A DNA stretch of 64,000 bases. Origin: Moniliella sp. 'wahieum'. Taxonomy: Eukaryota; Basidiomycota; Moniliellomycetes; Moniliellales; Moniliellaceae. Shown piece by piece: positions 1-64,000 of this stretch. Each line of letters begins with the position of its first letter. Position 1 is the first letter of the stretch. The notes under the pieces are model-generated. The model saw only the letters and a program-made list of their open reading frames with translations, searched no databases and was not told the origin of the DNA. The stretch is from the NCBI GenBank assembly GCA_003971905.1, contig RSEE01000001.1, forward strand, positions 1,426,001-1,490,000, written 5' to 3'. A program made the translations under genes and the position numbers.

Positions 1-203
1 TCATATGGCATGGATGGAAGGGGCCGGGCCTGCCGAGCCCGCCCAACTCGCACAGCGCTGGGCCAAACCAAGCACAACACTGCTGCCTGGTTCTGGTTGG
101 GCCTTCACCAGCTTCACCATTAATAGGTCTGCCAAACAGCGGAACTGCGGGCGGAATCGTGCTCTCGTGATCTCATTACCATTTTTTGGCCCATCCACAA
201 GCC

Positions 204-1735
204 ATGTCCAGGTAAGGCATCCTCCTCCCTTCCCATGCCACCCTCTTCTCCTGCCACGCCTCGCCCCTTTTCCTTTAGCCCCGGTGCAGCCAGTGCACCA
301 CATCTCCATCTCCTTTGAGGAAGGGTTCCTCCCCGCGTGCCCGCGGTGGATCCCCTGCGCCCGTCACGCTTGCCTCGTTTGGCGCACCTGCCTTGGGTCC
401 CGCTGCTCCTTCCTCTGGTGGCGCCCGCGGCGGCAGCCCAGCGCCTCAACCTAGCCCCACCGGTCAGGATGCTCTTCTTCCCGTCACAAGGAAATTACGT
501 TTCACCGCACCTTGCGCTCGTTGCTGCTCGACCATCGGAAGTGGCGTGAGCAATGGGAGGAGATGCTGACCCTGGATGGGCTCAAAGCGTGTCGGCGTAT
601 TCCCAAGCGGATGAAGAAGTGGAGCGTCTGGTGCCTTCGATGCGCACCTCCCATCAGTCGAATGACCCTTCCCTTGTTCGCGCAAGGAACACCACTTGGC
701 AACCGCGCTTGGCGACCGGGAGACTGCACTGGACGCTCTTCTTGAAATACTTCTGACTTTGCACTCGTTTGTGGAGCGTATGCGGAAATCGACACCCGGG
801 CACGTCAGCTGCTTCTCGATGCTTCTGCTCAACAGGGGTTTGAGTTTGCATTCCAGGAAGGCATGTGGGGTCTTGGACCATGGACGCTTTCGGTACGTAT
901 CTTTTCCCTTGCCCCGCTCATGCAACTAACTCTATTCGTCTTTCGGGGGCCGCCAACTCGTTTTAGTTCGTGGCATGGCCTCACTCACTTGCCAATATTC
1001 CGTGAGCACCGCCGACCTACAAAGCACTTTGGACCAGCTTACTCCACGGAAACCTGGTACCTTGGCCGGACCCCCTACCCTAACCGGCTCTACCATTGTG
1101 TCTCTCAGCTCAGGGTCACTTTCAGACCTAGATGCCCCTCAATCCTCCACTGAGGGCGGAGAGAGGAATCGCAAACAACTGAACGAGGCTTGGGCCTTGC
1201 TGCCCTATTTGGTTAAAACGGGGCCGACGAGCGAAAAATTCTTCGAGAGGATTTGTGACGTCGAGGTGGGCCAATGGGATGGGTAGTACCGCAGGAGCGT
1301 ATACCCAAAATATACCATTTCTTTCTGCTTTACAGTGGTTTTGGTGGTGAATTGTTGCACCAATCTTGAGAGGGGCGGCCTGAGGCGCCACGGGTGCTCG
1401 TACGACTTGAAGCACAAATGAGCCTACTGGATGAGCCTCATCGGCGCGTAGCCTCCGACAAACTTAGTAGGATAAGGCAATGCGGTTTGGCATACGTTTC
1501 CAGGCATGCTGAATCGCTGGAGACAACAGGGGATGGAGAAGGTCGAGATGCATCAGCGGGGAGAGAATGTGTACAGCCTGCAAGCGGAACGCTTCTTTCA
1601 TCCAACTGTGAGCCGCTCCGACACCGACTTTTGAGGAGCATGATGCAGAGGGGTACCCTAGCATACATCGCTTTCGCAGTGTCTGTCTTTGTTTCTCGGG
1701 CCTGGATAGCCGGCCTAACGGTAGCAGCCTTGTAA
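204..1735 (+). CDS. Unknown protein with Ser/Pro/Ala-rich N-terminus and C-terminal membrane anchor
   Basis: I do not recognise this family. A possible first exon is ATG-TCC-AG at 204-211 with an intron 212-278 (GTAAGG...TTTAG). A Ser/Ala/Pro/Gly-rich stretch follows, then a helical, charged region at about 480-880 containing KEITFHRTLRSLLLDHRKW and, one frame later, RARQLLLDASAQQGFEFAF. A second intron is likely at 893-966 (GTACGT...TTTTAG). Downstream is a Ser/Thr-rich linker (975-1286), and the last frame (1394-1735) ends in a hydrophobic helix immediately before the stop (TLAYIAFAVSVFVS), as in a tail-anchored membrane protein. At least four frame changes are needed to join these pieces, and I attribute them to sequence errors. 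The coding character (acidic/basic alternation, long helices) is convincing; exact start, exon borders and function are not. Confidence 0.45.
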
Positions 1736-2354
1736 CACGTAACAAGCCAGTGGTATATATCAGTCAGTGCACGGAAGAATAATGGCCAACTCAGGACACA
1801 CTGCAACTGTGCCCCACACCAGAGCTCAGGCTAAGCGCTGATAGCATCAGCAAGGCATTGTTAAAGCGCCAGATGCGACTGTGATCAAAACGATCCATCG
1901 ATCGATGATCGATTATTTTGATCGGCAGCAATTTGCTCCGCAAGTTACACGTTCAGGCGTTGAGGCAAGCTATAGGAGGGTCTGGTGGGATCAGTTGATC
2001 ATACATCTGGGAGCCTGTGCCCATTATTGGTGGCGACCTCGGTGCATATTGAATTCCCAAGCTACTGGATAAGGGGGAGGCCGAGGAGAGCAAGGGGTGA
2101 CGGTCACCGGTGGACGCACCCCATGACTCTCAGATCTCAGATCTCATTAATAAGCGGTAGGGTTACCCGCACTGCGCCGGTCTTGGTCGTCGCCGAGAAA
2201 AATGTGACAGAATGGATGGCGTCAGCCCTAGCGTCGCGCGGGTTTTAACTGGTTGCGGTCTGCCACAGCTACCCCCGCCGCTACCACCTCCTGTACCACC
2301 TCCAGGGCATTTTTTTCACCCCTGTGTCACGTTCTTCGGGCGATTCCCCTTACG
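1736..2354. other. Intergenic gap upstream of the glutaredoxin gene
   Basis: No convincing ORF. It holds a cluster of the self-complementary word ATCGATGATCGAT at about 1893-1916, flanked by further GATC words, and a pyrimidine-rich stretch just before the glutaredoxin start that may be its core promoter. Confidence 0.5.
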
Positions 2355-3175
2355 ATGTCCTCCACCGCTCCTGCTCTAACCCCCGGCGTGCCGGTCGACG
2401 TTACCGGCCCCGATCACTTTACCAGCATCATGACGGCCGACTTGTCACGGGTCACACTACTCAACTTTTGGGCCCCGTGGGCGGAGCCATGCAAGGCGAT
2501 GAACGAAGTGGTGGCCCAGCGGCGGCCAAGTACCGAAAGTAGCCTTCCTCAACGTTGAGGCTGAGGCCCAGCCGGATGTAAGCGACAGCTTTGACATGAA
2601 TCTGTTCCTTGTTTGTCTTGCTTCGCGGCCACACGTTGCTCAGCCGCATTTCGGTGCGCCAACGCGCAGGCGCTGAATGAGGCCTTGGCGCAACACGCTG
2701 CTGGACCGGCAGCATCTTGCTTCGACCTCTGCGACGCCAGCGTCGGCAGGAGGCGCGTACACCCCGGCAGCGGACGAGGAGCCCCGAGAGGAGACGGAGG
2801 AAGAGATCGAGGAGCGGTGCAAGGCCTTGATGAACAAGGGCAAGGTCGTCCTCTTCATGAAGGGTAGCCCCGATGCCCCGCGTTGTGGGTTTAGCCAAAA
2901 GACGGTCGCTCTTCTCCGCCAGCAGGGGTTGAGTTTGATTACTATCGATATCCTGCAAGACGAGGGTGTGCGGCAAGGTGAAGAAGCTAAACGACTGGCC
3001 TACCTTCCCTCAGATCATTGTCGGTGGCGAGTTGATTGGTGGGCTGGACATTCTCAAGGTATGTGTTCCATACACTGATCCTTACTTCCGGATGCGCATA
3101 CTAACTGGGATGATTGATGGTATCCAGGAATCGGTCGAGTCGGGCGAGTTCCAAGAGCTGATCAACGCGGCATGA
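2355..3175 (+). CDS. Monothiol glutaredoxin of the Grx3/Grx4 (thioredoxin-glutaredoxin) type
   Basis: The N-terminus (MSSTAPALTPGVPVDVTGPD) leads into a thioredoxin-like domain with LLNFWAPWAEPCKAMN, in which the usual CxxC is reduced to WAEPC, as in Grx3/4 proteins. After a linker rich in Glu comes a glutaredoxin domain: KGKVVLFMKGSPDAPRCGFS carries the CGFS active site that ligates a shared [2Fe-2S] cluster, and FPQIIVGGELIGGLD is the TVP/GG region. One intron is visible at about 3058-3126 (GTATGT...CCAG), followed by the last exon ending ELINAA. Frame changes near 2525, 2620, 2725 and 2975 occur without introns and look like sequencing indels. By family, the protein delivers or senses iron-sulfur clusters in cytosol and nucleus and regulates iron-responsive transcription factors. 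The start is the first ATG in frame with the thioredoxin fold. Confidence 0.9.
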
Positions 3176-3685
3176 TACGCACGCACGGTGTGCAGCAGTG
3201 TTGTTGGTTCATGCTATGTATGTCCGTTGTAGCACAGGCTCAGACCTGAGGTCGGTTGGATGAGAGCAGCTGGAGAAATACCTGCAGGGGAGATAGCATC
3301 CCGCCTGGCCATCTCCTGGCGAATCTGGGATAGGCCAGCCCCAGGGGCGACTTGTGAAGACAGCGCGATGATTTCGCAGCCGGGCCGGCTGGTTGGGGCG
3401 GAATTGATAGTCCAAGGGGCGGAGATGGGGGGAGACTGGCGCCGTGCGCGGGGCACGTGCCGGGCGGGGCGCCGGCAATGATGGCTGATTGAATACCCAG
3501 CACGGCGTCAGTGTCAAATGCGGCCGAGGCGGTGGCAGCCTCCCTTTTCTCCGCGCTGCTGCCCTCTGCCCAGGGCGGGATGTTGTTTGCCGCTGCCGCT
3601 TTTTCCTCGTACGTAGACACACCCCGTTTCCATCTCTCTGCCATCACCATCACCATCGCCCCCCCCCCCCCCGCCACGTCTTGCC
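3176..3685. other. Intergenic gap between glutaredoxin and MTHFR genes
   Basis: About 510 bp with no supported gene. It ends in a homopolymer C run (about 3660-3671) directly upstream of the MTHFR start. Confidence 0.5.
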
Positions 3686-5541
3686 ATGCTGTCAACATCG
3701 CCCCCTCCTGGCTCGTCAAGCTGGCGCATCACCGACAAGCTTGCCGCTGCCCAGCGCGAGAACGGATCGCCTGGTCCTTTGAGTATTTCCCGCCCCACCC
3801 CCCAGGGTCTGCAGAATCTCTACGACCGTATCCAGCGCATGGGCCAGCTCGGCCCTGAGTTTGTCGACATTACCTTCCGCAAAGGCAGTGACGACCTCAC
3901 TCTCCAGCTCGTCGATACCGTCCATTCGTACATGGGGCTTGAGACGTGCATGCACCTCACTTGCACCAACATGCCCCTGGCCGATGTTGACCGTGCCCTT
4001 AACTCGGCGCGTGCTGCGGGTTGCCGCAATATTCTCGCTCTTCCGGTGACCCGCCTCTAGGGCAGCAAGAAGACGATGGGATGGCGAGGCCAACGGTGGT
4101 TTCTCGCACGCCAAGGATCTTGTGCGTCACATTCGCAAAACCCATGGCAACTACTTCTCCATTGCCGTTGCCGGTTTCCCCGAAGGTTACGGAGACAATG
4201 TATCCGAGGAGGAGGCTTCAACGGCTCAAGGACAAGGTGGACGCTGGCGCCGACTTCATTTTCACTCAGATGTTTTACGACGTGGCCAACTTTAAGCGCT
4301 GGGTCGGTGCTGTGCGCAAAGCTGGGGTTGCCGTTCCCATTGTGCCGGGCATCATGCCGATCCAGAACTATGGTGGGTTTACCCGTGCCGTGGCTCGCTT
4401 CCAGGCCAAGGTACCTCAATTTTTCTACGATGCTCTTGAGCAAGTCAAAGAAGATGATGCCGTACGTGAGATTGGACAAATTGGTAGGTGACATGTGCCG
4501 AGACATCGTCGCCTCCGGCCTAGGCATCACGTCGTTGCACATGTACACGATGAACTTGGAGCGTGGTCCTCGCATGCTGCTCGACTATCTTTCTCTTGCT
4601 CCGGATGTTGCCCAGATCCGTCCCATCCCGTGGACACCCAGTCTGACCCCAAGCGGCGTGAGGAAGGCATCCGCCCCATCTTCTGGGCCAACCGAGCAAA
4701 GAGCTACGTGAGTCGGACCGAAACGTGGGACGAATTCCCAACGGCGTTGGGGCGATGCTCGCTCACCGGCCTACGGCGATGTTGACGCCTATGGCATTCA
4801 ACTTCCTCTCCTGGGGGACAAGGCATTCAAGGCATGGAATCACCCCAAGTCCTACGCTGACATCCAGCGAGTCTTTATCGACTTTTGCCAGGGTAAGATT
4901 CCTGCCTTGCCTTGGTCGGAGACGGCGATCGCCAAGGAGTCGAAGGTCATTTCAGAACAACTTGTCAAGCTCAACCAACTTGGCTTCCTCACGATCAACT
5001 CTCAGCCTTCGGTCGATGGAGCGCGTTCGGATGACCCTACCTTTGGCTGGGGTCCCAAAGGGGGGTACGTGTACCAGAAAGCCTACCTCGAGTTCTTTGT
5101 TCGCGCTCCGCTGCTAGATGCCCTTTTGACGCGGATCGAGGCCGATCCGCAGATTACGTACCACGCCGTCAACCAGGCGGGTGACATGCGCACCAATGTG
5201 TACTCCGAGTCGCCCAATGCTGTCACTTGGGGTGTGTTCCCCCATGCCGAGATTGTGCAGCCAACAATCGTTGAGAGCATCTCGTTTTTGGCGTGGAAGG
5301 ATGAGGCGTACCAACTGGCCCGCGCCTGGGCATGATCTACCCCCCCCAATCGGCCGAACGTCAGGCGGTACAGGAAACGTTTGACGATCTTTTCCTCGTT
5401 AACATTGTGTACAACGACTACAAGGCGAAAGATGCCATCTTCCAGCCCTTCTTTGATCTCGCCCAAAAGGACAATCTGCCTTTGCTCGAGCTGAGCCCAT
5501 CTGGTACTGAGGAGCCCTCTTCGGCTAGCACCCAAGCTTGA
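3686..5541 (+). CDS. Methylenetetrahydrofolate reductase (NAD(P)H)
   Basis: It reduces 5,10-methylene-THF to 5-methyl-THF for methionine synthesis. Visible pieces in order: [17 protein letters not shown] (in a neighbouring frame); [92 protein letters not shown]; and in the regulatory half [54 protein letters not shown] and ending [15 protein letters not shown]. Together these are the FAD-binding TIM barrel and the C-terminal AdoMet-responsive domain of eukaryotic MTHFR, about 610 residues. The reading frame changes at least six times (for example near 3775, 4050, 4105, 4210, 4480 and 4690) with no splice signals, although the fold signature is intact throughout. I read this as error-rich sequence of a working gene. 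It starts at the first ATG of the leading frame. Confidence 0.93.
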
Positions 5542-6104
5542 TCCTATGCTCTTCCACCAAGTGTCCCTCTGCTTCGACCGGTCCTGCCAAGGGACAAGCG
5601 TCTCCAACAAGCGCTGTATCCTATCCCATGCTCCGAGCCTCCAACACGTGCCGCCCCACCTTGCATCCTCCATGCCCTCTTCCTTGCCCGCCCGCCTAGA
5701 TTCCCCCAACATTTGGCACGGACCCGCTTTTTCTCCCATGCTTCTCCGGCTCCCCCCGGTGATACGACACGACCATGTAATAACTCAACGTCTTGCATTT
5801 TTGTTCAACACTTTGGCCCTCTCTCCATCCAACTCTCATCTAGCTCCCATTCTCACCTTCCCCCCTCCCTGTGCCTCAACGGCCACAAAAGCGTTCAACA
5901 CCAACACCACCATGTATATTTATAGTTTCATCACTATGCTCATCTCCCCCCTCACACGTCGCCCGACTTTTCTGATGGGCGTAATGCACCGTGCTTTGAT
6001 CAACCTTCAGCGATCATTTTGGTGCCTGCGAACGAACAAGAGAAACAGATGGATGACCTTGATAGATACATGAGGTGTGAAAGGTGAAACTTGAGGGGGC
6101 TAGT
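5542..6104. other. Convergent 3' intergenic region
   Basis: This is the gap between the convergent MTHFR and XPB genes. It is pyrimidine-rich, has no supported gene, and presumably holds the two 3' UTRs. Confidence 0.5.
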
Positions 6105-8649
6105 CTAGTCTTGGAGTTTGGAGCGCTGCTGGAAGAGCTTGTGACGGGAGGCATCCTTCAGCTGCTTGTTGGCCGTGCCTTTGCGCTCCATGTAAGCCAT
6201 GTTCTGTGCACCAGAGAGGGAAGCCATGGAGCCCATTGCCCGCTTGGCCCCCGGTGCAGCTCCCTTAAGAGCTCCCGAGCCACCATAAGAGGCCGGTGTC
6301 CCCCCCCCCGCGGCTAGCCGACGGCATGTCAGTACCAATGTCAGCCGCCGATGCGTTCGACTCGCTCTCCCTCAAAACGGTAACGAGTAGGTCCATCTGC
6401 TCCGAGCGCGTCTTGTACGCCAAGCCAGGCAGGTCCTGTTGCCCAACAAGGTGCGTGATCACGCGGAAGCTGTAGCCTTGGTCGACAAGGAACTGTTGCC
6501 GCTTGGTCGAGTAGTACATCTCGGCTGTGTCCTTACTGACCAAGGAATAAAAGAAGGCGTTGAAACCCTCGTCGTTCCTTCGCTTGGCACGTAGGATTCG
6601 ACCCAGCCGCTGTGCTTCCTGTCGACGGGAACCAAAGTGGGAACTGACTTGAATCAGGCAGGTGGCCTCGGGCAGGTCGATCGAAGTATCACCCACTTTG
6701 GAAAGGAAGATGGTGTTGACGGCGGGGTTGTGCTGGAAGTGCTGGAGGATACGCATGCGCTCCACTTGCGGTGTACCCCCGTGAATGTAGGGCTTTCCGA
6801 GAGTGCGGGCGTACTGTTCCAGGGTAAATACATTGTCAGAGAAGACAATGATCTTGTCCCCTCGCCCCGTGGTAGGCAATCAAAAACTGGGCTGCCTGGA
6901 ACTTGTTGGGGTTCATGCAGTAGAGCAAGATTTTGCTTCGCGCCGACGCTTCGAGGTACTGTGCGTAAAACTCGGGCGTCATGGGGCACCACACCTCGGC
7001 ACACTGCACCGTCGCGATGTGCCCCTTGGCTGCCAGATCCATCCAATTGGCTTCGTACAGCTTGGGCCCGACCAAAAAGTTGAGTTCGTCAATCTTGTCA
7101 TCCTCACGAACCAAGGTGGCGGTCAACCCCAGCTTGGAGTGTGCCTTGATCTTGCTTAGTACACGACGGAACATGCTGGCAGGCACAACATGTACCTCAT
7201 CCAGTAAAATGAACCCCCATTCTCGTGATTCGAGGAAATTCATCATCTTTTGCGAAAGGTACGACCGCTTACCCGTGTTGGCCACCATCGAGTACGTAGA
7301 TACGACAATCCCGGAAGCCCCGGAGAACTTTTCTTTGGAGTCGGCAGTGAAGATGGACACTTGGTTTTCCTGTATGTTGGACCACTGGAGAAACTGTTGT
7401 CGCCACTGAGCGACCGATACGGACGACGTGCACAGAACTAAACATGACTTTTTGATCGTGCAGGCCGCGGTAATCCCCACAAGCGTCTTTCCTGCCCCAC
7501 AAGGTAAAACAATCACTCCGCTGCGGGCGCGACCATTTCCAAACATCTTGCTCAAACTCTTTTGGTAGGGGCGAATGTGCGTACTGGGCTTGAGGTCAAT
7601 CTCAAGGTTGGCATTGAGCTGATCATTACGAAAATCGTATTCTTCCAGCATAGGAAGACCAATCTCTTCGCATCGCTTCTTAACCGCTTCAATGTGCGCC
7701 TCAGCAATCTCAAACGTATGAACCGTCTCGTCCTCATCCAGGTCGTCCGCCTCGTCTACCCCAATGATCGCGTTGAACAGATCGGCTTCTGCTGGCGCCG
7801 CCCCCCCAGCTTCAGCCGTTGCGGCCGTCTTATCCCCTCCGGCCGCCGTAGGCCGAGTTGTACCAGGGATAACAAGATCTCCCCTCGTGGGCGCCTGGGT
7901 TCTTCCCAGAACTTCGGTGCCCAATCGCGACGTGGACCCTGTTGGACCATCCACCTCACGCACCCGGGCGGCCGAGATGACCTGGTCGCGGAGCAAGACC
8001 TGAAGAATATCCGGGTGGGAGGACTCGACAAAGTACTTGTTCTGTTTGAGTACGAGCTTGATCTTTCCAAATGCAGCGGTAGCGTCGGTGATAAAGTCGA
8101 TGACCGAATTGGGCACGGGAACCTTGGACATACGGCTCAACACCTCGATAATGTCCGCGGGATCGAGCCCAACACTGACTGCGGCATAGAGGCTGTACTT
8201 GGTCAACTTGTACTCATGATGAAGGCAGGACGCGAAACGGGCTCGGCAATGGTGATGAGAAAGTCTTGGGCCTGCTCAGCGATGGGAGAGAAGCCTTCCA
8301 GGATGATGTGCATGTCGTCAGGGCTGATCCAGAGCGGACGGGAGGAGTGATCGCGCTTGAGATGCATCATGCTAAAGTCGCGGCCATTGGTGAGGATGGG
8401 GTGAAAGCCTCCAGCACGGTCATTGGCACGCAGGTTGAGAGCTTGGGTGCCCCGCCCGCCATCCTCGTCGTCGGACACGAAGTCGTCCTGGTACTGGAAA
8501 CGCGAGCCATCGTCGGCGGGTGCATCGCGGGGCGGGGCGGGCGAGGCGGTGGAGGAGCTGGGTTCGCCCGGCCGCGGGCCCCGGTTGAGAGTCAAACGAA
8601 TCTTGCGCTGCGGTCCATCGTCGTTGTCAATGCTGCGCTTGGACGCCAT
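6105..8649 (-). CDS. SSL2: TFIIH DNA translocase/helicase subunit XPB (Ssl2/Rad25)
   Basis: This is the ATP-dependent 3'-5' translocase of TFIIH, which opens promoters and acts in nucleotide excision repair. The N-terminus [20 protein letters not shown] is followed by the XPB N-terminal domain ([34 protein letters not shown]). Then come the Walker A loop [20 protein letters not shown], the DEVH box ([19 protein letters not shown]), motif [17 protein letters not shown], and the C-terminal helicase lobe with [36 protein letters not shown] and [19 protein letters not shown]. The tail ends RSKLQD. Frame breaks near 8212 (a C apparently missing from CC between FI and HEYKLTKY), near 6857 (a G run lengthened before RGDK) and near 6310 split it into four frames. 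No introns are evident. A decayed XPB would be lethal, so these breaks are best taken as sequence errors. Confidence 0.96.
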
Positions 8650-8952
8650 TCTCAGGCGAGGCGGTGGCAACGGTGGCGGTCGAGAAGTTTGGCCATGGCA
8701 TCGAGCAGCCCAGCATTGTGCCCAGCCTGGGATGCGGCGAACCTAGACTGAAATGTGGCAGAATCACCACCAGTGCATCAGCGCTCCGCTGACTCAGCGT
8801 TCAATGTTCAAACGCTGCCCCCTGAACAGTTCAAATGTCTGGGCCATTTGAAACGGCCGCCAGCTTGTCACGTGGAAGCTAACCAGCTCCCTTGCCCATC
8901 CCATCTCTTGTGCGCCTGCACCCTCGCCACCTACCGCTGTGTCTCCTGCGCC
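8650..8952. promoter_or_regulatory. Divergent promoter region of XPB and Spc2
   Basis: A 303-bp gap separates the start codons of two divergently transcribed genes, so it should contain both promoters. It includes a CACGTG-like core (TTGTCACGTGGAAG near 8866-8879). I see no clear TATA box. Confidence 0.55.
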
Positions 8953-9697
8953 ATGGCCGACACTGCCGAGGCCACCTTCGTCGACATTTCCAGCCTCCCT
9001 GACCTCAAGTACACCTGTGATGGGGCAGTGGAGCGCATCTTGTCCCGCGCGCCTGGTGCCGCCCACCCACCTCACCCGGGAGTGGCTCTTTGACCCCGCG
9101 TCGAACCCCAGGCCCACCGTCGGCGACACTGACTCTGATGGCGACAGTGAATCAGTCTCGTCTCAGGTGCAGGCCCCCTGGGCGGGTTCCCATGTTATTG
9201 GCGATACGAAGCTCGTTCTGGGTTACCTTTCTGCCTTTCTCCTAATTGGCGTCAGCGTTTGGTCCTACTTGTCTCCCTTAAGCCTAGCCGAAAAGAAGAC
9301 GCCCAATCTGCTGGCAGTCGGCGTATACATCGCCTCTGCAGTCGTACAGCAGCTCCTTACCTGGTACGAGCGCGATGCGCTTTTGGTTGCGCGCCGCCGG
9401 GCTTCCCAGCACGGAATCATTCTTACCGAGCGTTTGACTGTCAGTGCCGTGCCCCTTCCGCCTCCTACCTTGCTGCCTCCATCCAAAGAGGGGGGCAAAC
9501 CCATTTGCGTCCCGCCTGTCTATTCGCTCCGGATGAAGTATGCGCGCACTTCTAATGGGGGCAAAACACTTTTGAAGCAGGCCGAACAACCGTTTGCGCT
9601 GGGCCATCTGGGCGAATGGTTTGCCTCCAATGGCCAGTTTTTGGAAGATGTCTTTGAGCAGCGGTTGCGGGCCGCGGTAGCGAAGATGATCGATTGA
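8953..9697 (+). CDS. SPC2: Signal peptidase complex subunit 2 (Spc2/SPC25)
   Basis: This is the accessory subunit of the ER signal peptidase. The protein starts MADTAEATFVDISSLPDLKY. A one-base break near 9050 shifts the frame to THLTREWLFDPASNPRP. The core DTKLVLGYLSAFLLIGVSVW...TPNLLAVGVYIASAVVQQLL shows the two closely spaced membrane helices of the SPC25 family, followed by the cytosolic C-terminal part ending FEQRLRAAVAKMID. The total of about 245 residues fits the family. By family role it bridges the catalytic core to the Sec61 channel. No intron is seen. Confidence 0.88.
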
Positions 9698-12031
9698 TGG
9701 AATCTGTCACGCACTGTACTATGATATGATACCTCCTAGCTATTACCCATCTGCTGCTGTCCTAGCCGCATTTTGTTTATCCGCTAGGTAATCTGGCAGT
9801 GTCCTCAATCGTCGCCTGGGACGTACTCCCCAACATTGAAGGAATCGTTTCTGCAGGGAGGCCGTGTGAACTATACTCGATGGATTTTCCTCCTCCCTCT
9901 CGGACGTTTGCTCTACGTCGGACTCGGTCATTCTCCGGGGCTCTTTTGTGTCTCTGCTTACAATCTTGGGGTCTTCACGGTAAAAAATATAATCTCACTT
10001 CAGCGCCTTCAGCCACAGATGTGGACCAGAGATCCAGTGGAAACTTGGTTCGGAAATGTGCCGGGCGTGACCCAGGGAAGATGAAGAAGGCACTGCCCCT
10101 CGTATTGCCCTGGACCACTGGCGGGTACTAATGTGCCACAGGAACACTCTGTCAACCGCTGCAAACACGAGAAGGCTGCGATCACCCGAACGCCAGGTAT
10201 ATATACTTGGTGTCACGGTTGGGGGCGAGAGGAGGTGGATCAGGCTGGATGAAGCTTGAAGGTGAGATAAGGGTTGCCTAGTTACTAAGGAGTCTAGTTA
10301 GATGCATCGATACCAGCTGATGATATGACGAGTATCGCGTGTAGAATGATCGATGGGCGCGGTGCGGCGGCCGTCGTCGTTAGTGTTTTCGCGCGCCGCA
10401 ACGAAGAGGTGTTTGCTCATATACGAAAAGTCTCGGAAAAAGGAATGTATTCCGAGGAATGCAATAGACACACCCGGTATAATATGGTGTTGGGACACCA
10501 ATGCGGCGTGCCAAGAGAATAGCCGGTCTCTGCCGCGCCCAACCACTTCCACTCAGCAGCTAGCCCCGCTAGTTTCGTCCAGGCGGAAGTCTACCAGTCT
10601 GACATGCCTACTGCTTCTCTCGAAACGTCGGCAGTCGTGACTTAGTCTCCCCTATCTTACACTCCCCTCCTCCCTCTCCGCTACTCTCTACTAACGTCAC
10701 CAGTAAGCAATCCCTATCGTCCTATTGAGACACCTCCCGTGCTTAATTGCCGTTTCGCGGGGCATAGGCATTCGGTCACAAAACATCAATAGCACGCATT
10801 CTTCCTTTTAAGTTTTCTTTTGTAGAAGAGCAGTCGTAATCAATAAGTGGTTTGATGCATATGATGCTCGGTGCGTATCGTCCATTTCATCAAGTCGTAC
10901 CCGTCGTACCTCTCAGGGCAGCACCCCTAAATGCAAAAAGCACAGCCACAACACACTCTTCTGTTGATGCACGTTGATGAGACGACGCCTATAGGGTGGT
11001 GTGATTTGACACAGGCTAGGTGAGTGAGTACTGAGTTAAGGGAGAGGTGGTGAGGCCCCCCGGTGAAAGCTTGAACCTTGAAGGTGGTGAGTGCGTTACG
11101 TTGCCCCTTGGAGGACTTGCATAGTCTGCCCTCCGGGGAGACTCTGAAAGCAGGGTGTTTTGTTTTGAGTATGGAATCTTGATCAGTGACCTAGTGACCG
11201 AAGTGATTGGCCCGTGGGACTAAAACAGAGAAAATCCGAGAAGCTCGCTAGCCGATGGTTTCGGCCATCGGTAATGATCGATCATCGATCAGTCATCAAA
11301 GTCACCGAAGTCATGACATCCATCGTGTGGATGTGGAAATAGGTATGACCGTTGTGGGCATTGGTCGTTGGTGTCAGGTCCCGGCAATGGATATTCGATG
11401 GTTGCTTCTGTGTCACAGGCACGCTGTCTGTGGAGCATGTGGAGGGAGGCGGAGGATGCCGGGTGCCAGGTTCCGGGCAACGGGTGTTGGTGGAGAGGGT
11501 GGGGGCGGGTGGGGGTGCCGGTGGTGGATGGTGGGGGATAGGATGGAATAGGGTGTGATAGGACGGACACACGACTATAAGTGGGGCGAGAGTAGCGGTA
11601 TCACGGTCATATTTCACAGGATCTGTATGCTCAGTCTGGTGCGATTATGCAACCGATTTGTTTGTTTGGTGCAGGCGCGGGGGCGGTGTTGGGGGTAACG
11701 TCGCCTATCCAGGGTACGGGTACTCGTGCGCATCACCCTCACCCCTTTGAAAGTCAAGCTAGTCACCTGCGACCGGCTCCGCTTCCTTCTACTCGAGCAG
11801 GTCAGCCGCCGTCGCAGCCTCCGTTGGCTGGGTTGGGGATTGGATATTGGCCAGGGCACAGCAGCGCACAGCAGCGCACAGCCAGCATGCCATTGTGCCA
11901 TGTCGAATATATCGGATGTCGCGCGGCGCTCGGCCGAGCAGCCTCGTCCGGCACGCTTCATGACCATGCGGCCTTCCCACCTGCCCCTTCCTCTCCTTCC
12001 TTGCCCCACGACCCGCCTCCCTCCCGACAGC
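9698..12031. other. Long intergenic gap with short palindromic words
   Basis: Apart from the doubtful ORF at 9743-10216 I see no gene, and 10641-11254 has no ORF above 60 codons on either strand. Recurring words occur here: GAAGCTTGAA (10253), AGCTTGAACCTTGAAGG (11070), GAGTGAGTACTGAG (11025), AGTGACCTAGTGACC (11186) and GATCGATCATCGATC (11276). Confidence 0.5.
9743..10216 (-). CDS. Tentative small two-exon hypothetical protein
   Basis: On the minus strand an ORF begins at 10216 (MTPSIYTWRSGDRSLLVF) and reaches ...HLWLKAL. A possible intron from about 10001 to 9955 (GTGAGA...GTAAGCAG) would join it in frame to DTKEPRRMTESDVEQTSERE and end RTAADG at 9743, giving roughly 140 residues. The second exon is hydrophilic and looks coding. 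There is no similarity I recognise and the intron is at the short end, so this may be chance. It could equally be part of the 3' UTR of the convergent Spc2 gene. Confidence 0.25.
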
Positions 12032-14937
12032 ATGTCCACCCCCCCCTCCCCATCGTCCCTGCCGCCTACCAGGCGCTGGCCCCTCGTACCCCTGGCTCTC
12101 GGCGCCCCTCTCTCGCTGCCCCTCCTCCGAGCCCGCGTAGCAGCAGTTCCCACGACCCCCTTTCTGCCCCCGCGGTGGCCAATCGCATCCACTCCGTCCT
12201 AGCCTCCATCCCCAAGATCAGCAATGTCTCCTTCATCCCAGCCGCACCTCTTTCCGGTACACGTCACGCTGCTAGTGTCCGGCCACGCGCTGCCCAGCTT
12301 CGCATGACCCTCCGTTCCCGCGAACTCGCGCCGCCTCCGGGTGCGTTGCCAGGCCCGGGCGGCGTCGACTACATTTCTCGCGTCGTTGTTCCCCTTACCT
12401 ACGAGCTCTTTGAGGACGGAACACCTGTTGTTACTGCCGTCGACCGTGAGGCGCTGCATGCGGTCACCCCCGTTCCTGCCCTCTCTGACACGGTTGCAGC
12501 TGAGCGTCGGTGCATTGCGACCGGCCGTAAAGTTGTCCTTCGCTCGGCCTCGGGTCGGCGCGTGGTGGAGGTCTGGGCCGGAGCGGTGCTGGTTGCGTCA
12601 GAGGACGTTACAGATCTCCATGGGGAATTTATCACGGATGGTACGTTGCTCTCATCTTTTTTCTGTGCTCCACACATTCACCCTACACCAACTAACCGTT
12701 AATCTGGCTCAGAAACCTACGGAACCCTCGACATTGATGGCACCACCTCCACTTTGATTTACAGTGCTGAGGCCAATGCTCCCGACGGCCACAAATACGA
12801 TTACCTCCCCTCTTTGGGCGAAAAAGGGGTGGCCTCAAACGGCCCACCATCTACCGCTTCAAATGGTCTGAAACCCCCGCACCCAACGATATTACCAGCG
12901 TGATCACTACCACTCTGCCCAAAGGTCGGGTGGTACCGGTGGTGCCTGCCTCGGCTCCCGCGGAGCTGCAGAACGTGATCTTTGCCCAAGCTTCCCTCTT
13001 GGCAGCGATCGAGGGGGAGAGCAAGGCTTTTCAAGGCGTGGTGGCAACGGGCTATCAGTCCTTGGGCAATGGCAACCGACTTGGCGTGATCTACTGCAGC
13101 AACCGTCCGTCGGACGTGTATTTGTTGACCTATGCTTCGGATTGCAACGCTGCAACCCAATTCAAGTGGCGCAACCTGACGGCGAACCAAACCAAGGTCA
13201 GACGACGGGCAAGAGGTGGATGGGAAACTGTATGCGTGGCGGCGGCCTTGCATCCGTACCGGGTACCGGGTCGATGCCGATGGCCTGGTAGTGGGGCAGC
13301 AACAGATTTACACCATCGGCACTGCACGTGAAGGACCCCATCGCTCTGCGGACTTTTTGCGGTGCCTAGTGCGCAGTGTACCGCTGGGGACCGCGGACGA
13401 CAACTCTCCCACCATGCCCCAGACGACCGATCCCGTCGATCCGCTCGTCTTCCAGCAGGACCTCCTGGTTGCCTTCCCGGCTCCCTTGCCTCCGCTCGTG
13501 CCGGTTCGCAAGGCTTGGGCCCAGGCACCCTCGGCGGCGGAAGCGGAGCTGGTTCTTCCGCCCCAGTGACACCGGAGCTGGACCTGGATACGCTCCCTGC
13601 CGGAGGGGCGCAGCAATTCTTTGTCGAGGGCGCGATCGACAGACCGTTCTTGTCGTATGGTCGGGAGCGTTCGGATCGGGCCGCGCGTGAGATTACAGAC
13701 GACGACTTGTTGTTGATCAATGGCTTTGTGGGCTCCGAGACTGGGTTTTATGCGATCCGGATGGGTCAAGATGCCGAAGGGCAGATGCAGTTTGAAGCTG
13801 AATTTTTGCCCTCTGCCACGCTGTTGGCAACGAATGGCCAAGGTCTGGCTGCCTTTGCTACGACCTCACCCACCATCCCCCGCTGCTCGGCATCTTTACC
13901 ATTGCGCCCGGTCGGGACGCATTTGCTGCGTTCCGACGGCACGAGGTGTCGACGGTGTGGGATTCCTTGAGGGACTCCAAGGCGAGCGTGTTGGTCAAGA
14001 TGTTGCTCCGCCTTGCTGCCCACACCCAAACTAGCCTCGGTGTCGATAACAACTGCGATGCGGTCGTCTTGGCTCCGTTCCATGCGCAAGCCGGCGGCGG
14101 ACGCGACCGATCTTCTTCCCTTTCTCTCGTTCGGCGGGGCATCACCGCCCCCCCGGATCGGCCAATGGGGCGCCTACGACGGCCGCTAACGCGCCTCCTA
14201 CCATTCTGTTCCCCCACGGAGGTCCGCACTCTAGTACCCCCTATGCGTTCGACGCGGCACGGGCGACATGGGCGCTGCTGGGATACCAAGTGATCATGCC
14301 CAACTATACCGGTAGTGTGGGCAAAACGGATGCGTTTGTGCGTCGGCTGATGGGCCGGGTGGGCGATTTGGACGTGAAGGATTGTGTGGCGGTGCTGGAC
14401 CAACTGCTGGACAAACGGCTGGTGCGCATCGATCCGAACTTGGTCTTTGTCTCGGGCGGCTCGCATGGCGGGTTCATCGGAGCGCACTTGTTGGGCCAGT
14501 ACCCTGGCAAGTTCCGCGCGGCCTCGTTGCGCAACCCCGTAATCGACATTGCCGCCATGGTGCACACGACCGACATCCCCGACTGGTGCTATGCCGTGGT
14601 GGATGCCGCCTACCCCTTTGGAACGCCGCCGGAGGCCGTCTCGCTGGAGGCGATGAAAGTGATGCGCGATGCATCCCCCATCACACATGCGCACAAGATC
14701 CAGGACCCTGTGCTGCTGCTGATGGGAGAAGCAGACCAACGGGTACCGCCGGCACAAAGCAAGTTGTTGTACCATGCGTTGCGACAACGCGGCGCCGATG
14801 TTTCGATGCTTTGTTTTCCCGGTGCGGATCATGCCCTGGAAACGCACGCAGCCCAGGAAGCTGCGTTCGACGCCACTTTTGCCTTGTTTGAGCGCATGGG
14901 TGGCTACCAATCACGACGGCCTTGGGCCCAGCTCTGA
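12032..14937 (+). CDS. Acylaminoacyl-peptidase-like serine hydrolase (prolyl oligopeptidase family S9C)
   Basis: It removes N-acylated amino acids from blocked peptides. The N-terminal beta-propeller half shows VLRSASGRRVVEVW and HGEFITD, then an intron at about 12641-12712 (GTACGT...GCTCAG), then ETYGTLDIDGTTSTLIYSAE, which matches the APEH propeller pattern (HGkvytD...fg.l.ws....llYvAE). The C-terminal alpha/beta-hydrolase domain is in one clean frame: ILFPHGGPHSS (oxyanion), GGSHGGF with the nucleophilic Ser (about 14458), GEADQRVPP with the catalytic Asp, and GADHALE with the catalytic His. The stop is at 14937. The N-terminal and middle parts cross several frames without introns. The start ATG at 12032 is a guess; an upstream ATG is possible. 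Confidence 0.85.
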
Positions 14938-15900
14938 GCCTAGCATCGCTTTAGCGTAGCTTAGCTTCAATTAGGTTCGGAGAACCCGTTATTGAAGTTG
15001 TCTCCCATCCTGTCCGTGCCCATAATCTAATGATCAGTGCCCATATCAGCTAGGCTCTTCCTTCGTGGGCTGGAGGGGGAGTCGCGAATGGTTGCTTGAA
15101 GGAGCCGCCAGCGTATTTGTAGTGATGTAGGAAAAGCACACACCTTCATGCCACAGGCACAGCCGTACCACCTTTTCACCCCCAATTGACCCCATTGCCC
15201 CCTCCCTCAGCAGCCCAGGAAGGAAGGAATGCAGCAATAGGGGTGGCTTCTGTGTGACCTGTTCCCAGTTCTCCCGTGCTCAGTTGCTGCCTCGGTTCCT
15301 AGTAGAAAGCTTGGCACTATTAACACTACGTGAGGAGCGTACGAGCTGGAAGCGGGGCATGTAGTGAATGCGAAGCCAAAAAACGACAACGACAGGACTC
15401 GAACCTGTGCAGGCAAAGCCTAATTGATATCAGATCACGCATGAACCATTCGAATCAATCCCCTTAACCGCTCGGGCACGTTGCCTTGTAGTAACAACGT
15501 GTGTCTATTGTATACATAATCAAAATCCGATTATCTGGCACAACGCTGTAACAGTGTACGCTATGACATGTTAACCCCCTCCCACACAAGAATACTTTCT
15601 TCTCCCTGCTCTATCCTGTACGCAACAAATGGACCCAAACAGATATAAAAAATAATTCCATGCGTGTTCCAAACCTCCTCGCGCCAGATGCACACCGAAA
15701 GCGAGAATCCTACAGGTAAAATCGAGCAAGATGGGGATAACAGGGGCGGGGGGGGGGGGCATGTGCCCCTATAGTTGGGCAGGAGAAGCAAACGGGAGTC
15801 AAATCAAAACAAGGCCAGGACAGCCAAGGAGGCAAAAAATGAACCCAAGGGGAAAGGAGAGGAGCACAACAGGTATGGAGGAAACCAAACGGAAAATGGC
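14938..15900. other. Intergenic region containing tRNA-Ser
   Basis: Apart from the tRNA at 15384-15485 nothing is supported. A run of ten or more G (about 15748-15758) and a purine-rich stretch precede the end of the PSD gene. Confidence 0.5.
15384..15485 (-). tRNA. tRNA-Ser(CGA) with a 20-nt intron
   Basis: On the minus strand a 7-bp acceptor stem (GGCAACG with CGTTGTC, one G-U pair), discriminator G, D-arm CCC...GGG, anticodon stem ATTGA/TCAAT, variable arm AGGC/GCCT and T-arm ACAGG/CCTGT fold into a class II tRNA. The anticodon CGA occupies positions 34-36 (genomic 15450-15452) and decodes UCG. An intron of about 20 nt follows base 37 (15429-15448). The B-box is GGTTCGAGTCC. A T6 run just downstream (15378-15383) is the expected Pol III terminator. 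CCA is not encoded. Confidence 0.92.
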
Positions 15901-18900
15901 TCACCATCCTGGCCGGCCAATGCCATAGCCAACCTTGACCAACGTCTCTACCGGTTTGGCTGAGTTGGCTAGCAAATCCGCATCGAAGATCACCTTACCC
16001 TGGGCAAAGAGTGTGACGACGGTGGAGCCGCCAAAGGCAAAGTACCCCAGCTCCTCGCCACGCTGAACCGTGGTGCCGACCGCACTGGTCAAGACCGTAG
16101 TACCGACCATCATGGCACCGACACAGACCATGTAGAACGTACCGAACCCGTCGGGCGACTCGAGCCGAACCACCACCCGATGGTTCTGCCCGTACACGTC
16201 AATCGACGACGAGCGAATGGCCATGGGGTTACAGTATAGTATGTCGTACCCACCGTCTGCGCCGAGACGATCTTGCCTGTCAGAGGCATGTGGAACCGAT
16301 GATAATCTTGTGGTGCAAGCCGGAAAATGCACAGGCTACCCTGCTCGAGTTGGCGCACCGTTTCCTCCTCAGGCACCGCCTCGGCCAAGAGGGTACGGAC
16401 GGAAAAGTTGTGACCTTTGATCCAGATCCGCGTTGCGTCGGACACGGAGGGGAAACACATCATGCGACAATCGGCGGCCGAGACGACGCGGCGGATTGTC
16501 TGGGTCCTCGATCGGACGCGCGTCGGGCTTGAGCTTACGATAAAAGAATTGGTTAAACGTCTTGAACTCGTTCATGGGCAACAAGATTTCGTCCAGATTG
16601 AGTTTATGGAACGCGACAAAGGGTGCAATGTCCTTGACCGACGCAGGGTCGTCGTATTTGCGGCCTTGCTTGAGCGTGAGCGATTTAAGCAACTGCTGCG
16701 CCCGTCGTCCGTCCATCCGAGACCGGGGGGTTTGGTACATGAGCGAATGCCTAACCGCACATAGATGGCCATATGCTCTTCCAAGTATTCCCCGTCGCCC
16801 GGTCGGTCACGATCAAATTGGCATTGTTGGCGCCCAAGGTGTATTGTCCTTGGGCGACATGACGCACCAGCTTGGTATACCACTTGCGTTGCGCTTGGCT
16901 CTCCGTCACATAGGTATGAACGGTAAAGTTATCGACTTGGGACCAGTCCCGCGACGCGCAAACAGCCAAGTGGGTCACCATCCCAAACTCGGTCCAACCC
17001 GTCAAGTCCTGCTTGTCGCACAGCGGACATTTGGCCAAATTGATCACCCGTTCTGCTTCGCGCTCGCCCGGACTGCTGGAGCTGCTGCGTTCGGCGTCGG
17101 TGGAAGAAGAGCGAGGCGAGTCGAGCTGAGGGGCTGAGGAATTCGCTTTCCTGGTATCCTCAGAGAGCAGCAACTTGTTGGTAGGCAAAGCCGGCTCGTG
17201 GACGATGGGAAGAAAGCAGGGCGGAGAGAGGGGGTAAGAGTGGCCCGCTCGAGAGCCACGATGGCTTGCTCAAACGTCAGCTCCTCGTCCTCGTCTGGGT
17301 TCTTTCCCACTGTGGTGAACCAGGACCGAATTGTGTCGGATGAAACGGTCGAGTTGAGAGAGGCAAGCATGGTCTCCAGCTCCAACAACGAGGTAGCATG
17401 GTTCTCGTTTTCGTCATAGTGAAGCAGCAGGCGGTACCAGAGGCGTTGTCGCAACAGCGCGTACGGCTGCCAATGCGCAGTAATGGTGAGAGTGCAAGGT
17501 TTCCCCTTTTCCATTACTACCGGCATGGTCTCGTCCGACGTTGCCTCGCCCCCGGACTTGCGATGCAGCTCTAACACCAGCGTGCGCGCCCCAGCGGAAA
17601 TGTCGGTTTGGCGCTGGAGAATGGCGAGGGATACAACCCAGTTTCCGGGTCCCGCGTCCCACCCTCGGATGCTAGCTGCTCCTCTCGTGCAGCAATCAGG
17701 TCCGACATGGATATGGACGTTGATCCAATCTCGTCGTGGGTGGACAGGCGGTCCCAATCAAAAACGTTGAGCTTGAGCGTAAATTGTTTCTCGTGCTCCT
17801 CAACCGGCAGCATCATCTTTTGGTTCCAGACCGGGTTGAGGTTGTGGCGCACGACGGCCGTGCGAAATACTCGCCGCGAGAAACTTACGATGGTAAACGG
17901 ATCCATATCAAGCTTGTTTTGGCCACTGAAGAGAAACAAGAAAGTGAGGGGGAGAAGGGTCAGAATGGAATGCGAAAGAAATAGACGCAAAGAGACGTAC
18001 TGTTGGGCCAACGAGGCAAGTTGGAAGCGGACTTGATCTCAATTAAGGCCACACCCAAAGAGTTGGTGGAGCCGTGACGTTGGGCATCAGCCAATGCTGC
18101 GCGAGTCCTGTTGCGCCGGCGAGGGTGTGGGAGGGAAGGACGGGGCACACGGCGTCGTGTCGAGCCTTGATCGCCTGATTCCGTCCCACTCTCTGCCCCC
18201 CCTGCCCGGGTCGAAGAAAAGGAAGACGCAGAAGACTTTTGGCGTATCCGGGGCAAATTCTGGACTTGGACTTAGCGAGGAGAGGAACTGCGCTGGTCAC
18301 CGGCGGTCGAGGTGGAATGCAATTCGGTCAAGGGCTTGGTAGCTCCTTCCGGCACCCCGGCAATGGAGCGGTAATGGTCCGTATTACTTCCAGCGTCGGA
18401 ACTGGTATAACCATCGTCCTCCACTTCCTCCTCTTCAGCCTCGACATTGTCTTCCATATCCAAGATGTACGCCTCATCGCCATCGGTCATTCCAATGGTC
18501 CGTCTGGCACCCCCGCACGGCACTCATGGCGCCTTGACGACAAACAAGGCGATGGTATAGCGTTTCAAGGTCCTCCGCTTGTTTCTCAGTTAGTGGCGCT
18601 CCGACAGCCCCCGGCTCGGAATCGGGACCGGGACTGGTAGGTGGGAGGAAGCCCACCTTGACTACCAGGTCGCCTGTCACACCTTGAAACTTGCGCATCG
18701 AGCTCAGGGGCAACACGACCGGTTCCGAATCGGCCCAGCGATCGAGGTACGTTTTCCTGGGCCGTCAAGCGGGGTAGCCCATTGGTCGACACTGAGCGAG
18801 CACTCACCAAGGTAGTCAGCTGCGGAAAAGCGGTCAAAGTCCCACAGACAAATTCGAGCGCATGCGCCATCGGCACTGCCTCGTCGGTAGTTACGTCCGA

Positions 18901-19394
18901 GGCACCAGCAGCCTCGTCCAGCGAGGGAGCCGGGGCCGCATCGGGCGATTCGGATGCAGGCGCCTTGGAGTGGAGACGCAGGTGAGAGACAGCGCTGTGC
19001 AAAGGACGAAACGAGCGCCTGGGCGAGACGGAAGAGGTGGTGGTAGGAAGGCCGAACCAGGAAGGGTCAATGTCAAAGTCAAAGGTGCCTTCGCTGGGGA
19101 CCAAACGGGGTTGAGGGTCTTCTTCTTGACGGGGGTGCGGCGCTTGGAGGAGATGCCGGGAATGGAGAGGACGACGTAGGGGTCGCTCTTGCCATTCGTG
19201 TCGCGGGCGGCGAGGTTTTGAGCGCGTACGATCTGGACGCGAAGGCGCGCGCTGGGCGCGGAGGGTGTGGCGGGGGCGCGGCGGGCGAGGGCGTTGGCAT
19301 GGGCGGGGGAGGGGGAGGGAGGGTGGTGGCGGTGGCAGGAGGCGAGGGAGCAAAGGGAGCAGAGGGGAGGACAGAAGGTGGGTGACAACATCAA
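15901..19394 (-). CDS. PSD2: Phosphatidylserine decarboxylase 2 (C2-domain type)
   Basis: It converts phosphatidylserine to phosphatidylethanolamine in the Golgi/endosome system. N-terminal C2 domain: RLRVQIVRAQNLAARDTNGK, SDPYVVLSIPG, KKKTLNPVW. After a Ser/Pro and acidic linker (VEAEEEEVEDDGYTSSDAGS) comes a second C2: LGVALIEIKSASNLP, an intron at 17926-18000 (GTACGT...TTCAG), MDPFTIVSFS, HNLNPVWNQK and KLNVFDWDR. An EF-hand-like segment (HYDENENH...ELETMLASL) and a CPLC...H...C cluster (NLAKCPLCDKQ, THLAVCASRDW) precede the catalytic part: NQFFYRKLKPDARPI, RMMCFPSVSD, DYHRFHMPLTG, and FAFGGSTVVTLF with the GGST site of self-cleavage that makes the pyruvoyl cofactor. It ends GYGIGRPGW. The frame breaks repeatedly, so the N-terminal start is uncertain. 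Confidence 0.92.
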
Positions 19395-20540
19395 CCGCTG
19401 AGATTATCGAGATCATCGAGCAGCTGAGCGGCTGCCAATGTCATCGATCATCGATCATTCGATCATACCCACAAGTCAGTGTCGAGCTGCGGCGTCAAAA
19501 AGCGAAACTAGGCACTCCTTGCTGCAGGCATCATGCATCCTCCCTCGTCACATCGGCAGGGCAGCTGCTTGTCGGCAGGCCGAGTGAGATCTGGGCTCTG
19601 CCATTGGCATCTGCCCCGGAGGAGCGACGGCCGGCGACGGCCTACGTCATCCATCACATCGGGATGCCTGCGCAGCATCCACCACCCGTGATACATGACG
19701 CAGTGGGTGTCAGCACTACAGGCACTGCCCCAGTGTGGGATCGGCTACGTAACCCCTGGCATCCCACGTGTGTATGTATGCACGCCGCCTGTTGCGCCCT
19801 CCAGTGCTCACTTTTGTCCCTTGCATGCGTGCCGCTTCAAGCGTCGCCTCAAGCCATGCGCCCCACACGCGCGCTGCGCCCTTGCGCCCCCTGGTCTCGG
19901 CCTCAGGGGCTGCTGGGTGCTTGTTAATTGGTTCCAACGCACTGGCAGTGTGCCTCGCAGCAATAGGATGGTGGGCGAGCCGTCCCAAGTCCGTCGCCGC
20001 CCCCCAGTGTCCGCCTAGCCTCTGCCCTTTCTCTCTGTCTCTCGCGTTGTCAAGCCCATGCGTCCGAGGCTGAGGCTATAGTAAAAGTGCATGGCATCTC
20101 GCTCGCATTCATCTGCATATGCTTCAAGTGTCGGTACACGCCGCCACTCCGTCTCCTCTTTCTGCAGCACACCCAACATATGCAAGTGACCTTGCTTGCC
20201 CTCTGGCATCAATCAATAAGGACCCCATGAAGTACTACACAAGACCCATCCCGTCGTCTGACCAACAGTGGAAGCAATGCTTAATGGAGATGCACAACGG
20301 AAACGACGGGTACTCGGGTCGGCAAAAAAGGAGAGGATGAGACGCGAATGTGGCCACGAGCAAAGGAAAGGATCAAGTGGGTAGGTCCAGCATTGAGGGG
20401 AAAGAGGGAGACAAGACCGAGGTCCATCACGGCAGGCACAAGTGGGGGGCAGGAGGAGGGGGAAAGGAACTTGTGGTGCTTGGGGCAGTAAAAACCCGTG
20501 ACCGCGTGCCTGAAAAGATTTGGATTGGCACACGCGACAC
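19395..20540. other. Intergenic gap downstream of the unknown gene and upstream of PSD2
   Basis: No supported gene. It contains CATCGATCATCGATCATTCG (19443) and GGCATCATGCATCC (19527), two of the window's recurring words, close to the PSD2 start. Confidence 0.45.
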
Positions 20541-22746
20541 TTAAGGAGAGACAACAGGCGATTCTGGAAGTTGAGCAGAAGTTCCGGCACCGGGCCCAGT
20601 ACCTGGCCACTTTGGCCAGTTGCTGCGCCTTTCGTTCTGGCATGCCGGCCAACGCGTCGCTCCCAGCATCGCCATGTTGGGCCAGACTGCCCGAGAAGGA
20701 GGCGCACGAGAGCGAGAGCAAGAGCAAGCGAAGAGGATGTAGGTAGGTCGGATGCTGGTCCATCTGATCCACCTGGTCCACCCACCCCACCACATTGTGT
20801 ACCCGTGGCCTAGGTCGGACATACGCCCTTGTCCCTCCAGTCGCCTCCTCCGTTTCGGCGGGGGTACCAAAGCAGTATCGCCCGGAAGCTAGCAGAACGG
20901 GTGTGCTGCGGAACAGTCGTCTTGCTCACCATGGGCGTTTGCTCGTCTCGGACTTGGCTTTGGCGCGCTCGTGCGAAGCAGGAACAAGAGGCGCAGACAT
21001 GGCACGAGCACCGGGACCTTTCGTGCTTCGATCCGCGCATAGGGATAGAGGCAAGGGCGACGACCGTGGGTTGTGGGAGTATCAGTGGGCGTCGAGGGGG
21101 AAGGGCGGGATAGATGGAGATGCCTCAGAGCCAGATGGACGTGCTCCCTGCTTCCCTCATCCTGAGCTAACGTTGCGACACGATGATCTTGGGAGGAGCG
21201 ATCAAGGCCCACAAGCAGCCGCTTTCGGCTGCAGCGTCGTCTGGGACAGGTGAGGGGTGGTGCTAGTCGGTGTGAATGGGTCAATGCCACAACCAGCTGC
21301 TTTAGGCTTGACGCCTTGCTCGTCATCTCCTTCAGCGACCGGTTTGAGAACTGTGCCGGAAGACACAGGTCGTGCAGGGGGAGGAACTCCCGTTGTCAGC
21401 CGGGAACGGTGCCATTGTCTCGGGGCTCTAAGCCCATCAACTGGTTTGCCTGACTCGTCTTGGTCGGGGATCGACGCAAGGCAGACGGTCTGAGCCCACA
21501 GGTGGGATGCGACCTGGGTCCGCGTCAAGTAGCGTTGACCACCTTTTCCCGCTTCTTCCTGGGCCCCAAGACCTCGATCCAGGCTCCAACTCTGACACTT
21601 TTTTTGCGCATGCAGGCCTGCCTGAGACTTGATGACATCCGGCATGCACTCGGACCCCAACAGACGTGCCAACTTATTCGTCCGTCTCTCCTTCTCCATG
21701 ACCTTGGTCCCTGACGACGCGTAGGGGGACTGAAGAAACGGGGACACCTCGGTTCCCCAGGGGGAGACTGAACGAGTCCACGTGGAGGGGCTGAAACGGT
21801 ACGCTCAGGAGAAGGGACGGCGGGGAATCATCATAATACTGTTGGAAGACAGGGTCCGCGATCCCGGATGCAACGATGATGCGACGGACAGGATGCTGCC
21901 CTTGCTCTCGCTCTCGGCAAGAGAACTCGCACTTCAAAGGGGATGCGGTCATGGCCACGCCGTGGGTGCGGGTGGTGGGGATGCTTCCGATGGCGAGGGG
22001 CACCGTACCAGCGCGCCTTCGCCAGGCAGCAGAGTAGAACAGGCGCTAGCATCGGGCGATTCCGATTCTAGCGTTAACCCCAGTCCTGGCAGCCCGGATG
22101 CGCATGAGGTCGCGTGACGCAAGGTCCTTGGCTCCTCCGCCCATGTAAGAGGAGACGAGGGGGAAGATGGGCGGAGGGGGGTTGAGGGTTTCCAGGCTGA
22201 AGCAACGACGGGTGCGTCTTGTGCATGTTTCCCTCTGGAGTGACAGGGGTGGTAGTCCTGCTTCCGCTGCCGTCGGGGGACAACGAAGGTGGCGCCAAAT
22301 GTGAAGAGGAACGACGATTGGGCCCAGTAGAGTCGAAAGCTGGCACGTCGGGACACACCGGGGTAACTACGTCAGACTGAGACGAAACGAGGAGTTGGCT
22401 CCACCGTTGCTCCCTTTCCTCCGAGTCAGTTCATGGCTGGAGCGGCAATGTTGAGAAGCAAGAGTGACGTTCCTGGCTGCCACCCGATGTGCCAGGGCTG
22501 CACGGTGGCGGGAGACACGGGAAGGACTGCTAGGAGGGGTGTCTGGGCGAAAATCCGAAGGAGAAAACAAGGTGTCTTGGTTATTGGGCTTGTTCGGCCC
22601 CGAAGGGGTCGCAGGGTCCAGCGCTGCCCAGGAATGGGGGTTGGGCATGGGCATAGAGTCGGGGCTGGGGTCGATAGGGGCACTGGATATTGGTAGGGAA
22701 GCGGCAGGGTTCGCTCGGGGCGTGCGTGGTGGAGAGGCGGTAACCA
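20540..22746 (-). CDS. Unknown Ser/Pro-rich protein with a conserved-looking basic EKERRTNKLARLLG segment
   Basis: I do not recognise the family. The minus-strand reading starts MVTASPPRTPRANPAASLPI (22746) and continues as a long disordered, Ser/Pro-rich stretch with phosphorylation-like SP/TP sites (TLFSPSDFRPDTPPSSPS; TTTPVTPEGN). In successive frames follow SREREQGQHPVRRIIVASGI, PVFQQYYDDSPPSLLLSVPF, then KVMEKERRTNKLARLLGSEC MPDVIKSQ, the most conserved-looking block, and GGQRYLTRTQVASHLWAQTV. Further C-terminal pieces (PERKAQQLAKVARYW near 20620) may belong to the same gene. Four or more frame changes are needed. Composition suggests a cytoplasmic or nuclear regulatory protein, but that is inference. 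The 3' end is not defined. Confidence 0.45.
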
Positions 22747-25700
22747 TTGGAGCTGCAGATGGAGCGGGAAGAAGTGAAGAATGGGAGCGATGGAAGGTGG
22801 TGCTAAGGGGTAGGAGAGGTTGTCTCCAAAAAATGTGCGCGAGCGGTTTCCTGAAAAGAAACCTGGGGTGATCGATGACAAACAACGCAAAACACACCAC
22901 ACACAGCGTTAGCGGCGTAATACAGGTTGACGGGCGTTGGCCGGTGACCAGTGAGTTCGTGAATGTAATCAACTGTGCAGCCAGTCGGTGGTGTGTACTG
23001 CACTCGACTCGGCAGCTGGCCAGGGCAGGCCCAGAAAACAAAAGTCAGAAGCGGTCAAGTGGGTCAAACTGGAGGATCACCGGATCACTGCCCGCACAGT
23101 ACTTACACGTTACACGTTACGCGTTGCGCCGCACTGTGTTGATCGACCCCAGCAAAATTAGCGCGTAGCACTGGGATACGAGGACGAATGATTACTGATT
23201 ACGGATTTGGGCGGCCTGGCAATCGTAATCACGAGGAAGGTCGCAGAGGCCGGTGATGGTGACAGGGATAGGAAGTCATTTTTGTAGGTGAACAACCAAG
23301 GCCAGACAACATATGGCCATCGCATAAAGACAAGGGCCAAGAACCCCCAAACAGGTCGAATAGGCCAAATGCCACGCATGGGTTTTGTGAAAGAGCAGAG
23401 AGCAGAAAAAAGAGGCGAAATGTAACAAGTCAGCGTCAGCATTCACACAACCAAACACCGATCATGCTTCAAACTTCAAGCTTCGAGCCACAGGGAGCAT
23501 GGGTGGACAAGTCATGATGCATGAGGTGCATGAGGATTCCCAATGAATCGTTGTAAGAGAAGTCGTCCAACGGTTCCATCCACGGGGGATTGTACTGCAC
23601 GCGCCATTCTTCCCAGGTACGCAAGGGCGTGCCGGATGAGGAATGCAAACGGCATGACTTGTCCCTTGCGACTCCAAAATAGAGAGGGCATAAGGCAGGG
23701 AAGAGCGAAAGGGCGGGCTAATCCACTGATCAACAGTCACCTTTTCCACCCAATGGAGAGAGGTCCCCGGGGCCGCTGCAGTTCCTGTCGGCTGTGCCAA
23801 AGCTGAGGCTCAGCGCGGCTGAGTCTCAGCGTGCCCAGCCTCAGGTGCACAGTGTGACACACAATAAGGTGGGCTCGCCGAGGCTGAGCCGCGCAGGCTG
23901 AGCCGAAGGAGGCCGAAGAGGTGCAGAAATCCCGGGGACCTAGAAATGTGCTCACCTGAGGCCTGAGTACTGAGTGCGCCACATGTGACCTGTGAACATG
24001 TGTGTGACCACTCTGGCAGCACAGGTGTTGGTGGTTTTGGGCGTGAGATCTGAGACCGAGATGAAGCCTAAGATTGTTGGGCGATGGGAGGTGCCGAGCC
24101 GAATGTGGATGATGTCGATGATGCTCCCTGGGCATCGAAGCAACGGGAAGCGGCAGGGGGGCGGGAGTGTGATGGAGAGTATGACATACCTGAAGGACCT
24201 GAGAAGGGCAACAGTGGTGACCCGGTGACACGTGACGGTGGTGGAGGGGAGGACTTTGGTGCCGGTGAACGCGGTGAACGCACTGAATGTTCAGTTGAAC
24301 AGGTTGAACCAAGCTGGATGCGATGACAGAAGTAATTATAGGTGGCTGGTGAGTGGTCTTTGGGCCAGGGCGGGCCAGGCTAAGCCACGGCTACTGGTGC
24401 TGGCGGCTCACAGGCTCGAGCTAAGCTCAGGGCCAGTGTTGGGATGGGGATCGGGGATCGGGGAGGGGGGCGGTGTGTGAGGCGTGTGTTGTGCCGGTGG
24501 GGGGGGAACAGCGTATGGTTGGGCTGGCTAGAGCGACGTAGTGACCGGAGTGACTAGGGACCTAGGGACTAGTGTAACCAGCGATTGGCCATGCGTCGCC
24601 CCAGGGGCTGCAAAGGTGGAGGTGGAGGTGGTGAGGTGGAGGTGGAGGTGGAGGGGCCAGCCAAGGTGATGAGCTGATGGTGATGGGGTTAGGAGCCCAA
24701 CTTGCCCCAGGCCTGTGGGCCTGAGCGTCTGAGCGGCCGAGCGTGGCAGAGATCGATGATCGATGATCGGCGCCACAGCGTGAAGCTTATATTGTGCGGC
24801 TTGAAGCTTAAAATAATGGTAGCCGCAGTTCTGCCGTGCGCTGCTGTGGGCTGCCCGGTCGTTTGCTCGGCCGCATCAGCTCAGAGGCAGCCCAGGGGCT
24901 AGTACCTAGTACCCTAACGCGCTAACGCAAATCGCGTCCTATCGTGTGCAGCCGTCGGCACTGCACCACTTTCCCAGCGAGGTGGAGGCTGGCAGTGTCC
25001 GCATGCCGCCTGGATCGATGATCGGCACTGCTCTTGTGCCAGCATATGCCCCGGCTGGCGCTTCGCGCTTAGCGCTTCCTAGATCCTGTCAGGGGGGGCT
25101 TGGTCTGGTCTGGCTGCTGCGGCTGCTGAGCGCGACCGCGGGTGGGTAGTGTATGTTGGCCAGCGCGCAGCGTCCGTTGAATTCTCCAGGTGGCTGCTCC
25201 CTCAGTCGCAGGAGTTCCGATGAGGTGTCGCTTCTGCTTGGCCTGCTGCGCAGCCTATTATTAGCCCCTGATCGATCCCTGATCTGGCGGCGACTGGTTC
25301 TGAGGCGTTGGTTTCTTTCTCGCCAATCATTTCTCTCCTTGAGGCCTGAACGTAAGTGAGGCTCAACGCTGGTACTGGTTCACTCGTCTTGCGCCGACCC
25401 TGACGCTAAGGAAAGCGTGCAGCCTAGAGGCCCACCAGGCCTACGACCTGGCTTGGGTCCCGTAGGGTAGCCTCCCATGGCCCCTACTGTTCTGTTTTAT
25501 GTAGTCCATCGTCCACCGGTCCACGAAACGCTTATGCATGGCCCGTGGCCCGTGGCCCGTGGCGGCGGGGGCGCTGAACGGGATGCCTAACCGCATGCGA
25601 CATGTGATGGGGCTAGAAGATAATGCACTTTTTGACACGCGCCCTGTGCATCTTGATTCCACGGTGCCTACTCCCCTGAGCCTACTCCCAAGCATACGGC

Positions 25701-26104
25701 CGAACCTACTTGAGACTAGACTAGACAAGCTACCAGGGAACCCTCACTGCCTCTGAACCCAACCCATTTTTTTTCTTTTCGTTTCTCTCTCTTTTCACAC
25801 CCACTCTCCCATCCGCCTCGTCATCCACACCTTCCATGCCAGCCAGCGGGATGGGGTGTTGGGAGAGCTGACGTCGTCGCCAGGGGGCCAGGGCGGGTCA
25901 GTGGGCTATATGGCCAAAGAGCAAGTCAAAAGGAAAGTGCCGTTGTGGTTGTGATGAATTGCTTGCTCCCTTCTTAATTTGACCCAATCACGTATCGGCA
26001 ATCATCGACAAATCAACAATCAACAATCATGAACCTGACCAAGAAACATGAATCACGATTCGGGTGGGGCAGCGCGCATCGAGTGCATACAGTGGATTCA
26101 GGCC
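22747..26104. other. Large repeat-rich intergenic region (3.4 kb)
   Basis: ORFs here are low-complexity and change composition with the repeats, so I call none. The region holds a GCTGAG/CTCAGC array (23803-23905), ACGTTACACGTTACGCGTT (about 23106), a CTAGTGAC/ACTAGT cluster (24536-24580), a (GGAGGT)n minisatellite (24615-24655), GATCGATGATCGATGATCGG (about 24750), AAGCTT words (23464, 24782, 24803), a threefold CCCGTGG repeat (about 25542-25562) and a poly-pyrimidine tract (25768-25800). Confidence 0.5.
24615..24655. repeat. GGAGGT minisatellite
   Basis: About six imperfect copies of GGTGGA/GGAGGT in a purine-rich strand, interrupted by one GTGA. It is intergenic and could form G-rich secondary structure. 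Confidence 0.8.
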
Positions 26105-28716
26105 TCAGGGAGGACCAACTAAGTAGTCGCTTGGTCCGCCTAGTTGGCTGCCGCCGCGGGGCTGGGTCAACGACCAGAGTCTGCGGTTCGTCCGCCTCGG
26201 GCGCGCGCACACGCCGACGACGAGGCGAAGTCCGACGCGGGCGGCACTTGGCGCATTTTCCACGGGCTCCGACACGGGTTGCGTCGAGCCAGACCCAGAC
26301 GGCTCCGCTTCCCCGTCCTCGTCCATGCCGGGGAACATGCCAGGGAGCGTGCGCCGCTCCGGCTTCTGGTCAGGCACCGCCGTGTCCGGTTGCGTGTCCG
26401 GTGCAGGCGCAGGAGCCGCCGCTGGCTTACGCGTTTTAGCCGCCTTGGCAAACCGCCGGCCGGGACGGCCGTCTTCTTTGCTCCCGCTTCCTCCACAGCC
26501 TCACCGGGAGACGTCGAGCACCTACCCGTTTCGGGGCGCGAGAGCGTCGCGTGCGTGGCGCAGGGGCAACTTGCACCGGCTCTGAACGTCTCAGTGCCGG
26601 GGAGCTGCATCGGGCTGAGTAGGTCCGTCGTCCGTGGTGAGGGAGATGCGCGGGTGCGGGGCCGGGAGGAAAACGGGTTCGTCGTGCGAGCTCGGCTCGG
26701 GCAAAGTTGTGGGGAAGGGCGGGAAGGGCGTGTGCGGGAAGTCCTTGACCCCATGCCAAGTTCTCCCCACTTGCTTGTTGAGTCGGCCCGGACTCCACGC
26801 CGAGATCAGGCGCCAGGACCGACGCAGATCGGTCCCCTGCATGACCGGACCGGATGGAGGCGATACTCAAGGGCGGGGTCGGTGAAGGCCTCGTGCACAC
26901 TAGATCGGGGCTTCGTGCTCGTGCGCGAGAGGGAGAGGGAGAGGGACGTATTGGCGGCATCTGTCACGGGGTAGGCTCGGTCGCTTGAGGGTGGCTGCTA
27001 CACGAGACAAGTAGCCAGGAATGAACGAGTTGGAGGAATCGGCCGCGGTCAGGGAGCTGGACTGGCGCGGTGTCAAACTGGCACGCCGGCCCGGAGCAGA
27101 AAGCGGGTTGATCGCATTCAGTAGCGAACCCTGGGATCCGCATTGGCATTCGTCGACATGAGTGAAGAGCTGAGGGGCTGGGCAACGGGCAAGGACTCTT
27201 CCACGTGCGCACCCACGTCCGACCCCGCCGGAGCAACGTGCTCCCAACTCATCTGAAGTTGATCGCCCCCATGAGCAGACGCAGGCGGAGAGTTCGGCAT
27301 CGATTTTTTGCCGCTGAATTGCCGGAAGGATAGAACGCACCCCACGAATTAGGTCGCGGCGACGAGCGGCCAACGCAGCGCGCTGCGCTGCAGGCACCGC
27401 CAACGACCCTTCAAACCCGCCGAGCTTGGTATCCAGTCGGAGCGTCTCCACGTAGCGAGCGTCGGCGACGGACCGGGTCAAGAGTGTATCGCCCGAAGCT
27501 ACCCGTGCACCTCGCCAAGGCAGGAGAGGGCTTGAGGACAGCTTCCTTAAGCGCTGCTCCGCCACAGGAGAGAGGCATGCTTACAGCTCTTCTACCGCGC
27601 GCGGGCGTATAGTAGCTGTCACAACCACATTCCAGTCAGTTTTGTCTGAATTCGAGGGTCCCAAGGGGGCGGGCGCAAGACACGTACGAGTAAAGACGCT
27701 TTCCCACACAGCTCGGGCCATGGCGATCTGTAGGTTGTCGGTTGCCTCGAGGACCACCTGAGTCCCAAGCTCATGGCCCTCGCCCAGATCGAGCAGCACA
27801 TGCTCTTCAAGCTCCGTCTTAACCTTGGGAATTTGTTCAACATGTTTTGCCACACAGCCCAAGGTCCGGTGCCCGGGGTGAGCGATAGGGCTGCTGCATA
27901 AGCGACCCAGTTGGCCTGTGCGTCCTGTACACGTCCGTCTCGCCAGGCGCGAGCAGCACTGCGTGGGCTTCGTCATCCAGGCTTGGGCAAGTCCAGCGCC
28001 AACGTATCGACGAGGGAGACGAGCACGCGGGTGCGATACTCGCCCGGCCATATGCCCGCAGCGGAGCCACATCATGCGCCAAGGGGAGGCGGGGTGTAAT
28101 CGTCCGGGAGAGCACGGACAATCGCCAACATATCCCCCGAGAATTCAACTTCCTCGGGGCGCATAAATCCAACTGCACGATCCATTAAGCCTTGGTCGAG
28201 GAGAGCGTAGGCAGTGATGGCGCGTCGTAGCGGCGGAGGCAGGCCAACCAGTTGTGCGAATTGGTGGGCTGGATGCGAGGCGCGTTGAGCCTTAAGCGAA
28301 GCAATGGCGCTCTTTCCCTGGCCTAAGCCAAACGCCGAAGTAGGGGAAGGGAAGAGGGCAAAGAGGAGATAGAAAATGATGGCGTCGGTTTGTGACTTGG
28401 AAAAGGTCGTAGAACCGTCGACCAGATCAATGAGCGCATGTAGTCCAGCAGCCGAAGTGGGCGGATACAGTTCGGGAATCTGGTCCGAGTCGAGAGCAAA
28501 CCCCAAAACACGATCAAGGAAGAGACGACCGGCGAGCTGGGTGCGCTGGGCGCGCACAGCTTCGATCCACCCGGGCTGGGTGTAAGCGGGGGAGCGGTCG
28601 GAGGAGCAAAGAGGCGTAGAGGGTCCTCCCTCGCGGCAGTGGTGTCTGCATCTGCATTACGAGCGCAAAGCCTTCGCCCGCGAGCGCACTCGGAGACAAG
28701 CTGGGCGCGCGACCAT
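26105..28716 (-). CDS. ELYS-like nucleoporin/nuclear pore assembly protein
   Basis: The core on the minus strand reads AGRLFLDRVLGFALDSDQIP, GLHALIDLVDGSTTFSKSQT, AIIFYLLFALFPS, HQFAQLVGLPPPLRRAITAY and ALLDQGLMDRAVGFMRPEE. This matches the helical ELYS-like domain of fungal Ely5-type proteins (sequence of F..AF.LP, LLD.G....A...L..P). An intron lies at 27616-27687 (GTACGT...TGACAG). Downstream parts (VETLRLDTKLGGFEGSLAVP; RRRDLIRGVRSILPAIQ) are followed by a long Ser/Pro-rich tail ending in a basic stretch. By family the protein joins the outer ring of the nuclear pore and binds chromatin. Start, and which frame supplies the C-terminus (stop at 26105 or 26167), are uncertain because of frame breaks. 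Confidence 0.7.
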
Positions 28717-28846
28717 GACGGGTGATGATGTTGGAGGGTGGAGGAGGCCTGAAGCTTGAAGCGAGCTTCGGCGCGTGGTGGTCTTTGGCCAACAAGAAAA
28801 TTCCGCTGGCGGCGGAATGGATTTTGGGGGATTTGATTATTTCTGC

Positions 28847-28880
28847 CATCATACATCATGCATCATACATCATGCATCAC
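28847..28880. repeat. Tandem repeat of CATCATACATCATG
   Basis: Two perfect 14-bp copies (28847-28860, 28861-28874) plus a partial third. The word is related to the recurrent TGATGCATGATG motif of this window. Confidence 0.9.
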
Positions 28881-29030
28881 ATGCCCACCAACGAGGCTGC
28901 TCTCCTCTCCCCACACGGGACGGATCCACGCCAGCTCAACTGCTTCTGATGCTGGGACACGAACACCCAGTATTCCAAGTCTGTAGTCGCACTCTACCAC
29001 GGCTCAGCACTTAGTACTTACACCCACCCA

Positions 29031-29414
29031 CTACTTTGCACCACTTTTGGCAGCCTCTCTGCGGTAATGATCATGCCCTATCTCTCCTCTATACTTATCG
29101 AGGTGCTGCCGCCTTTTTTGTTGATGGCCCATTGCTTCCAAATGTAAGCCACGATGCAACAGCAGCCTCGGTTCTGAAGATTCCATGCCACCAGGCTCGG
29201 TAAAGAAGAGCGAGGCGTCTCCAAGTTCTTCTTTGCACACATCACACCCGAAAAGCTCACGGAGCACGCTCTTGTCCATTGTGGAGTGGACGAAGCGCGA
29301 GAAGCAGAGGGAGGCTTCAAAAAGTGCAGCCTGAAAGCAACCCACGGGTCTGAGAGCGTCGCATACGGCTTCAAGCTTTAAGAACTTCACCAGAGCGTCC
29401 ACTAGTGAAGTCAT
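29031..29414 (-). CDS. Doubtful hypothetical ORF
   Basis: A 127-codon minus-strand ORF (MTSLVDALVKFLKLEAVCDA) has mixed, protein-like composition including a CDVCKEEL segment, but no family I know. Its 5' end is made from two of the intergenic repeat words (ACTAGTGA and TTAAGCTTGAAG), which argues that it may be chance. Confidence 0.22.
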   Translation of the reverse strand: MTSLVDALVKFLKLEAVCDALRPVGCFQAALFEASLCFSRFVHSTMDKSVLRELFGCDVCKEELGDASLFFTEPGGMESSEPRLLLHRGLHLEAMGHQQKRRQHLDKYRGEIGHDHYRREAAKSGAK

Positions 29415-29877
29415 TAGTCACTGACTAAAGTCACTAGGAAGGTTGTGGTAGGAACTCGTATTCCAGCTTCGGTGGGAGTCGCTCGACTGCGAGGACAATC
29501 CTGGGAAGAAATATCCATCGGATTGTCCTGAGGCGCTCGCTGAGGGCGCTGAGGCTCAGCCTAAAGGGTGGCAGGCCTGCTTCGCAACGCATCTAGATCT
29601 AACATCTGACGACGAAGCTGCAGTCAGTGACGTGACGTCACGGGTGACACAGTTCAGGTGAGCGCACTGTCCCAGTGCCATTTTGGAGGACTGGCATTAG
29701 CGCCATTAGCTGGCACGGCGCCAGTAGCTCAGCACCGGCTGTGCCTACGGTGTGAGAGATGGTTGGCCAAGGCTTGGCGGGATCCATCATGCCAGCTAAT
29801 GCCAGCTAGTGCCCCAGCCTGGGTCGTCTCCTTACCCCCCCACCCCACCCCCACCTTTTGGCGCGCTTGTCACCACC

Positions 29878-30370
29878 ATGCCCACCGAGCGCACCCCGCT
29901 CGTCATTCCGCCCCGGCCACGGCCACTTCGCCGCGCAGTCCTCTCCGTGCCCAAACCTGGCCCGAGGCGCGCGCCGCACGCAGCGACAGCCTCGAAGCCG
30001 CTGCCGCCGCCGAGGCCGCTGCGTTGCAGGCCGTGCAGGGCAACTGGAACGGCCCTCACACCGCTCTGGCGTACGTGTACGCAGCTCGGCAGCGGAAACG
30101 TTTGCGCGCACGGCGAATCCAGCGCATTGCGTTGGCCTGTTTCTTCCTTGTGATGTGTGTTGTACTTGATTACTCCAGCTGGCCTCGCTCTATGGGCGCC
30201 ACTGCAGCGCCGACGTGCCTCCCGACCAACGTGGACGCTTCTGTCCCCCCGATGGGTGGAACATTTCGCAGTCTGCCCTAGCATTCGAGCCGGAGCATCG
30301 TATGTTGAAGGAATTACCGGTGGCGGAGCCGGCGCTCCCTTCCCATCTCAACTCAGCCTCCGAAAAGTAG
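29878..30370 (+). CDS. Small single-pass membrane protein, unknown function
   Basis: It starts MPTERTPLVIPPRPRPLRR, a common cytosolic N-terminus in fungal membrane proteins. In the next frame follow SDSLEAAAAAEAAALQAVQG, NWNGPHTALAYVYAARQRKR, LRARRIQRIALACFFLVMCVV (one transmembrane helix preceded by a strongly basic stretch, so the N-terminus is likely cytosolic), and after another one-base break GRHCSADVPPDQRGRFCPPD and a stop at 30370 after NSASEK. It is about 160 residues in all. The cysteine-containing C-terminus would be lumenal or extracellular. I do not recognise the family. Confidence 0.5.
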
Positions 30371-31718
30371 TCAACATGTTGACGAGTGGACTAGGGGGGT
30401 CGCACGTCTATCCCCTTCCTCCTTTCACCCAGTAACCGATCTTGTGTGTTCTACGCCCATGTTCGCAGTGCTGCTACCCTTATCATCTTTGGGCCATGTG
30501 CAGCCCTTGTATTTTTTTCCTTCTTCTTGCCCATCCTCTTACCTTCATGCATATCGTGCCCCATGCAACCCCCACCATGTATGGTAGCTGTATCCATTTT
30601 CATGCTGTGTCTTCTGAGTCTGCCATATCGTAAGCTGGAAATACGTGGGTGCGAGCAAGCATTGCTCTTCCCGCCCCTCTCCCGATAGAGGTGCGAAATG
30701 ACAATGGAAGTAGCTTTGGGGTGCGGGTGCTCGTACCCACGTGGTGTAGAATTGCCTCGGCTATTCAGACAGCATATGGTTCTTCGCTATGTGGACTGGA
30801 GCCTTTCAAAAAAAGACTTGATCATGGAGTACGGATCTGCCCACAATACCGGTTTGCCAACGCCGCAGACGGGATTGAGCATTGAGCGCATTGAGCTTGA
30901 GCGCGCTGTGCCATGGACAAAGAGGAGGCCGAGAAGAGGATGAGTAGGGGGGAGGTTGCGATGCTCTTGCTCTTCGTGGGCCAGGGGATATTACGTACAG
31001 CATGGCCGGTGTGAAATTTCAGAACGGATGATCATCGACCATGGATGGCAGGGGTGGATGAAGCTGGTTTGAAGAAGACCATGCTGAGATTTTCAGCTTT
31101 AAGCTTTACGCTTGAAGCGGTTGAAATTTGGCGATGCAGGAACGGTGGAGACGGGGGGTGGGATGCGACGGTGATATGTGGCGCATTGGATGATGCACAA
31201 TGCATGATCGATGGCGATGGGCGGCGCAGGACGGCACTGCCGGCTGGAGCTGGGGCGGGGAGGGTGGCAACCCGCTGTGCAGTGCGAGTACTTGTGAGTG
31301 CAGGCTGCGATGCGCGGAGAGGAGCAAGAGTGGCGCCCTGGCTGCTGCTGACCACATGGCCAGCGGGGGAGGGGCAGCAGGCACGGGGCGACTGTGATGG
31401 ACGCCAAGTGTGTGATGCCGGCGAGGTGGGGGTGCATGCATGCTGCAGGGGGGCTGCGGGTGACGTCATGCACAGCGGTCGGCCCTGAGACCCCGCAAGC
31501 CGCAGCAGCGGAGCGTGAGCCACAGAGCGTGAGCCACAGAGCGCTCAGGCTGAGCCGCTGCGCCCCAGCGCTGAGCAGCACCAGCAGCCGCACGCCCACC
31601 AGGCCGCCGACACCAGCCGAGGCGCCGCACAGCAGCCGCAGGCCACCGCGAGCCACGGCGCAGCCACCGCAGAGCCACCGGCCCCTCCTTCTTCCTGGCC
31701 TGCCTCCACCAGCCCAAC
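30371..31718. other. Intergenic gap upstream of the arrestin-like gene
   Basis: Short ORFs at 30446-30943 and on both strands at 31045-31656 are not supported by any family. It contains CAGCTTTAAGCTTTACGCTT (31097), GATGATGCACAATGCATGAT (31189) and GAGCGCTCAGGCTGAGCCGC (31539) repeat words. Confidence 0.4.
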
Positions 31719-34700
31719 ATGCGCCACCACCACTCCGTCAGCTTCTTTGCCCGCGCCAAGCCCAACGACGCGGACGAGAGCAGTGGCTCTGGCGGCAGCA
31801 CCACCCTCATCCCCCCAGCCCCACACCCGCCCCCCCCCTCCACACCCCGCCGCGCCCGCGCCCCCGCAGCATGTTCTCCCTCCCGTCCCCCCCGCCCACA
31901 GCCCCCGCCCCCGACCCCACCGCGCCCCCCCCCACCAACAGCCTCGTGCCCCGCACCGGCATCCGCGGCGCCAACGCGTCCCCCACGTCCGCTTCCCGCG
32001 CCCTCCACGCGCTGCCCATCCCTCCGACCCCCACACGCACAGCCACCATCTTAATCCCCTCCACTCCCATGCCCCCGTCTACGACCCCGCCTACGACTCT
32101 GACTATGACCATGACCATGATCCCCATCTCTCCCCCACTCCCGCCGGTCCAACCACATGTCCCTCGTCGACTTTCTCCGCACCACCGGTCCCGACGGCCC
32201 TGTCCCTCCCGCCGCCCTGTCCTCCGCCGCCCCACCCCGCCGCCCCGCGCGCCCATGCCCCCCGTCGCGCCCCGTGCACCCACCAACACGCCGCCTTTGG
32301 ACCACATCAATCCTCCCATCGTTTCCATTGCGGTGCGACCCTTGTCGGACGAGGTCACCATGTATGGCACCAGCCAAACCACCACCCATTACTCCCTCGC
32401 TGGCACCACTGTCTTGACCGTCAGCCGCGCCCGGCCTCCCGCCATGGCCTCCGCGCACCTCTCGCCTCTGGCCCATTTGCCTCAGGAGATGCATGTACGG
32501 CGCATCCAAGTCACATTTACTGGCTATTCCATTTTTCATGACCAAGCCGGCCGCTTTGCCGCGGTCAAGCTCGCTGAGGTCACCACCAACTCCTGCCTCC
32601 CGAAGGTGCCCACATCTCCCTCGCCGACCTCATTCTCCCCGGGCCAGAGCAACCCCATTCATCCACTAGCGATCGTGTCCCTCCCCCACCTCTTTCGCCC
32701 ACGCGTCTTTCCCCCACTGTCAGTCGGAAGGCTCGCTCTGCTGCTACTGCTGCCAGCACCTTTGAACCGCTCCGATTTGAGATCGAGTTCGACATCCCGT
32801 GCCAGGGTGCTTGCCCCCTTCGCTCCGCACTCCCTTTGGGGCGACGTTCTACACGCTTCAAGCCGAGGTTGATTTCGCACCTTCCCCATCCTTACACACT
32901 CCTAATCCCTCGAGCACCTTCCTCTTCCAGCTACTTCTCCCCCACAAGCTTCCGCGACTGATATCGGCAACAGCAGCTCGGGTGTGGCCACCTCGCGCGC
33001 CGATCCATCCATCGGCACAGTTGCCGTCCCCGTTGAGCCGGGCCCGCTTGCCCCGTCCCCGTCTCCTGGGCCCGATGGGCCTCACGAATCCCAGCAGCAA
33101 ACCGAGGCTAGGAATGCTGCCATCGCAGCTAGTTCGGCTGCCCTTGTGGGCGCGCCGCGCCCCGTATTTGAATTCAAAGAGACACCTCCCCCCCAGCAAA
33201 TACCTCATCTGTACCCTTGTCTTCGCCCCCACCTCCACCCAGTGGGCACGGGATGGCCGAAGCGTCTTCCTTGGCAGGCAGCACCAAGGAGAAGCGCCGA
33301 TCCCGTTGGCTTGGGAAACTGGCCTCCCCCGTACGCCCCAGCACATCGCCTGGATTTCGCTCCCCCGACGAGAGTAAAGAGCACCTTCCTCTGTCCTTTC
33401 AAAAAGGGCAAGACGGGACAAAGAGGGCGCCTTCCCCCTTGGATGTGGGCCGCGCTACTAGTTCTTCCTCCGATCCGATCGGCTTGAGCGAGCGGCAAGG
33501 CCTCCGGTTGTCCTTCGCCCGTGTCCAGTCCCGTGATGGCCGTGGTGCTGCGGAGGTGCAGAGACGTGGTGCCTGCCCCTGTGGCCCGCGTGGCGCAGGG
33601 CAACTTGATGGCATTCCCATGGATCCACCTACCGCTCCGCCGACCCTAGCTGCGCCTCAATTGGCATCACGAAATCCGATGCCGCGGATCCACGCTGGCA
33701 GCCGACTCGGCAGGACCCGGGCCACCTCCTGCGTCCGCGCCAGGCCCGCCGGCTCGGGAAGATCGAGCTGGACAAGGGGCAACGGGCGAGGCGAGCTCGT
33801 TGGCACCGCCTGCCCCGACGGACAAACCTTCGCCCCTCCCCGACTCTTCCCATGGCCAACGTCTTTCTAGTGCAGGCCGCGTCCCCGGAAGTTCTTACAC
33901 GTCGTCCGGGGAATCCGAAGGAGTGCCTATGCGTCATTTTGTCCATCGGCCCGTCCTCCAAGCTCCGCCCACACTTCTTGCCGCTGCCGAAGGCAAGTTG
34001 GCCGAAGCGCGGCGCCGGGTTGAGGAGGACAGGGCCGGGACGGGGGCAGGGGCGGGGGCCATTCCCTCCTTGGCTGATCTCGAGAAGAAGTTCTCGACCA
34101 ACCTTCCTTTCCACCTCACCCTTTCCGTCCCCGCCCACGTCCATACGCGCGGACCCAACACAGGCATGCTCACCTTCACTGTTCATCTCGACTTGTCCCA
34201 TCCGGACCAGTGGGCCTGGCGGTACATGCGCCAGCACGGTGGCCTTCGTCTGCGCACGATGGAGCTGGCCTGCTCCCAGACCGAAAAGCACTGGTGCGTC
34301 CCTAACCCCTCTCCCCTCTCCCCTCCCCTCTGCTCTCCGGCGCTACTTGTCTACCAAGGTCCCTGCCAATGGACTGAAGCAAGCCCAACTGACAAACTGT
34401 GGCCCGTGACCTGTGTCCTGTTGCCAGCACCATCCCCTCCCGCGCGTTTATCTTCAACTTCCCACTACCTCTTGGCGATCCCGTGGAGGCGGACCAGCTG
34501 CCTGTGATTGCCGACCCGAGCCATACCCCGCGCCAGCGTGCGCTGGCATCGGACGACATGTTCCTCCGACGCGGGTACGACCGCCCGCACGTAGAACGTT
34601 GTCGACAAATCCAGCTGGCGGGCTTGGGCCCCACCGCGGCCGACAAGAACGTCGAGGTGTCCAGGGTCATTGTCATTGGCCCGCCCACCACGATGGCCAG

Positions 34701-36370
34701 CAGCAAACCTGCCTCCTCGGCACCTCCAGCTCCAACTCCAACTCCAAGTGCACCTTCAGGTCCAGGTTCAGGTTCAGGTTCAGGACCAGGACCGGGGTCG
34801 AATTTGAACCCAAAGTCGAATTCGCATGCGGGCTCCACTGGCTCCGCGCCGCCCCCACCTGCTGCGGACGACTTAGCTGGACCTTCGTCCTCTCGCGGAC
34901 GGGACAGCCCACGAGCTCGAAGGCTCGGGTTGGACGGTAGTTGGGCCGCGCGCGATGTTCGTGCGGGCAGCAACGAGGCGCGACCCAGTGCGCCTTCTTC
35001 TGCCCCTGTAGGACGGACGGCGCAGGAACTAGCTCGACCCCGTACTGCCGCTGCCGCTGCCGCTGCCGCTGGGCACGCACCCTCCCAAGCCCCTTTATCG
35101 TCGTCGTCATCGTCTCCAGCTACCAAGCTCGCTGGGTTGCCCAACGCGTCACCGGGTCGGGATGCGCCCTCGGCACCGCCTCGGCGTCGTCGCTTGGCCG
35201 CCTCGGCGTGGCACCGCTTTGCTGGTCTGGCCTCGTCCGTGTTGGAAGGCGGGATGGACCCGATGGACTATGACCCGGACGACCCAGCCGAGGATGGAGC
35301 GGTCCGGACGCGATTCGCCTGTGCGGGCGGGACCTGGCGCGGGCCCTGGCGCTGCGGTGCCTTCGGGTTCCGGTACGGGTGTGGGCGCGGGGTCCGATCC
35401 GTCCGGCGCGACAGGTACCTCCTCCGCTGGGCAAGGACCGAACGGGAAAGGCAAAGCGCCTGCGACGCATGCGTCCTACAACTTTGAAGGCAACGATGGA
35501 CGTGGTTTGGACCTCACCTTGGGAGGGGTTAAGATGACGGTCAACTTACCGCTCATCACCTCGCCTGACAACCCCGACCGGTCCTTCCAAGCCGCCGCGT
35601 TGATGCCCGACTTTGAAGGCCCGTTTTACCCGCATCCGCCACCGCCTCCAACTCAAATTACGCTTTCATGCCGCCACCTCGGCCCACCGCGGCTGGTCCC
35701 AATCGTTGGTCATGGCTGTCCCCGTTCGCTTCTCCGAACCGCCTCCGGGACCGGGGACAGAATTGGATGCGCGCTTGGGCTCGGGCTCAGGCTCGGGATC
35801 GGGATTGGGCTCGGGCTCGTACTCGGGATCGGGCTTGGCTGCCTCCTTCTCTACCCTCCCCGCTCACCGAGCCTGCCCGAATCCCTCCCGGCGTATACCC
35901 AGCTGTTTCGGGAAGACGGGTCGCGCCTCGCTGACGAGGGCGAGGACCTGCCGCGGTACCCGGGCCGTCAGTCGGGCGAAACATCAGAAGACGAAGCGTC
36001 GTTGCAGATTGTTGAGCCGGTGCACCCTGTGCACCCCACCAGCCCAGCGTTGGGTTCCCATCCCCATCCCCATCCCAGTCCCAGTTCCAATCCCAGTCCC
36101 AATCACAATTCCAATCCGGATGCGGGGTCGGGGTTGGGGTTGGGTTTCACCGCGTCTGCGTCCGCGTCGGGCTCGGGCTCGGTCGCCTCGCTTGGCGCCC
36201 GCTTGGCTTCGACGTCCGCCACGTCTGCCACCCAGTCCTCGGTCCTCGTTTCGGGCGGCGCGGTGGCGGTGGAGCCTTCGGTCGGAGGCGGGGCGGTGGC
36301 GCCGCATCAGCGCGACGAACAGGTGGATGTGGATGCGGATTTGCTTGACGAGACGGATGAGCAGCTTTGA
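31719..36370 (+). CDS. Arrestin-like protein (arrestin-related trafficking adaptor type)
   Basis: The N-terminus (MRHHHSVSFFARAKPNDADE) is followed by a Pro/His-rich stretch and MSLVDFLRTTGPDGP. The arrestin N-domain begins PPIVSIAVRPLSDEVTMYG, HYSLAGTTVLTVS, MHVRRIQVTFTGYSIFHD and, one frame over, FEPLRFEIEFDIPCQ. The C-domain shows STNLPFHLTLSVPAHVHTRG, LTFTVHLDLSHPDQWAW, an intron at about 34293-34430 (GTGCGT...TGCCAG) and SRAFIFNFPLPLGDPVEAD. The C-terminal half is low-complexity: GSGSGSG runs, Ala9, Ser6, SNSNPNP-like repeats, with LPAYTQLF and LPRYPGR as possible PY-like ubiquitin-ligase binding motifs. The stop is at 36370. By family it would recruit Rsp5/Nedd4-type ligases to membrane cargo, but classic PPxY is not obvious, so the role is inferred. 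The protein is long (about 1450 residues) and its frame changes several times. Confidence 0.75.
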
Positions 36371-37538
36371 TCCGGCCAGAGCTGGTGTGGGGAAAGCGGG
36401 TCTAACGCGCGAGGCATGGGGCGGAAGGCGTAATGAGGCAGGCAGCATAGGTGCATTCCCGCCTTGGGCATTCTGTCCTACGCTCTTGCCTTGGCATACG
36501 GCCTCTGATAACCTCCCCCACCGAACAACGGCTGGGCAAAAGGAGTGTGGGCGCCTCCGTGTGCTTAGCAAAGACTCGGTCTTTATGGCTCTGCCCCTCT
36601 CTCTCTCGCAGTTCGGTTGGCTGCCTTGCCGTGCTACGAATCATATCCAATGCACTGCGGTGAAGGATGTATCCCTACTGCCATCTGGACCGTCTGTCGC
36701 GACGGCTTGCGCGGCTGGGTTGGTCGTTGGTCGTTGATATATATATACCAGTCGTATATATACCAGTCGCACGAAGGTTATTAGACGTTAGAGGTAGTTG
36801 GGGAGGAGCTGGGACGCCGTGGGTGCTACTGTGTTGGGATGGATGATGCACGGGAAGCAAAGGTTGATCGAACGAGGCGGGATTATGCACTATGGCAGGA
36901 CGGGCGGACGGACGGCTGCACGGCCTGATGGCATCGCTGGGAGAAGAGATGGCCACATAGCAAGCAGATCTGAGCCGAGTATGCGGGGGGGTGTAATGGG
37001 GATGATGGATGGAGCGATAAGAGCAATCATTAATCAATGATCAATGATCAAAAAGATCAAACATCGATGAGATCGGGGAGGGTGTTGGGGACAGGCGGGG
37101 AAGTAGTCCCCGGTTCTGCCGTGGTCGATGGACGGGGCAGCGGATAGGGGGTGGCCGAACCCGTCCGAGCCCCTGGCGGTCCGCTGAGGCGCGGCAGGAC
37201 GTGGTTGCTGGTAATGCCCGCAACGCACAGTGGGCTAAGCCCACGCTGAGTGCCGAACCCAATCCGCACACACCTGGGCGGAGCTGGGAGATCTGGGATC
37301 TAATGTGATGTGCGGTGGATGGGCGACGCGATGACGCTTGGCGTTGGCTGGCACAGGTGGCGTGCTGCAGCGCCGCGCAGCCTCGGCCAGCCATGCAATG
37401 TGCATCCCGCTTCCCCCCGATGTATTTTAACACTGCCTACCACGCACCGCGCCAGTGTCCCGCGCGTTGGGCGTGGCTTGCACTAGGGTTCTGCTTTTTG
37501 TGCCGCCCAGGCCTCGTCCTGGCTGATATTGGCCTGGC
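36371..37538. other. Intergenic gap upstream of heme oxygenase
   Basis: No supported gene. It contains two copies of TATATATACCAGTCG (36740-36770) and an ATCAATGATCAATGATC cluster (37028-37050). The final 140 bp is pyrimidine-rich and probably promoter. Confidence 0.45.
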
Positions 37539-39085
37539 ATGTGCGCCTCCTCTACTGCCCCTCCCTCCACCATCTGTGCCCCCCCTATGTCCTGTCCCTT
37601 CGCCATCCTCAAGCGTCCCTCGGGCGCATCTGCTCCCCAGAGCACCGCCCTGCCTTCTGGCCCCATCAGCGCCCCCCTCTCCCAGCATCTCCGCAAGGGC
37701 ACTGCAGCTGCCCACGCTGCGATCGAACGCAGCCCGGGCGTCAAGTTGCTCCTCGCCTCTGCCACGTCCGAGAGCAAGGCCCTGGTCAAGCGTCTGGACT
37801 ACGTCCGCTGGCTTGTCATTCTCCACGCACTCTACTCCACCATTGAGACCGCCTTGTTTGCCATTGGCACTTCGGGCCAAGCTCAAGCGCAGCGCTTGGA
37901 TCCCGTCGGCGCGTCTTTGCTCCACCCGCTGCTCCAGGCAAGTGGCGGCGAGTTGCTTCGCACCCTCTCCCGCACCCCAGCGTTGGTGTCCGACATTAAG
38001 GTTCATGCTTCTCTGACCGAAGAAGAGGAAGGTACGAGTCTGGCTGATGTGGCCGATGCGCTCGAGCTCGAGCAAGACGGCACGGCGGAATCGGAGGGGA
38101 TTCGCGTACTGGGCCCCCTGCTGAAACGCGTATGGCAACTTCAATCCCAGGTCCAGCCGGACGCACCTCAAGACCCCGCGGATCTAGATGCGCAGCTTGC
38201 CTGGCTCGCCATCCTCACCCCTGCCCAGAAGGAAGCTACGGTGGGCTATGTGGTGCACATTGCTGCCTTGGCCGCCCAAGCCGGGGTCGACTTTGGTCTG
38301 ACGGAGACCCAGCTGACCACCCTTGCCGCCTACCCCCCTTCTCCCGGACACAACTTTGGTGGTGCAGCCAAGTCGGGAGCGCTGCTGACGCATGCCTACA
38401 CGCGCTACCTTGGAGATCTGAGTGGAGGCCAATTCATTGCCAAGCATGTTGCGACCAAATGGCCTTCGCCTAGTCAAGCACAAGACCAGCCGGATGGACT
38501 TGCCTTTTACCACTTTTTGACCCATCCCGATGCGCTCGGTCAACGCCTGGCTGGGGACCCGCCTGCTCTTTGGCGCACGGACGCCGCGGCCAAAGGAAGG
38601 GCAGAACGGGCTTTGAAGGACGCGTTCCGTACCGCCTCGGACGGGGGGTTGGAGTATGCTTTGATCGTCTCCTCGGGTGTGAGCCGGGAAGAGTTGATTC
38701 GCCCGCTGGTGGACTCGGCTGCGTTGGCGTTCCTGCTGAACGGCGCGCTGTTTGATTCGTTAGCCGGCTTGGGTCCGGACCAAGGCGGGCCGGGCTCGGC
38801 GGCCGAAGCGATCGCGCGCGCCAATGCACGTCGGCCACCCGAAACGGACGTACGGGGCGAATCGGTCTTGCCGCTCGGACACCCATCCATCTCGTCCAGT
38901 GGGCTCAAGGTCGCATCCTCACGCGGTTGGTCGTCCTGCCTTTGCTCGTCGGTTTGGCTGCCGTGTCGTGGCGCGTGGGTCAGGCATGGTCCGGAATCCC
39001 GGGGACCTGGACGGGTACAGGATCCAATACTTCCGTGCCCGCCCCCCGACGCTCTGATTCGTCCGTGGTCTTGAGGACTCGCTGA
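37539..39085 (+). CDS. Heme oxygenase with C-terminal membrane anchor
   Basis: It oxidises heme to biliverdin, CO and iron, normally at the ER face. LSQHLRKGTAAAHAAIERSP holds the proximal heme-ligand His region; DYVRWLVILHALYSTIETAL, ALLTHAYTRYLGDLSGGQFI (the distal helix DLSGGQ signature) and AFYHFLTHPDALGQ follow. Over 430 residues run in one frame, unusually clean for this window. Near 38910 the frame slips, and the continuation ILTRLVVLPLLVGLAAVSW is a hydrophobic anchor followed by a short Ser-rich tail ending VVLRTR (stop 39085). The protein (about 510 residues) is longer than the human enzyme, with a Glu/Ala-rich insertion before the DLSGGQ helix. The start is ATG 37539 or 37587 (MSCPFAILKRPSG), and the second looks more natural. 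Confidence 0.9.
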
Positions 39086-40720
39086 GTACCAGTGAGTACT
39101 GAGTTCAGTACTGAGTACGAGTCATGGCGGATTGAATCGTTCCTCTTTTCACCCAAGCAACACCTGGCGTCGCGTAGATGGGCTGGCTGCGTTGATTCGT
39201 CTTCCGTTTTCTCTTTGGTTCCTGGTTTCCAACTGGCCAGACCAGGACCTCCGATTCCCCATCCTTCCCCTGTGTTTGTTCTGTGTTTCTGTCTTGTGGG
39301 CCATGATGCATGATGCATCATCAAGATGAAGATGAATGAGCAATGCCCAATGACCTGCCATGCCCCTCTTCCCACGCTGGCACGTACGCTTGCCAAGCCG
39401 TGTCGAACCCCTTTCCGAACGCAGCGCTCTCGAGCCTACGACACTTGCCTGATGATCAATGATGCATGATGACGCTTCTCCCTATACTCGGTTATCCTTT
39501 CAGATAAAACAGACTGTCATGCTGTGCATGAGTCTGCCAATGAACCACGTGCGATGAAGCTGTCCGCCCGTCGTAGATTGCGGCCGAGCGTAAAGCAGAA
39601 CGATTGTTGTCGTGCCAGGTCAGATCTCAGAGGGAGCCGGGGGGATGCAGGATGGGACAAGCCAAGGTGTAGCGGCCGGGGAGAACAGATCCGCGTCTGC
39701 ACACCATGTGCCACCGAGACCTGGGGGGTGAGCAGCAGCATGCCGAGGGCTAGTGACCAGTGACCGGCGACCAGTGACTACTCACTTACTCAGTGGTGTT
39801 GCTTTACCGATCCCATCAGCTGCAGATGACCGTGTCGCTGTACGGTGGTCTGTGCCCCCCTCAGGCCTCATGGGCCCGAGAGGTGCGCGTCATTCACGCT
39901 CGCACTGGAAAGGAACGGCTAAGGGCGACTGGCTGGCTGGCCAACTTGCAGCGCCAGCAGACGGTGGAGGGAGGGAGGGACTGTAGTAGAGACGTGCCGA
40001 GGGGCAGACGATGCGTCGTGGGTGTGTAGGACGGAAGGCGTGACAGGCAGGCTGGGCGCCCAGGTGCTGGGGAAAGCAACCGAGACACCCGCCTCTACAG
40101 CCGGATCCGGTGCGGGGGGATGCACGGGGACACCTGGGAAAGCGGAAAGGAAATTGGCCCGGCAGGGGGGCAGTGCAAGTGCATGCCAAGCTGCCACAGG
40201 CTGTCACCTCCCTCCCAATCGTAGATGCCAAGCCTTGGCCAGTTCCCTGACTTCTGTGACTGCCTAGCCTGGCTGCTGACACTCCGCAGGGGCACATAAC
40301 CCTTCTTCGCTTCTCGCCCCCCCCTCCCCCGCAGCCCTAGAGAGGATCCGTGCGGCACAGCCAAGCCTATGCCCAGTACCCAGTACCCAGTTGAGTGTTG
40401 AATACGGCGGGGTCTGAGTGGTTAGTCGTGTGGGTGGTGAGCGGTGAGCGGTCTTGTAACTTGCATCTCAAGGTCCACAGAGGGTTGGGCATGCCAAGCT
40501 CTCTCTCTAACACCGTCTTCTCCGCGTACCATTTTGGGAATGCGGAACGCGCCCGGCCGGTAACAATACCCGTTCCGTAGAGGGTGTAGTACAGCGTCGC
40601 TTGCCCACTGGCAATAATATATTTGTGCCATTCCATATTGATCCCCTTCCACCGTTGCCTCCTACTCTTCGAACATCACTGTCATCGTCATCTCTATCCA
40701 TCCGCAATCTTATCCATCCA
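39086..40720. other. Repeat-rich intergenic region
   Basis: No supported gene. Words seen: GAGTACTGAGTTCAGTACTG (about 39092), ATGATGCATGATGCATCATC (39303), GATCAATGATGCATGATGAC (about 39454), CTAGTGACCAGTGACCGGCG (39749), and CAGTACCCAGTACCCAGTTG (about 40375). Confidence 0.5.
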
Positions 40721-41502
40721 ATGATGGGTTTTTCTCGATTGCTCAATCACTGCGGTCCCACTACACCCGGACCAACGGACGCACGCCTCCTGGACGAGCT
40801 ACCAACCTCCTCCTCTACATCCAGCACTCTGTTTGTTTCCCTTGGCGCGGTAGGTTTGGACTGGGACGACGAACGCGAAGCGTTGCTTGCTTCCACCAGC
40901 GTAACGCTAGGGATGCCCCTAAGGACAATAGGCCTCATCACCACACTCCTCTACGCCCAACACTCTCCTCCACACCACCACAAGGACCACGATCCACCCC
41001 ACTATCGCCGCCACCATCGACACCATCACCGTCACCACCGCGTCTCCGGCTCGGAAAAGCACAACAGGGAAAACGATGCTTTTTCGACTCCTACCCACGC
41101 TACTGTACCACGCACTTCGTCCCACTGCTCCCACGGCAGCCAAGACACTGAACGTTGTTGCTCTCGTCGGCGAAAGAGGCAGAGCCGCACGTCCCAACCT
41201 GCAACGTACACACCTGTTCGTGTGGCGGGAAACGGGGTGCGGAGGCAGAGACGGAACTGCGTCCGCGCTGTTGCGCCATGCCTCCTCTTCCTTGGACCAA
41301 CGCCGTGCGCCCTCGTCCGCACGACCAAAGCGAAAGCGCGCGGCAGCTTGCGCTCGACCCACGTCCTTTTCTCTCTTTGGCCTCACGCTTTACTGGCCTC
41401 GACCTTGACGCCCCCCCCCCTAGTTCTTCCGTTGCGCCTGCCCGGCCGCAGGTCAGTGCGGCGCTGGGCACAGGAATGCAACTGGTGGTGGTCAACGCGT
41501 AA
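40721..41502 (+). CDS. Doubtful His-rich hypothetical protein
   Basis: The reading MMGFSRLLNHCGPTTPGPTD, then LDWDDEREALLASTSVTLGM, has protein-like composition. It is followed by an almost pure His/Arg/Tyr tract (HHRHHHRHHR) and a Ser/Arg-rich part, and can be continued across two frame breaks to SSVAPARPQVSAALGTGMQL and a stop at 41502. No family is recognised and the minus strand is also open, so this is tentative. Confidence 0.3.
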
Positions 41503-41702
41503 CGATTTTCCTTGTTGTCAAGAGGCACTTCTACACTTCTCTCGTTAATATATGGCACGTTGATTAATGATTCTCGACCGTGGCGTATAGGGTGCAGCGG
41601 TGCAGCCTCCAGGGAGAGGCGAGTGTATATAGCTTGAGAGTCTACAGCTATTGAATTCGGATTAATGTCCATGTTCCATTTGCTTTGGTTGCAGGACAAG
41701 AA

Positions 41703-41793
41703 GGCGAGATAGCGAAGTGGTTAACGCGCTGTGTTCAGGATAATTTCCTAACCGCAGTCCTCCGGGGCGTGGGTTCGAATCCCACTCTCGTCA
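41703..41793 (+). tRNA. tRNA-Leu(CAG) with a 12-nt intron
   Basis: Acceptor stem GGCGAGA/TCTCGTC (one G-U pair), discriminator A, D-stem GCG/CGC, anticodon stem CTGTG/CGCAG, a class II variable arm and T-arm GTGGG/CCCAC. The anticodon CAG sits at 41736-41738. Base 37 is G, and the intron of about 12 nt is 41740-41751. The B-box GGTTCGAATCC and a downstream T5 run (41796-41800) support Pol III transcription. CCA is not encoded. Confidence 0.92.
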
Positions 41794-41955
41794 TATTTTT
41801 GGCTGTGCTGTCTCGAGGCTTCAACCGCGTCAGCGGCTGGCGGGGCATCCTCCACCTTCTCATTCGAACATTCAACGTGCTGTACGGCCACCCCAGTTTT
41901 TCCTCCTCTGAGGTGGGCTATTGGTCGTACATGGACCGAGGCGGATGGATTGCGT

Positions 41956-42567
41956 TCAGTCGGTCAAGAGGGAGCACTTGCTCAGGGCCTTCTTGACCGC
42001 GGCCGGGCGCCGGTTTGGGGCGATGGCCAAGACGGTAGGAATGTTTCCGGCTGTTCAATCCACAGTACGTGGTCGGGGAATTCTTCTTCGAGCGAAAGTG
42101 TCGGTTCGGAAGCAAGGCGCGAGCCAAACGTTCGTTGTTCCGTCAGCTTGGCCGACAAGGCAGCGAGGGACTGTTTGCTGGACGTTCGTAGCGTCACTTT
42201 GTGCATCGAGCCCACGTTTTCCGGCGCGAGGTAGGCCAGCGTGTTGGGACTGCTTGCCGTTTTCGCGCAGCCTGAGACAAATGTCAGCCACGGGTCAGAC
42301 AAATGTTGGAGAGGTATGGGGAGGCGAGGAGGGGGGACGTACCGCCATGGCAGCGTGCGCGGCTTGGGCCATCAAGGGCCCTTTGGTCCATTCTTGTGCC
42401 TGGAGGAAGAGGGAAGGATTAGCTCGACACTCGACCATGCAGGAACATGTACGTACAAGTGTACGGTCCACAATCAGTTGCATCACCAGGGGAGTTTGTG
42501 GATCCGGTGCGGCAACATTGGCTGGCGTGGATTGGGAGGCGGCGGTTGGGGAGGTTGAGGCTGTCAT
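41956..42567 (-). CDS. PTRHD1-like putative peptidyl-tRNA hydrolase
   Basis: This is a three-exon minus-strand gene of the Pth2 fold. Exon 1 (42457-42567) encodes MTASTSPTAASQSTPANVAA through LVMQLIVDRTL. Intron 1 is 42400-42456 (GTACGT...CTCCAG). Exon 2 (42343-42399) encodes AQEWTKGPLMAQAAHAAMA, the MAQ.AHA motif of the family. Intron 2 is 42272-42342 (GTACGT...TCTCAG). Exon 3 contains PNTLAYLAPENVGSMHKVTL, FPDHVLWIEQPE, then across a frame break PTVLAIAPKPA and VKKALSKCSLLTD with stop at 41956. The MHKV...HxLWxEQPE...PT.LA.AP pattern fits the PTRHD1 branch rather than canonical Pth2. Whether it hydrolyses peptidyl-tRNA is unproven for that branch. Confidence 0.85.
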
Positions 42568-43026
42568 CACGGCTCGTCGGGGTGTTGGACTCGGCAGGAC
42601 AGTTGGGAAAGGGGAAAGAACGGAGATGGGGCGTGGGAATGGCCGAAATGGATCCGAGATCCTCGACTGAGCATCCAACGCCAAACCGAAAGTACAGCAA
42701 GCACAGCAGGCGTATAGCTTGGGGGCTGGAAAAAACAAGTGTTGAAGGCGCTGACAGGCGGAGAGCTGTTTATTAGTAGCAACTACTCTACTCAGGCAAT
42801 CGCCGTGGTTACCTAATCTCCCCTGGCTTTGCTCCACCAGACCCAGCTGGACACCAGCCCGTCCCTCACCTCTTGCTTATTCACGGACAGCATATTCAAC
42901 CACTGACACCTAGACGAGATACAGATCAAGGATGCGCGTCGTTTTGCAATGCCAAGCAAACAGAGCCCACTTGCCCAGGCAGTGCTCACAGGCATGCATG
43001 ATAACTGCATGTTTTTGATTGGCCTT
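42568..43026. other. Intergenic gap between PTRHD1-like and PAM17 genes
   Basis: About 460 bp upstream of the PTRHD1-like gene, with no supported gene. It presumably holds that gene's promoter and the Pam17 3' UTR. Confidence 0.5.
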
Positions 43027-43932
43027 TTAATACACTTTCTCTTCGTCCTCTTTGACGCCATAAGCGACTTTGCGACGGTACGTGTTTTGATCACGAAGCC
43101 AGTGACGATAATCGTGCAACGAACCGATTTTTTCTCCCTGCAACACAGTACAGGCACACAAGTCAGTACAAAATCACAGCAACATGGCAATCTTGAGATT
43201 GGTCCAAGGAAAAAATACGCACGTAGAAGTCAGGAATGGGGTTCTGGTAGGACCACAAGAGGTGGCAAGTCATGCATGTCAGAATGGAGAACCACAAAAG
43301 ACAAGGTTATACAGGACGTGACGTACTTGGACACTTTGCATCATTGGGTCCACACGGTTACGACGAATATGGTCAAGAAGGCCTTATCCTTCTGGGCAAT
43401 GGATTGGGCTTTGGACCGGTTCAGCCATGCCCATACTGTTGAACCAATTGCCGGTCCAAGCAAAAGACCAGCACCTGTACCGAGCAACATGCCCCGCTGC
43501 CGAGAGCAGCATGGGGTCAATCCCAGCAAACGTAAACGGCATTCCGTTGGCGGCAAGATAGGCACCGCTGCCTGCACTGGTCAAGAGGGTGGTGGGCCAC
43601 GTGAAGAACATGCTGGCTGTGCGGCGTTGCTTGCGCAGCTTGAGATACTCGTCCCAGGTCACAGGGGCTTTGCCCTGTGCGGCCGCCTCGGCGGCAGCCT
43701 GAGCTTGGGCGCGACGGGTGGCCTCCTGCTTGCCAAGGGGGGTGGTGCGACCTGGGCAGTGCTGGACGAGACCAGTGTCCTACGCCACGCAAGAGAGGGT
43801 GCGAGCAAGACAGGGTGCGGGCGAACGGCGCGATGGATGGGCATTGGTTGGTCACAGAGACGGTGGTGCCGGTGAGACGGCTTGGGCAGGCTGGCCGGTA
43901 GCCTGCCAGCGGCAGCAGAAGCGAGGCGCCAT
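43027..43932 (-). CDS. PAM17: Presequence translocase-associated motor subunit Pam17
   Basis: This is an inner-membrane protein of the TIM23 import motor. Exon 1 (43327-43932) starts MAPRFCCRWQATGQPAQAVS (likely matrix presequence) and, after a frame break, reads KQEATRRAQAQAAAEAAAQG, VTWDEYLKLRKQRRTASMFF, AGSGAYLAANG, FAGIDPMLLSAAGHVA, LLLGPAIGSTVWAWLNRSKA (two membrane helices) and DHIRRNRVDPMMQSVQ. Intron 1 is 43244-43326. A 21-bp microexon (43223-43243) encodes NPIPDFY. Intron 2 is 43138-43222. Exon 3 (43027-43137) encodes GEKIGSLHDYRHWLRDQNTY and ends DEEKVY. The (N)P(I/V)PD(F/Y)YGEKI...DYR.WLRDQ tail is diagnostic of the family. Confidence 0.93.
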
Positions 43933-44222
43933 GTCAGGCAATAAATGCCACACAGCAGCAGGGATTCCGACGCGCGGAACGGGTGACGTGCCAGGGGGCA
44001 CGCCGCGTGATGCATGATGCATGATGTGTGATGCGCGGCCAACACGTGATATGGGATGCACTGTGAATATGTGCATCGGCGCAGTTGCACCGAACCCGAT
44101 GGAGCATTGGTTTCCGTGCGTGGACATGCCAGCTGATGCATGATGCGCTCTTGCCCGTCCGCGTACGTCGCCTACGCGTGCTGCGCTCTCTCGGCTGAGC
44201 CCAACCTTGCCCCGTACCCATC
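43933..44222. promoter_or_regulatory. Divergent promoter region of PAM17 and CKS1
   Basis: A 290-bp gap between divergent start codons. It carries two TGATGCATGATG clusters (44007-44035 and 44132-44148), so here the repeat word lies inside a presumed bidirectional promoter. Confidence 0.5.
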
Positions 44223-44617
44223 ATGTCCAAGCGGCGCGAGTACTCGTACGAAGAGCTGGTTGCACGCATACACTACTCGGACAAATACGCAGACGATGAA
44301 TGGGAGTACCGTCATGTGATTCTCCCCAAGCAGCTTCTCAAGCAGCTGCCAGAAGAGTACTTTGACCCCAACGAGCCGGGCGTCCTGCGCAAGCTCACTG
44401 ACGAACAGTGGCGCTCGATCGGCATTCAGCAGTCGCCAGGGTGGGAGCACTACGAAGTGCACGGTACGTTGCACGTCTTCGTTCCTTCCCCTCCCGCTTC
44501 CCCCTCCCTCTTTCTGCATACACTAACCAGCCATCCTCGGCAGCTCCCGAACCCCACATTCTCCTTTTCCGCCGCGAGAAAGATTATGCGGAGAAGTACC
44601 TACAGAACTACCAGTGA
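44223..44617 (+). CDS. CKS1: Cyclin-dependent kinase regulatory subunit Cks1/Suc1
   Basis: This small phospho-adaptor binds the CDK and docks phosphorylated substrates. Exon 1 encodes [40 protein letters not shown] and [14 protein letters not shown]. An intron at 44464-44543 (GTACGT...CGGCAG) splits the conserved [12 protein letters not shown] motif, and exon 2 ends [11 protein letters not shown]. The predicted protein of about 104 residues matches the family length. It is one of the few genes in the window that reads without any frame break. Confidence 0.97.
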
Positions 44618-46020
44618 AGCACTTTGGGTCATTCTTCTTTTCCTTCCCTCTCTACAGCAGGCATGTCGGTTCCCTGATTCCCCCAGCATCCTCCTTGCGG
44701 TCCCCTCAACCTGTTCTCTCCTGTGTCTGACTCACCTTCTCCGCCCGGTTGCTTGCTTCGCAGCAAGGCACCTACCATCGAACGTGGGTGGGTGTGAGAG
44801 CAGCGAAATACTACTCGTGACCTAGTCCACGATGGACTAGGCGGATGGTATGGATACGGCGCCTCCCCATGCCATGCATCCATCAGGCTGCGGGAAACGT
44901 ATTGCGGATACGACAAGTCGCTCGTTACACAACACACAATGGGAATGGGATTCATGGTTGGAGGGCATTGTCGTATACTGCTCATGCAGGTGGCTTTGGA
45001 CAGTTGAGGACCGTGCGGCTGCATGGGTTCTTCCCCTTGTTGAGGTTGTTCCTTGAGACGCTGTGTGAAGTTGGAAGTCTAAGCGTAGTAGGGATCCTCT
45101 TATTCACCGGGTCAACGGGATGACAGGGACGAGTAACCCGTTATGCTGAGCATGGGAAATTCTTTATGGAAACCAGTGTTGACATCCATGCGGCTCTTGA
45201 TGAAAATACGAGGCTGCATGGACGTTTGAGATACTATGGACCACCCGCCAAATGAGCAGGCCGTCGGCACCCAGTACGAAGGAAGTCATATAGGTATCCA
45301 TCGTCAAATTCGTCGATCATGGTCTCTGCTAGGGAGAGCGCGACTCTTCAGACCTTGTTTGTATGATGCGCACGCGCCGGTCGCGAGTGGCACAGGCACG
45401 ACCTCGTGGGTGTCTTCATTTGCTGGCAACCCAACTGCATAGTACTAGCATGGACTTGACTGGTGTGCAGGGCTCGCGGCTCCTCGGTCATCCACTTTCC
45501 TGGGACTCAGGCATGCTGGCCTGCTTGAAAGCCCCAGGAGGAAGAAAAACAAGACAGGGGTGCGGGTGCCTGGGATGCCTGGAGGAGCAGCTGCTGGAGG
45601 CTGTGCGTGATGGAGAAGCAGGCTTGTGGGGGCTTCGGCGTGAGCGCGTGAGCACGATAAGCGATGAGAAAGTTGAAGTGCTGGGGCCGTTAACGCGTTA
45701 ACATGATTTTGCTGAAATACTCGCTGGAGGCATGGTTAAATTTAGTCGTTAAACTTTCAACGTCTGTAGCCCCTTCCCGCCCCGAGTGGGTGGGGGCGGG
45801 ACGGTGGCCTCGGCGGCGAGTACTGAGTGAGCATGCGGCCTTGCCCAAAGAGACTGAGGGCTGGAGTGGCCTTGATTTGGGAGCGCACCACCGCCGCCGC
45901 CCGAGCATCCGACGTGGCTAGCGCTCTTGCCACGCCCCCTGCCCCCCCCCACCACCACCCCACCCCCTCCGATCGCCGTGGATGGCGGTGGGATGATGCC
46001 ACAGGCGCACCAGCCCGCCC
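44618..46020. other. Intergenic gap upstream of the SUMO protease gene
   Basis: No supported gene; ORFs at 44845-45701 lack recognisable features. It contains the perfect 14-bp palindrome GTTAACGCGTTAAC (45689-45702) and CGAGTACTGAGTGAG (45817). The last 150 bp is C-rich. Confidence 0.45.
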
Positions 46021-49000
46021 ATGCGTCGCCCTCGACCCGGCCATCCCCGTCTCCTCGTCACCCGTCCGCCCACCATCGACCTCGACATACAGCCCGACCC
46101 CTCCCACAAGACCACCACCACCGCCGCCTCCTCTTCTGCGTCATCCCGCACCCCTTCCCCCCTCAACCGGCGTCCACGCGCACGCGCACGCCCCCGTCCC
46201 TCGGCCAGGATACGCTTCGAGCCTCCGCCCACCCAGCAACTGGGCCTCGTGCCACACTCGTCGCATACCGTCCTGTCTCCCTTCCGGCCTCTGCCCCCAG
46301 CTGCGTCCAACCAGCTCGTCATTTCCACCAAGCCTTCCTCCCGCCGCGCTTCGTCCCGACCCAGCTCGGCTTCTACCTCCTCGGCCCGGCTGTCCTTTAC
46401 GTACTCACCCTTTGTCCGCAACGCTCGCGCCCCCTCGGCCCCCATGGGCATCCGTCCCCCGCGGCCCCCTGTACCTTCAAACTCCTTGGCTCCGATCGCT
46501 ATCGCCGACTCGGATGACGATGAGCCCGAGCTGACTCCGCCCCCTGCAGCGGACCCCTCACACCCTCCACCTTTGCCCCGCCCCTCCTCAACACACTCCC
46601 TTCCTCCCCCCGCCTTCCTCCCCGGCACCTCAGCCTACGACACCTGGCCGGACCAACCGGAAGCGCAAACGCTGCCCTGAAACATATTTCCGCTCAACCA
46701 ATTCGTGGTATGACGCGGCCGTGCAGCGCCAGGCTCCCGAGTCTGGCACGTCTTCCTCCCATACGATGACACCCCATTCCGCCACCAGCAATGACTCTCC
46801 GCCCCCGCGCAAGACAGCGCAACCCATCAACAAGCCTATCGACTTGGCGTCCTCGCGCTCACCAGCACCTGTCAAAAAGACATTTGATCTGCTAGGTTCC
46901 GTTTCCAATGACGACAGTGGCGCCCCACTCTCGCGGCCTCGGTCTATACCCCGGACCACCCAAGTGGTGTCAGACGACGAGGATGACGAAGAGAGGCCTG
47001 CCACTCAGACTGTGCCCAAGCCTGCATTACTTTCGACCACATCGCTGCCCACACCAGAGCGAGTCAAACTTAGCTTGGTTCAGCTTATTGTGCCCAATGT
47101 CGTCAACTGGACGGCATCCTCCTTGGATCGGCGGCTGGGCCAAGTGTATTGGATTCCAGGTTCTCCCTCCCGTCTCAAGATTGGCATGTTTCCACTTGAA
47201 CTCGATGAGTATTGGGTGATCCAAGAAGATGACATGGAGGCAGTGGAGATGGTACGTCGACGTATTTGGCCTTTTTGTGCATGCGCACGTGTTTGCTAAC
47301 ATCCTCACTACCCATGAAGGCCTTGGACAGCCATAAGGACCATGCCCTTTGGATAAAGTTGCGTATGCCCCCCCAGCGGCGGAACACGGGAGCCTTGGCT
47401 CTCAAACGATATGTCCCTCGCATGAAGTTTGCCAAGGTTCAAAGCTCGATGGAAGTGGCTCTGCGCTTTAGTGTCACCAAACCAGCTGAGCAACAATCTT
47501 ACGTGGATCTGTTCCGTCACTTGAAGGCCGCACAGGCAAAGGGCGCTTCTTTCACACTTTCCGACTCGAGCGACAGTCTTCAACGCCGATTGGCGAAAAT
47601 GACCGCCGCACCCAAGGTGTCTACTAGCCTTAACACTCCCAACCATATTCCCCTTTCCGACCTGATTGCTTCGCTTGACATTTCCTTGTGGGATCCCATT
47701 TCGGGTTCAGACTCTTCTATGTCGGGCAGGAAGAGTCAGACGCTCCCCGCATGGTACCAAACGGAGAAAACTGACTCTCGCACCAGTTGGCTCAGAGGCT
47801 GGCGAGGAAGCGCACGGGTCTTTTCTGCGCCTCCCGCGCCAAATCGCGAGCCAGCGCGCGCCCCTCAGACCTCGGGTTCAGCCTTTCTCCCTCTTCTTCA
47901 GACTCCGTGTCTGAGTTGGGGCTTGACTCGGAAGCTGAGTTGGATCAGGCCAATTCTCTGGCCCGGTCCCATGCCAACCCCGCTTCTACTCGGCCTCCAC
48001 TTCCGCCTGAAGAGGATACTACCATCCTATTCTATCCTCAAAACGGGGCAAGGGATCTGTTGCGTTGGTCAAGAGCGATATGTTCAAGTTGGACGACGGA
48101 GCGTGGCTGAATGACACGGTAATTGACTTTGCGCTCAAGTACATTCATTCTCAACTGGAGCAAGACGTTGATCCGGTCCACCGGGCTGGGGCCGATCAGA
48201 TCCTCGTTCTTACTGCCTTTTTTTACACCCAGCTCACTTCAGCCAAATCGGGAAGCTGGCTACGCTCGGGTGCGCAAGTGGACCAAAGATGTCGATGTGT
48301 TTGGTAAGCGGTACATTGTTGTCCCCATCAATGAGAACTTGCACTGGTACCTTGCCATCATTGTTCATCCTGCGCGCATCCTTCAAGCTACCTGCCCGGA
48401 TTCTGGTGACTCTCGCCCTGCTGAGACCAGGCGCCGGTCCGGTCGAACGTCCCGCCTTGCCGTGCAATCTTCAGACATTTCGTTGTCAGAGAACGAACAA
48501 CAAGGACAGAATCGCCAGTCTCCTCCAAGCAAGCATCACCACGCCCACCTAGCCCGTCCATCCCGATGCCTACTTTAGCAGACCCTGTTCGTCAGGCCCG
48601 GGACCCTTCCTCGGCAATGTCTGACTTGACCTCTTGCAGCGAGGGCCACAGCCCCAAGCCCAGTTCGGCTCATGAGGCATTGTCTGTCCGCAAGCCAGGG
48701 TTCCGCGTGTCTCCTCCATCCCATGGAGATGCAAGCTCAGCTGTGGTCCACAAGGGGCGTAGAGCCACCACTACGTCTTCACCGGATCCTTTAGAGGGTT
48801 GTATATCAAGCCCCATCTCTCAGCCCCAAGACCCTAGCCTGGAGATGGGTGAGGCAAGTACTCCCACAAAGAGTCAAACCCATCCGGCGGAGTCAGAGAT
48901 CACCCCGTTCTCGGGTTTCCGTCTCTTAGGGAGGGGTCCCCATCCCTTTCCCAGAATTCCCAGAATTCCCAGAATTCCAGAATAGCGCGAGCCAATCTCT

Positions 49001-50482
49001 CTCCCCGCCCTTCGGCAACCAACTGAGGAACGGCAAGAGGTCTCCGTCTCCCGTGTCTAGCCACTCTTCTCCACCTCGATGGGATACAGAGAACGGCAGC
49101 ACTTCCAACCTGGTGGGATACAGCCCCAGTGCAACAAACACTATCGCGACTTGGATCCCGCTCCGCGGAATGGAGAGCCGGAACGACAGACGTTCCCGGA
49201 CAATCCTCCATGGACAACAACAATCCCGCACTTGCAACTCCCAGGCGATTGGAATCAGTTAGCTTAACCGATCCGATCCCCTTCACACCTTCTCCTCCCT
49301 TCACCGTGTCGGATGACGAATCGGGTTCGGAAGGCGGCCAGCGCGGTACGCTCGTCGGGGGAGGGTATCCACAATTGGCAAATGGATCGTTTGCCCGTCG
49401 GAAGAGGACCCGGGATCAAGAAACGGGTGACGCCATGTTGGACGCCGAAACCGTCCAATCTGGCAAGACGTCGTGCCTGCTTTGGCGCAATATCTGGCAT
49501 CGGAGCAACAGATGAACACGTCCTCCTACCGTTAGCACTCTCCACCTCGTCATGTCCCCGCACATCGCCTCGTGGTGCGGGCAAACGAACCAGTCGCCCA
49601 TTATGATCGAGATGACGCCATGCCAGAACCGCAAAAGGTCTCTGTGGCCCCTGGCACGGTCGACAATGACGAACGTTCTCGGGCCGCTCAGCGGGCTCAG
49701 AAACGAGCGGCTGCTTTGGACCGAGCCGACGCGCGGCAACAACAACGTCAAAATAAAGCTGCTGCCGTGCTGGACCAGACGGAGGTGCCGGTAGTGATCA
49801 CGTTTGACTCGCTCCGGAGTCGCAACGGGCACCTGAAAGTGAATCGGGACTTGAGTTCGTGGCTCCGGTTTGAGGCACAGGACAAGATGGGCAAGACGGT
49901 GGACAGCGGATAATGTGCGCGTACATTGACGCATTTATCCCCCAACAGCCCAACTGGTGGGATTGCGGGATCTATATGATTCACTTTTTTGACCGGTTTG
50001 CCTCGGCGCCCGAAGACACGCTGCGTCACCTTCGGTCATGTGATCCCGACTGGCTTTTGGGGTGCCGACGAGGTTGTACAAAGCGAAGGCAGTGGCGCCA
50101 CCTGATTACCCGTCTTTCGGACCAGTGGCTCAAGAGCCAGGTCCAACACCCGAACACGACCAATGAGTCCCCCACGGACGACGCCGAACCAATCGAAGAG
50201 ATTCACGCAGAGCAGCAACTTCCCAATGGGACCAATGGACAAAGTCCCATCGCATCATCTCCCCCGCCTTCTCCGTCCCAGTCAAACAACTTGATACCTG
50301 GCAATAACGAGCCAAGCTCGTTCCCTCCGCCCCCGCACGAACTCCCGATCCCCCATCCGGGGGCACATGGAGACGTTCCTCTTCCTCCGCCTCCGGCAGC
50401 CTCCACCCAAGACCCCTCGTCGGAACCAGCGTGGGCATCTCGGTACTCCCGCCTCCTTTCTTGTTTTCATCACTTGGATTAA
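46021..50482 (+). CDS. Ulp2/SENP6-7-type SUMO-specific protease (peptidase C48)
   Basis: The long disordered N-terminus (MRRPRPGHPRLLVTRPPTID, Ser/Pro-rich, acidic DSDDDEPEL) leads into RVKLSLVQLIVPNVVNWTAS, an intron at 47252-47319 (GTACGT...TGAAG), and YVDLFRHLKAAQAKG. The catalytic domain reads LDDGAWLNDTVIDFALKYIH (substrate-tunnel Trp), FGKRYIVVPINENLHWYLAI (catalytic His), VVITFDSLRS (catalytic Asp, about 49805) and PQQPNWWDCGIYMIHFFDRF (catalytic Cys, about 49967). His and Asp are separated by about 1.4 kb of disordered sequence, as in Ulp2/SENP6/7 enzymes. The C-terminal tail is Pro-rich with stop 50482. The frame breaks several times. By family it trims poly-SUMO chains in the nucleus. 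Confidence 0.88.
48947..48982 (+). repeat. Tandem CCCAGAATT repeat inside the SUMO protease gene
   Basis: Three to four copies of a 9-bp unit, which in one frame give repeated RIP tripeptides. It lies in the disordered insertion between catalytic His and Asp. Confidence 0.85.
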
Positions 50483-50799
50483 GGGGGGGGAGGGACAGCC
50501 CCACCGGGTCTGGTTCAGTCTGACGTGCGTCAATCGCCTATTTTGGTTTATGGGCCAGATATGGGTGTAGCTGATGTGGTCCCACAAGACACATACGACG
50601 ATTCTGATCCTGTCGTCAAATGGTGACGACGCTATTCTGGGCCTTGAAGCTTCAAGCTTTTCAGCTTCAAGCCAGCTTCCTACTAATACGCGGCCACATG
50701 TCATGTGCAATCTCATCTTGCCACCTTACTTCCCCGGTGCATTGGCTACGTGACAAGGGAAGGAAGGAACGAGCACAGCAATTGATTTGACCGCCATAC
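50483..50799. other. Convergent 3' intergenic gap with an AAGCTT palindrome cluster
   Basis: No gene. CTTGAAGCTTCAAGC and TCAGCTTCAAGCCAGCTTCC occur at about 50643-50681. Confidence 0.6.
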
Positions 50800-51926
50800 C
50801 TAGAGCAGCTTTTTGACCTCGACAATCTTGGGGTAGCGGTCCTCCATTTCCTTAGTGATGCAGGGGAAGGGGAGGAGCCGTTGATGCCCTTGGGGAGGAA
50901 CGAGGAAGCTCTCGTTGCCGGTAGCCAGCGTGCCGTCGGCGAGCTGACCGCGAATGAATTGGCCATGGGCATGCCACGTCAACCCGCGAATGGCATCTTG
51001 GATGCGGATGAGACCGCGCTTGGGCCCAGGGATCTGGCCCATGAGGTAAATCAAGTTCTCCTCCGTGTCGACACGCAACACGCGCACATTGTGAAGGTGC
51101 GCTTCTTGCCGCCCATCCGGCGGGCATCTTCTTGAGCGGCATCACACGCGACGGCGTGGCATCGAACAATCGAACCGGGACGACGGTGCCAGAGCGAGGT
51201 ACCGTGGGTATTGGGACCACCACCAAAGCCATGGCGCTTCACCACACCCTGGAAACCTTTGCCCTTGGACTTGCCCACCACATCCACTTTTTGCCTGGCA
51301 CAAATTGCAGCACAGAGAGCTTGGTTCCCTTGGGCACAAGTCCATCGCGAGACACGCGGAACAACGCGCACGGCCCTGAGCTTGCGCTGCTTGGTCTTTG
51401 GAAGCGTATCAAACGGAACCGTGCCGGCATACACCATCAGACCCAGGTACGGCCGGGCGACTGCGCATACGATGCACGCGGGCCCGGCGGAAGTTGGTCT
51501 TGAGCCTTGAACTTGGCCGGGTTGAACCAACGGGTACGGAATCACCTGGTTGTTCAGGCAGTGCACCACCGTGCACGGCACACGGTCGCCGTTGGGAAGA
51601 AAGTGGACACCATGCCCACCTTGAACCGAGCAGGCCGACGCGCTGCGCAAGCGGATGCCACGGCGCGCTGCACCGTCGTAGGCAGCTCGGGCATCTGCTC
51701 GTTCATCGTCAGCGCTCGATGTCGAGCGGCGGAAGAGTGAGTTCGGCGCCATTGAAGGCAACATTGACGGGGGCGGCGGGAGAGGGAGGGGGGGCAGCCG
51801 GGCAGCGGGAGTGGCGGCGGCAGGCGCAGGGGCCGAGGCGATGGAGGTGGTGGCGACCGAGCGCGGAGGCCCCGCGGGTGGCGCGGGAGGCGCGGCGGTG
51901 ATGGTGCGGGCGAGCGACTGGCGCAT
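50800..51926 (-). CDS. Mitochondrial large-subunit ribosomal protein uL3m
   Basis: The N-terminus [20 protein letters not shown] is Ser/Arg/Ala-rich without acidic residues, as in a mitochondrial presequence. The L3 fold follows: [57 protein letters not shown] (the universal L3 signature) and, after a frame break, [33 protein letters not shown]. The C-terminal extension ends KIVEVKKLL at 50800. The orthologue in yeast is MRPL9. It is divergent from the CK2 beta gene, 393 bp away. Confidence 0.93.
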
Positions 51927-52319
51927 CGGGCGGGGGGGGGCGGTGGCTCGACGGACGACGAAGAGCGGCGGGGGGGCCGAAGAAGAAGGCTGGCGGCGGA
52001 GGATTTCTGGCTTACGTCCGCAGGGTGGTCATGTGACCGGGGTGTGGTGAGGTAAGCGGGGGTGAAACGTTCAGGATCCCGTGGCTGCGCATGGCTGGTG
52101 TGCTGCCGTGACGCGGCCTAAGCCCAGCCGCCTCGCGTCGGCCAGCACGCAGCACAGGCCGCGGCCGCTGACCTAAGCACACCCGCAGCGGCAGTCCCCC
52201 GCCCGCTCCCACGCGCTAGGGTTGCCCTGGCCTTCCGCCTTTCACCAGCAAGCGCCCTTTGCTCGCCGCCTGCCCGCCCGCCCCGTTCCCCGCCGCCCAC
52301 CACCCCGCACGCCTCCGCC
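51927..52319. promoter_or_regulatory. Divergent promoter region of uL3m and CK2 beta
   Basis: A 393-bp GC-rich gap between two divergent start codons, with CpG-rich sequence and no evident TATA box. Confidence 0.5.
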
Positions 52320-53517
52320 ATGGCCGACGCTGCTCCCATCGACCCCATCATCCCGACGACCTCGAAAGCGTCAGCGAGAGCGGCACCGAAAGCCTCACCT
52401 GGATCGGCTGGTTCTGCTCCCTCCCCGGCCACGAGTACTTTGCCGAGGTCAGCGAAGACTTTATCGAGGATGACTTCAACCTCACGGGCCTCAATGCCCT
52501 CGTGCCCTTCTACCGCGAAGCGCTCGAAATGATCCTCGACGTAGAGCCGCGTATGTATGCGTTCCGTGTGGTGCCACACCCAGCCCCCCGCTCACACAAC
52601 CTCCTCCCCCCCCCCAGTTGAAGAGGACTCCCCCAAAATCCCCGACGTGTCCATCGTCGAGAGCAGCGCCGAGTTACTCTATGGTCTCATCCACCAGCGG
52701 TACATCCTCACCGCCAAGGGAATGCAGCAAATGGTACGTGTTTCCGTGCCCTTGGCATCGACGGGCCCTCCCACTAACACTTCAACGCGCCACGCTTTTC
52801 TTCCTTTTCTTCCTAGGTCGACATGTACGGGTTGGGGCATTTTGGTTACTGTCCCAGAGTATACTGCCACTCCCACCCTGTCCTGCCCTGCGGCCGTTCC
52901 GACCTGCCGGGGCTGGATACCGTCAAACTCTTCTGCCCCAACTGCATGGATTGCTACGCCCCACCTTCTTCGCGGTTCCACAGCGTGGACGGTACGTGAC
53001 GTGTTTCCTCCTCCTTGATACCGCTGTTGCTACCTGCTCTGTCATTGCTGCTGTGCTCAGGCGCTTTCTTTGGCATTACTTTCCCACACCTCGTTCTCCA
53101 AAGCTGTCGGGATCTGGCGCCTGCCCCATCGCGTCGTCGCGACTGCTGACCCTGCTCCAAGACGGAGCAGGGTCGGACCTGGATGTGGCATCGGACGATG
53201 AGGACAACGGCGCATCCCAGGAAGCATCCACGCTTCCTCGCTCTCAATTGGGGCAGGAGCCTCCGCGACCAATGGTGTATTCACCGGATCTACGGCTTCC
53301 GCGTTTCGGAACTGGCCAAGTCTGGCCCGAGGATGCAATGGCTCCGTTCTCGTCCCGCTCCTATGCCGAGCTCATTGGTCGTGCACCCCAGCCACAAACT
53401 AACAGGGAAGATGAGAAGGAGCAGGCGGTAGAGCCCATGTCAACCACTCCAAGCTTAGCGGGCGACGCGGCAGAGCGGAGGACAGACCATATGTCCATCT
53501 CGGAGGGAGGGGTCTAA
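52320..53517 (+). CDS. Casein kinase II regulatory (beta) subunit
   Basis: The start [18 protein letters not shown] is followed by a frame break to [33 protein letters not shown]. Three introns are clear: 52551-52617 (GTATGT), 52734-52816 (GTACGT) and 52992-53060 (GTACGT). Exons give [52 protein letters not shown] (the zinc-ribbon CPxxxC...CPxC that mediates dimerisation) and [13 protein letters not shown]. About 50 residues of acidic, Ser-rich sequence ([18 protein letters not shown]) are inserted before [20 protein letters not shown], the C-terminal segment that contacts the catalytic subunit. The acidic tail ends SISEGGV. By family it stabilises and targets CK2. Confidence 0.93.
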
Positions 53518-54168
53518 ATTCTGCCACCCCTATAGCCCCCAGTGATTGGCGTCGGGACCTATGCAGTGGGCCGGGACACTGCGGAGCTGTCCACGCCGGG
53601 GTAGGTGCTCATGACATCCTCTCCCCCCCCTGTCCTTTCTCAGATCACATCTGCTGCTGCTACCCCGTTACCCTGTGGCACTTTCGTGTCGTAATAAAAG
53701 TCGGTGGCCGTACCCCATCTCTACAGGCTCTTTGTTGATGTCCCTCCCTCTCCTATCCTATGCTTCTTGGCCACTTGTCGTGATGCATGGACATTCCATT
53801 TTTGAGTACCAACACATGCAGGTACTCGTATTCTCCCTTGGTCCCTTTTAACCCCAGTTTCTATCCCACTCTGGCCCTGCCCCGGCTGCCTGTCCTGCCC
53901 TGTCTGTCCTGTCCTTTTTGGGCTTGCGCGCCCCGCGCCGCGTTATGAATGGCAACCTAGGGGAGAAATCCGGTACCGACAACGATGACTATATCAGGTC
54001 AAAAGCACTGGACAGGATATTCGATAAGGACTGGCAAGGCGTATCATCCTTTCTCCAGAATGACCTGACCAGGTTCTCGGGGACTTGCTGAGCGGAACAT
54101 GGTGAGGTCCACACGTATACGCGTCAAGCAAGGGTAACAGCCAAAAAACAGTAGCGAAGAACCGTAGA
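53518..54168. other. Convergent 3' intergenic region
   Basis: No gene. It is T/C-rich with many poly-pyrimidine stretches, and AATAAA-like TAATAAAAG at about 53692 may be a poly(A) signal for CK2 beta. Confidence 0.5.
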
Positions 54169-55769
54169 TTACGCGTCGGCCCCCGACACAGGCGCAGGAG
54201 TAGAATGGTCGTTGGTGGCGTGGGGTGTCCTCGGCGGACTTTTGGTTCTTGGGAGCATGGGCCGACTTGTCCTTGGCATCTTTGTCCGGTGTCGAGCCTT
54301 GCGGACGCGCCTTGCGTCCATTGCCTGGCCCATGGCCGAGGTGCGGAAGACGTACCCGCGTGTCTTTTCAATCACGTCGTTTGTAAATGGCCTGCGGCGG
54401 CTGGTTCATGTACACCATCCGTTCCTTCAGGTCAATCTTAGCGTCCACGTTGGACTCGCGGATCAGGTTGACCACCCACTTCTCCCCCTCCTCAGGGGAC
54501 AGGTTGAGGCGCTTAGACAGGTCGGTAATGTCCACACGGTGGTGAATGCCGCAGTAGAGTTCTGAGATGAGCCAACGGGCCGACTCGAGGAACTGTTCCT
54601 TGTGCTCCGCAAGGAAAAAGTCATTGTCCACCACCAACTCGGCCTTGGTCAGCTCGCCTGGGCACCTCAAAGTCAATTCGTCAAAGAGCACAAGGATGAA
54701 CTTGAGCACCGGGTCTGCCGGGCCGACCGCACGGGCGCTCTCCCCAGGCGCCAAGGGCAGGCTCCTCCAGCTCCTCCTCACGCCGGTCTTGTTCGGCCTG
54801 GAGGACCTTGACCAACTCCCGCATCGCATTTTGCGAGTAAAGCTTGGTCACGCCGCACGGTCGCGCCGGCTGCGGCCGAACCAGCCTGGAGCACATGGTA
54901 CGCGCGCGTCGTACGGCGGGTCAAGACCAGGGCCACAACCAAGTACCGCAACAACCACGGCGCCGACGTTTGCACAGCACTCAGGTACGCCGGGGAAAAA
55001 AAGTGCTCGACAGCAGCTCCCGGCCTTGCGGGTGGTTAAAGTATACAAACAACGACCAATGCAAGAGCCAAACCCGTTTCTTGAGCAGTTGCTCGTTCAC
55101 CCCTTGCCCCGAGCTCAAGCTGTCCGCCAAGGGGGAGACGTCGGTCGAGTCGCCACTTACCGTCGCCCCGGCCCCAGCCCCACTTTCAACCTGGTCCCGC
55201 AGCAGCTTGAGCTCGGTCAGGGCGTCGTCCCAGTTCCCAAGAGCGTGTCCGCGGCCAACTTGCCCCAGTAGGTCGACAGGGTCAAGGCAGGGTCGGTGTA
55301 GAGAAGACGCGGAAGTGGTAGAGGTAGCTCGAGCCGCAGCGTAGTTGCCCGAGCTGAACTGGAAAAAGCCGTAGCGGTAAAGAGCATTAATATTGTCAAG
55401 CGAGAGACCGTGCTGCTGCTCGAGAACCCTGAGGTTGCGCTGCTTGTCGTTGGTGAGGTTGCTGAGCACAGTAGGATCCTCAATCACCTTGATGGCGGGG
55501 CCGACGGCAGCGTCGAGCTCCTTCTCTTTCGCCGCCACGGCCTCCTCGGACTTGGCGGCAGCAGCGGGCAGGGCCTGGCCAGGGTACGCAGCCTGGAACA
55601 GCTCGTTGGCAAACTGGGCCATGTCCGTGTCGCGGGCCAGCTCGTACTGGGCCTTGGCCAGATCGGCTTCGTTGAAGAGGTCGGTGCTGCCGAGGAATTG
55701 GAGCATGGGGATGGCCAGGTGGCGATCCACATGCTGCAGGAACTTGCCGGTCAGGTCGTACTCGGCCAT
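54169..55769 (-). CDS. Translation initiation factor eIF3 subunit e (INT6)
   Basis: The N-terminal frame reads MAEYDLTGKFLQHVDRHLAI, PMLQFLGSTDLFNEADLAKA, QFANELFQAAYPGQ and RVLEQQHGLSLDNINALYRY, the eIF3e N-terminal domain. In other frames follow PWLLRYLVVALVLTRRT and then the PCI domain: VVDNDFFLAEHKEQFLESAR, WLISELYCGIHHRVDITDLS, KRLNLSPEEGEKWVVNLIRE and NVDAKIDLKERMVYMNQPP. The end IEKTRGYVFRTSAMGQAMDA matches the family C-terminus, with a basic Ser/Pro tail. No introns are evident, and frame breaks occur near 54975, 54880 and 54370. Its presence separates this organism from Saccharomyces, which lacks this subunit. Confidence 0.95.
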
Positions 55770-56487
55770 GCTGGGCAGGGAGGCAGCAAAAGCGACGCGG
55801 GAGGGGCAAAGAGGTGGTTGGTCGAGCGTCGTAGCCGGGCGACGGCCAGCCCATGCGGGAGGCGGGCGGCGGAAAAAGGCGAAAAGCGAAGAAATTGCGC
55901 AGGCACCGCGCCACTCTCGCCTGCGGCCTCTGTTTCCATCGGGCCAAACCCTAACGCGCAGCGGCAGCAGCCGCACGCAGCACCACGCAGCACCACGCCA
56001 GCCACCGCGGCCCAGCCGCAGGGCACCGCACCAGCCCAGCAGCCGCCCGCCTTTCCTCGCCTCGTCTCGCTGCTCTACGCTAAAGGGTGGGCGACTGACT
56101 GCACCGCTATGTCGTCCACAACAGGCGCTCGAACCATGGAGTGTGTATTTCTGGCGCGATAGGGTATGGGAAGGGGGAGCTTAAACAGAAAAAACGAGGC
56201 TGCACGCACGCACACACACACCACCACCATATCATCATCGCTCTCCTCTCCGACAGCGAGTGTGCATACGCGCCCAAAAAACGTCTGTGGGGAGATGTGT
56301 CTCCCCCTCGAGTCAACATCGTAACAGGTAACGGCGGGGCGCCCAGGGCCCCCACTCGCTGGAGGTGAGGAACACCCATAGGAGTCATAGCGTCGTCAAT
56401 ACAGGATCGACCATATATCCAAGGTAGCCCTACACCTTTGGGTGACTAGCTTCTCGCCACCCTCAATGAAAAGAACATGCGAGGTTG
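55770..56487. other. Intergenic gap upstream of eIF3e
   Basis: No supported gene. It contains CAGCACCACGCAGCACCACG direct repeats (about 55978-55997) and a (CA)n-like ACACACACACCACCACC tract (56208-56226). Confidence 0.45.
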
Positions 56488-57501
56488 CTAATACGCGGCG
56501 GCACCATTCCCCACAACCGGAGGGGGAGCGTACGGTTGCTGTGCATAGGAGAACTCTCCCTGCGCGTTGACGGGAGCGCACCATTGTACTGTGCCTCCAC
56601 ATTGTCCCCGACGTCGTGTCGGATCCAAGCGTCTGGCGGCGCGGACCCTTTCTCATAGTCCACATAGCCGTCGCCTTCCACGTTGAGATGTAACGGTGGC
56701 GTGCATCCCAAAAGTCGGCAACGTGGCTGAAGAAGTAGACAAACAGGATAAAGGCCACGGTAAATTCGCACCCGGCCGCAGCATTGACGTAGGAGCTGCA
56801 ATTGGCGTGCTTGGTGGAGAATCGATCGCCATCGCAATGCTCATACACACACCGAACGCAATTGCGACCGCAATGGCAACCACTAGGATGGAGACCTTGA
56901 CAGAGGCGATGATGAAAAGGGTTTTGAACACCTTCTTGCTTGTGCCCTGGTGCGATGCCGCCAGCGAGTAATCTCACAGCACTGGAAAAACACGCCGAGG
57001 AGATGCCGACGATGAAGACGACGGTGCAACTCCAATCTGGGTAGGTGGACCAAAATGTCGGCCAATTCGTGTCAGTAATTGCAAACGAAACTGGGCGGCA
57101 AAGGAAATGGGAAAACGTACGAGTGGTTGAATGATGGAAAGCATCATAAATGGAGAGGAAAATCAAGCCAAAGCACCCGAGCCAGGTGAACAAAACGCAT
57201 GCCCAGTCGTAATAGGTGGAGATAATGCGGACGGATCCGGGAATACGACGGCGGTGACGCAAATAACGCTCGACGAGAATGGTGATCATGTACATGCCGG
57301 CGGTGGAGATTGAGAGACCTTCAAATGTAGCATGGTTTGCCGCCCCCATATCACTGAGGAAGGGGGGCATAGGTTCCTTGGGCTTGTAGCGGGGATGGCC
57401 GCATGGGCCCACAAACCTAGCATAGCGACCAGGTCGGCGAACCAAAGAAGAGCAGTAATTACTGGGAGGACCCAGTAATCCGTGTAGAGGGCGTACTTCA
57501 T
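56488..57501 (-). CDS. Frag1/DRAM/Sfk1-family multispan membrane protein
   Basis: It starts MKYALYTDYWVLPVITALLW, FADLVAMLGLWAHA, then across a frame break GHPRYKPKEPMPPFLSDMGA, ANHATFEGLSISTAGMYMI, and membrane helices DWACVLFTWLGCFGLIFLSI, SCTVVFIVGISSACFSSAV, TLFIIASVKVSILVVAIAVA and AAGCEFTVAFILFVYFFSHV with HVADFWDARHRY. The helix order and the SD.G....ER..F start, plus a C-terminal (C)E...DFWD block, fit Frag1/DRAM/Sfk1 proteins (six helices; PI4-kinase anchoring or autophagy in characterised members). The last frame ends YAQQPYAPPPVVGNGAAAY. A GTACGT...CCCAG stretch of 30 bp near 57090-57119 is too short to be a convincing intron. Confidence 0.75.
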
Positions 57502-59816
57502 GGCTGGGAGTCTAGTGATGGTTAGACAGGAAGAGGGGTTGAACGTTGATGGAGGTAGTCCGTTCAGCGTCGAATGGATTGCAAAGCTGAGTTGTGCTGA
57601 GTCCAGGCTGAGCGCTGAGTCGGGTCAAGCAGGGTGCATGCTCAGGCTGAGCGCAAGGTTCTTCTCGTCGTTGCCGTGAGGGAGATTTTTATACGGTGAC
57701 GAACGGCAGATCGCCTAGGATGTCTGCCTTACAAGAGTTGGGGTGGGGTGGCCTTGATGAGGAAGGAGGGGGGATAGGAAGGAACTGGGGAGGGAGGGGT
57801 AGGCAATATAAAAGCAAATGGCTACTCCATGTTCACCGAATCTGACTGAAATGTGTGAGACAAGCCAGAGACAGGTGCCGTCGACGTCACGCGAGTAATG
57901 GATGCACGGGGTCACTGTCCTGGCAACAAGGCGTCGTAATGCTGTGTTTTTTTCTGTCGCAAATGTGGGCTGCAGAAATCGTTGACATCATCGACTTGCT
58001 GATGCTCATTCGAATCTCTTCAAGCTTCAAGCTTCAGGCGCTGGAGAGGGCCTCAGGGGCCTCGGGCCTAAGGGCCCGAGGCCCAGGGCGCGCTCAGGCG
58101 CGCAGGCCTCGCGCCTGTGCCGCCTCCGGCGCGGAGGCTGTATCGATCATCAGGTGCATCAGGCCTCAGGTGCATGATCGAGGGTCCATGACACGAATGA
58201 TACTCGCTCGACCTGTTCGTTACGCGCGTTAACCATGTCACGCACCAACGTTCAACGTTCGAAGTGCAACGTTGACATGTTGACGTGTTGACCAACGAAT
58301 GACGTGTGGCAACCGGCAAACATTGACCCCGGTGACCTCACCTTTTTTATTCACCGACGACGTTCACATGCATGCGTTCGCCGCGCAGTCGGTCAGATTC
58401 GGAGCGTGTGTGCATGTGAGCGCATGTGAGCCACGGGAGCTGCCAGGTTTTACAGTGCCCTGAGGCCGCCAGAGGAAAGGGTTGCTGCTTGCGGCAGTAC
58501 TGTGCTCTCTCCCCGTAATGCAGGACTCCACCTCTCACCTCGATCTCACATCTCGTCCCCTCAAGCGGGGGGGTGCTGCGACACGCCTTCGATGAGCCTG
58601 CTCTCTGAGATCAGACTCCACTCCTCCACCATATCCCGCGACCAGGACATCTTTGGGGAGCTAGACTAAACGTTAGGCTCGTTAAGCACCACCAGGCTCC
58701 AAGGGCCAATGGCCCACATCGTCATCAGTCATCGGCATCGCCGATCCCGTCGACCTCAAAACCTCACAGGCCCTTATCGACCTCATCGATTCAATCGGCC
58801 TCATTAGGCATTGCCTCCAAGGTGCAACACGGTCGTCGGTTTGGTATGATGCATGATGCATGATGTCAGATGTGGGATACGAATGTGATTGGGCAACTAG
58901 ACAAGCCACTCGTACTCGCGCGCGGACTCTGGCAGTACTCCCGGCGCTTTCTGTGTTTTCCCTTCATCTCCATCCCGGCCACCACCTCTTCCTCTCTTGG
59001 CTCTCTTCTTGGACTTGATGCGTATACGCGCGAAGCAGACTGTCTCGCGGAGACTAGTCGACTAAGTGTCTCGACAGTCGTTTCCCATAAATCGCTCCCC
59101 TCCCAGATCCCATTATTCATTGAACACATTCGTCCCACTCGTTCATGATCCTGTGCTCAAGTTTCAAGCGCGCCGTCCCCTGAGACTGAGGATGTGATGC
59201 ATGATGCTCGACACGTGATGCATGGTCATGTAGACCATTATGCATTTGCGTTGCTACCCAGTACCCATCGATCGTCATCGCGCGCGCGCGTCATCGAAAG
59301 AAAACCCCTAGGGCCTAGCTAGCTGTCTCGTCTCGGGATAAACGAGCGGAACCAGCAAAGCGAGTTTCCTCATCCACCCTGGAACGCGCTGGCCAGGCAG
59401 GCTGATGGCCGACCGTGGCGACAATGCTGGCGGTCCGGGGCGCCGCCGGAGCCGGCGGTCGAGACTTTTTTTGCTTATGTTGGGCTCCCAGCGAGCGCGT
59501 CCCCAGCCTTCCCCAGCATCGAGCAAGTCGGAGCGCGGTCCCGCCGGGAGGAGAGACAGAGCGACCTGGGCACACTGGCGCCGTGCATGTGCCCGAATGC
59601 GGCTTTACCGGAGCTGGGCTTGCTGCTCTCTCCGGGCAAATCCGCTGGGGCGTGCGTGGGAGCGGCAGGTATATAGGTGCGCCACTGGGCACTTTAGGCT
59701 ACCCGCTACGCCGCCAAGGTGGTACGTGCGCGTGTGAGATGACAGTAGTTTAAGTTGGCCGCCTTCCCTTTTAGAACCGCTCTTCTCAGACTCATCTTCA
59801 TTCCCCCGTCTCTACC
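57502..59816. other. Large palindrome-rich intergenic region (2.3 kb)
   Basis: No supported gene; the ORF at 59308-59692 (minus) is low-complexity. It contains the densest concentration of self-complementary words in the window (57585-58300), TGATGCAT clusters at 58845-58869 and 59191-59230, a (CG)n run at 59278-59291, and a TATA-like GGTATATAGG (59667) about 150 bp before the carnitine acetyltransferase start. Confidence 0.5.
57585..58300. repeat. Island of consecutive short inverted repeats
   Basis: GCTGAG/CTCAGC words (57591-57652) are followed by AAGCTTCAAGCTTCAGG (58020), a perfect 12-bp inverted repeat with arm GGGCCTCGGGCC at 58057-58068 and its complement at 58073-58084, AGGCGCG/CGCGCCT (58096-58116), GCCTCC/GGAGGC (58122-58138), CATCAGGTGCATCAGG (58148) and repeated AACGTT/GTTGAC words (58240-58300). 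Confidence 0.85.
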
Positions 59817-61669
59817 ATGGTCACTAACGCCGATATGTTCCACCGTGCCCCGGGGGTCTCTCTGCCCCCTGGTCCGCTCTTCGAGCGCAATCCACTCTGC
59901 CCCACTGCCCGTTCCGCCGCTTGCTCAGACGCTGGAGCGCTACCTCGAAAGCACCACCCCCTTCACCACCACTCCTGAGCAGCGTGCCTTGACAGCCGAA
60001 GCGATCGAGAGTGCCAAGACGGGCAAGGACAGTGCCCTGTTCAACAAGCTTCAAGAGCGGCTCGAGGCACGTGGCGGCCAGCTTGGATAGTTGGTTGTCC
60101 GACTGGTGGAACGAAGATGCTACTTTGGCTACCGCGACTCGCTCGTGCCCAACGTCAACTACTTTTACCACCACCAAAACGATCGCACGCGCACAACCAA
60201 TGTTTCGCGTGCTGCATCGCTTCTCAAGGGTTCCTCGCCTTCCGCCGCCTGGTAGAGGCCGGCACGCTTCACCCAGAAAAGACAAAGACTGGCGCTCTCT
60301 GTTCGGCATCGTACGAGTGGCTGTTCAACACGAGCCGCCTGCCTCACAAGCCCGTCGACTATGCGGAGAAGTACGACCCCAAGACGAACAACCACGTTGT
60401 TGTTGTTCGCAATGGAAAGTTCTTCACTTTCGACCTGGTTGATGCCTCTGGGGCCGAACTGAGCGATAAGGAGCTGCAAACCCAGCTCCAGCGCGTTTTG
60501 ACTCACCCGGATGCTCAAATCGAGGAGAAGTACCCCATTGGTGCGTTGACGGGGGAGAATCGGGACAAGTGGGCAGATGCCCGGGAGGCCATCCTTGTCG
60601 CCTCGCCGCAGAATGCCAAGTCCTTCGAGACCATCCATCGGCAGTGATTGTTGTGTGCCTCGATTCGCTTGCCCCGATTCTGACCAACGAGGTGGCATGG
60701 GAATTGTACTTTGGTCAGGGTGCCCGGAACCGTTTCTTCGACAAGCAGCAACTCGTCTTTGAGAATGGTGTGTCGGGGTACAATGGCGAACACTCGACCA
60801 TGGACGGCACACCCACACTGCGGATGAACGACTTTGTCCTGGCTGCATTGGCAAATGGTAAAGTCGACCTGGGCAAGTCGAACCGTCCGGCGAGTGAGCT
60901 GCCGGCGCCCCAAGCAGTTCCATTCGAGGTCAACGCAGCGGCGCAAGAGGCGATTCGTGGGGCATTGGGTGACTTTGATGATGTGATGCGCCATCACAGC
61001 TTGGAGGTAGTGCAGTTCCATGCATATGGCAAGGGCTTGATCAAAGCGTGCCGGACCTCCCCTGACGCTTGGGTCCAAATGGTGATCCAGCTGGCTACTA
61101 CAAACTGGCGGGCCGGCCATGCGGGACGTACGAATCGTGCCAGACACGCAAGTTTCTTCTTGGGCGCACCGAGGTCATCCGACTGCCTCGGCAGAGAGCA
61201 AGGCGTTCTGCGAAGCGATGGAGGACGCGTCCGTACCGGACGAGGTGACGGTGGCCAAGTTCCAAGAGGCGACCAAACGGCATTTGAAGTACGCCAGCTG
61301 GGCCTCCAATGCCCAAGGGTGGACCGCCACTTGTACGGCTTAAGAAACTGCTTGCCCCGGGGGAAGAACTTCCGGCGCTCTACAAGGACCCTACCTTTGC
61401 CACCTCCACCACGTGGACCATGGAAACTGTCCACCTCTCAGATCTCCTCCCCCCACCTGCCTGTTGGGGATTTGGCGAGGTGACGCCCAGCAGGCTTTGG
61501 AGTGGCATACGCCATCAAGGAGGGCTCTTTGACTTTTACTGTGATGAGCCGGGGCCCGCAAACCCAGCTCTTGGCGCACTACATCCAGGAGGCTGCATTG
61601 GACGTGCGTGACCTCCACGCTCGGGTGGCTGCCAAGGCAGCCAAGGCAGCCCAGAAGGCCAAGGCGTAA
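59817..61669 (+). CDS. Carnitine O-acetyltransferase
   Basis: It transfers acetyl groups between CoA and carnitine. The start MVTNADMFHRAPGVSLPPGP changes frame to VPPLAQTLERYLESTTPFTT, ALFNKLQERLEAR, DSWLSDWWNEDA. Then come LPHKPVDYAEKYDPKTNNHV, NGKFFTFDLVDASG, WADAREAILVASPQNAKSFE, LYFGQGARNRFFDKQQLVFE and SGYNGEHSTMDGTP, which holds the catalytic His of the choline/carnitine acyltransferase family. YGKGLIKACRTSPDAWVQM and, after breaks, IKEGSLTFTVMSRGPQTQLL close the fold; the C-terminus is Ala/Lys-rich (AAKAAKAAQKAKA). I see no clear mitochondrial presequence and no PTS1, so a cytosolic (Yat-like) location is inferred. There are five or more frame breaks and no evident intron. Confidence 0.92.
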
Positions 61670-62027
61670 ATGGATTTGTGGAATGATTTGACCCCATCTG
61701 TTAGCCAGACCCCTATTATATCTCCTTCGCTATACCCTGAAATCCTTGAACGCCTGCCTTGACTGTGGCGACTGATTAATGTTTGGCGGGGTCAGCTTGA
61801 CGCGACATGAACACGCGCAAGAACAAGGACAGTGAATGAGTGGGTTGGGACAGAGGATGGGTGAATGCAGCCAATGAAACGACAATGAATACAGACAGCA
61901 GTACGCAGCCGAGTAGTGAGAACGGCAACTAGAGGAGTACCGACAAATAATGTAGAGAGCAAGATGAGCCTCGAGAAGGAGACTGGAGGCGACCAGCCTC
62001 CTGAAAAGGCCCATACTCACAGGAAAC
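61670..62027. other. Convergent 3' intergenic gap
   Basis: About 360 bp between convergent genes. AT-richer than the surroundings; no gene seen. Confidence 0.5.
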
Positions 62028-63675
62028 TCAAAGCGTACCATACGTGGTACCCTCATCTTCCTCATCGTCATCCCCATCCAAGGCTTGGAGCCGGCGGTCA
62101 CCCTCGCGCTTAGTGAACCACAGCAGGCAGAGAGCCACTCCCGCTGTGACGGTAGTCATGAGAACATTGATGGGGGTCGGGTTTCCGCCCAGGGAACTGT
62201 GCATGAACCGATCCAGCACGGCCTGGAGCATGTTAAACACCCCGCCAGAGTCATGATCAAACCATACAGTCGGCCAAAGGTAACCGGGCCAAACACCTTG
62301 GCCGCCAATTCGGTGGTGACAGAATAGTAAAAGGGGCGGTACATGACCAGCACCACACCCAACAGGTTCAACCAGAATGAGTGGAACCAGCCCAGAACGC
62401 CGGTCAGAACGCTGGCAGAGCAAAGTACTTCCAAGACTTGGAACGTGGTAAGACCATCGAGCAGCATACCAATGAAGGGGATTGCCACCACCCCTCCCGC
62501 TGGAAGAGCTACATCGAACACATTGCCAATGGTCGCTGCGCCCACCGGGCCGATCAAGTAAAGTTCCTGAGCTCCAACCGTGGAGATGAAAAAGTTGATG
62601 CGCACATGCAAATGCAAGTCATGATGAGAATGAGGGCAAACCAGAGGGTGCCAATTTGCTGCTGGCCGACAAGCCATCCAAGACACCGAAAATCCCGCCC
62701 GTCTTGCGGATCAAGCGCTCCGTTACGTCCTGGTGGGCTTGGCCATCCATGATCCTGCCGCCCTCGGGCACGCTGCTGACGATGCTGAATGCACTCGTGC
62801 CAGCCGCCACGCCTCCTTGGTTGCCCCCAATCCGACCAAAGGAGGACAAGTTTTCCTGGTGCTGGTCGAGAAGATGCTCGTGCTCAGTAGCCTCGGTCGC
62901 TGCATCCGCAATCTCGGACGTGGGCTTGACTCCACCAGCCGTGTAGCTCTCGTGGGGCATAATAAAGAGCTGGCAGAGCAAGATGAAGCAGGGGACGATC
63001 AAGTAGCAACGGAAAAAGGTGGCGATGGAGATTCCATGGGATGCATGCTGGTAGGCCAAACGGTAAAAGAGGAAGAGGGCAGAGGAGGTGTCAAACGCGC
63101 CCGTGATAGCCGCCAAACCTACCCGAATGGTCGGGCACAGCATTGGCCAGCTGGAAGGTGGAGATGAAACGAAAGGCCCGCCGAGCGCCAGCACAGAGTA
63201 GCCGACCAAAAAGGGATCAAACCAACTGGCGGAAGGATGCTCGCTTAGCAGCAACGCGCCCAGGGTAAGAAAGAAGAAGACGCCCACGAAGCCACAGGCG
63301 CGGGGCCCTTGTGGTCGAGGATGGCTCCGACAAGCAGCGATACGGCGTTGGTTGAACCAGCAGCGACGGTCCACATAAAGTTGAGCTTGAGGTCCTGCTC
63401 GAGGCAGGGGGCCTGGCCAGGCAGACACAGATCAGCATACACGCCCTCGGCGACAAAGACGGGCTTGATGGCGGCAAAGCCAAAGCAGATGCCTGCGGAG
63501 AGGAGGAGACACCATGTGATGGCACACGAGATCTGAACCCAGGGACGGCCATGATGGGCGACACACGGGGGGGCGGTGCTGGCAGAGAAGGTGGACCCGG
63601 GAGAGGGAGACAAGAGCACCAGATCAACCAATCCATAAGCACATTTGAGAATTTCTCGGCTGCTGCGTTCGACAT
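62028..63675 (-). CDS. Fmp42/SLC43-like major facilitator transporter
   Basis: It starts MSNAAAEKFSNVLMDWLIWC. In the next frame come CFGFAAIKPVFVAEGVYADL, EQDLKLNFMWTVAAGSTNAV and SLLVGAILDHKGP (MFS motif A region), then GFVGVFFFLTLGALLL, VGYSVLALGGPFVS, a central cytosolic loop with HDEHEH-like acidic residues, YLIGPVGAATIGNVFDVALP, VAIPFIGMLLDGLTTFQVLE, LCSASVLTGVLGWFHSFWLN and NVLMTTVTAGVALCLLWFTK, ending in an acidic DDDEEDEGTTYGTL tail (62028). The CxEQDLKLN...N...GxxLD..GP arrangement and the FGLIxT-type repeats match the fungal Fmp42 family (related to SLC43 amino-acid transporters). The substrate is unknown. Several frame breaks interrupt it. Confidence 0.85.
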
Positions 63676-64000
63676 GTGTTCAAGCAGCAGGCGGCAGTGT
63701 GGGCAGTACACAGTAGCGTGGATCATCGATCGGCAGGCACGGCACGGCGGGAGTCGGTGGGATTGTACATCACGCGTGGCACGTGATGTGTGTGATGCAC
63801 GGTCCCCTTTTATTCATTTTAGCCAAACTCTGGACAGAACAGCGCCCCCAACAGCGCTCTCCTCTCCAGGAAAAGCCGCTGGTTGAGCTCAGCTCAGCCG
63901 CCAGCTGAGCCGCTCCGTAACTCAGCGCGCTCAGTGCGTACTCACGACCTCCGTACTCCCCGTTTACCATTTCCTCAGTACACAGTCTCCGTATCTGTCG
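63676..64000. other. Intergenic end of window
   Basis: No gene seen. It holds GATCATCGATCGG (63721), GTGATGTGTGTGATGCACGG (63783) and a GAGCTCAGCTCAGCCGCCAG cluster (63884-63945). Confidence 0.5.

Follow-up and report, generated by a model that had tools for sequence, protein, structure and literature searches.

The window, by which we mean the whole 64-kb stretch analysed (C1:1426001–1490000), contains an intergenic gap that adjoins a Frag1/DRAM/Sfk1-type gene (56396–57502, minus strand), and a carnitine acyltransferase exon lies at 60569–61483. At 51051–51926, on the minus strand, lies an exon for ribosomal protein uL3 of the organellar or bacterial type. The XPB protein encoded in the window has its best match in a chain named RAD25 (592 bits), which we take to be that of yeast, the next XPB chains scoring 515 bits; on this one protein the genome is probably fungal. 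A search for light-harvesting protein families, which would have pointed to a photosynthetic organism, had no hits. Two tRNA genes reach the Rfam gathering threshold (15384–15485 and 41703–41793), both of them long enough to hold introns; the ARAGORN call of a selenocysteine tRNA for 41703–41793 is probably wrong as the Rfam match there is to the general tRNA model. A second copy of the region, 94% identical, lies in reverse orientation on contig C76, and since four stretches of more than 1 kb align between C1 and C76 at 90–94% over about 87 kb the two contigs were treated as haplotypes (six stretches align altogether, the two shorter than 1 kb being left out of the indel counts). At the start of the Frag1-like gene (57480–57502) the haplotypes differ by a 2-bp and a 1-bp indel, with the reading frame kept.

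The hairpin-dense island

A sequence-only reading had placed in this gap an island of about 700 bp (57585–58300), dense in hairpins formed from unrelated palindromic words. The words are all present at the coordinates it gave and 58018–58300 is indeed hairpin-dense, with inverted repeats far denser than in dinucleotide-shuffled sequence, but 57585–58000 is not, its density being like that of the shuffles; the actual island measures about 280 bp. With arms of at least 7 and loops of up to 12, hairpins cover 0.247 of 58018–58300 compared with 0.010 in shuffles (0 of 200 as high). None of the 200 dinucleotide shuffles was as high at arms of at least 5, 6 or 8 either, and three were at arms of at least 4 with loops of at most 2. 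The folding-energy test named in the same reading gave z = −5.62 for this part (0 of 200 shuffles as low). Upstream, 57585–58000 holds no perfect hairpin with arms of at least 7 and a loop of up to 12; at arms of at least 6 its coverage is 0.029 compared with 0.020 (86 of 200 shuffles as high), its single-strand DNA folding gave z = +0.20 (53 of 100 shuffles), and its GCTGAG stretch consists mainly of direct repeats. When 5,760 windows from 294 kb (24 sequences, both haplotypes included) were ranked by hairpin density the focal one came first and the next distinct place was its allelic copy, although the sampled sequence makes up about 0.4% of the assembly and islands of this kind may well occur outside it. 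A search of the whole assembly (69.5 Mb, 223 contigs) with the 716 bp of the originally described interval gave matches in the window itself and in its counterpart on the other haplotype, two in all, with no sign of a dispersed repeat. Tandem Repeats Finder at score 50 listed no arrays in 57585–58300 and no RNA families were found in the island at the Rfam gathering threshold.

The first feature of the island is the array TCA-AGCT-TCA-AGCT-TCA (58020–58036, with the word AAGCTTCAAGCTT at 58022–58034), which is shorter by one 7-bp unit in the other haplotype. It is followed by a perfect, GC-rich 12-bp inverted repeat (58057–58084; arms 58057–58068 and 58073–58084, 4-nt loop TAAG), identical in both haplotypes, and by an 8-bp inverted repeat CAGGCGCG/CGCGCCTG with a loop of 7 (58095–58117), inside which the core C-A-GGCC-T-C lies at 58103–58110. 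The other haplotype is without the 7-bp stretch 58106–58112, the presence of which completes the 8-bp repeat, and this serves as an example of palindrome completion between haplotypes. Beyond it are a 7-bp inverted repeat GCCTCCG/CGGAGGC with a loop of 3 (58122–58138) and a nested imperfect palindrome with 8-bp outer arms (58143–58181) which holds TCA-GGCC-TCA at 58159–58168, the other haplotype having one further TCA-GGCC-TCA here. At 58246–58275 the AACGTT words belong to an ACGT-centred heptamer array, CAACGTTCAACGTTC, and its inverted counterpart, AACGTTGA. Outside the island a TGA-GCGC-TGA unit is found upstream (57609–57618), and downstream lie a site with additional GGCCTCAGG-type sequence in the other haplotype (58804–58816) and a TGA-TGCA-TGA-TGCA-TGA array (58847–58863).

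The T-X-A frame and its palindromic tetramers

Several of the words that had been called unrelated obey one rule: a triplet T-X-A is followed by a self-complementary tetramer and then by the same T-X-A (for example TCA-AGCT-TCA, TCA-GGCC-TCA and TGA-GCGC-TGA), the triplets serving as frame being TCA, TGA, TAA or TTA. The hairpins of 58057–58084 and 58122–58138 fall outside this rule. The statement that all repeat families of the window meet in the island is true in so far as the island brings together several members of a grammar found genome-wide, and in no further sense. The window has 38 TXA palindromic units, four of which start within 57585–58300; 15 lie inside and 23 outside long open frames, which cover 0.73 of the window and are a crude proxy for genes at this G+C.

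In 204 kb scanned for exact repeats at short lags, the commonest lags were 6 and 7 (70 and 71 arrays compared with 3.4 and 3.5 in Markov simulations), and 37 of the 71 lag-7 arrays contained a 6-bp palindrome where 0.18 would be expected. At lag 7 alone was the palindromic unit well beyond chance on good numbers; mild surpluses on small numbers were seen at lags 14 (6 of 17, 0.21 expected), 19 (3 of 12, 0.12 expected) and 25 (4 of 10, 0.19 expected), and at period 13 the palindromic cases were 2 of 86 (0.002 expected). Arrays of internal period 1–3 were dropped from the observed counts and kept in the simulations, which makes the comparison conservative. Palindromic lag-7 arrays occurred in nine of the 15 sequences sampled. 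The four bases between two copies of TCA are palindromic in 133 of 263 cases (15.4 expected), with 15 of the 16 palindromic tetramers in use (AGCT 25, TGCA 22, TCGA 13, CGCG 12, CTAG 11, and others), and those between two copies of TAA in 24 of 52 (3.1 expected). With X left free, TXA-n4-TXA gave 157 palindromic cases in 210 kb compared with 18.5 expected. The count covered 12 of the 16 flank classes that are possible, and the 11 besides TXA ranged from 0.7 to 1.5 times expectation in the same 210 kb (largest ratio 27 vs 18.5), among them AXT (7 vs 9.6), CXG (28 vs 22.8) and GXC (28 vs 28.1).

The periodicity of isolated units usually extends by two bases, on one side only. Counting matches of at least two bases, 45 of the 133 TCA units are extended upstream only, 37 downstream only, 33 on both sides and 18 on neither; the extension is of exactly two bases in 33 cases downstream and 27 upstream, and of three bases in 4 and 16 respectively. 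On a grid of repeat and filler lengths (the best 25 points with at least ten cases and a non-zero count, 19 of them given) the peak is at period 7 with a 5-nt repeat and a 2-nt inverted filler (5+2; 78 vs 32 expected). A second point at the same period, 4+3 (41 vs 21), could consist of decayed 5+2 units. The equivalent geometry has no surplus at period 5 (359 vs 380) or period 9 (2 vs 3), and weak surpluses are seen at period 8 with 4+4 (10 vs 4.8), period 9 with 7+2 (11 vs 5.4) and period 7 with 6+1 (84 vs 67). In the 5+2 set T prevails at position 1 (46 of 78) and A at position 3 (47 of 78), the other positions being mixed.

Over the whole genome, rule-obeying 17-mers of two units had 2,270 exact matches (AGCT, the array at 58020–58036), 639 (CTAG) and 188 (TAA with CGCG), and the same three words read backwards 0, 2 and 0; in these counts the two haplotypes are pooled and matches that overlap inside a longer array are each included. 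A non-palindromic word with the letters of a rule-obeying 17-mer matched three times, and a CXG-flanked palindromic word had no match, its own reversed control having five. Member words are dispersed, the first 100 places listed spanning contigs C1–C9 for one word and C1–C42 for another.

Differences between the haplotypes

Three sets of aligned sequences (C1/C76, L024/L026–L027 and L017/L033; 103,366 aligned columns) contain 1,603 indels. Lengths of 5, 6, 7, 8 and 9 bp occur 21, 16, 35, 14 and 17 times and lengths of 13, 14 and 15 bp 3, 11 and 6 times, so that 7-bp and 14-bp indels are over-represented, and palindromic units account for the greater part of the excess at 7 bp. Fourteen of the 35 7-bp indels create a unit at a site with no unit within 20 bp in the other allele; a direct repeat of at least five bases is present in 12 of the fourteen. 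Two further 7-bp indels extend an array and 19 do neither, and after equal removal at the neighbouring lengths these 19 compare with 14 of 6 bp and 12 of 8 bp. Among the 16 unit-making 7-bp indels, only six stand in flanks that are otherwise the same in both alleles for 20 bp on each side, and the long alleles are divided 8 and 8 between the sides compared. At 14 bp, three of the 11 indels are at sites without a unit in the other allele and three extend arrays. Units also differ at other indel lengths, in smaller proportions or with few cases (for example in 6 of 48 indels of 4 bp, 5 of 21 of 5 bp and 3 of 17 of 9 bp), and these are probably compound alignments.

The alleles take the form TXA-n1n2 versus TXA-n1n2-n2'n1'-TXA-n1n2, the latter seven bases longer, on either side and on either strand; n2'n1' is the reverse complement of n1n2, and the palindromic tetramer thus has a copy of TXA on either side. 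The pairs GGATTCAGGGAGG/GGATTCAGGCCTCAGGGAGG and AGTAGTCACCCC/AGTAGTCACCGGTCACCCC are typical. One such unit difference was also found between copies of a repeat family, where L017:4825 has TGATGCATGATG and L034 has TGATG. Between C1 and C76 mismatches amount to 0.032 in ungapped units, 0.035 in their flanks and 0.026 over all aligned bases. In the same pair of contigs, counted from both sides, 68 of 159 units are broken up by an indel on the opposite haplotype, and among the 91 ungapped units the tetramer is unchanged in 75, no longer palindromic in 12 and turned into another palindrome in four. These four are two loci, each counted from both sides, and could reflect constraint, conversion or misaligned mosaic arrays.

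Repeats of other kinds were noted in the aligned sequences. L024:7224–7480 is a 257-bp solo-LTR-like insertion with TG...CA ends and a 4-bp GTCT target duplication, lacking in the other haplotype, with dozens of similar copies among the genome matches listed. A 3.1-kb repeat family (L017:4589–7778) is 82–86% identical between its closest copies, and a repeat of about 235 bp (L017:4842–5076) that overlaps it has many copies near 81%.

Origin of the units and comparison with known systems

For a palindrome to form, two positions would normally have to change in concert. In this genome a single step appears to give rise to palindromic tetramers of many kinds, in a fixed frame, with long and short alleles coexisting in one individual, and on comparison of the sequences the haplotype differences suggest that palindromic repeats are still being written. 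We favour the view that the units are products of a palindrome-writing mutational process, genome-wide and apparently still active, and the island is probably a local pile-up of such self-templated insertion products together with some other hairpins. Both a palindrome-generating mutational process and a replication, boundary or centromere element had been proposed from the sequence. The former is well supported by haplotype indels that create or remove palindromic units and by the divergence of units like their flanks, and the latter finds no support in the dispersed lag-7 arrays and member words, the ordinary gene neighbours and a sequence in which no constraint is seen.

The allelic change would be an insertion. 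The main reason for inferring gain is that loss alone would not yield a standing excess, but with two haplotypes and no outgroup a deletion between 5-bp repeats would give the same picture. During synthesis a 3' end finishing ...m2m1TXA may fray and then fold back, with its last A pairing with the T two bases earlier and X as the loop (or TXA as a triloop). The polymerase would copy m1 and m2 on the folded-back end, the 7-nt mini-hairpin m2m1-TXA-m1'm2' would stay looped out, and the 3' end would return to the original template at m2, where synthesis would resume. As the regenerated end again reads TXA the cycle could repeat and give arrays, and slippage could later lengthen or shorten these. 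Fold-back of this kind would account for the size of 7, the free X, the free n1n2, the use of both sides, the 7n sizes and the neutral decay; it leaves unexplained why T.N.A works rather than A.N.T or C.N.G and why exactly two bases are copied, and its one-base loop is strained. More tentatively, and with some doubt on our part, there may be a dedicated sequence-specific writer, in the form of a polymerase or an end-processing enzyme, which would recognise T-N-A and repeatedly add exactly seven self-templated bases. If so, palindromic DNA would be made de novo across the genome with a signature of indel peaks at 7 and 14 and an inverted 2-nt filler.

The main rival to fold-back is break-end processing, the fit of which to the geometry is nearly as good. 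A nuclease or transposase would cut TNA with a 4–5-nt stagger, and one end would be sealed as a hairpin, reopened 2–3 nt off centre (giving P nucleotides), filled in and joined; the outcome would be a 4–5-bp duplication with 2–3 nt of inverted filler, and slippage would later grow the arrays. The 5+2 and 4+3 geometry fits this, TNA reads alike on either strand, a symmetry that would suit a dimeric enzyme, and both sides are used about equally. P nucleotides usually vary in length, whereas the filler here is nearly fixed; moreover, two steps would be needed for the 3 of 11 14-bp differences at which the other allele is free of units, and the one polymorphic element examined, with its 4-bp GTCT duplication, gave no instance of a transposon that duplicates a TNA-type target. 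On balance we think this route unlikely. Duplication by topoisomerase II, which yields short direct duplications, was rejected as these are without inverted filler.

There is rather little to be said for microsatellite slippage combined with general short-range template switching, in which the palindromic TNA heptamer would be the stablest slipped intermediate. Such a combination is consistent with the excess of hairpins that do not touch heptamer cores (25 with arms of at least 9, compared with 11.2 ± 2.3 in six simulations) and with the indels of at least 5 bp between C1 and C76, which make inverted repeats of at least 7 bp in 15 of 132 cases (0.114 vs 0.027 for shuffled inserts), part of these being the same heptamers; a heptamer excess is also reported from bacteria (PMC4692102). 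It does not account for the concentration of the palindrome excess at period 7 and TXA flanks, nor for the 14 of 16 unit-making 7-bp indels without a unit in the other allele. It is very improbable that a selected element is involved, whether as palindromic heptamers bound by a protein or as an island acting as boundary, origin or centromere: units are more often outside long open frames than expected (23, with 15 inside), the island sits in a gene-flanking gap and two loci have palindrome-to-palindrome changes, but fifteen different tetramers are used, divergence in units equals that of the flanks with 68 of 159 units indel-interrupted, and the units are dispersed over many contigs. A sequencing or assembly artefact can practically be dismissed, for the tetramer is kept on the other haplotype's contig in 75 of 91 ungapped units, exact copies of member words number hundreds to thousands, and the island is present on the second contig at 94% identity.

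A palindrome-writing process of the kind we favour would offer a natural system for studying how fold-back synthesis makes inverted repeats and how tandem repeats arise without a prior repeat, and its indel signature is easy to seek in any phased genome or mutation-accumulation experiment. It also carries a warning that dense palindromic islands and restriction-site-like words in genomes of this type can be mutational products and not binding sites.

Among known systems, the P-nucleotide footprints of transposon excision and V(D)J joining combine a target duplication with inverted filler; the heptamer units differ in their nearly fixed filler and tandem arrays, and the single polymorphic element examined does not match them. 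As in microsatellites, variation is by whole units (the 7- and 14-bp peaks), and arrays are extended in 2 of 16 7-bp and 3 of 6 14-bp unit-making indels. No description of the TXA/palindromic-tetramer grammar with its 7/14 indel signature was found in the open-access literature searched, though this does not establish that none has been published. The 'palindromic microsatellites' of Fusarium mitochondria are, from what could be seen of that report, A/T runs and unrelated (PMC7218506). The heptameric simple repeats of bacteria share the period of 7, the intergenic position and a length variable between relatives, and polymerase contact size is the hypothesis cited for their over-representation; they are G-rich words such as GGGAATC, and the accessible part of that paper makes no mention of palindromic tetramers framed by TXA (PMC4692102). 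Arrays of (AAGCTTC)n occur in at least 120 stretches of Pseudomonas and scattered other bacteria (L036–L155) and are possibly the result of a related process. In these loci (937 kb), chosen for that one member word, palindromic tetramers other than AGCT lie between TXA in 28 of 566 cases, which is no excess, and the general TXA grammar was not seen. In the 60 of these contexts that were listed, the bacterial units often run on with variants such as AAGCTGC. Thirteen viral contigs with a CTAG array likewise showed no excess of palindromic tetramers outside CTAG (16 of 272); four of them (L159, L162, L164 and L168) have one identical CTAG heptamer array and share the listed flanks.

The closest likenesses are with systems in which a strand end copies itself or its neighbourhood. 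Pol theta starts stem-loop extension from two terminal base pairs, and as in the fold-back proposed here a 3' end copies itself on minimal pairing and resumes elsewhere; its products are varied, and the available portion of the source describes no fixed 7-nt unit or TNA rule (PMC11292364). Short-range template switches in great apes give perfect inverted repeats through an inverted templated insertion (PMC7954356), and in our material too a reverse-complement copy of adjacent sequence differs between haplotypes. Their copied fragments are variable with a median of 12 nt, as far as that account was accessible (PMC7954356), whereas the heptamer units have a filler of 2–3 nt, one dominant size and one target triplet. 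Small inverted triplications (DUP/INV/DUP), reported from yeast rad27 and FEN1-mutated cancers, have the same direct-inverted-direct order as the long alleles (TXA-n1n2 / n2'n1'(T) / (T)XA-n1n2) and likewise need two template switches per event, and a hairpin-based route has been proposed for their loss (PMC13334657). According to the sections of that report to hand, their flanking duplications start from 7 bp (median 148 bp), with an inverted part of median 160 bp, a spacer of 30 bp, 6-bp junctions and a low frequency (PMC13334657), whereas the heptamer units have an inverted part of 2–3 nt, zero spacer, a gain of seven bases at TNA and hundreds to thousands of copies per word. The heptamer process works like a minimal triplication or template switch but lies outside the sizes published for small inverted triplications, and its grammar may represent a distinct mutational process.
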